From Propionibacteriaceae bacterium (lineage in GTDB: Bacteria; Actinomycetota; Actinomycetes; Propionibacteriales; Propionibacteriaceae): DNA of 35,444 nt. This document shows positions 1-35,444 of the stretch, one piece after another (position 1 is the stretch's first letter; each line of letters begins with the position of its first letter). The stretch spans positions 1 to 35,444 of the forward strand of contig JAUNUF010000018.1 of the NCBI GenBank assembly GCA_030538315.1, in the 5' to 3' direction. A program made the position numbers and the translations under genes. Under the pieces are notes generated by a model that worked only from the letters and a program-made list of their open reading frames with translations, was not told the DNA's origin and did no database searches.

Positions 1-2501
1 CGGCGGAGCTCGACTTCGACTCCGTGCAGCGCAGCAACCCAGACATGGAGCGCCGCGTCCAGATGGTGATCGACGCCTGCACCGCGCTGGGCGAGGCCAA
101 CCCCATCCTGGCCATCCACGACATCGGCGCCGGCGGCCTCTCCAACGCCTTCCCAGAACTGGTGCACGACGCCGGCATGGGCGCCCGCTTCGACCTCGAC
201 GCCGTGCCCTTGGCAGATCCCGGCTTGGCCCCAAAGGAGATCTGGTCCAACGAGAGCCAGGAGCGCTACGTGCTGGCCATCGCACCGGAATCGCTCGAGC
301 AGTTCACCGCGATCTGCGCCCGCGAGCGCGCGCTCTTCCACGTGCTGGGCGTCGCCGTCGACGACGGGCAGCTGGTGGTGGCTGACGGCGCGGTGGAGAA
401 CGGGCCGGGCGAGGACCCCGCCGTCGACATGCCGCTGGAGGTGCTGCTGGGCAAGGCGCCCAAGATGACCCGCGACGTCACCCGCATCGAGCGCACCACC
501 GAGGAACTCGACACGGCCCGCTTCGACGATGCCTCCGCCCTCCGCGACGCTGCCTACGCGGTGCTGAGGCACCCGAGTGTCGCCTCCAAGCGCTTCTTCG
601 CCACCGGCGCGGACCGCACCGCCGGCGGCCTCACGCACCGAGACCAGATGGTTGGGCCCTGGCAGGTACCCGTGGCAGACGTGGCCGTGACGCTGACTGA
701 TCATCTGGGCCTCGCCGGCCAGGCGATGAGCTCCGGCGAGCGCACGCCGCTCGCGTCGGTGGACGCCCCGGCCTCGGGCCGCATGGCTGTGGCCGAAGCC
801 ATCACCAACCTGCTGGCCGCCCCCATCACGCTCAACCGCGTGAAGCTGTCCTGCAACTGGATGGCCGCTTGCGGCGAGCCAGGCGAGGACGCGGCCCTGT
901 ACGACACCGTGCACGCCGTCGCCATGGAGCTCTGCCCGGCACTGGGCGTGAGCGTGCCCGTCGGCAAGGACTCCCTGTCCATGCGCACCAAGTGGAGCGA
1001 CGAGAACGGCGAGTCTCGCCAGGTCACCTCCCCGGTCTCCCTGGTGGTCTCCGCCTTCGCCTCGCTCGAGGACGTCACCGGCACCCTGACCCCGCAGGCT
1101 GGCGCAAACCAGACGCTGCTGTTGGTGGATCTCGGGGCCGGCGCCAACCGCTTGGGCGGCTCGATGCTGGCGCAGGTCACCGGCGAGTTCGGCGGCCGCG
1201 TGCCGGATCTGGATGACCCGTCACGGTTGGTGGCCCTGGTCGACGGCGTCAACGCACTGCGCGACGCCGGCCTTCTTGCCGCCTACCACGACCGTTCCGA
1301 CGGCGGGCTCTGGGCCGCCGCCGTGGAGATGGGCCTGGCAGGCGCGGTGGGCCTCGACCTCGACTCGCCCTCCGTGGCCGCACTGTTCACGGAGGAGCTG
1401 GGCGCAGTACTGGCCGTCGACACCGCAGATGTGGAGCGCGCCGAAGCACTGCTCGCCGAGCACGGCCTGAATGGGCTGGTCAGCAGGGTGGGCGCCACCC
1501 GCGCGGATCGCCGCGTGGTGGTCCAGGTGGCCAGCAACGAGGTGCTCAACGAGAGCCTGCGCAGCCTCGGCCAGGCCTGGGACGACCTCTCATGGCGCCT
1601 GGCCGCCCTGAGCGCCAACCCCGCAACGGCCGATGAGGAGCATGCAGGATTCGCCGCCGACGACGACCCGGGCCTACACACCCACCTCACCTTCGACGCG
1701 TCCGAGGACGTGGCTGCCCCGTTCATTAACCGGGGTGCGCGCCCAAAGGTTGCGATGGTGCGCGAACAGGGCGTGACCAGCCAGGCCGAGACGGCCTTCG
1801 CGCTGGACCGGGCGGGCTTCGACGTCTATGACGTGCACATGACCGACCTGCAGAACGGACGCTTCGACCTGACGGACGTGGTGGGCCTCGTGGCCTCCGG
1901 CGCTGCCTCCTTCGGCGACGTGCTGGGCGCCGGCGTGGGCTGGACCCAATCAATCCTGCGCACCCCCGCCCTCAAGGAGGCGCTGGGTGAGTTCTTCCAG
2001 CGCGGCGACACCTTTGGCTTGGGCCTCAACAACGGCGCCCACCTGTTCACGGCCTTGGCCGAACTGATCCCGGGTGCCGACGCGTGGCCGCGCTTCACCC
2101 ACAACGTCTCAGGGCAGTTCGAGGGCCGCCTCTCGATGGTGGAGGTGGCGGATTCGCCGTCGCTGTTCCTGGCCGGCATGGCTGGCTCCCGCCTGCCCGT
2201 CGTCGTCTCGACAGCGGAGGGCTGGGCGGATTTCGCCACCCAGGGCGACGCGGCATCGGTCAACGCTGCGCTGCGCTTCGTCGGCAACGACGGCGCGGTC
2301 ACCGAGGCGTACCCGGCCAACCCCACTGGGTCGGCCGAGGGCCTGGCTGGCGTGACCACCACGGACGGCCGCTTCACCGCGCTGATCCCCAACCCGGATC
2401 GCGTGATCCGCGGGGCCCAACTGAGCTGGCCGGGCGGCCCGCTCGACGCCCCCACCGGCTGGCTGCGGCTCTTCCGCAACGCCCGCGTGCACGTAGGGTG
2501 A
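1..2501 (+). CDS. purL: Phosphoribosylformylglycinamidine synthase, large single-chain type (3' part); glutaminase domain catalytically degenerate
   Basis: The reading frame is open from base 3 and continues leftward out of the window, so only the C-terminal ~830 residues are present. FGAM synthase converts FGAR to FGAM with ATP and ammonia in purine synthesis. The visible part follows the E. coli-type fused PurL closely: NPILAIHDIGAGGLSNA, the segment ending PKMTRDV, DQMVGPWQVPVA, LCPALGV and VPVGKDSLSMRT of the synthase halves, then DPGL and RPKVAMVREQG opening the C-terminal class-I glutaminase domain. In that domain the nucleophile motif GVCNGCQ is GLNNGAH (Cys to Asn at 2028-2030), the HPE motif is NPD (His to Asn at 2391-2393, Glu to Asp at 2397-2399) and SHGEG is STAEG. 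The fold-defining surroundings (WPRF, AYPANPTGS, LFRNAR) are kept. I infer that the protein makes FGAM but cannot hydrolyse glutamine by itself. Confidence 0.95.
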   Translation, partial: AELDFDSVQRSNPDMERRVQMVIDACTALGEANPILAIHDIGAGGLSNAFPELVHDAGMGARFDLDAVPLADPGLAPKEIWSNESQERYVLAIAPESLEQFTAICARERALFHVLGVAVDDGQLVVADGAVENGPGEDPAVDMPLEVLLGKAPKMTRDVTRIERTTEELDTARFDDASALRDAAYAVLRHPSVASKRFFATGADRTAGGLTHRDQMVGPWQVPVADVAVTLTDHLGLAGQAMSSGERTPLASVDAPASGRMAVAEAITNLLAAPITLNRVKLSCNWMAACGEPGEDAALYDTVHAVAMELCPALGVSVPVGKDSLSMRTKWSDENGESRQVTSPVSLVVSAFASLEDVTGTLTPQAGANQTLLLVDLGAGANRLGGSMLAQVTGEFGGRVPDLDDPSRLVALVDGVNALRDAGLLAAYHDRSDGGLWAAAVEMGLAGAVGLDLDSPSVAALFTEELGAVLAVDTADVERAEALLAEHGLNGLVSRVGATRADRRVVVQVASNEVLNESLRSLGQAWDDLSWRLAALSANPATADEEHAGFAADDDPGLHTHLTFDASEDVAAPFINRGARPKVAMVREQGVTSQAETAFALDRAGFDVYDVHMTDLQNGRFDLTDVVGLVASGAASFGDVLGAGVGWTQSILRTPALKEALGEFFQRGDTFGLGLNNGAHLFTALAELIPGADAWPRFTHNVSGQFEGRLSMVEVADSPSLFLAGMAGSRLPVVVSTAEGWADFATQGDAASVNAALRFVGNDGAVTEAYPANPTGSAEGLAGVTTTDGRFTALIPNPDRVIRGAQLSWPGGPLDAPTGWLRLFRNARVHVG

Positions 2502-2506
2502 TCACC

Positions 2507-3478
2507 ATGGTGCGCGCAATCGTGGTTCGTGAGTCCGGCTCAGCAGTCGAGGAGGTGGGCGAGGAGTTCCTCGACGGCGACGGCGGGCTCGTCGTCGATG
2601 TGAGGTTCTCGGATCTCAACTACAAGGACGCCATGGCGCTCACCGGGCGGCCGGGCGTGGTGCGCAAGCACCCGCTGGTCGCGGGCATCGACTTGGTGGG
2701 CACCATCGCCGAGTCGGACAGCCCGCGCTTCGCGCCCGGTGACTGGGTGATGCTCAACGGCGCAGGCCTCTCCGAGACGGAGCACGGCGGGTACGCCACC
2801 CGCGCCCGCATCAGCAGCGAGTACGCCGTGACCCTCCCCGAGGGCCTCTCCCCCGAGCAGGCCGCCGCGCTCGGCACCGCCGGCTATACGGCGGCTCTAG
2901 CCGTGCTGCGGATCCTGAGCGAGAACATCATGCCCGAGGACGGCCCCGTGCTGGTCACGGGCGCCACCGGCGGCGTGGGCTCCACCGCAGTGCAGCTGCT
3001 GTCCAACGCCGGCTACGTCGTCTACGCCACGACGGGCCGCGTGGACGAGCTCGGCGAGTTCCTGCGTGGCCTCGGCGCGGACGAGATCATCGACCGCAGC
3101 ACCCTCGAGGAAGCTGGCCGCCCCCTGCAGAAGGCCATCTACTCGGCAGTGGTGGATTCCGTCGGCGGCGTGACGCTCGCCAACGCGATCGCCCAGACGA
3201 AGAAGGACGGCGTGGTGGCCGCCTGCGGCCTGGCCGGCTCGCACGAGCTGCCGTCGACCGTCATGCCCTTCATCCTGCGCGGGGTGACGCTGGCGGGGAT
3301 CGACTCGGTGTGGGCCTCGCTGGACGACAGAGCAGATGCCTGGCGGATTCTCGCCCGCGGCCTCGACCTCGGGAAGCTCGACGAGATGACCCAGCGCGTG
3401 ACCCTCGACGAGCTGCACGGCGCAGCCGAGGAAATGATGGCTGGCAAGCGCCACGGTCGCACCCTGGTCACCATCTGA
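2507..3478 (+). CDS. acuI: YhdH/AcuI-type MDR oxidoreductase (probable NADPH-dependent acrylyl-CoA reductase)
   Basis: A 323-residue medium-chain dehydrogenase/reductase without zinc-binding cysteines. The N-terminal signature SDLNYKDAMALTGRPGVV and HPLVAGIDLVGT is that of the YhdH/YhfP family, whose characterised members reduce acryloyl-CoA to propionyl-CoA with NADPH. The nucleotide-binding motif VLVTGATGGVGSTAVQLL lies near residues 148-165, and the C-terminus HGRTLVTI is also typical. The ATG at 2507 follows the purL stop by 5 bases, so the gene is probably co-transcribed with purL; no strong Shine-Dalgarno is seen. The link to purine synthesis is positional only. Family membership is clear; the exact substrate (acryloyl-CoA versus another enone) is inferred. 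Confidence 0.85.
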   Translation: MVRAIVVRESGSAVEEVGEEFLDGDGGLVVDVRFSDLNYKDAMALTGRPGVVRKHPLVAGIDLVGTIAESDSPRFAPGDWVMLNGAGLSETEHGGYATRARISSEYAVTLPEGLSPEQAAALGTAGYTAALAVLRILSENIMPEDGPVLVTGATGGVGSTAVQLLSNAGYVVYATTGRVDELGEFLRGLGADEIIDRSTLEEAGRPLQKAIYSAVVDSVGGVTLANAIAQTKKDGVVAACGLAGSHELPSTVMPFILRGVTLAGIDSVWASLDDRADAWRILARGLDLGKLDEMTQRVTLDELHGAAEEMMAGKRHGRTLVTI

Positions 3479-3482
3479 CAAG

Positions 3483-3544
3483 GCACTATCCAGAGTTTTT
3501 CTATTTCTGGAAAGATTCCAGATAGTGCTGGTATGGTGGCTTCC
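3483..3544 (+). promoter_or_regulatory. furA-katA promoter with nested palindromic operator
   Basis: An AT-richer stretch upstream of furA holds two nested inverted repeats. The outer arms GCACTATC (3483-3490) and GATAGTGC (3521-3528) are perfect, and an inner 7-3-7 palindrome TCTGGAA-AGA-TTCCAGA spans 3506-3522. TATGGT at 3532-3537 is a plausible -10 box preceded by TGCTGG, which places transcription start at about the ATG at 3545, so the message would be leaderless. Autoregulation by FurA at such a site is known for mycobacterial furA-katG; here it is inferred. Confidence 0.6.
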
Positions 3545-3964
3545 ATGCACGACTGGCCCACCACGCTGAAGGACGCCGGCCTGCGCGTCACAGCGGGCCG
3601 CGTCGCAGTCTTGGATTCCCTGGACGGACGCCCTCATCTGGGCGTCTCGGATGTGACTGAAGCGGTGCGCGAGCGCACCGGCAGCGCGTCGGTCCAGGCG
3701 GTCTATGACAACCTCGCCACCCTCCACTCCCACGGCCTCATCAGGCGCGTCGAGCCCGCTGGGCAACCGCCACGCTATGAGCTGGAGACCGGAGACAACC
3801 ACCACCACCTCATCTGCCGTTCATGCGGCCAGATGCACGACGTGGAGTGCGCCGTCGGCGAGGCCCCCTGTATTTCCGCAGTGGACGATCACGGGTTCCG
3901 TATCCAGGAAGCCGAGGTCATCTACTGGGGATTGTGTGCGAACTGTCACGAGAGGAAGCCATGA
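3545..3964 (+). CDS. furA: Fur-family peroxide/metal-responsive repressor (FurA/PerR-like)
   Basis: A 139-residue Fur-family regulator. The N-terminal winged helix is recognisable from [19 protein letters not shown] through the recognition helix [23 protein letters not shown]. The C-terminal metal-binding/dimer domain has DNHHHLIC (His86-88), CRSC (91-94) and CANC (131-134), the two CxxC pairs of a structural zinc site. An ATG at 3533 is also in frame, but 3545 fits the likely transcription start better. Its stop overlaps the katA start (ATGA), so the two are translationally coupled. By analogy with furA-catalase pairs in actinobacteria it should repress itself and katA until oxidised by peroxide. 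PerR-like versus iron-Fur behaviour cannot be decided from the sequence. Confidence 0.9.
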
Positions 3965-5442
3965 CCCAGTTCAACCAGTCGGGCGAGTACCAGCCCAACG
4001 GCCCGTCCACCCGCCTCAACGGCGCACCCGCAGAGTCGGATGCCCATTCGCTGACCGTCGGCAACGACGGCCCCATCGTCCTCCACGATGTCCACCTGGT
4101 TGAGCAGCTCGCGCACTTCAACCGCGAGCGCGTCCCGGAGCGCAGCCCCCACGCCAAGGGCTCCGGCGCCTTCGGCACCTTCAAGGTGACCCAGGACGTG
4201 TCCCAGTACACCAAGGCCGCTCCGTTCCAGCAGGGTGCCGAGACCCGCATGCTGGTGCGCTTCTCCACCGTCGCCGGCGAGCAGGGCTCCCCTGATACGT
4301 GGCGCGATGTGCGCGGTTTCTCCGTGCGCTTCTACTCCACTGAGGGCAACCTCGACATCGTGGGCAACAACACCCCCATCTTCTTCGTGAAGGATCCGCT
4401 GAAGTTCCCCAACTTCATCCGTTCGCAGAAGCGTCTGCCTTCCTCCGGCCTCCGCGACGGCTCCATGCAGTGGGACTTCTGGACCAACTCCCCCGAATCC
4501 GCACACCAGGTGACCTACCTCATGGGTGACCGCGGCCTCCCCGCCACTTGGCGTCACATGCACGGCTTCTCCTCGCACACCTACATGTGGGTCAACGGCG
4601 AGGGCGAGAAGTTCTGGGTGAAGTACCACTGGCGCACCAACCAGGGCGAGAAGAACCTCACCAACGAGGAAGCCGCACGCCTTGCAGGCGAGAACGCGGA
4701 TCACCACCGTCAGGACCTCTTCGAGGCCATCGAGCGCGGCGAGTTCCCGTCGTGGACCCTGCACATGCAGGTCATGCCCTATGAGGACGCGAAGACCTAC
4801 CGCTTCAACCCGTTCGACCTCACCAAGACCTGGTCCCACAAGGACTACCCGCTGATTGAGGTGGGTGTGATGGAGCTCAACGAGAACCCCACCAACTTCT
4901 ACGCCCAGATCGAGCAGTCGGCGTTCTCGCCGTCGAACTTCATCCCGGGCACCGGCATCTCGCCGGACAAGATGCTGGTGGCCCGCGTGTTCGCCTACCC
5001 GGATGCTCAGCGGGCCCGCATCGGCGCGAACTTCCATCAGCTCCCGGTGAACCAGCCCATCACGCAGACGAACAACTACGCGGACCAGGGCCACATGCAG
5101 TACCTGCACACCGGCGCTGCCCCCGTGCACACGTTCAACTCGTTCGGCCGCGACTACACGGACGTCGAGGTTGTGGACGAGGCAGGCTGGGAGGCCGACG
5201 GCGCCCTGGTGCGCGCGGCCATCACCAAGCACGCTGAGGACGACGACTTCGGCCAGGCTGGCACGCTCGTGCGCGAGGTGTTCGACGATGCCCAGCGTGA
5301 CCGCTTCGTCGAGACCGTCTCCGGTGCCCTGGCGGGCATCGACGAGCGGGTTCAGGCACGTGCCTTCCAGTACTGGAAGAACGTGGATGAGAACATCGGC
5401 CAGCGCATCGAGGACAAGGTTCGCGCCCGCGCGAACTTCTGA
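3961..5442 (+). CDS. katA: Monofunctional haem catalase
   Basis: A 493-residue clade-3-sized (small-subunit) catalase that disproportionates hydrogen peroxide in the cytoplasm. Essential features are visible: distal His64 in [16 protein letters not shown], the active-site asparagine in [13 protein letters not shown] (Asn136/137), and the proximal haem ligand Tyr346 in [14 protein letters not shown]. The body motifs [17 protein letters not shown] and NFHQLPVN are intact and the length is normal for the family. The ATG overlaps the furA stop by four bases and is preceded by GAGAGGAAG. The gene ends just before a strong terminator, so furA-katA is a two-gene operon, probably induced by peroxide through FurA. 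Confidence 0.97.
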
Positions 5443-5456
5443 TTCCTGACAGTCGC

Positions 5457-5491
5457 AAAGGGGCGGACCGCCAATGGCGGTCCGCCCCTTT
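5457..5491 (+). terminator. Rho-independent terminator between converging katA and GNAT genes
   Basis: A perfect 16-bp stem (5457-5472 with 5476-5491) closes on an AAT loop. It begins with AAA and ends with TTT, so it can work in both directions. It serves katA from the left and the GNAT gene from the right. Confidence 0.9.
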
Positions 5492-5499
5492 CGCTGCCC

Positions 5500-5919
5500 T
5501 CAGGAGAAGCGCACGAAGGCCCGGATGGGGTGCTGCATGTCGCGGATCTCCGTGAAGCCCATCGACTCGTAGAAGAGGCGCTGACGCTCCTCGTCGTCGG
5601 TGATCAGCACCTGCTGGCGCACGTCGGCGAAGGGCTCGAGCACAGCCTGCATCAGCCGTCGACCCACGGCCCTGCGCTGGTGTGACGGGTGGACGAGGAT
5701 GTCCTGCAGGTAGACGATCGTCAACCCGTCGCCAACCACGCGCGCGAGGCCTACGAGCTTGCCGTCCTCGCGGGCGCACACGACGCGCAGCGAGCGGTTG
5801 ACCGCGGCGTACAGGCGCTCCGGATCCTTGGTGTAGGCGCTCCACTCCACGCTCTCGTAGAGGGCGACCAGCTCATCCTGCTCAGGCAGTTGGTGATCCG
5901 TCAGTTCGATGCGTGGCAT
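5500..5919 (-). CDS. GNAT-family N-acetyltransferase
   Basis: A 139-residue single-domain GNAT protein. Motif A is present as DILVHPSHQRRAVGRRLM, where QRRAVG is the Q/RxxGxG/A pyrophosphate-binding loop for acetyl-CoA, and the domain ends with LFYESMGFTEI as in other small GNATs. The substrate is unknown; in this subgroup (VEWSAYTKDPERL near the N-terminus) amines are usual acceptors. No Shine-Dalgarno precedes the ATG. TATGCT lies six bases upstream and could be a -10 box giving a leaderless message. The gene lies downstream of ribXY on the same strand, separated from ribY by 24 bases, so read-through from that operon is possible. Confidence 0.85.
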   Translation of the reverse strand: MPRIELTDHQLPEQDELVALYESVEWSAYTKDPERLYAAVNRSLRVVCAREDGKLVGLARVVGDGLTIVYLQDILVHPSHQRRAVGRRLMQAVLEPFADVRQQVLITDDEERQRLFYESMGFTEIRDMQHPIRAFVRFS

Positions 5920-5943
5920 GCCGGGAGCATAACCCCTCGTGGC

Positions 5944-6939
5944 TCACAGAACCGTGAGGTACGGATCTGCGGGCACGGCGTCGATGATGCCCGCCTGCAG
6001 CAGGAACTCCCCCATCCGCTCGAACGCCGCGGTGTCGATGGCGACGGTGACCTCACCGTCGCGCTTCCAGAGGTCGCTCGTGGCGGCAAGCACCAGCTCG
6101 GCCGTGGCGCGCTGCTCCTTCTCCGCCATGGCCGGCACGTGCTCTGCCGTGGCATCCAATGCGACGGCGGGGTCAGCGACGATGGCCTCCTCGGCCTCCT
6201 GCATGCCGAGCGCGACAGCCTTCAGCACGTCCTCGGGCACCTTGGTGCCGGGCGCGATGAGGCTGGGGCCCACCAGCCGGGGGCTGGCGGGGTCGAAGAC
6301 CGGGATGGACACTGAGGCGATGTTCTGGTTCTTGAGCTGCACGCCTTCGTTGTTGACGAAGCCCATGGCGTACTCCACCTGCTTTGCCGCGAGCGCCGAG
6401 AGGGTGGTGAAGCCGATGTCCACCAGCTCCACGTCCGCCTCGGTGAGGCCGGCCTCATGGATGGCGCAGAGCGCGGCGTAGTAGCTGGAGCCGAAGTGCC
6501 CGGGGATGCCCAGGGTGGCACCCTTGAGCACGTCGAGGCCGGGGTTGGCGCCGAGCGCGGCAGGTTCGCCGCCCATCACGTTGAGAGCGTAGGTCTGATA
6601 CGCGGTGGCAAAGGCCCGAAGATCCTGGCCGCCCGCCTTGGCGACCATCGCCTCGTCAGCGGAGGCGAACACGATGTCCTCCTGGCCACCCAGCACGGCT
6701 CCCCACAGGTCTTCCTGCTGGCCGTGATGGCGCAGGGTCACGTCGAGGCCGTGCTTGGCGAAGAGGCCCTCCTTGACGCCCACGTAGAAGGGGCTGAACT
6801 GCACATTGGGGATGAACGTGAGGCCCACGGTGAGCTTGCCGTCGGCCACCGCCTCTGGTTGCGGCTTGCCACACGCGGCCAACCCGGCTGCGGCGCCGAC
6901 GGCGAGGGTTCCCAGCAGGATGCTGCGACGACTGATCAT
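5944..6939 (-). CDS. ribY: ABC transporter substrate-binding lipoprotein, NMT1/THI5-like (predicted riboflavin binder RibY)
   Basis: A 331-residue periplasmic-type binding protein. It starts with a twin-arginine-like MISRRSILLG, a hydrophobic stretch and a lipobox LAAC (Cys ~24), so it should be exported and lipid-anchored. The NMT1/THI5-like fold is shown by KLTVGLTFIPNVQFSPFYVGVKEGLFAKHGLDVTL and GATLGIPGHFGSSYYA. Family members bind thiamine precursors or, in the RibXY group, riboflavin. The FMN riboswitch upstream of the operon points to riboflavin. The start overlaps the stop of the permease gene (ATGA). The ligand is inferred from regulation, not from binding-site residues. Confidence 0.85.
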   Translation of the reverse strand: MISRRSILLGTLAVGAAAGLAACGKPQPEAVADGKLTVGLTFIPNVQFSPFYVGVKEGLFAKHGLDVTLRHHGQQEDLWGAVLGGQEDIVFASADEAMVAKAGGQDLRAFATAYQTYALNVMGGEPAALGANPGLDVLKGATLGIPGHFGSSYYAALCAIHEAGLTEADVELVDIGFTTLSALAAKQVEYAMGFVNNEGVQLKNQNIASVSIPVFDPASPRLVGPSLIAPGTKVPEDVLKAVALGMQEAEEAIVADPAVALDATAEHVPAMAEKEQRATAELVLAATSDLWKRDGEVTVAIDTAAFERMGEFLLQAGIIDAVPADPYLTVL

Positions 6940-7775
6940 GTTGACTCTCCTTGAAGACGGGCCACTGCCGCGCGCTCCAGGAGTTGGATGACGCCGTACA
7001 GGACCATTGCTGCGAGGCTGATCCAGACCACCACGGCGAACACGCCGGTGGTGTCTGCGGCCTCGCGGGACAACGTGAGCAGGGTGCCGAGCCCGGCCCC
7101 TCCCATGACGAGCTCGCCGACGACCGCACCGGTCATGGCGAGCACCACGCCGCCGCGCACCCCGGCCAGCACCGCAGGGGCCGCCATGGGCCCCTCGATG
7201 TGGACGAGGCGCTGCCAGGCGTTGGCGCCGTCGAGGAGGGCGTTTTCCACCACACGCATGTCGAGGGACCGGAATCCGACGATGGTGGTGGTGACCATGG
7301 GAAAGAACGCCACGATCGCGCACAGCAAGGCGATCGGGATGGTGCCGTAGCCGATCCAGAGCACGAGCAGCGGCGCGGTGGCAACCAGCGGCACTGTCTG
7401 CGTGATGGCGACGACGGGCTCCATCACCGCTGCCAGCAACCGGGAATGCGTGATGATCACCCCGAGCGGGATGGCCGCCAGGATGGCGAACGCGACGCCC
7501 AGAAGGGCCGCGGTCAGCGTGGGCGACAGGTATCGCCAGGCAATTCCCAGCTGCGCCTGCGAGGCCAAGCGAGCGACGACGTCGCCCGGGCCTGGCAGAT
7601 ACAGCGGTGCGATGAGGCCGCTGGCGGTCACCGCCCACCACACGAGCACCGCGAGGGTGAACGCGATGGCGGCGGGGACCCAGCGACCCTTGGTGGGCCT
7701 GGTGCGCGCGGGGAAGGCAGACCACAGACCAAGGTGCGCCAGCGTGCGCGCCCTGCGCCTTTCAGTGGTGGTCAT
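6936..7775 (-). CDS. ribX: ABC transporter permease (predicted riboflavin permease RibX)
   Basis: A 279-residue integral membrane protein of the SsuC/TauC/ThiX-like permease class. It has about six hydrophobic segments, beginning with WVPAAIAFTLAVLVWWAVTASG after a basic N-terminus. The cytoplasmic coupling loop is seen as ENALLDGANAWQRLVHIEGPMAAPAVLAG (EAA-type). The frame is open to 7859, but the extra N-terminus would be translated from the riboswitch tail. The ATG at 7775 has an AAGGAG upstream and is preferred. It is the first gene of the FMN-riboswitch operon and overlaps ribY by four bases. No ATP-binding subunit lies beside it, so an ATPase must come from elsewhere. Confidence 0.88.
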   Translation of the reverse strand: MTTTERRRARTLAHLGLWSAFPARTRPTKGRWVPAAIAFTLAVLVWWAVTASGLIAPLYLPGPGDVVARLASQAQLGIAWRYLSPTLTAALLGVAFAILAAIPLGVIITHSRLLAAVMEPVVAITQTVPLVATAPLLVLWIGYGTIPIALLCAIVAFFPMVTTTIVGFRSLDMRVVENALLDGANAWQRLVHIEGPMAAPAVLAGVRGGVVLAMTGAVVGELVMGGAGLGTLLTLSREAADTTGVFAVVVWISLAAMVLYGVIQLLERAAVARLQGEST

Positions 7776-7776
7776 C

Positions 7777-7808
7777 TGCCCCGTCACTCCTTCTCCAGGC
7801 CCGGGGCA
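7777..7808 (-). promoter_or_regulatory. Probable ribX SD-sequestering hairpin (riboswitch expression platform)
   Basis: On the minus strand TGCCCC (complement of 7803-7808) and GGGGCA (complement of 7777-7782) are perfect inverted repeats flanking a 20-base loop that carries the AAGGAG of ribX. Folding would restrict access to the ribosome-binding site and start. There is no run of U as in a terminator, so translational control by the upstream aptamer is more likely than attenuation. Confidence 0.5.
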
Positions 7809-7848
7809 CGCGCCACATGGACGTACGACAGTACGCCAGCGGCGACGA

Positions 7849-7965
7849 GTTCCTCCCATCCAGACTCTGACTGTCGGTCTCGGAATTTCACCGAATCAAC
7901 TCCCGGCTTGCGCCTGAAGGTCGCGGACTATCACCGCCGGTTCGGACTTTCACCGACCCCGGAAC
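7849..7965 (-). promoter_or_regulatory. FMN riboswitch (RFN element) of the ribXY operon
   Basis: Read on the minus strand the segment holds the conserved FMN-aptamer blocks in order: closing helix strand GTTCC, GGGGTCGGTGAAAGTCCGA, ACCGGCGGTGATAGTCCGC, GGTGAAATTCCGAGACCGAC, AGTCAGAGTCTGGATG, then GGAGGAAC. The outer GTTCC (7961-7965) pairs with GGAAC (7849-7853) as helix P1. The variable arm is short (about 25 bases). FMN binding is expected to shut off the downstream uptake genes. Confidence 0.95.
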
Positions 7966-8038
7966 ACGTTGGCGCCAGACTACACCACCAGCATCGGACT
8001 GAGCCTGCCCTTGGGCCAGCCCTGAGCGAACGTCAAAA

Positions 8039-8091
8039 ATACCCGACGCAATGTCTTGCATACCCGACATCGTGTCGGCTATATTTGACAT
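8039..8091 (+). promoter_or_regulatory. Promoter of the XRE-membrane protein pair with tandem operator repeats
   Basis: Two 17-base direct repeats start at 8039 and 8060 (ATACCCGAC followed by GCAATGTC or ATCGTGTC), 21 bp apart, i.e. two helical turns. TTGCAT (8056-8061) and TATATT (8080-8085) form -35 and -10 boxes with an 18-bp spacer, placing the start of transcription at the ATG at 8092. The repeats cover the -35 region and spacer, so a bound dimer pair would block RNA polymerase. Autoregulation by the XRE protein is the simplest reading. Confidence 0.55.
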
Positions 8092-8313
8092 ATGGCGCCA
8101 CGACGAGATGAACCGAACCACCGGATGAAAGCCGCACGAGCCGCTCTTGGGCTCACCCAGGCAGACCTTGCCGCAGCAGTAGGAGTCACCAGGCAGACGA
8201 TCTCGACGATCGAAGCCGGCTCCCACAACCCCACCATCAACCTGTGCCTGGACATCTGTCACGCACTTCACACAGACCTCAATTCCCTCTTCTGGAAAGA
8301 AAGCACCAACTGA
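8092..8313 (+). CDS. Small XRE/Cro-CI family transcriptional regulator
   Basis: A 73-residue protein consisting almost only of a Cro/CI-type helix-turn-helix: MKAARAALGLTQADLAAAVGVTRQTISTIEAGSHNPTINLCLDICHAL. This compact type, with the C-terminal FWKE-like end, usually lies directly before a gene for a small multi-pass membrane protein, as here (one base between stop and next ATG). It has no sensor domain, so any signal must come from the partner or from its own concentration. The -10 box is 6 bases before the ATG, suggesting a leaderless message. The target genes are unknown apart from probable autoregulation. Confidence 0.9.
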   Translation: MAPRRDEPNHRMKAARAALGLTQADLAAAVGVTRQTISTIEAGSHNPTINLCLDICHALHTDLNSLFWKESTN

Positions 8314-8314
8314 C

Positions 8315-8818
8315 ATGGACGAACGTCAACTTGCCAAGGCCGGCGGCGCTGCCCTCATCACCCTCTTCATCATCGGCCTCGTGGGCCTGGGCTTCGCGGT
8401 GTGGGATTACGTCTCCCACAAGGACATCACCCAGCCCTGGGGCATCCTGCTGGCCATCGGCGCCTGGGGCGTGTTCTACCTCATGTACCGCCTGATGGGG
8501 AAGGAGGCCCCGCGCACGCTGCTGGGCCAGGAGCTCCCCACGGGCGACTCGGCAGGCGAGAAGGCCACCCGCAAGCGTTGGCACCTCATCGACGCCGCGC
8601 TATTGGCTGGCGCCATGACTGCCCTCACTGTGGGCGCCTTCCTCATTGGCGACCTCACCGTCTTCGATGGACTGCCGCTGAGCGGCCCCGCGCTCCTCGC
8701 GGTGGGCGCCGTGGTGGAGTTGGTGATCACGTTCGTGATCTTCTACGCCATCAACCGCATCTTCGGTGAGTTGGGCGCCCGCAGCTACGAGCGCCACCTG
8801 GCCCGCATGGAGGCCTGA
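8315..8818 (+). CDS. Four-helix integral membrane protein paired with the XRE regulator
   Basis: A 167-residue protein with four predicted membrane segments: AALITLFIIGLVGLGFAVW (about 12-30), ILLAIGAWGVFYLMYRLM (about 45-62), LIDAALLAGAMTALTVGAFLIG (about 91-112) and LLAVGAVVELVITFVIFYAI (about 126-147). A charged cytoplasmic loop lies between helices 2 and 3. I do not recognise a catalytic motif or a named function. XRE-plus-membrane-protein pairs of this size are widespread in Gram-positive bacteria, and the membrane partner is often thought to influence the regulator. That relation is not shown here. It converges on glnE with only 3 bases between stop codons. Confidence 0.8.
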   Translation: MDERQLAKAGGAALITLFIIGLVGLGFAVWDYVSHKDITQPWGILLAIGAWGVFYLMYRLMGKEAPRTLLGQELPTGDSAGEKATRKRWHLIDAALLAGAMTALTVGAFLIGDLTVFDGLPLSGPALLAVGAVVELVITFVIFYAINRIFGELGARSYERHLARMEA

Positions 8819-8821
8819 CGC

Positions 8822-11743
8822 CTACGCCTTCCAGAACACCTCGTCGACGACACCCGCAGCTCTGCGCAGGAGCCTGCGGGTGTCGTCCATGAGGCGTGAG
8901 GCCTCCCCCGCCCGGTAGCCCAACAGCAGCGCCATGGAACCCAGTTCCCTCGTGTCCGAGGGCAGCGAATCGCCTGCGCGCCCACGCACCAGCATGATGG
9001 CGTCGCGCAACATGCTGGCCCTGTGCCAAGCCGCTGCCAACTGGTTCGATTGGGTCTCGGAGAGCAGGCCCAGCCTGGCGCACAGAGCAAGGGCGTCGAG
9101 TGTGGACGTGGTGCGCAGCCCCGGATGCTCGTGCCCATGCTGCAACTGCAGGAGCTGGGCCGTCCATTCCACATCTGACAAGCCACCAGGGCCGAGCTTG
9201 AGGTGGCGTTCGCGGGGAACGCCCCGCGGGATCCGCTCGGTCTCCATCCGAGACTTGAGCTTGCGAATCTCCCCCACCTGAGCCCGCGTCAGCCCACCTT
9301 CCGGGTAGCGGAAGGTGTCGGCTCGGGCGAGCACGTCGTCGACAAGCTGACGATCGCCAGCCCCGTGCCGGGCACGCAACAGCATCTGCGCCTCCCACGT
9401 GGCGGCCCACTTCTCGTAGTAGGACGCGTAGGACGCGACGGTGCGCACCTGCGGGCCGCCCTTGCCTTCTGGGCGCAGGTCGGTGTCTATCACGAGTGCG
9501 GGATCTGGGCCCGGCTTGCCGATCAGGTCAGCCGCCCGTCGGATGAGCTCTGTGGCGCGGCTCAAGCCATCACCCTCCGTGCCATTCGGCACCACGAACA
9601 TGCAATCCGCATCCGAGGCGTAGCTCATCTCGTGGCCGCCCCAACGGCCAAGCGCGATGACACCGATGGGCGGGGCATCGATCTCGCGACGCGCCAGCTG
9701 CAGCCCGGCCTCAACGGTGGCGGAGGCAAGGTCGCTCAAGGCAATGCCCACCGCCGCGAGATCCGCATGCCCCAGCACATCGCTGAGCGCGATCCGGCAC
9801 AGCTCCGCACGCCGCAGCGCCCGAATCGATGCGACGGCACGGTCCAAGTCGTCGTACCGGGCCACGGCCTGAGCCATGGCGTCGGTGAGCTCCTCGACGG
9901 AGCGTGGGCGCAGGTCATCCGTATCTGCCAACATCCGGATGTGTTCCGGGGCGCGCTTCAGCAGGTCAACCACGTAGCGACTGGAGGAGCACACCCGGGC
10001 GAGGCGTTGGGCCATGTACCCCTCGTCGCGGAGCGCCCGCAGGTACCAAGCGGTCTTGCCGAGCGCCTCCGACAGCTGCCGAAAGGCCAACAACCCGAAA
10101 TCCGGATTGGGGCCATCGGCAAACCACTGGAGCATGGCCGGCAGGAGTTGGCGTTGGATCTCGGCGCCGCGGTCGCTGCCCGAGGTGAGCGCCCGGATGT
10201 GTGCCAGGCCAGAGGCCGGATCGGCGAAGCCCAGTGCACGCATGCGGGTCTTGGCGGCCTCCGTGCTGAGCTGGAGCTCATCCGTGCGCACCTGGGTGAC
10301 GGCGTCGAGCAGCGGCGAGAAGAAGATGCGTTGCTGCAGGCGACGCACGCGGCGGGCGGAATCGCGCCACTTTCGGGCGAGATCGTCTGCCGCCATCCCA
10401 CCCATGGAGCGGGCGACTTGGGTGAGCGCATCGCCATCTTCCGGCAGGAGGTGGGTGCGGCGCAGGCGGCGCAACTGGATGCGGTGTTCGAGCACCCGCT
10501 GGAAGCGGTAGGCGCGGCCGAGCTCGGCACCGTCTGCGCGCCCGATGTAGCCGTTGCCCACCAGTGCTGCAAGGCCATCGAGGGTGCCGCGGGTGCGGAT
10601 GCGCTCGTCAGCCCGGCCGTGTACCAGTTGCAGGAGTTGGACGGAGAACTCGGTGTCGCGCAGCCCACCGGAGCCGAGCTTGATCTCCCGATCCTCCTGC
10701 TTGGCCGGGATCAGCGAGATCACCCGGTCACGCATGGCGCGCACCTCCGGCAGGAACTCTGGCCGCTCCCCCGCCTGCCACACCAGCGGCCACACCATGT
10801 CGACGAAGGCTTGACCCAGCTCGAGATCGCCTGCGGCTGGGCGCGCCTTGAGCATGGCCTGGAACTCCCAGTTCTTGGCCCACTTCGCGTAGTAGGCGCG
10901 GTAGCTGGCGAGCGTGCGCGCCAGCGGCCCGGCCTTGCCCTCCGGCCGCAACCCGGCGTCGACCTGCCAGATGCTGCCCTCCGCGGTGTGCGTGGAGCAG
11001 ATCCGGGCTTGCGCCGCCGCGAGCCGGCCGGCGACCGCAACCGCCTCGTCGGCGGAGACCCCCTCCACCGGCTCGGCGACGTAGAGCACGTCGACATCCG
11101 AGATGTAGTTGAGCTCCTCGGCGCCGGTCTTGCCCATGGCCAGCACGGCGACCCGCGCCTTCTCCCAGCCGGGCACCTCGGCGCGCGCGAAGGCGAGGGA
11201 GAGGTCCAGCACCACATCCGCGACGTGGGAGAGTTCGGCGGCGATCTCGTGGACGAGCTCTTCGGGCGCCGGCGCCGAGAGGTCGCGGGCAGCGATCTCG
11301 ATGAGCGCCACCCGGTTGGCAAGCCGGAGCTCATCCGCGCTCTGGTGGGCGACCTCGCCGTCGAGGTGGATGCGGTGGTGGAAGAACTCGCGCCAGCCCT
11401 CCAACCCGCGCTCCTGCGGCTCCACGGCCAGGATGCGGGCCTCGGCCGGGTGCCGCACGAGCGTCTGGGCCAGCACGCTGGAGCCGCCGAGCACGAGCAG
11501 CAGACGGCGCAGCCACCCCTCGTCGGCAGCGATCTCCCGGAATAGCTCCGGGGCGGCTGCTTCGAGCCGCTCCAGGGAGTCGAAGGCGAGGTCGCGGTCT
11601 GCGACCGGCTCGAAGAGCGCCAGGTCGACGGCGGGCTCTTCGCCGAGCCTGCTGGCCCATCGCTCCCAGACCCGCGCGGCACCGCTGGCGGAGCCGAAGC
11701 CCCGCCGCGCGAACTCCCCCACCGGGGACTGGTACCTGCCCAT
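8822..11743 (-). CDS. glnE: Bifunctional glutamine synthetase adenylyltransferase / adenylyl-removing enzyme
   Basis: A 973-residue two-headed nucleotidyltransferase that adds AMP to, and removes it from, the regulatory tyrosine of type I-beta glutamine synthetase. Both catalytic halves are visible. The N-terminal half has LAMGKTGAEELNYISDVDVLYV (DVD at 216-218) and LRPEGKAGPL. The C-terminal half has ALGRWGGHEMSYASDADCMFVV (DxD near 709) and DTDLRPEGKGGP. Each is followed by a helical KLGSGGLRDTEFSVQLLQL / KLGPGGLSDVEWTAQLLQL segment. Length matches actinobacterial GlnE. It starts 13 bases after the ptsI stop on the same strand with no terminator between, so it is positioned as the last gene of the sugar-PTS operon. 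Its substrate GlnA1 is not in the window. Confidence 0.97.
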   Translation of the reverse strand: MGRYQSPVGEFARRGFGSASGAARVWERWASRLGEEPAVDLALFEPVADRDLAFDSLERLEAAAPELFREIAADEGWLRRLLLVLGGSSVLAQTLVRHPAEARILAVEPQERGLEGWREFFHHRIHLDGEVAHQSADELRLANRVALIEIAARDLSAPAPEELVHEIAAELSHVADVVLDLSLAFARAEVPGWEKARVAVLAMGKTGAEELNYISDVDVLYVAEPVEGVSADEAVAVAGRLAAAQARICSTHTAEGSIWQVDAGLRPEGKAGPLARTLASYRAYYAKWAKNWEFQAMLKARPAAGDLELGQAFVDMVWPLVWQAGERPEFLPEVRAMRDRVISLIPAKQEDREIKLGSGGLRDTEFSVQLLQLVHGRADERIRTRGTLDGLAALVGNGYIGRADGAELGRAYRFQRVLEHRIQLRRLRRTHLLPEDGDALTQVARSMGGMAADDLARKWRDSARRVRRLQQRIFFSPLLDAVTQVRTDELQLSTEAAKTRMRALGFADPASGLAHIRALTSGSDRGAEIQRQLLPAMLQWFADGPNPDFGLLAFRQLSEALGKTAWYLRALRDEGYMAQRLARVCSSSRYVVDLLKRAPEHIRMLADTDDLRPRSVEELTDAMAQAVARYDDLDRAVASIRALRRAELCRIALSDVLGHADLAAVGIALSDLASATVEAGLQLARREIDAPPIGVIALGRWGGHEMSYASDADCMFVVPNGTEGDGLSRATELIRRAADLIGKPGPDPALVIDTDLRPEGKGGPQVRTVASYASYYEKWAATWEAQMLLRARHGAGDRQLVDDVLARADTFRYPEGGLTRAQVGEIRKLKSRMETERIPRGVPRERHLKLGPGGLSDVEWTAQLLQLQHGHEHPGLRTTSTLDALALCARLGLLSETQSNQLAAAWHRASMLRDAIMLVRGRAGDSLPSDTRELGSMALLLGYRAGEASRLMDDTRRLLRRAAGVVDEVFWKA
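8846..8887 (+). terminator. Long perfect hairpin inside the 3' end of glnE, possible terminator for the XRE operon
   Basis: Arms GACGACACCCGCAG (8846-8859) and CTGCGGGTGTCGTC (8874-8887) match perfectly over 14 bp around a 14-base loop. The element starts 28 bases after the stop of the plus-strand membrane gene and lies within the last codons of glnE on the other strand. No T-run follows, so termination is only likely, not certain. Confidence 0.45.
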
Positions 11744-11756
11744 TGCCCCAGCGTAG

Positions 11757-13448
11757 CTAGATCAGGTCGTGAACAGCCTCATCTGCCAGTGCCAAGGCGG
11801 CCGCCCGAGCACCCTCAGCGGTGTCGGCTGCCCTCGCCGCAGCTGCCAGTCGCTGGCAATGGGACAGCGAGTGGTGCCGAAGGGATGACCACACGGCAGG
11901 AACCCGGCCGGTAGCCATGGACAACGACGATACGCCCAGCCCCACCAGTACCAGGGCCAGCAGCGGGTCGCCCCCGGCCTCCCCGCAGACACCAACCGGC
12001 TTGCCCGTCGCGGCACCGCCTGCACACGCAGCGGCGACCACGTCGAGAACGGCTGGCTCCCAGGGGTTCAGCAGCGCCGCCAACTCCCCCTGCATCCGGT
12101 CCGCAGCCATCGTGTACTGCGACAGATCGTTGGTGCCAAGGGATGCAAAATCTGCGTCCTGCAGGATGCTCTGACTCCTCAGCGCAGCCGCAGGCACCTC
12201 GATCATCACACCAGCCGACGGCAGGCCAGCCGCTCGGACCCGCTCCACGAACCACCGGGCCTCCTCGAGGGTGGCGACCATGGGTGCCATGACCCGCACA
12301 TCGGCGGCACTCTGGCTTCGAGCTGCGGCCAATGCCTCCAGTTGTGCGTCGAGGAGTTCAGGGCGCGCCATGGAGAGGCGGAGCCCTCGTCGGCCCAGGG
12401 CAGGGTTCTCTTCGGCACCCAGGTCCGCGAACTGCAGCGGCTTGTCAGCACCGGCATCCAGCGTGCGGACGACCACGCGCTTGCCCGGAAACTCCTCAAA
12501 CACCTCGCTGTAAACCTGCGTCTGCTCCTCCACCGATGGCATCTTCTCCCGATCGAGGAAGAGGAACTCGGTCCGGAACAGGCCGACACCTTCCACGCCC
12601 TGAGCCGATGCTCGCCTCGCATCGTCCAGCGTTCCGATGTTGGCCAGGAGAGGCACGGGATGGCCGTCGCTAGTGCGGCCCGGGCCGAATCCACCTGCCA
12701 AGACGGTGTCCCGACGGCGCTTCCGTTCCAGAAGGCCGTCTGTCTCGGCAGAGGTCGGGTTCACGATGACTTCGCCAGCACCTCCGTCGACCGCGACGAG
12801 AGTGCCAGCCGAAACGCTCAGGCTGTTCGGCACCTGAACGACTGCGGGAATGCCCAACTGTGCGGCCAGAATGGCCGTGTGGCTGGTTGGTCCGCCAGCA
12901 GCTGTGACGATACCGAGGCACGTCCCGGGCTTGAGCGTGGCGGTCTCAGAAGGCGCGAGATCATGGGCAATGAGGATGCTGGGTTCGTGCAACTCCGGCA
13001 CGCCTGGTTCAGCTACGCCGAGGATGCGGGCCACTGCGCGGTCCCTCACGTCCTCAAGGTCGGCGACCCGCTCGGCCATGTACCCGCCCAATTCACGCAG
13101 CAACGCTGCGTATCCCTCAACGGCCGCGGCGACGGCGTTGGCCGGGCCTTTGCCTCCGGCCAGTTCAACGTCGACGGCGGCGTGGAGGCCGGGATCGCTG
13201 GCCATGGAAGCAGCGGCCTCAAGGATGGGGCGGGCATGCTCGTCGGCCTTCTCTGCGCGCTGCTCAAAGTCGGATTGCACCTGCGCGAAGACAGCGCGGA
13301 CCCGAGCCTGCTCCTCCTCCACGTCTGTGGTGCGAGGCTCATCTGCGGGTGCACGCATGGCGGGGGCGACGATCACCGCGGGGGCAATGGCGACGCCGGG
13401 GCTCACGCCGATGCCGGCGAGGATCCGGGAGTTCTGGTCACCTGTCAT
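11757..13448 (-). CDS. ptsI: PTS enzyme I (phosphoenolpyruvate-protein phosphotransferase)
   Basis: A 563-residue cytoplasmic enzyme I, which takes phosphate from PEP and passes it to HPr. The phosphohistidine motif GGPTSHTAILA carries His190. The PEP-binding (beta/alpha)8 domain has GVGLFRTEFLFLDR, VVVRTLDAGADKPL, LGRRGLRLS, FASLGTNDLSQYTMAADR and the active-site cysteine in VGVCGEAGGDP (Cys488). The N-terminal ILAGIGVSPGVAIAPA is a standard start. Its ATG overlaps the ptsH stop (ATGA). EI and HPr lie beside a glucitol-type permease and could be dedicated to it or be the general pair of the cell; the window cannot tell. Confidence 0.97.
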   Translation of the reverse strand: MTGDQNSRILAGIGVSPGVAIAPAVIVAPAMRAPADEPRTTDVEEEQARVRAVFAQVQSDFEQRAEKADEHARPILEAAASMASDPGLHAAVDVELAGGKGPANAVAAAVEGYAALLRELGGYMAERVADLEDVRDRAVARILGVAEPGVPELHEPSILIAHDLAPSETATLKPGTCLGIVTAAGGPTSHTAILAAQLGIPAVVQVPNSLSVSAGTLVAVDGGAGEVIVNPTSAETDGLLERKRRRDTVLAGGFGPGRTSDGHPVPLLANIGTLDDARRASAQGVEGVGLFRTEFLFLDREKMPSVEEQTQVYSEVFEEFPGKRVVVRTLDAGADKPLQFADLGAEENPALGRRGLRLSMARPELLDAQLEALAAARSQSAADVRVMAPMVATLEEARWFVERVRAAGLPSAGVMIEVPAAALRSQSILQDADFASLGTNDLSQYTMAADRMQGELAALLNPWEPAVLDVVAAACAGGAATGKPVGVCGEAGGDPLLALVLVGLGVSSLSMATGRVPAVWSSLRHHSLSHCQRLAAAARAADTAEGARAAALALADEAVHDLI

Positions 13449-13717
13449 GGCAACTCATCAAGGTCCGTCTCGAGGAGTTCGACGAGGGAGTCGAGGGCAG
13501 CCTCAGCTCCCTCACCCTCGGCAGCCAAGGTGACGACGTCTCCGTTCTTGATGCCCTGGGTCATGACCAGAAGAAGGCTGCGCGCATCGACAGGTGCACC
13601 GCCCACCTTAGCGATGGTGACCGGGACGCCGGTGGCGGCGACCGCCTTGATGAAGATGTTGGCCGGGCGGGCGTGGAGGCCCACAGACGAGGCGATGGTT
13701 GCTTGACGTGTGAACAT
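13445..13717 (-). CDS. ptsH: PTS phosphocarrier protein HPr
   Basis: A 90-residue HPr. His15 in SSVGLHARPAN is the phosphate-accepting residue. Ser47 in DARSLLLVMTQG occupies the place of the regulatory serine of Firmicutes HPr, although HPr kinase is normally absent in actinobacteria. The ATG at 13717 is preceded by AGGAGC at a good distance, while an upstream GTG in frame (13756) has no such site. It overlaps ptsI by four bases. The 77 bases between the sorC-type gene and ptsH contain only a weak G/C hairpin, so the operon probably continues through. Confidence 0.95.
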   Translation of the reverse strand: MFTRQATIASSVGLHARPANIFIKAVAATGVPVTIAKVGGAPVDARSLLLVMTQGIKNGDVVTLAAEGEGAEAALDSLVELLETDLDELP

Positions 13718-13794
13718 GTGTAGCTCCTGAAGCGATATGGGGGCATGCTGAAGCACCCCGATGGGGTTGTCAGTGAGGGTGGAGGGCGTGAGAG

Positions 13795-14757
13795 TTACTC
13801 GACGCCAGCGAGGTTGAGGACGGCACGGGCCAGATCCTCATCCAGGATGATGGAGTCCAGGGCGCCGGTGCGCAGAGCGCCGACGACACCGGGCGCCTTC
13901 TCGACGCCAGCGGCCAAGCCGACGGCGTCGGGGATGGCTCGGAGTTGATCCATGGAAATGCCGATGATCCGTTCGGACGTGGGCAGGCCCAGCGGCTCTC
14001 CATTGATATCGAAGAAGCGACCGCAGATGTCGCCGGTTGGGCGCTGGGCCGACAACTGGGCGAACTCTGCGTCACTCAACTGCATGGCGTTGACGACCCG
14101 ATTCGAGTTGTGGAAGCCATACGAACCGATTCCCACGAACGCCATCTCTACGCTGGCTGCGCGCTGCACGGCCTGAGTGATCGTCGACTCGCTGTTGAGC
14201 GCCGCCCAGGTGAGCGGGGACTCCACGACCGAGGGGGCGTCGAAACGAAGTGCCCGGGCCCCAGATTTCATCGCCAGCACGTCCAGGGACGTGTTGCCAG
14301 CCGGGCCAGCCTCAGCGGGCAGACCCCCGACGAGCGGACAGATGGTCAAACCGGTCTTGATGGGCTCAACGTGGCATTCCTCGACGAACTTGTCGATGGT
14401 CACGCCCCAACTCAGCCCAAAGGTGGTCAACTGGGCGGCACGCTGTTCGAAGCATCGAGCTGCGGCAGCCGCCACGACATCCACTGGCGCCCTCCCCCGT
14501 GGCCGGGGAACAACGGTCGCTGACGACACATGGAAAGCAGAGGAGATGCGCTCCTCCAACTCAGGTACATGCGCGAGCAGGCCCGGGTCATGGATGCGAA
14601 TCTCCACGATGCCCTGTTCCCGAGCGGCAGCGAGAATGCGCGAGACGGTGGAAGTGGAGAGGTGCAGTTCCTTTGCCACCGCCGTCTGTGAAAGGTTGTC
14701 CAAGTAGTACATACGTGCTGCTCGGACCATGTCCTCAACGTTGCGGGGCGCAGGCAT
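13795..14757 (-). CDS. SorC/DeoR-type sugar-responsive transcriptional regulator
   Basis: A 320-residue regulator of the SorC family. Its N-terminal helix-turn-helix is at about residues 22-43 (LSQTAVAKELHLSTSTVSRIL). The remaining ~250 residues form the sugar-phosphate-binding domain related to NagB-type isomerases (TFGLSWGVTIDKFV, ICPLVGGLP, AFVGIGSYG, GRFFDINGEPL, IGISMDQLRAIP, ALRTGALDSIILDE). The ATG at 14757 has GGGAGG seven bases upstream, so I prefer it over 14796. Placed inside the srl-pts operon, it very likely controls it through the palindrome at 18708-18735, using the phosphorylated polyol or its ketose phosphate as effector. Activator versus repressor is unknown. Confidence 0.92.
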   Translation of the reverse strand: MPAPRNVEDMVRAARMYYLDNLSQTAVAKELHLSTSTVSRILAAAREQGIVEIRIHDPGLLAHVPELEERISSAFHVSSATVVPRPRGRAPVDVVAAAAARCFEQRAAQLTTFGLSWGVTIDKFVEECHVEPIKTGLTICPLVGGLPAEAGPAGNTSLDVLAMKSGARALRFDAPSVVESPLTWAALNSESTITQAVQRAASVEMAFVGIGSYGFHNSNRVVNAMQLSDAEFAQLSAQRPTGDICGRFFDINGEPLGLPTSERIIGISMDQLRAIPDAVGLAAGVEKAPGVVGALRTGALDSIILDEDLARAVLNLAGVE

Positions 14758-14808
14758 TGCTCGCCTCCCTTCAAGAATTCCCGGCATTTTCTGCAATCCT
14801 ACCCGGAA

Positions 14809-16104
14809 TCAGAGCACGCCCGACGCGACCAGCGCATCCTGCATGCGCCGCATCGCCACGAGCGGACGCGTCTCGTCCAGTTCGACATCGTCATAGGTCA
14901 GGATCTGCCCAGCCTTGACATCACGCACCAGCTTGGAGGTGCCCACCAGGCCGATCGGGATCGCGTTGAGCGCACGAGCCTCGTCGGCGTCCACGGCCCA
15001 GCCGTGCACGTGGCGGCCGCCCATGCCCTCCAACGTGATGCCGGCCTCCTGATCAAACTTGGCCTTGGCCACCACTTCGGTGCGCCACTCCTTGGTCTGG
15101 AAGTCGGCCCTCCGCTCGAGAACAGCCTCTGCGATCGACAGATGTGCCTCGATGGAGGCTAGGTGGTAGGGGCGGTAGATGGCGTAGTACGGGCCCTCGC
15201 CGAACTTGAGGAAGTCCAGTTCCTCAGTGACCACGTCGTTTTCCGACTTGACCACCGCGAAGATGCCGGGGGCGACATCGCCCTCCACCGTGTACTCCAC
15301 GGCAGGCACGTTCTTCAGGATGCCGCCGTCCCCCTGGGGGATCAGCTTCTTCGCCAGCTCATCGATGTCACAGGCAGTGCCATGCATGCCCTGCTGGTCA
15401 ACGGGGAAACCCGTTGCGTTGGACAGTGACGCCATCTCCAACTGCGTCTTGGTGCCATCAACGAACTCGCAGAGAATGCGCGGATTCATGTTCTTGCGCT
15501 GCGCCTCCTCCATCAGTTCCTCAACCACGGCGGTGGGGCGGTTCGGGTTGTTCTTGCCCTTGCCCGCGGCCACGACGGTGAGGCCGAGATCCTCGGCGTA
15601 CTCGATGAGCTTCAGGCACTCCACAGGTTCGTCGCCTCGGCAGATCGTGTAGACCTGATTGCCCGAGTTGGCGATGCTCGACAGGAGGAGACCAACTGTC
15701 ACGTCAGCCTCCACCGTCATCAGAGCGGCGTCCTTGTTGCTGGTGAGCGCAGAATAGGCAATCTGGGCTGCAATCTCGGGGACACCAGAGACTTCCAGCA
15801 CCACATCGACGGGCAGCTTGGGCAACTTCATACCGTCATCGATGACGACGGGCTGCCCCGCCTCCACCAGCGCGGCCGCCTTCTCGAGATCCGTCTCCAC
15901 GACGGCGTTCGCGCGCCCGGCATTGCGGTAGGCGTCGAGGCCCTTCTGGGTGTCGATCTCAGCGACGACGGAGACCTCCATGCCCTTGGCACGTTCAACG
16001 GTGGCGATGAGGCCGCGCCCCATCTGACCAGCTCCGACGACGCCGACGCGGACAGGCCGCCCCAACTCCGCCTGACGGGCGAGCAGTCGTTTCGTGTAAC
16101 TCAT
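14809..16104 (-). CDS. NAD(P)-dependent dehydrogenase with C-terminal SAF domain (COG4091-like)
   Basis: A 431-residue protein. The N-terminal Rossmann domain starts at VRVGVVGAGQMGRGLIATVERA (GxGxxG about residues 24-29) with the acidic AEID at the end of the second strand, suggesting NAD preference. The middle resembles homoserine dehydrogenase-like proteins (VDVVLEVSGVPEIAAQIAYSAL, GNQVYTICRGDEPVE). The C-terminus is a SAF domain (GTSKLVRDVKAGQILTYDDVELDE). Such proteins are often annotated as predicted homoserine dehydrogenases, but here the gene sits 14 bases after srlM in the place where srl operons carry SrlD (sorbitol-6-phosphate dehydrogenase), which is absent. I infer oxidation of the polyol phosphate delivered by the PTS; substrate and product are not known. 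Confidence 0.85.
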   Translation of the reverse strand: MSYTKRLLARQAELGRPVRVGVVGAGQMGRGLIATVERAKGMEVSVVAEIDTQKGLDAYRNAGRANAVVETDLEKAAALVEAGQPVVIDDGMKLPKLPVDVVLEVSGVPEIAAQIAYSALTSNKDAALMTVEADVTVGLLLSSIANSGNQVYTICRGDEPVECLKLIEYAEDLGLTVVAAGKGKNNPNRPTAVVEELMEEAQRKNMNPRILCEFVDGTKTQLEMASLSNATGFPVDQQGMHGTACDIDELAKKLIPQGDGGILKNVPAVEYTVEGDVAPGIFAVVKSENDVVTEELDFLKFGEGPYYAIYRPYHLASIEAHLSIAEAVLERRADFQTKEWRTEVVAKAKFDQEAGITLEGMGGRHVHGWAVDADEARALNAIPIGLVGTSKLVRDVKAGQILTYDDVELDETRPLVAMRRMQDALVASGVL

Positions 16105-16118
16105 GATGTGTCCTTCTT

Positions 16119-16568
16119 TCAGTTTGAGAGGGCCCGGCGGCGCACGATGCGACGCGGCCCCGAGTCGTTGTGGGGGGTGGTGGGACGCTGCGCCAGAGCC
16201 GCGTCTTTGGGGATCATGTCCAGGGCCTGCTCAACCGCCTGACGGAGGAGCTTGTCCCCTGCCCTGCCTGCCACGCCCGACAGACTGCCCTCGAGATGAG
16301 GGGCTCGCTTGAACCGGCTGAAGACGCTCATGCCGGTCATGGTTCGGGCCTCGACGACGGCCCCCTCCTCGATATCGATCAGCAGGAGGACGACGGCGCC
16401 GCGCAGGCGTCCCTTGCCGCGGCCGCTACCGAGATGGAGCTTGCGGCCGGCGTTGAGGCGGATCATCTCTCGCACCTCGCGGCCGTAGGCTCTGCCCTGC
16501 CATGTCGACAGGGCGATGCCGAGCACGAGGGCGCTGATCAGGAACAGGGGAAAGGCGATGTCGGGCAT
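16119..16568 (-). CDS. srlM: GutM/SrlM-family protein of the glucitol operon
   Basis: A 149-residue protein with one N-terminal membrane segment (FPLFLISALVLGIALSTW) followed by the GutM pattern GRxxGRxxxGAVVLLLID and VVEARTMTGMSVFSRFKRAPHLEGSL. E. coli GutM (119 residues) is described as an activator of the glucitol operon, but the membrane anchor makes direct DNA binding unlikely, and its mechanism is poorly understood. This version has about 25 extra residues at the C-terminus, ending in a basic tail. It starts 10 bases after srlB, so it is in the operon. The open frame extends further upstream only as an overlap of srlB. Confidence 0.85.
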   Translation of the reverse strand: MPDIAFPLFLISALVLGIALSTWQGRAYGREVREMIRLNAGRKLHLGSGRGKGRLRGAVVLLLIDIEEGAVVEARTMTGMSVFSRFKRAPHLEGSLSGVAGRAGDKLLRQAVEQALDMIPKDAALAQRPTTPHNDSGPRRIVRRRALSN

Positions 16569-16578
16569 GACGGTGTCC

Positions 16579-16944
16579 TCAGCGTCGAATCGAAACGGTG
16601 GCACCAGCCACGGGCAGGTCGAGCTCGCCCTCAGCCTTGACTGCACCGGGAAGCAGTTCGTCGTCACCGACGTTGAGGTAGACGACGAAGTGGCCGAGGT
16701 TGGCGAAGTTCTCGTTGGCGAGGCCGCCGACCTCCAGAACATTGACGCAGCTGTCGCCGATGCAGAACAGGTCGCCGGGCTGGATCGCAACCGCGTCCTC
16801 CGGCTGTCCGCTGTGCACGAGGCTGACGTCAGCCAGGGCCGGCGGGCACGGCTCGCCGAACAGGATGTAGACGCCGCCGTCGAACATGTCGGCTGCGTCG
16901 TCACCGACGGAGACGACCGAGGAGGTCCAGATGGTTTCAGACAT
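16579..16944 (-). CDS. srlB: PTS glucitol/sorbitol-type enzyme IIA
   Basis: A 121-residue IIA-Gut protein. It receives phosphate from HPr and passes it to the IIB domain. His44 in DVSLVHSG aligns with the active-site His43 of E. coli SrlB (FIHCHG). GDLFCIGDSCVNVLEVGGLANENFANLGH matches the conserved centre of the family (VGSVAEDNLRELGH in E. coli). The ATG at 16944 is preceded by AAAGGAC. It is separated from srlE by 44 bases with no terminator. Together with SrlA and SrlE it completes a glucitol-family permease. Confidence 0.93.
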   Translation of the reverse strand: MSETIWTSSVVSVGDDAADMFDGGVYILFGEPCPPALADVSLVHSGQPEDAVAIQPGDLFCIGDSCVNVLEVGGLANENFANLGHFVVYLNVGDDELLPGAVKAEGELDLPVAGATVSIRR

Positions 16945-16988
16945 GTGATGAGTCCTTTCGAGTGACAGCAACGGTGCTGCCGAGTGGG

Positions 16989-17993
16989 TCAGATCAGGAA
17001 GGATGCGAGGTAGGCGATCACCACGGCCAGTGGCGAGGTCACCGAACGGGAGAACAGGACCGCGGAGACGCCCACCGAGACGGTTTCGGGCTCCGCTTCG
17101 GCCAAGGCGAGGCCTACGGGGATGAAGTCACACCCCACCTGGCCGTTGATGGCGAACAGCGTGGGCAGCGCGTACTGCACCGGAAGTGCACCGGCACCGA
17201 TCTGCGTGCCCATGAGGACGCCGACCACCTGTGCGATCGCACCGCCCGGGCCAAGAATCGGGGACAGGAACGGCAGACCGGTGATGACGCCGAGCAGGAT
17301 CAGCCCCAACGGGTTGCTCGCCAGCGGCGAGAGGATGTTGGCGAGCCATTCCGAGAGCCCTGTGTAGGTCACGATGCCAATCAGCAGCGACACGTAGATC
17401 ATGAACGGGAGGATGGTGTTCATCGTCAGCTTCAGCGACTCCCGGCCGGCGGTCAGGAGGCTGTTGATGAAGTAGCCGATGGCATTGCCGAACTTCACCA
17501 CGAATCCGGTGAAGCCACCGCCCTGGGCCGCGACCTTGGCGCGAGCATCGGCCTTGGCCTTGGCCGCCGCATCCACGGAGGAGAGTGCCTCGACTGCCGG
17601 TTCGGGGGCCGGCGCAGCCGCCTCGTCCGTCGGAGAGACGTCGTTGAGCCCCACGGCAGAGACGAAGACGTCCTCAGTGATGAATTTGGCCAGTGGACCA
17701 CCGGGTTCGCCGGGAAGCACATCGACGGTGGGGATCTTCTTCTTGGGGTAGACGCCGATGCGTGCAGTGCCACCACAGTTGATGACTGCGCAGAGCACCT
17801 CGGCATCAGGGACGTGGTTACGGAAGCCGTCCACGGCCTCAGCTCCGGTCAGTTCTGCGATCTTCGCCGCCACTGGGTGGATGCCACCACCTGTAACAGA
17901 CAGCACAACCTTCTTCTCATCGCTCGGCGTGAGGGTGAAGCCTGGGCCCCAGCCACCGCTGCCCTTCTTGATGCGAACGCTCTTGAAACTCAT
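16989..17993 (-). CDS. srlE: PTS glucitol/sorbitol-type enzyme IIBC (IIB plus C2 membrane domain)
   Basis: A 334-residue protein. The N-terminal IIB domain begins IRIKKGSGGWGPGF, typical of SrlE, and has the phosphocysteine Cys73 in VINCGGTARIGVYPKKKIPT. An Ala/Pro/Lys-rich linker of about 40 residues (PTDEAAAPAPEPAVEAL onward) leads to the membrane domain with ILPFMIYVSLLIGIV, PLGLILLGVITGLPFLSPILGPGG and FAINGQVGCDFIPVGLALAEA, all matching E. coli SrlE. The start overlaps the srlA stop (ATGA). The family transports and phosphorylates glucitol, and related members handle other polyols, so the precise substrate is inferred only. Confidence 0.95.
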   Translation of the reverse strand: MSFKSVRIKKGSGGWGPGFTLTPSDEKKVVLSVTGGGIHPVAAKIAELTGAEAVDGFRNHVPDAEVLCAVINCGGTARIGVYPKKKIPTVDVLPGEPGGPLAKFITEDVFVSAVGLNDVSPTDEAAAPAPEPAVEALSSVDAAAKAKADARAKVAAQGGGFTGFVVKFGNAIGYFINSLLTAGRESLKLTMNTILPFMIYVSLLIGIVTYTGLSEWLANILSPLASNPLGLILLGVITGLPFLSPILGPGGAIAQVVGVLMGTQIGAGALPVQYALPTLFAINGQVGCDFIPVGLALAEAEPETVSVGVSAVLFSRSVTSPLAVVIAYLASFLI

Positions 17994-18595
17994 AGCACTG
18001 CCCCCTGTTCGGCCTTGGAGCCCTGAAGGTGACCCTCGGCGTAGAGCCGGTCGAAGCGGGCAAACGTTTCACGGTGGCCGCCTCGGGCGATCAGCAGCCT
18101 TGTCAGCCACTGCGTGAAGATGCCGCGGATGAGGATGACGATGATGCCCACCAGAAAGTAGAGGATCGCCAGGCGCGCGTACTTCTCGGGCGCGATCTGC
18201 GTCACGCCAGCAGCGACACCAGCCCAGACGAAGAGCTCACCGGCATTGGCGTGCGGCAAGAGTGATGTGACCGGGTGCAGGAACGAGGCGGTCGAGTCGT
18301 AGTAGGCCGGCTTGTACCGCTCCGGGAGGAAGCGTCCGAAGGTGTAACACATCGGGTTTGTCAGCATGATCGCTGCGAGCATCGGCATGATCGTGTAGCG
18401 GGTAACGGCGTACTTTCCGGCCCAGCGCACGGCTCGGGTGACTCGCTCCTCGCCGATCCACGCAGTGACCGCGTACATGGCGGTGAGCAGAGCGAGGAGC
18501 AGCGGGAGAATCCCGGTGATGAGGCCCATCAGGCTCTCACCAGCTGCACGGAAGAGACCGATGAAGTGCTCGGCGAACCAGGCGATGTAGTCCAT
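17990..18595 (-). CDS. srlA: PTS glucitol/sorbitol-type enzyme IIC
   Basis: A 201-residue membrane protein aligning with E. coli SrlA: WFAEHFIGLFRAAGE, LMGLITGILPLLLALL, TNPMCYTFGRFLPERYKPAYYDS, LLPHANAGELFVWAGVAAG and LLVG-like IRGIFTQWLTRLL. It forms part of the sugar channel together with SrlE. Its ATG lies in TAATG, shared with the stop codon of a 27-codon ORF upstream, so translation may be coupled to that ORF. A GGGGAAAG precedes the ATG as a possible ribosome-binding site. First structural gene of the operon. Confidence 0.93.
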   Translation of the reverse strand: MDYIAWFAEHFIGLFRAAGESLMGLITGILPLLLALLTAMYAVTAWIGEERVTRAVRWAGKYAVTRYTIMPMLAAIMLTNPMCYTFGRFLPERYKPAYYDSTASFLHPVTSLLPHANAGELFVWAGVAAGVTQIAPEKYARLAILYFLVGIIVILIRGIFTQWLTRLLIARGGHRETFARFDRLYAEGHLQGSKAEQGAVL

Positions 18596-18678
18596 TAGCT
18601 TTCCCCGCCCCTCACGGTGGTCGCCAAGGGCGACGCAGTTGCGCCTCGGCTGGGGGCCGTGGCTTGGGTGATCAACAT
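18595..18678 (-). CDS. Possible 27-residue leader peptide of the srl operon
   Basis: A short ORF starts at an ATG (18678) preceded by GAAGGAGTTGGAG, by far the best ribosome-binding site in this region. It encodes MLITQATAPSRGATASPLAT followed by TVRGGES and ends in TAATG, where the TAA shares its last base with the srlA ATG. It has no similarity I recognise and no run of a single regulatory codon; Ala, Thr, Ser and Gly dominate. The likely role is translational coupling or leader control of srlA. It could also be a chance ORF, but the combination of strong SD and exact TAATG junction argues against that. Confidence 0.5.
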   Translation of the reverse strand: MLITQATAPSRGATASPLATTVRGGES

Positions 18679-18707
18679 CTCCAACTCCTTCGTTGTGAAA
18701 ATTCTTG

Positions 18708-18769
18708 CAGATGCATGTGGGATATTTTGCATCTGAAGCGAGTATGACATACCTTTTGAGGCGAAGCAA
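18708..18769 (-). promoter_or_regulatory. srl operon promoter and probable SorC-type operator
   Basis: On the minus strand TTGCTT (complement of 18764-18769) and CATACT (complement of 18741-18746) are separated by 17 bp and form a good sigma-A-type promoter. Transcription would start near 18735. Immediately downstream lies a perfect inverted repeat CAGATGCA / TGCATCTG (18708-18715 and 18728-18735), the only strong palindrome in the interval. A protein bound there would sit on the start site, which suits repression by the operon's SorC-type regulator. Confidence 0.6.
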
Positions 18770-18807
18770 CACGTTCTTCAAAAGGCTCGTGGCAAAAGGA
18801 ATCAACG

Positions 18808-19440
18808 ATGACGACCCAACAGCTCACCCTCGTCCGGCATGGCGAGATCGCCCAGAACCGCACCCACACGCTGGAGACCCATGTGCCGGGCCCTCCCCTC
18901 ACGGCGAGAGGCCAGCAGCAGGCTCAGGAGCTGAGCATGCGTCTTGCACCGCTGGACATCGATGCGGTGTACGCCTCGACGATGCTCCGCACGCAGCAGA
19001 CCGCAGTCCCTCTCGCGAAGCGCATGGGGGTGCCCATCGAAGTGCTCGAGGGGGTGCACGAGATTTCCTCCGGATCCCTCCACGGACGCGATGATCACGA
19101 AGCAAGGTCCCACTACTGGAACGTGGTCCACGCTTGGGGCGCAGGCCATCCGGTGGGGAGCCTCCCTTCAGGGGAGACCGGGTCGGATTTCTTCAGCCGG
19201 TTCAACTCCTCCATCCAGGAAGTACTCGCAGCGGGGCACCGTCATCCGGTCATCGTGAGCCACCAGGCCGCGATCCAGATCTGGGTTCGCTCCGTGACCG
19301 GTCTGAGCCGCGGCTGGATGAGGGAGTACCCACTCGCAAACACGGGCCTGGTGACCCTGGGGAAGTCCGTGTCCGGATGGCGGGTCATCGAATGGCAACA
19401 TCACGTGCGGGCGCTGGGAGAACACTCAAGCACTGGGTAG
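18808..19440 (+). CDS. Histidine phosphatase family protein (phosphoglycerate mutase-like)
   Basis: A 210-residue branch-1 histidine phosphatase. The catalytic RHGE motif is in LTLVRHGEIAQNR (His12 accepts phosphate), followed by PLTARGQQQAQEL, VYASTMLRTQQTA and the second catalytic histidine in PVIVSHQAAIQIW. The acidic residue expected between them appears in GVHEISSGSLHGRDD. Substrates in this family range from sugar phosphates to cofactors and proteins; none can be assigned here. It is divergent from the srl operon, and AAAAGGA lies before the ATG. It is followed after 14 bases by the SCP-family gene, suggesting a two-gene unit. Confidence 0.88.
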   Translation: MTTQQLTLVRHGEIAQNRTHTLETHVPGPPLTARGQQQAQELSMRLAPLDIDAVYASTMLRTQQTAVPLAKRMGVPIEVLEGVHEISSGSLHGRDDHEARSHYWNVVHAWGAGHPVGSLPSGETGSDFFSRFNSSIQEVLAAGHRHPVIVSHQAAIQIWVRSVTGLSRGWMREYPLANTGLVTLGKSVSGWRVIEWQHHVRALGEHSSTG

Positions 19441-19454
19441 TCTGGGGAGCCATC

Positions 19455-19904
19455 ATGTTCAAGCCCACTCCCGGAGTCGTCGCCGCGCTGCGCGAGCGCC
19501 TAGACTCAGATGGGCTGGCCGTGCTCGACGCCGAGCTGGCGCTACGACGCCCTGACCTCACCGCGATCCTCTTGCGTGCAGCCGCCGATCCGGCGCCGCT
19601 CCCCCGCGACCTCCTGGCCGCGGTCTGCCGCGCCGGCTGCACTCTCCTGGGCAAGCGACATCCGGGCGCGAGCATCGAGGTACGCGTGCCGCCATTCGCG
19701 GCGGTGCAGATCGGCTTCGATGCTGGTCCCCGCCACACCAGAGGCACTCCACCCAACGTCGTTGAACTCGACGGCGACACCTTCGCCGCGCTGGCCACGG
19801 GCAGGCTGGCGTGGGCTGACGCGGCAGTTCGCGCCTCGGGTGTGCATGCGCACGAGGCGGCACGCGCCTTCCCGTTGACGGCGTGCCCCGAAACGTTCAA
19901 CTGA
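19455..19904 (+). CDS. Sterol-carrier-family protein (bacterial SCP orthologue)
   Basis: A 149-residue protein. The C-terminal part ASIEVRVPPFAAVQIGFDAGPRHTRGTPPNVVELDGDTFAALATGRLAWADAAVRASGVHAHEAA is the actinobacterial SCP-2-like signature (RHTRGTPPNVVE is diagnostic). Members are widespread and uncharacterised; a lipid- or hydrophobic-ligand-binding role is assumed from the fold only. GGGGAG lies 5 bases before the ATG. Its last codons and stop overlap the first repeat of the putative PHO box that serves the next gene. Confidence 0.8.
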   Translation: MFKPTPGVVAALRERLDSDGLAVLDAELALRRPDLTAILLRAAADPAPLPRDLLAAVCRAGCTLLGKRHPGASIEVRVPPFAAVQIGFDAGPRHTRGTPPNVVELDGDTFAALATGRLAWADAAVRASGVHAHEAARAFPLTACPETFN

Positions 19905-19938
19905 CGTTCACCTGAGGCGGGGCTGGCGTTCACCGGGA
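19895..19938 (+). promoter_or_regulatory. PHO-box-like array of 11-base direct repeats
   Basis: Four 11-base units are in perfect register: GTTCAACTGAC (19895-19905), GTTCACCTGAG (19906-19916), a degenerate GCGGGGCTGGC (19917-19927) and GTTCACCGGGA (19928-19938). Tandem 11-base units with GTTCACC are the described PhoP-binding PHO box of Streptomyces. The last unit ends 16 bases before GTTGAT (19955-19960), a possible -10, so it would overlap the -35 position as in activated PHO promoters. It precedes the secreted choice-of-anchor I protein by 44 bases. Confidence 0.6.
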
Positions 19939-19982
19939 TCCGGTGGGCTGACCTCGTTGATCCCCCTTTCTCAGGAGAACCG

Positions 19983-21683
19983 ATGATCCTGTCCAAGCGC
20001 TTCGTCTCCGCGCTCGCCGCCACGGCCTGCACCGCGCTGCTCGCCACCGCCGGCGTCGCCGCGGCTGCACCCGCAGAGCCCGCGTTGAGCCTCACCCCGG
20101 TTGGCACCAACGCCACCGGCATCTTCGATGCGTCCGCCGCCGAGATCCCCGCCTTCGACCCCAGCACCAATCAGTTGTTCGTGGTCAATGCGCAGTCCGG
20201 CGCCGTCGACGTCATGACGCTGGATGTCTCCGGCGCACCCACCTACTCCAGCACCCTGTCGGCCGAGGGCCGCACGGCCGCTGACGGTTCCACCGTAGTG
20301 GAGGGTGCCGTCGTCAACTCCGTGAGTGTGGCTCGCGGCGTGCTGGCCGTAGCCGTCCAGCACGCTGACAAGGTGCAGCACGGCTGGACCCTCTTCTTCC
20401 GCACCTCGGACCTCGGCTACCTGGGCGGCGTGCGCGTCGGCTCGCTGCCGGACGGCCTCAAGTTCTCCCCCAACGGCAAGTACGTCGTCGTGGCCAACGA
20501 GGGCGAGCCTGCCGACGACTTCTCGACGGATCCCGAAGGCACCATCTCGGTGATCTCGGCCCCCTCCAACGCGAACCAGTACCAGCGCCTCTCGCAGGCC
20601 TCCGTGCGCACCGTTGACTTCCGCGCTTTCGACGAGGGCACCCCGCTCCCCGAGGGCGTGCGCGTCTATGGCCCGGACGTGAAGGTGCCCGAGGGCCATG
20701 AGAAGGCCGGCCGTATCGCCCGCAACCTCGAGCCCGAGTACGTCACCATCACCGCCGACGGCAACACCGCCTTCGTGTCGCTGCAGGAGGCCAACTCCAT
20801 CGCTGTGGTGGACCTCAAGAGCGCAACGCTCAGCAACATCTGGGCGCTGGGCTACGTGGATTGGAGCGTCGACGGCAAGCTCGACGCCTCGGACCGCGAT
20901 GACGCCATCAACATGCAGCACTGGCCCGTGAAGGGCGTGCTCATGCCTGACGGAATCGCCACCTACAAGCACCGCGGCACCAACCTCATCGTCACCGCCA
21001 ACGAGGGCGACGCCCGCGAGTGGGGCGATTTCGTCGATGGCGACCGCCTCAGCAAGAAGCAGTTCGTGCTCTGTGATGCCGAGTTCCCCAACGCCAAGGA
21101 TCTGAAGAAGAACGAGAACCTCGGCCGCTACAACGTGATCAGCGACCTGGGCTTCGACGCCGAGCGTGGCTGCTACTCCGAGCTGTACTCATACGGTGGC
21201 CGTGGCTTCTCCATCTTCACCGCCGACGGCGAGCGCCTCTTCAACTCGGGCGACATGGTGGAGCAGGCCATCTACGACCTCGTTCAGGCCGGAGAGCTCC
21301 CCGAGAGCGCCTTCAACGCCAACCACAACAACCAGCACTCCGGCGACACCCGCTCCGACGACAAGGGCGCCGAGCCCGAGGACGTGCAGATCGGCGCCAT
21401 CCAGGGCCGCACCTACGCCTTCCTGGGCCTGGAGCGCATCGGCGGCGTGATGGTCTTCGACATCACGGATCCCACCGCTCCCACGTACGTCACCTACGCC
21501 AACAACCGCGACTTCAGCGTCGTGTACGAGGACATGCCCGAGGCTGCCGCTGCAGGCGACCTCGGCTCCGAGGGCATGGTGTTCATCCCCGCCAGCGAGT
21601 CGCCGTCGAAGACGCCGCTCCTGGTGGTGGCCAACGAGGTCTCCGGCACCACCACCGTGTGGGAGATCTCGCTGAAGCGCTGA
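19983..21683 (+). CDS. Secreted choice-of-anchor I family protein (beta-propeller-like; often annotated alkaline phosphatase)
   Basis: A 566-residue exported protein. A basic N-terminus, a hydrophobic core and AAAAP around residues 27-31 form a signal peptide; no sortase motif or C-terminal membrane anchor is present, so it is probably released or loosely wall-bound. The mature part matches the choice-of-anchor I domain: VGSLPDGLKFSPNGKYVVVANEGEP, GTISVIS, EPEYVTITADGNTAFVSLQEANSIAVVDL, MPDGIATYKHRGTNLIVTANEGDAREWGDF, SYGGRGFSIF, NANHNNQHSGDTRSDDKGAEPE, LGLERIGGVMVFDITDP and PLLVVANEVSGTTTVWEI. Acidic NEGE/NEGD turns suggest metal binding. An AGGAG precedes the ATG. Its PHO-box-like upstream site suggests induction by phosphate starvation, which would fit a phosphate-scavenging role, but no catalytic site is proven. 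Confidence 0.88.
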   Translation: MILSKRFVSALAATACTALLATAGVAAAAPAEPALSLTPVGTNATGIFDASAAEIPAFDPSTNQLFVVNAQSGAVDVMTLDVSGAPTYSSTLSAEGRTAADGSTVVEGAVVNSVSVARGVLAVAVQHADKVQHGWTLFFRTSDLGYLGGVRVGSLPDGLKFSPNGKYVVVANEGEPADDFSTDPEGTISVISAPSNANQYQRLSQASVRTVDFRAFDEGTPLPEGVRVYGPDVKVPEGHEKAGRIARNLEPEYVTITADGNTAFVSLQEANSIAVVDLKSATLSNIWALGYVDWSVDGKLDASDRDDAINMQHWPVKGVLMPDGIATYKHRGTNLIVTANEGDAREWGDFVDGDRLSKKQFVLCDAEFPNAKDLKKNENLGRYNVISDLGFDAERGCYSELYSYGGRGFSIFTADGERLFNSGDMVEQAIYDLVQAGELPESAFNANHNNQHSGDTRSDDKGAEPEDVQIGAIQGRTYAFLGLERIGGVMVFDITDPTAPTYVTYANNRDFSVVYEDMPEAAAAGDLGSEGMVFIPASESPSKTPLLVVANEVSGTTTVWEISLKR

Positions 21684-21699
21684 CCGCCAGCGCACAGCA

Positions 21700-21733
21700 C
21701 AGCGGCCGCGTCCCTTCTGGGGCGCGGCCGCTG
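21700..21733 (+). terminator. Strong stem-loop between converging choice-of-anchor gene and glnA2
   Basis: A 15-bp GC-rich stem (21700-21714 with 21719-21733, one G-T pair) closes on TTCT, starting 16 bases after the stop. It can serve both converging genes, although only a short T-run (GTTT) follows. Confidence 0.75.
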
Positions 21734-21772
21734 CCGTGTTTGGGTGACTGTCGAGGTGGATCGACGGCGGGC

Positions 21773-23098
21773 TCAGAGTGTGCGGATGTGCCGCTCCAAC
21801 TCCCACGGCGTGACCTGCCGGCGGTAGGCGGCGAACTCGCGGCGCTTGTTGCGCAGGAAGTAGTCGTAGACATGCTCCCCGAGCGTCTCAGCCACCAGTT
21901 CGCTCTCCTCCATGATGCGAATCGCCTCGTCCAAGTTGTGCGGAAGCTCCTGGATGCCGATCGCCTTGCGCTCCCTGTCCGTCAGGCGCCAGACCTCGTC
22001 CTCCGTCTCCTCCGGCAGCGGGTACTCCCCCTCAATGCCCTTGAGGCCCGCATTGAGCAGCACCGCGTACGCGAGGTACGGATTCACCGCGGAATCGATG
22101 GCGCGATATTCGACGCGGGCCGAGGACTTCTTCAACGGGTTGAACTGCGGCACCCGCACCAACGCGGAGCGGTTGGCCCGGCCCCAGCAGGCGTACGACG
22201 GCGCCTCATCGCCGCCAACGAGCCGCTTGTAGGAGTTGACCCACTGGTTGGTCACCGCAGTGATCTCCGGGGCGTGGTGCAGCAGGCCGGCGATGAACTG
22301 CTTGGCGGTCTTGGACAGGTGGTACTGATCCGCCGCGTCATAGAAGACGTTGTTGTCGCCCTCGAACAGCGACATGTGGGTGTGCATGCCGGAGCCTGGG
22401 TGGTCCGAGAAGGGCTTGGGCATGAAGGTGGCGTGGATGTCCTGACTGACGGCCACCTCACGCACCACGACGCGGAAGGTCATGATGTTGTCTGCCATCG
22501 TCAGGGCATCTGCGTAGCGCAGGTCGATCTCGTGCTGGCCAGGGGCGGCCTCGTGGTGGCTGAACTCCACCGAGATGCCCATCTGTTCCAGGATCGTGAT
22601 GACATCGCGGCGGAAATCGGTGCCGTCGCCCATCGTGGTGTGGTCGAAGTAGCCGCCCTGGTCCAGGGGGGTGGGCGGATCGAGCTGGCTCAGCAGGAAG
22701 AATTCGATCTCGGGGTGAATGTAGAACGTGAAGCCCAGATCCGCAGCGCGTTTCAGGGCGCGCTTCAGCACGAAGCGCGGATCCGCAAAGCTGGGTGAGC
22801 CGTCGGGCAGCTTGATGTCGCAGAACATCCGCGCGGTGGAGCGCCCTGCCTGGCGCCACGGGAGGATCTGGAAGGTGGACGGATCCGGATGGGCCACCAT
22901 GTCTGATTCGAAGACGCGGGCGAAGCCCTCAATGGCGGAGCCGTCGAAACCCACGCCCTCGGTGATGGCGCCCTCAACCTCCGCCGGGGCGATCGCCACC
23001 GACTTGAGCGAGCCCAACACGTCGGTGAACCACAACCTGACGAACCGGATCCCGCGCTCTTCCATTGATCGCAGGACGAACTCCGTTTGCCTATCCAT
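21773..23098 (-). CDS. glnA2: Glutamine synthetase, GlnA2 type
   Basis: A 441-residue type I glutamine synthetase-fold enzyme. Characteristic blocks are FVRLWFTDVLGSLKSVAI, GVGFDGSAIEGFARVFESDM, EIEFFLL, GQHEIDLRYADALTMADNIMTFR, the ATP-binding ATFMPKPFSDHPGSGMHTHMSLF, and EYRAIDSAVNPYLAYAVLL with the metal and glutamate residues. At the place of the adenylylation tyrosine (NLYDLP in GlnA1) it reads VWRLTDRERKAIGI, so GlnE cannot modify it there; this is the usual state of actinobacterial GlnA2 (M. tuberculosis ends similarly, VTPYEL). The ATG at 23098 has no SD. In many actinobacteria glnA2 lies beside glnE; here about 10 kb of sugar-PTS and other genes separate them. Confidence 0.95.
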   Translation of the reverse strand: MDRQTEFVLRSMEERGIRFVRLWFTDVLGSLKSVAIAPAEVEGAITEGVGFDGSAIEGFARVFESDMVAHPDPSTFQILPWRQAGRSTARMFCDIKLPDGSPSFADPRFVLKRALKRAADLGFTFYIHPEIEFFLLSQLDPPTPLDQGGYFDHTTMGDGTDFRRDVITILEQMGISVEFSHHEAAPGQHEIDLRYADALTMADNIMTFRVVVREVAVSQDIHATFMPKPFSDHPGSGMHTHMSLFEGDNNVFYDAADQYHLSKTAKQFIAGLLHHAPEITAVTNQWVNSYKRLVGGDEAPSYACWGRANRSALVRVPQFNPLKKSSARVEYRAIDSAVNPYLAYAVLLNAGLKGIEGEYPLPEETEDEVWRLTDRERKAIGIQELPHNLDEAIRIMEESELVAETLGEHVYDYFLRNKRREFAAYRRQVTPWELERHIRTL

Positions 23099-23180
23099 GG
23101 GGCTAGTCTGCCGTGCCCGTGTCGGGTGCGTGACATTTCGCGTGCCTGCGTGATCACCACACGGCTCTACACTGGGCACC

Positions 23181-24026
23181 ATGGCTCAACCCGGCTGGTA
23201 CGCAGATCCCGCCGCGCCGAATGGTCGGCGCTACTGGGACGGTCAACGCTGGCTGGATCCGGAACCTCCCCGCAAGGGCGTCAGCCGCTGGGTGTGGCTG
23301 CTGGTGGCGCTCACGGTGGTGGGCGCTCTCGTCGCAGCTCTGCTCATGTTCCCGGGAGTCGCCAATCCCTTCGCCGCCACGCCTGAGGACACCCGCACCA
23401 CGCGCCCCACGGGCGAGCAGTGGGACGAATTGCTGCCCACGCCTACGCCCACCCCAACGGAGATCGAATCGGAATTTGGGCAATCCATCGACTGCCCGAG
23501 CAGCGGCGACTGGGGGCGCAGCGAGATCAGGGGCGGCCGGTTGCACGGCGGAGGGCTCAGCATCGTGCCTCCACAGGGGCAGCAATGGGTCATGTCGCCC
23601 GCCGCGTTCGAGTGGATGTACGACTACAACTCGATGCTGCGCGAGATCGTCCCCGGCTGGATCAGCAACGTCAACGTGGGCTACGTAAAGGTCTCCGACG
23701 GCTTCTCCACCAACTCGAAGGTCGCGGCAGAACAGTTCGTCAGCTGCATGTCGTCTTCCGGCATGTTCTTCGGATTCACGAAGCGCACCGTGCTCTTCAA
23801 CGAACCGTGGGACGTCGCCGGGCGCCCAGCCTGGCGCCTGACGTCGAACGTGTATGTGAGCGACTGGGATCACGCAAACATCGAAGGCGACACCGTCGAC
23901 ATCGTGATCGTGCCCACCGATGACCCAGACAAGTTGGCCGTCTACGTCAGCTGCGTCACCATCCGCCACGACGAGAACATCCGCGAGGTGGAGCCCGTCC
24001 TGGATTCACTCCTCTACGAGGGCTAG
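23181..24026 (+). CDS. DUF2510-domain membrane protein
   Basis: A 281-residue protein. It begins with a DUF2510 motif (PGWYADPAAPNGRRYWDGQRW, residues 4-24), then a membrane helix WVWLLVALTVVGALVAALLMF (about 37-57), a Thr/Pro-rich spacer PTPTPTPTE, and an extracellular domain of ~190 residues without a known signature. Four cysteines (in IDCPSS, VSCMSS, YVSCVT) may form a disulfide. DUF2510 heads are common in actinobacterial membrane proteins and presumably face the cytoplasm. TACACT at 23168-23173 lies seven bases before the ATG, suggesting a leaderless message. Divergent from glnA2. Function unknown. Confidence 0.8.
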   Translation: MAQPGWYADPAAPNGRRYWDGQRWLDPEPPRKGVSRWVWLLVALTVVGALVAALLMFPGVANPFAATPEDTRTTRPTGEQWDELLPTPTPTPTEIESEFGQSIDCPSSGDWGRSEIRGGRLHGGGLSIVPPQGQQWVMSPAAFEWMYDYNSMLREIVPGWISNVNVGYVKVSDGFSTNSKVAAEQFVSCMSSSGMFFGFTKRTVLFNEPWDVAGRPAWRLTSNVYVSDWDHANIEGDTVDIVIVPTDDPDKLAVYVSCVTIRHDENIREVEPVLDSLLYEG

Positions 24027-24041
24027 CTAAGCTGGGTGATC

Positions 24042-24890
24042 GTGAGCGCCATTACCCCGCATACCGTCACCCCCGTCCGCGACGTCCCGCGCACCATCCT
24101 GCGCCCGGAGTACGTCGGCAAGAAGGCGCCCAAGCGCTACACGGGCTCCGATGTGATGACGGACGACGTGATCGAGCGCATGCGGATCGCGGGGCGCATC
24201 GCGTCGCAGGCGATGCACGAGGCTGGCAAGGCCATCGCGCCGGGCGTCACCACGGATGAGCTGGACCGGATTGCGCACGAGTACATGCTCGATCACGGGG
24301 CCTACCCGTCGTCGTTGGGCTACCGCGGCTTCCCCAAATCCGTGTGCACCTCCGTCAACGAGGTGGTGTGTCACGGCATCCCAGACATGCGGCCCCTTGA
24401 GGACGGGGATCTGGTGAAGATCGACTGCACCGCCTTCAAGGACGGCGTGCACGGCGACAACTGTTATACCTTCCTCTGCGGTGATGTCGACGAGGAGTCG
24501 AGGCTGCTGTCCGAGCGCACGCAGGAGGCCCTCAACCGCGCCATCAAGGCCGTCAAGCCCGGCCGCCCCATTTCCGTGATCGGCCGCGTGATCGAGAGCT
24601 ACGCCAAGCGCTTCAACTACGGCGTGATCCGCGACTACACGGGCCACGGCGTGCACACCGCCTTCCACTCCGGCCTGGTCATCCTCCACTACGACGAGCC
24701 GCGCATGGACACCGTGATGGTGCCGGGCATGACGTTCACCATCGAACCCATGCTGACGCTGGGCGGCTACGACACCGAGGTGTGGGACGACGACTGGACC
24801 GTTGTCACCACGGATCGCTCCCGCGTGGCCCAGTTCGAGCACACCATCGCCGTCACCAAGGACGGCGCAGACATCCTCACCCTGCCCTAG
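24042..24890 (+). CDS. map: Methionine aminopeptidase, type I
   Basis: A 282-residue enzyme removing the initiator methionine. All five metal ligands are present with the exact spacing of E. coli MetAP (11, 63, 33, 31): Asp128 in KIDCT, Asp139 in HGDN, His202 in YTGHG, Glu235 in TIEPM and Glu266 in QFEHT. The N-terminal extension with [13 protein letters not shown] is typical of the longer actinobacterial form (M. tuberculosis MapB). TTCACT and TAAGCT (24005-24010, 24028-24033; 17-bp spacer) would start a leaderless message at or near the GTG at 24042; a GTG at 24036 is also in frame. Map is commonly near glnA2 and glnE in actinobacteria. Confidence 0.95.
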
Positions 24891-24893
24891 CAC

Positions 24894-24945
24894 CGGTTCC
24901 TGAGCCCGCCTCTGCGACGAAGGAGCCAGGCGGGTCGAAGGACGC
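24894..24945 (+). repeat. REP-like palindromic repeat, copy 1
   Basis: The element starts GGTTCCTGAGC and ends GTCGAAGGACG. Between them is a hairpin of CCGCCT (24907-24912) and AGGCGG (24928-24933). A second copy in opposite orientation at 27645-27682 has the same ends but a different hairpin sequence. It lies directly after the map stop and could also act as its terminator. Confidence 0.5.
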
Positions 24946-24946
24946 A

Positions 24947-24973
24947 GGAACTGCTCACAACCTTTCTCGTAGA
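24947..24973 (+). promoter_or_regulatory. Possible ECF-type promoter of the SigE-family sigma gene
   Basis: GGAACT (24947-24952) and CGTAGA (24968-24973), 15 bases apart, resemble the GGAAC/CGT boxes of ECF-sigma promoters and would start transcription a few bases before the ATG at 24986. GGAAC is also the mirror partner of GTTCC in the adjoining repeat, so the match may be coincidental. Confidence 0.35.
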
Positions 24974-24985
24974 TGGGCCGTCCTC

Positions 24986-25507
24986 ATGGGTATGAAAGCA
25001 ACCCAACGGGATACGGAGTTCACCGGCTTCGTAGCTGCCCATTCGGGCACGCTCCGGCACACCGCGTATCTGTTGACGGGGCACACCCAAGCTGCCGAAG
25101 ACCTGCTGCAGGATGCGCTGGTCAAGACGTGGCTGGCATGGTCCCGCATCGATCCGACGGCGGCCTGGGCCTACACGCGCAAGGTCATGGTCAACCTGGC
25201 CACTGATCGCTGGCGCAAGCGCCGCTACGAGACCATCACGATGGACCTCGACGACCGCACGCCTTCTTCCCACGACGGCGGATTCAGCGAATCCGACGAC
25301 CGCACCTTCATCGTGCGCCAACTCGCGCAACTTTCCGCGCGGGAACGGGCCGCCGTCGTTCTTCGGTACTACCACGACCTGCCTGAGGTTGAAGTCGCCC
25401 AGCTGTTGGGCTGCTCCGTCGGCACGGTCAAATCCACCTGTTCACGTGCGCTGGCCCGCCTCCGTTCGCGAGGCGAGGCCGCGCTGGCCACAAGGAGCCA
25501 GTCATGA
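24986..25507 (+). CDS. SigE-family (Streptomyces-type) RNA polymerase ECF sigma factor
   Basis: A 173-residue ECF sigma factor. Region 2 is FTGFVAAHSGTLRHTAYLLTGHTQAAEDLLQDALVKTWLAWSRI with the basic RWRKRRYE stretch following. Region 4 is LSARERAAVVLRYYHDLPEVEVAQLLGCSVGTVKSTCSRALARLR with its helix-turn-helix. The AYLLTG-xxxAEDLLQxAL pattern is that of the actinobacterial SigE subfamily. A second in-frame ATG lies 6 bases downstream. The stop overlaps the start of the next gene (ATGA), the usual arrangement for a sigma factor and its membrane partner. The regulon is unknown. Confidence 0.92.
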   Translation: MGMKATQRDTEFTGFVAAHSGTLRHTAYLLTGHTQAAEDLLQDALVKTWLAWSRIDPTAAWAYTRKVMVNLATDRWRKRRYETITMDLDDRTPSSHDGGFSESDDRTFIVRQLAQLSARERAAVVLRYYHDLPEVEVAQLLGCSVGTVKSTCSRALARLRSRGEAALATRSQS

Positions 25508-26502
25508 CCCCCATCGATGAGTTTGAACTGCGGCGAGAGCTCGCTGCGGCTGAGCCCACCGTCGGCACTTCTGCCCAGAACCTGGGCGCCTCCGCCATCA
25601 AGCGAGGAAAGGCCGTGCAACGGCGACGCACGGGGGTCGCGGTGGTTGCGACCTTGGCACTGGTCGCTGGCGGGGTCGGCTTGGCCAGCCAGTTCCTGCC
25701 CAACCGGGATGTGCAGCCGGCTGAGCCGCTGCCCCAGGTGACCGTGTCGCCTTCCACTACACCAACCGCGGCTGAGAGCACTGACGTTGCACCTCCCCCA
25801 GAGCAGACCGTCCCTCAGACGGATCCCGCCATGGAACCTGTGACCGCGGATCCAACCTCCCCGGGCGCCGTCGATGCACCGCCTCCTGTGCCCACGTGGA
25901 CAAGCGTGACCAAGTTGCCGGGCGAGTTCGGAGACATGGGTGGCCTCGCCCCGCTGCACTGGCAGGCACCCCCGGAAGGTGACACTGAGGCGTGGACAGT
26001 CGGCGATGAATACACCATCCCCTGCGGCTCAGGCCCGCTGGAGATCCCGGCGCTTGGCTCCGTCACGGCTGGCAAGACGACGGGTGCGCTCGGCCCCGAA
26101 TCGTTCTCCGTCGAATCGGTGCTTGTCTTCACGGATCAGGACGCGGCGATCAGCTTCATGCAGCAGTTGGAGGCAGCCGCCAAGGCTTGCGTCGATGCTG
26201 GCCCAGCCGAGCCGACGCAGGCGGACGAGTACTCGCCCATCATCCAAACGAACCGCGCGATCAAGTGGGTGCCCGACCTGGGCGACTACGCACTCGCCTA
26301 CACCTCCTGGGACCGGGGAAAGATCGAAGCCACCGATGAGAACTACGTGGACTTCCCCAACGGTTCGATCTCCCTGTGGGTGCGCACCGGCAACGTCGTG
26401 GCCATGGCTGACACGAGCGGCGAGTTCGTCGGCAACCCGATGAACAACCCTGAGGCCCTTGACTGGTTGATGCCGGCCATCGACCACGTGTTCAAGGGCT
26501 GA
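25504..26502 (+). CDS. Single-pass membrane protein, candidate anti-sigma/sensor partner
   Basis: A 332-residue protein with a cytoplasmic N-terminus of about 40 residues (FELRRELAAAEPTVG and a basic KRGKAVQRRR), one membrane helix (GVAVVATLALVAGGVGLAS, about 44-62), a long Pro/Thr/Ser/Val-rich wall-spanning spacer (about 75-130) and an extracellular domain of ~200 residues. That domain has two cysteines (IPCGSG, KACVDAG) and resembles PknH-like/lipoprotein sensor folds only in general pattern. The zinc-binding HxxxCxxC of classical anti-sigmas is missing. Overlap with the sigma gene and topology suggest an anti-sigma role; this is inference. Its 3' end overlaps the rnpB promoter region. Confidence 0.75.
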   Translation: MTPIDEFELRRELAAAEPTVGTSAQNLGASAIKRGKAVQRRRTGVAVVATLALVAGGVGLASQFLPNRDVQPAEPLPQVTVSPSTTPTAAESTDVAPPPEQTVPQTDPAMEPVTADPTSPGAVDAPPPVPTWTSVTKLPGEFGDMGGLAPLHWQAPPEGDTEAWTVGDEYTIPCGSGPLEIPALGSVTAGKTTGALGPESFSVESVLVFTDQDAAISFMQQLEAAAKACVDAGPAEPTQADEYSPIIQTNRAIKWVPDLGDYALAYTSWDRGKIEATDENYVDFPNGSISLWVRTGNVVAMADTSGEFVGNPMNNPEALDWLMPAIDHVFKG

Positions 26503-26520
26503 CGTGCGGTAGAATCGCCC

Positions 26521-26892
26521 ACTGGACGAGACGGCCAGATGACCGCGGCTGGCAACAGCTGAGGAAAGTCCGGGCTCCACAGAGCAGAGTGGTGGGTAAC
26601 GCCCACCCGGGGTGACCCGCGGGACAGTGCCACAGAAAACAGACCGCCCAGCAATGGGTAAGGGTGAAACGGTGGTGTAAGAGACCACCAGCACCTCAGG
26701 CGACTGGGGTGGCTAGGTAAACCCCACTCGGAGCAAGACCAAGAAGGTCGGCCTTCGGGCCGGCTGCGGACACCGCCTGAGCGCTGCTCGCGCGAGGTGT
26801 CCGGGTAGGTTGCATGAGCCCACCGGCAACGGCGGGCCTTAGATAGATGGTCATCTAACACAAAACCCGGCTTATAGGCCGTCTCGTCCGCC
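26521..26892 (+). ncRNA. rnpB: RNase P RNA, bacterial type A
   Basis: The catalytic RNA of ribonuclease P. Helix P1 is formed by GGACGAGACGGCC (26524-26536) and its exact complement GGCCGTCTCGTCC (26877-26889). Universally conserved blocks are present: GAGGAAAGTCCGGGCTCC (CR I), ACAGAAAACAGACCGCC (CR II), GGTAAGGGTGAAACGG (CR III), AGAGACCACCAGC and, near the 3' end, AGATAGATGGTCATC and ACAAAACCCGGCTTA (CR V). TAGAAT at 26510-26515 is a good -10 box giving a start near 26522. Size (about 370 bases) fits high-GC Gram-positive bacteria. Confidence 0.97.
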
Positions 26893-26904
26893 ACATTTTG
26901 AGTG

Positions 26905-26946
26905 AAGGCCCCTGTCAGCGCCACATGGCGTTGTCAGGGGCCTTTT
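26905..26946 (+). terminator. Rho-independent terminator of rnpB
   Basis: Arms AAGGCCCCTG (26905-26914) and CAGGGGCCTT (26935-26944) form a perfect outer stem. An inner GCGCC/GGCGT stem with an ACAT loop extends it, and TTTT follows. It lies 13 bases after the RNA's 3' end. Confidence 0.9.
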
Positions 26947-27228
26947 CTCGTCGTCATTGGATGCTTTTCAATGATGCTGGATGCTGCAATCTGGGAGCGT
27001 CCAGAGGCCGTCCAGCTCAGCGTGCTAGCCGATACGCGTGGCGAAGTAGGACTGTGCCCCCTGGCGGGTCACACCCAGGACGTTGCCGCAATCGCGCTGG
27101 CGGATGAGCACTTCCATGGGGTGAACGGCGTTCAGGCGACCTTTCGACGGCGTGTCGCGCGTCGACCCGACCCAAGTGCTCAACGCGTCGCCCCACCGAA
27201 TAGGCTGGAGGCGATCCCAGGAGGCAAC
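26947..27228 (+). other. Intergenic stretch without a supported gene
   Basis: Between the rnpB terminator and the next start I see no convincing gene. On the minus strand a short open stretch ending at 27025 reads HPMEVLIRQRD and VLGVTRQGAQSYFA, which recalls the tail of a helix-turn-helix protein, but there is no start signal or conserved body. TAGGCT about 24 bases before the ATG at 27229 may be a -10 box for the next gene. Confidence 0.3.
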
Positions 27229-27438
27229 ATGTACGGCGAGAACCGCGACTACCCGCAGCGAGCGCACCTGCTGGTGCCCTTGGGCGTCATGATCATCGGC
27301 CTCATCCTGGCCATCACCCACAACCCGCTGTGGTGGCTCCTCGTGGCCGCCTTCGCGGGCCGTGCCCTCTTCCTGCTGTGGCTGATGAACAAGCGAAACC
27401 GTCGCTCAGAACGCGACAGCAGTACAGTTGCCTCATGA
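27229..27438 (+). CDS. Small two-helix membrane protein, unknown function
   Basis: A 69-residue protein, MYGENRDYPQRAH followed by two hydrophobic segments (LLVPLGVMIIGLILAI and WWLLVAAFAGRALFLLWLM) joined by THNPL, and a basic C-terminus KRNRRSERD. A perfect AGGAGG lies 6 bases before the ATG, which fixes the start. The stop overlaps the ATG of the DUF5302 gene. No family is recognised. Confidence 0.75.
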   Translation: MYGENRDYPQRAHLLVPLGVMIIGLILAITHNPLWWLLVAAFAGRALFLLWLMNKRNRRSERDSSTVAS

Positions 27439-27638
27439 CTGACGCTGAGCACACCGACGCAGAGCGCGCCGACGCCCCGCTGGATCCCAAGGAAGCCATG
27501 CGGCAGGCGCTGGAGCGCAAGAAGCAGGCCCAGCAGAACGCCGCAGGTGGCGGCGTGCACGGAGACCGGAAGCAGGGTGGCCAGAGCCACGGCCCCGTTG
27601 GCGGGCGCCGCGAGTTCCGCCGCAAGTCCGGCGGCTAG
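27435..27638 (+). CDS. DUF5302-family small hydrophilic protein
   Basis: A 67-residue, charged, probably disordered protein. The pattern PKEAMRQALERKKQ followed by a Gly/His linker and the ending GPVGGRREFRRKSGG is that of actinobacterial DUF5302 proteins (typical end REFRRKSG). Start and the preceding stop share ATGA, so it is coupled to the small membrane protein. Function unknown; the basic tail might contact nucleic acid. Confidence 0.8.
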   Translation: MTDAEHTDAERADAPLDPKEAMRQALERKKQAQQNAAGGGVHGDRKQGGQSHGPVGGRREFRRKSGG

Positions 27639-27644
27639 TCCCCC

Positions 27645-27682
27645 CGTCCTTCGACCAGTCGCAGGCGACTGGCTCAGAACCG
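27645..27682 (-). repeat. REP-like palindromic repeat, copy 2, and likely bidirectional terminator
   Basis: On the minus strand it reads GGTTCTGAGC, then a hairpin CAGTCGC/GCGACTG with a 2-base loop (arms 27655-27662 and 27665-27672), then GTCGAAGGACG. The ends match copy 1 at 24894-24945 while the hairpin differs. It sits between the converging DUF5302 and RNB genes. Confidence 0.55.
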
Positions 27683-27684
27683 AT

Positions 27685-29118
27685 TCAGTTCGGCCGCGAC
27701 AACGTGACCACGCCCTTGCGAACGTCCACCTTGTCCACACGCACCCGCACCTCAGAGCCGACCTCCTGCTGCTTCGCCTTCACGCGCAGTTCGACGGCGG
27801 GCTCAGCGATCTGAACCGTCCCCACCCCAGTCTTGGGGTGGACATCCGTGAGCACGCCAGTGAAGATCGCACCCACGCGGTTGCTCAGCACCAGCGCCTC
27901 GGTGAGGTCGATGACGCCACGCTCGTAGGCATTGGCGGTGCGCCCGGAATCCGCCATCTCCTGCGGCAGTTGGGCCAGCCCATCGCGGGCCCATTGGGGC
28001 ACCTCGAGGCCGTTGAGTAGCGAATGGCAGATCTCGAGCACGTACCGGTCCACGAGCCGGCGCAGCGGCGCCGTCGTGTGTGCGTACGGGGCGGCCAAGG
28101 CAGCGTGGAGCAGGTTCTCATCCGGCACCTCGCCGTCGAAGGCCAGGTAGCCAGCCCCGCGGAACAGCATCGTGCACTTCGTGAGCGCGGCGAGCTGCTT
28201 GGGGTCATCCGGTGACAGCGACCTCACGAACTCCGGGTAGGGCATGTTCTTCGGCCACTCGACGCCCAGTGTCCGGACGGAGCGGCGCAGCTTCTTGATG
28301 GACCACTCCTCCGCGGGCGGCAGCGTGCGCAGGATGCCCACCTTGCCCTCGAGCATCACCTGCGCGGCCGTGAAACCCGTCATGAGCGAGATCTGGGCGT
28401 TCCAGTTCTCCACCGGGACCAGCGAGCGGAACTCAAGCTCCCAGGTGCCGTCGCGCTCCACGATCTCCTGATCCGGCAGGTTGAGCGACACGCCGCCCCT
28501 GTCGATCTCCAACTGCTGGCGCAACTCCCCCACCTCGGGCAGCAGCGCGATGCTGGGGTGGGGCGTGCCGGCGTCGATATCGGCCTGAACGCCCTCGTAG
28601 TTGAGCTTGGCCCGGTTGAGGACCATGGCGCGCGTGAGGCTCACATCGGTGACCTCACCGCGCGCGTCCAGCGTCATCTCCCACAGCATGGCCGGGCGTG
28701 GCTGTCCGTCAGCCAAGAGCGACGCCGCCCCCTCACTCAGCGCCGCAGGATGCAGCGGAACCCTGGCGCTGGGCGCGTACTTCGTCTGGCCCCGACGGTG
28801 GGTCTCCGCCTCCAGAGCCGTCCCGGGCCGCACGAAATGGGGCACGTCGGAGATGGCGTAGCGCACGAGGTAGCCATCTCCGGCCCGCTCGATCTGCAGG
28901 GCCTGATCCAGGTCCATGGACGACGGCGGGTCGATCGTGACGAACTCGATCTCGGTGCGGTCCACGTGGCCATCCGAGGGCAGCTGGGCGGCCAATTCGG
29001 CCTCCGCCGCCACCGTCTCGGGGAACTGCCGTGGCAGGTCCAGCTTGGTCTGGAGGAGGTGGATGGCCTCGCGCAGCGATTCGGGGATCTCGTGGATCCG
29101 CAGATGTGGGGACGGCAT
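27685..29118 (-). CDS. RNB-domain ribonuclease (RNase II/R family, actinobacterial form)
   Basis: A 477-residue 3'-5' exoribonuclease. The RNB catalytic signature is FVTIDPPSSMDLDQAL, giving Asp63, Asp69 and Asp71 as metal ligands, with Gln72 where E. coli RNase II has its fourth aspartate. Other RNB blocks are YLVRYAISDVPHFVRPGTALEAETHRRGQTKY, EFRSLVPVENWNAQISLMTGFTAAQVM, and YAHTTAPLRRLVDRYV with the conserved TAPLRR near the active centre. The C-terminal VELRVKAKQQEVGSEVRVRVDKVD is an S1-like beta domain. N-terminal cold-shock domains of RNase R are missing. The ATG overlaps the stop of the zinc-ribbon gene by one base (TGATG), so the two are coupled. Confidence 0.88.
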   Translation of the reverse strand: MPSPHLRIHEIPESLREAIHLLQTKLDLPRQFPETVAAEAELAAQLPSDGHVDRTEIEFVTIDPPSSMDLDQALQIERAGDGYLVRYAISDVPHFVRPGTALEAETHRRGQTKYAPSARVPLHPAALSEGAASLLADGQPRPAMLWEMTLDARGEVTDVSLTRAMVLNRAKLNYEGVQADIDAGTPHPSIALLPEVGELRQQLEIDRGGVSLNLPDQEIVERDGTWELEFRSLVPVENWNAQISLMTGFTAAQVMLEGKVGILRTLPPAEEWSIKKLRRSVRTLGVEWPKNMPYPEFVRSLSPDDPKQLAALTKCTMLFRGAGYLAFDGEVPDENLLHAALAAPYAHTTAPLRRLVDRYVLEICHSLLNGLEVPQWARDGLAQLPQEMADSGRTANAYERGVIDLTEALVLSNRVGAIFTGVLTDVHPKTGVGTVQIAEPAVELRVKAKQQEVGSEVRVRVDKVDVRKGVVTLSRPN

Positions 29119-29858
29119 CAGAGGCCCGATTCCGCCGTGCGCACCAGGATGCGGTTGCACTCGGCGCAGCGCAGCACCTGGTTGGCCGGGGCCTTCCGGT
29201 AGGTGTCCAGATCCGAGAGCGTGAGCTGCAGCTGGCAACCGGTGCACCGGCCAGCCTTCAGCAACGCCGCGCCAAGCCCCGTCGACGAGCGCAGCTTCTC
29301 ATAGAGCGCCATCAACGGCTGCGGCACCTTCGCGGCCACGGGCCCCCGATCTGCGGTGAGGTCCTTCGCCTCCTGGCTCAGCTTGGCGACTGCCTCGTCC
29401 CTGGCGGCAACCTCCGCGCGCAGTTCATCCTCGATCTCGGTCTTCCGTGCGGCAATCCGGTCGCGGTGGGCGGCGGCGTCCTCGAGCCTGCCCATCACGT
29501 CGAGCTGTTCCTCCTCCAACTCCGCGATCCGCTTGCCCAGATGCCCGACCTCTTCGGTCAGCGACTTCAGCGTCTTCGCATCGGTGACCGAGCCGTCGGC
29601 AACGCGCTGTTCGGTGCGCTCGAGGCGCGCGCGCACGGGCACCAGATCAGTCTCCGCCTTGGCGACGGAGACCTGCAGGTCGTCCACCATGGTGGACGAG
29701 GCCACCAACTCATCAGCAACCGACTTGCGGGCGGCCATCAGATCCGCGATGGCCTTGTGCTGGGGCAGGGACCGCGCGGCGTGCTGCGCGCGCGCCACCT
29801 CTGAGTCGAGATCTGCCAGCGTCAGCAGCGAGCGTTGATCGGCGGGGTCAGCGAGCAT
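29118..29858 (-). CDS. Coiled-coil protein with C-terminal C4 zinc ribbon
   Basis: A 246-residue protein. Residues about 10-165 form a long antiparallel coiled coil rich in Ala, Glu, Arg and Leu. The C-terminus has CTGC (205-208) and CAEC (231-234), a treble-clef/zinc-ribbon site with the intervening LQLTLSDLDTY typical of the CT398/DUF164 family. Its role is unsettled; links to nucleic acid or secretion have been proposed for relatives. The frame also has a TTG one codon earlier, but AAAGGA is better spaced for the ATG at 29858. Coupled to the RNB nuclease gene, which favours an RNA-related role (inference). Confidence 0.87.
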   Translation of the reverse strand: MLADPADQRSLLTLADLDSEVARAQHAARSLPQHKAIADLMAARKSVADELVASSTMVDDLQVSVAKAETDLVPVRARLERTEQRVADGSVTDAKTLKSLTEEVGHLGKRIAELEEEQLDVMGRLEDAAAHRDRIAARKTEIEDELRAEVAARDEAVAKLSQEAKDLTADRGPVAAKVPQPLMALYEKLRSSTGLGAALLKAGRCTGCQLQLTLSDLDTYRKAPANQVLRCAECNRILVRTAESGL

Positions 29859-29889
29859 CAAGGTGGTCCTTTTCAGTTGGGTGCTGCCA

Positions 29890-29914
29890 ACCTTACTAGC
29901 CGAAACCCCTTCGG

Positions 29915-29918
<4 letters not shown>
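29890..29918 (-). promoter_or_regulatory. Probable promoter of the zinc-ribbon/RNB gene pair
   Basis: On the minus strand CTGACC (complement of 29913-29918) and TAAGGT (complement of 29890-29895) are 17 bp apart, giving a start near 29883, 25 bases before the ATG. The -35 box overlaps the glmM stop codon. Confidence 0.4.
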
Positions 29919-31264
<1,346 letters not shown>

Positions 31265-31281
31265 GTTCAAGGACTCTACAG

Positions 31282-31302
31282 TCGCTCAAAGTGATTGAGC
31301 GA
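31282..31302. promoter_or_regulatory. 21-base perfect palindrome upstream of glmM
   Basis: TCGCTCAA and TTGAGCGA form perfect 8-bp arms around AGTGA, 18 bases before the glmM start. It lies between the rpsI terminator and glmM, where the glmM promoter must be. It could be an operator or an RNA hairpin in the leader. Confidence 0.5.
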
Positions 31303-31312
31303 ATCAGACACG

Positions 31313-31350
31313 GCAAACGCCCACCCTGCCGAAGCAGGATGGGCGTTTGC
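31313..31350 (-). terminator. Terminator of the rplM-rpsI operon
   Basis: GCAAACGCCCA (31313-31323) pairs with TGGGCGTTTGC (31340-31350). An inner CCTGC/GCAGG stem with a CGAA tetraloop continues it after a single C-A mismatch. It starts 26 bases after the rpsI stop. The flanks are AAAC/GTTT rather than a long U-run. Confidence 0.85.
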
Positions 31351-31376
31351 TTGGTCCTTCGGAAGGAGCCGCCAGA

Positions 31377-31904
31377 TCAGCGCTTGCTGTACTGGGGTGC
31401 CTTGCGGGCCTTCTTGAGGCCGGCCTTCTTGCGCTCGATGATGCGGGCATCGCGGGTCAGCATGCCAGCCTTCTTCAGCGCGGGGCGGGAAGCCTCGGCG
31501 TCGACCTCGTTGAGGGCACGGGCAAGGCCCAGACGCAGCGCGCCAGCCTGACCGGAGGTGCCGCCACCGTCGATGCGGGCGATCACGTCGTAGGAACCCT
31601 CAACGCCAGCGATCACGAAGGGCTCGTTGACGTGCTGCTGGTGCAGCTTGTTGGGGAAGTACGTGTCGAGATCCCGGCCGTTGATGCTCCAGTTGCCGGA
31701 ACCGGGCACGATGCGCACGCGGGCGACGGCCTCCTTGCGGCGGCCGGTGCCTGCGCCGGGGGCGACGACGGCGGGACGGGTGTCGATGCCAGCGGCGGCA
31801 GCCGTGTCAGCATCGGAGCGGTACGCGATTTCGCGGTTCTCTTCGTCGACGAACGAGGTGATCTCCTCGGTGTCGATCTCGTCGATCTCAGGGGTTTCAG
31901 TCAT
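31377..31904 (-). CDS. rpsI: 30S ribosomal protein S9
   Basis: A 175-residue S9. The conserved core starts at [19 protein letters not shown] and runs through [30 protein letters not shown] and [24 protein letters not shown]; the basic tail ending in SKR reaches the P-site tRNA. An acidic N-terminal extension of about 55 residues ([19 protein letters not shown]) is the usual actinobacterial variant. GGAC lies before the ATG at 31904. It follows rplM by 17 bases in the standard L13-S9 operon. Confidence 0.97.
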
Positions 31905-31921
31905 GGTCAAAGTCCTCGGGC

Positions 31922-32365
31922 TCACTGTGCGATCTGGGTGATCTCGAACGGCTGCGGCTTCTGCGCAGCGTGGGGGTGCTCGGGGCCCGCGTAGACCTTG
32001 AGCTTGCTCAGCATCTGACGAGAGAGCTTGTTCTTGGGGAGCATGCCCCAGACGGCACGCTCGACGGCGCGGCGCGGGTCCTTCTCCAGGAGGTCGCCGA
32101 TGGTCACCGACTTGAGGCCACCGGGGCGGCCGCTGTGGTGGTGACGCAGGTCGTCGGCGCGCTTGTTGCCCGACAGAGCGATCTTCGAGGCGTTGACGAC
32201 AATGACGAAGTCACCGGTGTCGACGTGGGGCGCGAACTGCGGCTTGTGCTTGCCACGCAGCAGGTTTGCGGCCTGAACCGCGAGGCGGCCCAGGATGACG
32301 TCTTCGGCATCGATGACATGCCAGTTGCGGGCGATCTCGCCCGGCTTTGGGGTGTACGTAGACAC
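31922..32365 (-). CDS. rplM: 50S ribosomal protein L13
   Basis: A 147-residue L13: [41 protein letters not shown], then [63 protein letters not shown]. The GTG at 32365 gives the family's normal N-terminus and has GGAAGTGG upstream; an ATG at 32383 is also open but would add six residues. First gene of the rplM-rpsI operon, with a good promoter about 85 bases upstream. Confidence 0.97.
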
Positions 32366-32455
32366 AGTCCCACTTCCATTCATACTTAACTGATGGGGGT
32401 TGTGCACCGGGACAGCGCCCCGAAGGCCCCTGAAATTGGCGCACAACAGCTACCC

Positions 32456-32484
32456 AGTTTACGTTGTCGGCTCCCCATGTGCAA
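32456..32484 (-). promoter_or_regulatory. rplM-rpsI promoter
   Basis: On the minus strand TTGCAC (complement of 32479-32484) and TAAACT (complement of 32456-32461) are separated by 17 bp, a near-consensus vegetative promoter. The start would be near 32449, leaving a leader of about 84 bases that can fold a GC-rich hairpin and might serve L13 feedback. Confidence 0.65.
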
Positions 32485-32576
32485 AAGCGGCGTTTCAAGG
32501 CCCGTAACAGGGGGTTCATACGGACAATTCAGGGGGTCGGGGCACGGCCGCAATCCCGGCCCACTAACGTATGTGC

Positions 32577-34658
32577 ATGGCCTCAAAGATGAGTTCCCAG
32601 ATCACGATCACGTCACCGGACGACGTGCGCAACGTCGTCCTCGTCGGCGCGAGCGGATCGGGCAAGACAACCCTGTTCGAACACCTTCTGCGTGCGCGGG
32701 TCGATGGATATCGCGGCGAGAAGGAGACCCAGGAGCGTGCCGCCACGCTCTGGCTGGCCTCCATTCCCGCCAACGACGTCCAGATCAACCTGCTCGACGC
32801 CCCCGGTCACCCAGATTTCGTAGGCGAGCTGCGCGCAGGGTTGCGCGCCGCGGATGCCGCGGTCTTCGTGGTGCCGGCAGGCGACGACATTGACCCAGCC
32901 ACCGTCGCCCTCTGGCGCGAGTGCGCAGAAGCCAACACCCCCCGGATCATCGCCATCACCAAGCTGGATCAGGGCCGCGCAACCTTCGAGCAGATGGTCA
33001 ACGCGTGCCAGGAGACCTTCGGCGACGGCGTGATCCCCGCCCTGATTCCGTTGGAGAAGGACGGCGCCAACGTCGGCAACCTGTCGCTGCTGAACAAGCG
33101 TGCGCACGACTACTCCACCGGCGAGCGCGTCTCCCGCGATTCCACGCCGGAAGAGCTCGCCCTGATCGACGCGGCCCGCGCAGATCTCCTCGAGGCGATC
33201 ATCACCGAGGTGCAGGACGACGACCTCATGGAGCGTTACCTGGAGGGCGAGGAGATCGCCGTCGAGGAAGCCAACGAGTCGCTGCTCAAGGCAGTGGTCG
33301 GCGCCCGCTTCTTCCCTGTCCTGCCCGCCCACACCACCTCAGACAAGGGCACCGAGGAACTGCTGCGCTGGATCGAGCGCGGCTTCCCGCCGCCGTCGCT
33401 GCTGAGCGTGCCGGATGTCACCACCCCCAACGGCGCCACCCTGCCCGCGGCCACGTGTGACCCCGACGGCCCGCTGGTCGCCCAGGTGGTGCGCACCACA
33501 TCGGACAACTTCGGCCGTTCCTCGCTCGTGCGCGTGTTCAGCGGCACGCTGCGCGGCGACCAGGTGGTCCACGTCTCCCGCAACCGCGAACTCTTCGGCT
33601 GGGATCCAGATCCCATGCGTCCGGATCAGGACGAAGAGGAGCGCATGGGCCCCATGTCGGCTCCGTACGGCACCGAGTTCACTCCGCTCACCAAGGCCAT
33701 CGCCGGTGAGATCGTGCTGGTCACCAAGCTCTCAAAGGCGGAGACGGGAGACACCCTCTCCTCCCCCGAGCGCCCCACGCTGATCGAGCCCTGGGAACTG
33801 CCCAAGCCGCTGCTGCCCGTGGCCGTCAAGGCCACCAACCGCGGCGACGAGGACAAGCTCGCCGGCGCCCTGCACCGCATCTCCATGGAGGACACGACGG
33901 TCCGCCTCGAGCGCAACGCGGAGACTGAGCAGCAGCTGCTCTGGGTCATGGGCCAAGCGCAGAAGGATCTGGCTCTGAGCCGCCTCAAGGACCGCTTCGG
34001 CCTCGACATCGCCGAGGAGGACGTGCGCGTCGCCCTCCGCGAGACCGTGCTGAAGCCCTCGAAGGGCCTCGGCCGCAACGTCAAGCAGTCGGGCGGCCAC
34101 GGCCAGTACGCCATCTGCAACATCGAGCTGGAGCCGCTGGAACGCGGCGCTGGCTTCGAGTTCGTGGACAAGGTGGTGGGCGGCGCCGTACCGCGCGCCT
34201 ACATCGGCTCCGTGCAGAAGGGCGTCGAGCAGCAGCTGGCGCAGGGCACGAAGTTCGGCGTGCCGATGGTCGACGTGCGGGTCACTCTGTACGACGGCAA
34301 GGCGCACTCCGTGGATTCCTCGGACATGGCCTTCCAGGTGGCCGGGCAGTACGCGCTGCGCGACGCTGCCGAGAATGGCCAGCTGGGCCTGTTGGAGCCC
34401 ATCGAGCTGATCCGCGTCACGGTGGGCGACCAGTACCTGGGCGCCGCCCTGACGGATCTTGGCGCTCGCCGCGCTCAGGTGCAGGGCACCGACATGGAGG
34501 GCGACGGCCGAGCCACCATCGAGGCTCTGATCCCTGCCATCGAACTGGTGAACTACCCCATCGACCTGCGCGGTGTCGCGCAGGGGACGGGGTCGTTCAC
34601 GAGGGAGCCGCATGGCTACGAGCTGATGCCGCAGGAGGCATGGCCCAAGACGGATTGA
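32577..34658 (+). CDS. fusA2: Elongation factor G-like protein EF-G2
   Basis: A 693-residue translational GTPase paralogue. The P-loop [11 protein letters not shown]3 DAPGHPDF (with the catalytic histidine) and G4 TKLD (NKxD in EF-G) are visible, followed by domains II-V ending [20 protein letters not shown]. The switch I region between the P-loop and G3 is about 20 residues shorter than in EF-G, and RGITIT is reduced to RAATLW. Actinobacterial EF-G2 is known as a separate clade; the M. smegmatis protein is reported to bind guanine nucleotides without ribosome-dependent GTPase activity. In-frame ATGs lie at 32571, 32577 and 32589; no SD is seen, and TAACGT six bases upstream favours a leaderless start at 32577. 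Confidence 0.92.
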
Positions 34659-34676
34659 TTCAAGCCTCATCAGAAG

Positions 34677-34703
34677 CGCCCCCCGCCCCACCCCCGGGGG
34701 GCG
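34677..34703 (+). terminator. Stem-loop after fusA2
   Basis: CGCCCCCCG (34677-34685) and CGGGGGGCG (34695-34703) are perfect 9-bp arms around a 9-base C-rich loop, followed by TT. It starts 18 bases after the fusA2 stop. Confidence 0.7.
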
Positions 34704-34744
34704 TTCCTGTGCTGGCCACATAACCCCATTACGAACCACAGTAA

Positions 34745-35444
<700 letters not shown>

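Follow-up and report, generated by a model that had tools for sequence, protein, structure and literature searches.

A long-form PurL with a dead glutaminase domain and a conserved synthase half in a Propionibacteriaceae genome that also encodes PurSQL

RESULTS

Gene content and domain structure

The stretch of DNA analyzed here (the window) comprises 35,444 nucleotides of contig JAUNUF010000018.1 from a Propionibacteriaceae bacterium (assembly GCA_030538315.1, genome G000). It opens inside the gene for a long-form PurL, i.e. an FGAM synthase, the features of which are listed in Table 1. The front of the gene was found as 474 open codons at the end of contig C193 of the same genome. The N-terminal part encoded there is homologous to that of the long PurL of G001, one of two further carriers described below, and C193 and the window contig are unjoined. 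On the 3' side of purL lie yhdH, a gene for a Fur/PerR-like regulator (scoring below the model cut-offs) and a catalase gene. On its 5' side, both on C193 and on contig C335 of G191, the second further carrier, glnA and an MmpL-type gene were recognized by eye.

A Pfam search with the 832 residues of the window protein returned the AIRS_C/FGAR-AT synthase parts followed by GATase_5 (PF13507, 244 bits, residues 580-829). A previous sequence-only reading of this DNA had described the glutaminase domain as full length, and this proved correct; the domain start that it gave, position 1735, is one base off the reading frame (Table 1). The window protein scored 1104.6 bits against NF003672, exceeding the cut-off of 783, and 1031.6 against TIGR01735, which is below the cut-off of 1123.05, the contig end truncating the protein. 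Homology was found over the synthase and the glutaminase domains, identifying the protein as a long-form PurL by descent. With the long-form PurL/FGAR-AT of Salmonella (PDB 1T3T) it is homologous over the 832 residues (phmmer, 830 bits) and shares the domain order and the synthase motifs. The window copy differs from Salmonella PurL in having lost the triad, the oxyanion loop and the SHGEG motif, and in coexisting with PurSQL.

A structure model of the window protein was built with 26 sequences (mean pLDDT 76.2, pTM 0.73). Its best structural match was Salmonella PurL (TM 0.79 by query, rmsd 7.4-8.1 Å over the whole chain), and pLDDT fell below 50 in the former oxyanion loop, residues 636-642. 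The predicted structure supports the fold but not the domain placement, and an ammonia tunnel would be beyond its precision.

Table 1. Features of the long-form purL and its right flank in the window (positions of the window; residue numbers of Salmonella PurL unless marked as window residues)
Feature	Position	Strand	Basis or remark
C-terminal 832 codons and stop of long-form purL	3..2501	+	ORF without internal stop
Gly for Ile655, beside Asp657	606..608	+	common to the three dead copies; Ile in 46/46 intact proteins with a letter there
Ala for Val660	621..623	+	common to the three dead copies; Val in 46/46 intact proteins
Glutaminase (GATase_5) domain, full length, catalytic residues lost	1734..2498	+	Pfam and Salmonella PurL alignment
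Thr for Asn1051	1776..1778	+	alignment; common to the three dead copies; Asn in 50/50 intact proteins
Oxyanion loop GAASFGD replacing GGFSYGD	1899..1919	+	alignment; absent from the sequence-only reading
Asn for nucleophile Cys1135 (window residue 676)	2028..2030	+	Salmonella PurL alignment
STAEG replacing SHGEG/AHGEG	2208..2222	+	alignment
Asn for His1260 (window residue 797)	2391..2393	+	Salmonella PurL alignment; G000 only
Asp for Glu1262 (window residue 799)	2397..2399	+	Salmonella PurL alignment; all three dead copies
yhdH (acrylyl-CoA reductase family), right flank of the insertion	2507..3478	+	start 5 bases past the purL end

Loss of the glutaminase active site in three carriers

Residues were numbered according to an alignment with Salmonella PurL (phmmer). 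This alignment confirmed the Asn, Asn, Asp and STAEG replacements that had been claimed before, at the positions in Table 1. The Cys-His-Glu triad of a glutamine-dependent FGAM synthase (EC 6.3.5.3) is thus absent from the window protein, which has Asn-Asn-Asp instead, and Arg1263 is retained. The glutaminase departed from invariant columns at 19 of 103 positions in the window protein and at 15 of 103 in that of G001.

Of 197 family genomes searched with the domain, 34 were counted as having a long PurL, and 30 loci were read; the long PurL fragments of G090, G085, G030 and G078 are excluded from this survey. Cys, His and Glu were all present in 27 of the 30 loci, the exceptions being the window, G191 and G001. 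A wider scan, with one genome per species for 84,980 species, yielded 60 loci, 59 of them readable (L095 had no ORF above the threshold). The Cys was present in 57 of these 59, and the exceptions were again G191 and G001. As the Cys is kept in nearly all surveyed loci, its loss in the window is not due to chance. G191 belongs to the same genus as the window and G001 to another; they are metagenome-assembled genomes recorded as Propionibacterium sp. isolates AS08sgBPME_70 and AS06rmzACSIP_15, respectively, presumably from anaerobic digesters.

The nucleophile position is occupied by Asn in G000, Gly in G191 and Asn in G001. In the glutaminase, all three have Glu1262Asp and Asn1051Thr, an oxyanion loop with Ala-Ala plus Phe, and an HGEG motif changed to contain Ala; in the synthase, they share Ile655Gly and Val660Ala (the state in G191 being read from its contig C335). 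His1260 is lost in G000 only, so that the claimed loss of all three catalytic residues holds for G000 and does not extend to G191 and G001, which keep the His. The shared changes date the onset of the loss to a common ancestor. The glutaminase was lost before the split of the three known carriers, with the loss furthest advanced in the window. Independent losses were considered and are unlikely given the shared changes and the synthase tree described below, which includes the window and G001, without G191.

Further carriers were sought with a DNA pattern for the loop GAASFGDVLG, a search that misses carriers with a different loop. Hits came from 3 of the 198 family genomes and 3 of the 391 order genomes (overlapping sets), always the same three. 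Among plasmid records, cross-matches at 60-80% were seen, and one more at 90-95% lies outside the five matches listed.

The long-purL pieces of G191 (end of L137 on C335; L035, 4470-5465, on C274) overlap by 22 residues, 17 of which are identical. The G191 assembly therefore seems to mix strains or species, and it possibly contains two carriers. In G001, a single contig holds the whole long purL.

Conservation of the synthase half and selection

A list of 11 synthase motifs, whose functional roles we presume, was compiled for the present analysis. All 11 are present in each of the three dead copies. The synthase part departed from invariant columns at 13 of 187 positions in the window protein and at 9 of 187 in that of G001; the corresponding values for 46 intact proteins were 0.8% on average and 4.7% at most. 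The synthase is therefore not entirely normal, and Ile655Gly and Val660Ala, adjacent to Asp657, are among these departures.

dN/dS was determined by the NG86 method. For the pair G000-G001 it amounted to 0.18 (0.171/0.953) in the synthase part and to 0.36 (0.26/0.719) in the dead domain. Comparisons with G191, for which the pieces were kept apart, gave 0.33 twice for the dead domain and 0.20 and 0.16 for 521 codons of the synthase; 76 linker codons of the synthase part on C274 of G191 gave 0.19 and 0.46, the latter for G001-G191. Ten intact pairs ranged from 0.09 to 0.27 in the synthase and from 0.08 to 0.32 (mean 0.18) in the glutaminase. For the dN/dS values of 0.18 and 0.36, the divergence in the synthase part was 22%. 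The ratio of glutaminase to synthase distance was 1.67 for G000-G001, whereas 463 intact pairs (465 minus 2 near-identical ones) averaged 0.86 and did not exceed 1.32. The synthase of the dead copies is under purifying selection. The dead domain is relaxed but not neutral, and it lies only slightly above the freest intact pair (0.36 versus 0.32). Selective retention of the dead domain, which the sequence-only reading had suggested, gained support from the absence of stops in the three assemblies and from dN/dS values of 0.33-0.36, compared with 0.16-0.20 for the synthase.

The resident PurSQL enzyme

PurSQL, composed of small PurL, PurQ and PurS, catalyzes the same reaction as long PurL and differs from the window copy in being divided among three proteins and in having a live glutaminase. 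The search for stand-alone purQ and purS that had been proposed gave a positive result: PurSQL is intact in G000, with a small PurL of 751 codons on contig C79 and PurS together with an intact PurQ (GICNGF, MPHPEH) on contig C22. In G191, C109 carries the genes for PurS and an intact PurQ, and pieces of the small PurL lie on two contigs. The small PurL of G001 is intact. PurS and PurQ were not found in the G001 assembly, which is 90% complete, and purS-purQ may have been moved or lost in this genome. The contig ends of G000 suggest the gene order purS-purQ-aminopeptidase-purL; on contig C451 of G001 (L169, 2620-7400), the gene upstream of the aminopeptidase gene and small purL is not purQ-purS.

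The window protein does not belong to the PurQ-fed small PurL type, as it has a full-length glutaminase domain and as the PurQ of its genome has a small PurL. Docking of PurQ on the long PurL, which had been proposed as a role for the dead domain, has become less likely because PurQ has its own partner and because its counterpart is the very domain retained in long PurL; section 3 of PMC3815217 describes PurQ as homologous to the glutaminase domain of long PurL.

Origin and insertion site

A tree of 32 synthase parts grouped the window with G001 in a clade (100/99) within the long PurLs of Propioniciclava and its kin, adjoining the long PurLs of G117 and G138 (99/86). The window long PurL therefore derives from a long PurL of the Propioniciclava type. 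It is encoded by a single gene between the MmpL-type transporter gene and yhdH. In the genus mates G119, G176 and G170, these neighbors are spaced by 17, 24 and 41 bases, respectively, with no gene between them. Gain of one gene by horizontal transfer is the simplest reading of the site; as an alternative, an older gain may have been followed by losses. At the same site, G084 has a gene on the opposite strand that was recognized by eye as encoding a MATE-type transporter (L138, 13604-15007).

The GlmM encoded on the window contig shares 94, 93 and 89% identity with that of G191, G119 and G084, respectively, and the contig therefore belongs to its own genus. Contamination was rejected on the basis of these identities together with synteny with the genus mates on both sides of purL.

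Dead PurQ and remnant small PurL in relatives

The mirror image of the window case was found in relatives in which the long PurL is intact and the stand-alone PurQ lacks the Cys. These are G048 and G064 (GIGNGF), G071 (GIGDGF), G117 (GIGPGF), G082 (GIGRGF) and G093 (GVGEGF). In all eight genomes of the family with both glutaminases readable, exactly one keeps the triad Cys (PurQ in two, long PurL in six). This count spans few independent events, has no probability attached to it and leaves out second GATase_5 matches of G123, G024, G030 and G197. As a control, 43 genomes were read from a pool of about 148 that had a GATase_5 match and in which no long PurL was found (182 less 34). PurQ was intact in 40 of 40 in one batch and also in G119 and G084; the exception was G100 (genus g7, assembly 69% complete), with a Cys-less PurQ and no long PurL found.

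Two directions are evident among the dead PurQ proteins. Those of G071, G082, G093 and G117 drift, with omega at 0.50-0.68 in five pairs and the oxyanion loop partly deleted. Those of G048, G064 and G100 are 91-93% identical, with omega at 0.12 and 0.07 in two pairs; for living PurQ, four pairs gave 0.09-0.18. The window case is intermediate between the two, its synthase being constrained and its glutaminase relaxed in part.

The conserved Cys-less PurQ loci (L163, 107-2211, in G048; L164, 95-2211, in G064; L222 in G100) have GIGNGF and the loop GGASYSD. Beside the dead PurQ, PurS is joined to the PurC end in G048 (by Pfam) and G064 (by eye), and this PurC-PurS fusion carries a His/Asp-rich tail. 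Remnant small PurL ORFs of 513-523 amino acids without SHNHPS and SESQERM occur in G071, G082, G093 and G123 (loci L219, L220, L221 and L217, respectively), and the small PurL of G117 (L218), with 730 amino acids, is broken at these two motifs. Most other genomes with an intact long PurL gave no second small-PurL match beyond the cross-match to long PurL.

DISCUSSION

Retained glutaminase-like domains without activity have precedents. In CPS1, Cys is replaced by Ser, the inactive domain persists and ammonia is supplied from outside (passages of PMC4655335). The window PurL resembles CPS1 in retaining such a domain; it differs in having an unrelated synthase and in that its activity is predicted, whereas that of CPS1 is known. 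Passages of PMC3261824 report an archaeal PurF' without Cys that was proposed to use ammonia, a PurQ of Thaumarchaeota with Asn for His, and, in Methanoculleus marisnigri, a triad-less second PurQ beside a full purQ, ascribed to duplication or transfer and subsequent decay. Like the window PurL, these are purine amidotransferases minus triad residues, but the passages describe them without a long PurL that combines a dead domain with a kept synthase. The remnant PurQ beside a full purQ shows that loss after redundancy is known in kind. The vGATs of gammaherpesviruses are PurL-derived and lack catalytic residues (passages of PMC10820379), and their NCBIfam model matches the window protein below its cut-off; vGATs are viral proteins acting on host immunity, a role of which the window PurL bears no sign. 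Judged by title and start of abstract, none of the matches listed from the open-access literature reports a dead glutaminase in a bacterial long PurL, and its combination with a kept synthase is apparently undescribed in the literature searched. A search of the same literature for the Salmonella coupling residues gave no match.

As our best explanation, which we hold to be about evenly poised between right and wrong, the long PurL is a horizontally gained second FGAM synthase that has lost the use of glutamine and is predicted to run on ammonia. The resident glutamine-using PurSQL would have left the glutaminase of the newcomer free to die at no cost. The synthase would have stayed useful as an ammonia-dependent FGAM synthase, and the dead domain would have been retained as a structural part of a single chain built round it. 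Because the synthase is kept, continued formation of FGAM would be the best explanation, and without a glutaminase the ammonia for it would have to come from solution; we infer direct use of ammonia, one of the options raised in the sequence-only reading, as the best account of the function of the long PurL. Since G001 yielded neither PurS nor PurQ, the notion of a newcomer spared by a resident enzyme is borne out in two of the three carriers. The explanation is built on these three carriers only, one of which (G191) is a mixed assembly.

The main rival, which we consider unlikely but still to be reckoned with, holds that the long PurL forms FGAM at no useful rate and is kept for binding, e.g. 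as a sensor or scaffold on purine enzymes. In keeping with such a pseudoenzyme or regulatory subunit, none of the 46 intact proteins deviates as strongly from the invariant columns as this synthase does, PurL-derived pseudoenzymes exist in gammaherpesviruses (passages of PMC10820379), and the dead PurQ of genus g7 is under selection strong enough (omega 0.07-0.12, two pairs) to make non-catalytic roles plausible in the family. All 11 synthase motifs are nevertheless in place, dN/dS of the synthase is like that of working enzymes, and the remnant small PurLs of relatives have lost motifs, unlike the dead long PurLs. It is less probable still, and doubtful on the whole, that a redundant gained gene without present function is slowly heading for loss, the glutaminase going first. 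Redundancy with PurSQL, the same site being empty in G119, G176 and G170, loss of the His in the window only, which would make the decay ongoing, and the drift of dead PurQ (omega 0.50-0.68, five pairs) and small PurL remnants in relatives would all fit. Such decay is difficult to reconcile with three assemblies free of stops and with dN/dS values of 0.18 and 0.36, far from 1 at 22% divergence of the synthase.

Only a slight chance is given to the long PurL being fed by the PurQ of the cell, docked or nearby. PurQ and PurS are intact in G000 and G191, but the place of PurQ is occupied by the dead domain (section 3 of PMC3815217), PurQ has a small PurL of its own, and G001, in which PurQ and PurS were not found, has the same dead long PurL. 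An artefact, i.e. a sequencing error or a foreign contig, is very unlikely for the window contig and hardly to be credited: these are draft assemblies, and the G191 pieces agree at 17 of 22 overlap residues, but the same changes recur in three assemblies, and GlmM (94, 93 and 89% to genus mates) and synteny on both sides place the contig in its genus.

The redundancy with reciprocal loss is a more interesting fact than the dead domain itself. With rather less confidence than we place in ammonia use by the long PurL, we propose that only one glutaminase survives where long PurL and PurSQL share a cell. Either the long PurL would turn into an FGAM synthase dependent on ammonia, the equivalent of CPS1 in purine synthesis, or a dead PurQ (in one genus, beside the PurC-PurS fusion) would persist under strong selection as a non-catalytic subunit. 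If true, an FGAM synthase gave up glutamine, and relatives resolved the same redundancy in the opposite way, a natural test of two interchangeable enzymes sharing one cell. This raises the questions of whether ammonia alone suffices for PurL to serve a cell and of what retains a dead glutaminase in a multidomain amidotransferase.

As a warning for annotation, the PurQ of G048 exceeds the cut-offs of two NCBIfam PurQ models despite lacking the Cys, and the conserved non-catalytic PurQ merits separate study. Among the intact long PurLs, GICNGAQ stands for GICNGCQ in L048, L051, L010, L017, L044, L045, L055, L061 and L071, a group that includes G117 and G138, the nearest relatives of the dead clade; PHAER for PHPER also occurs in L010/L051 and L055.
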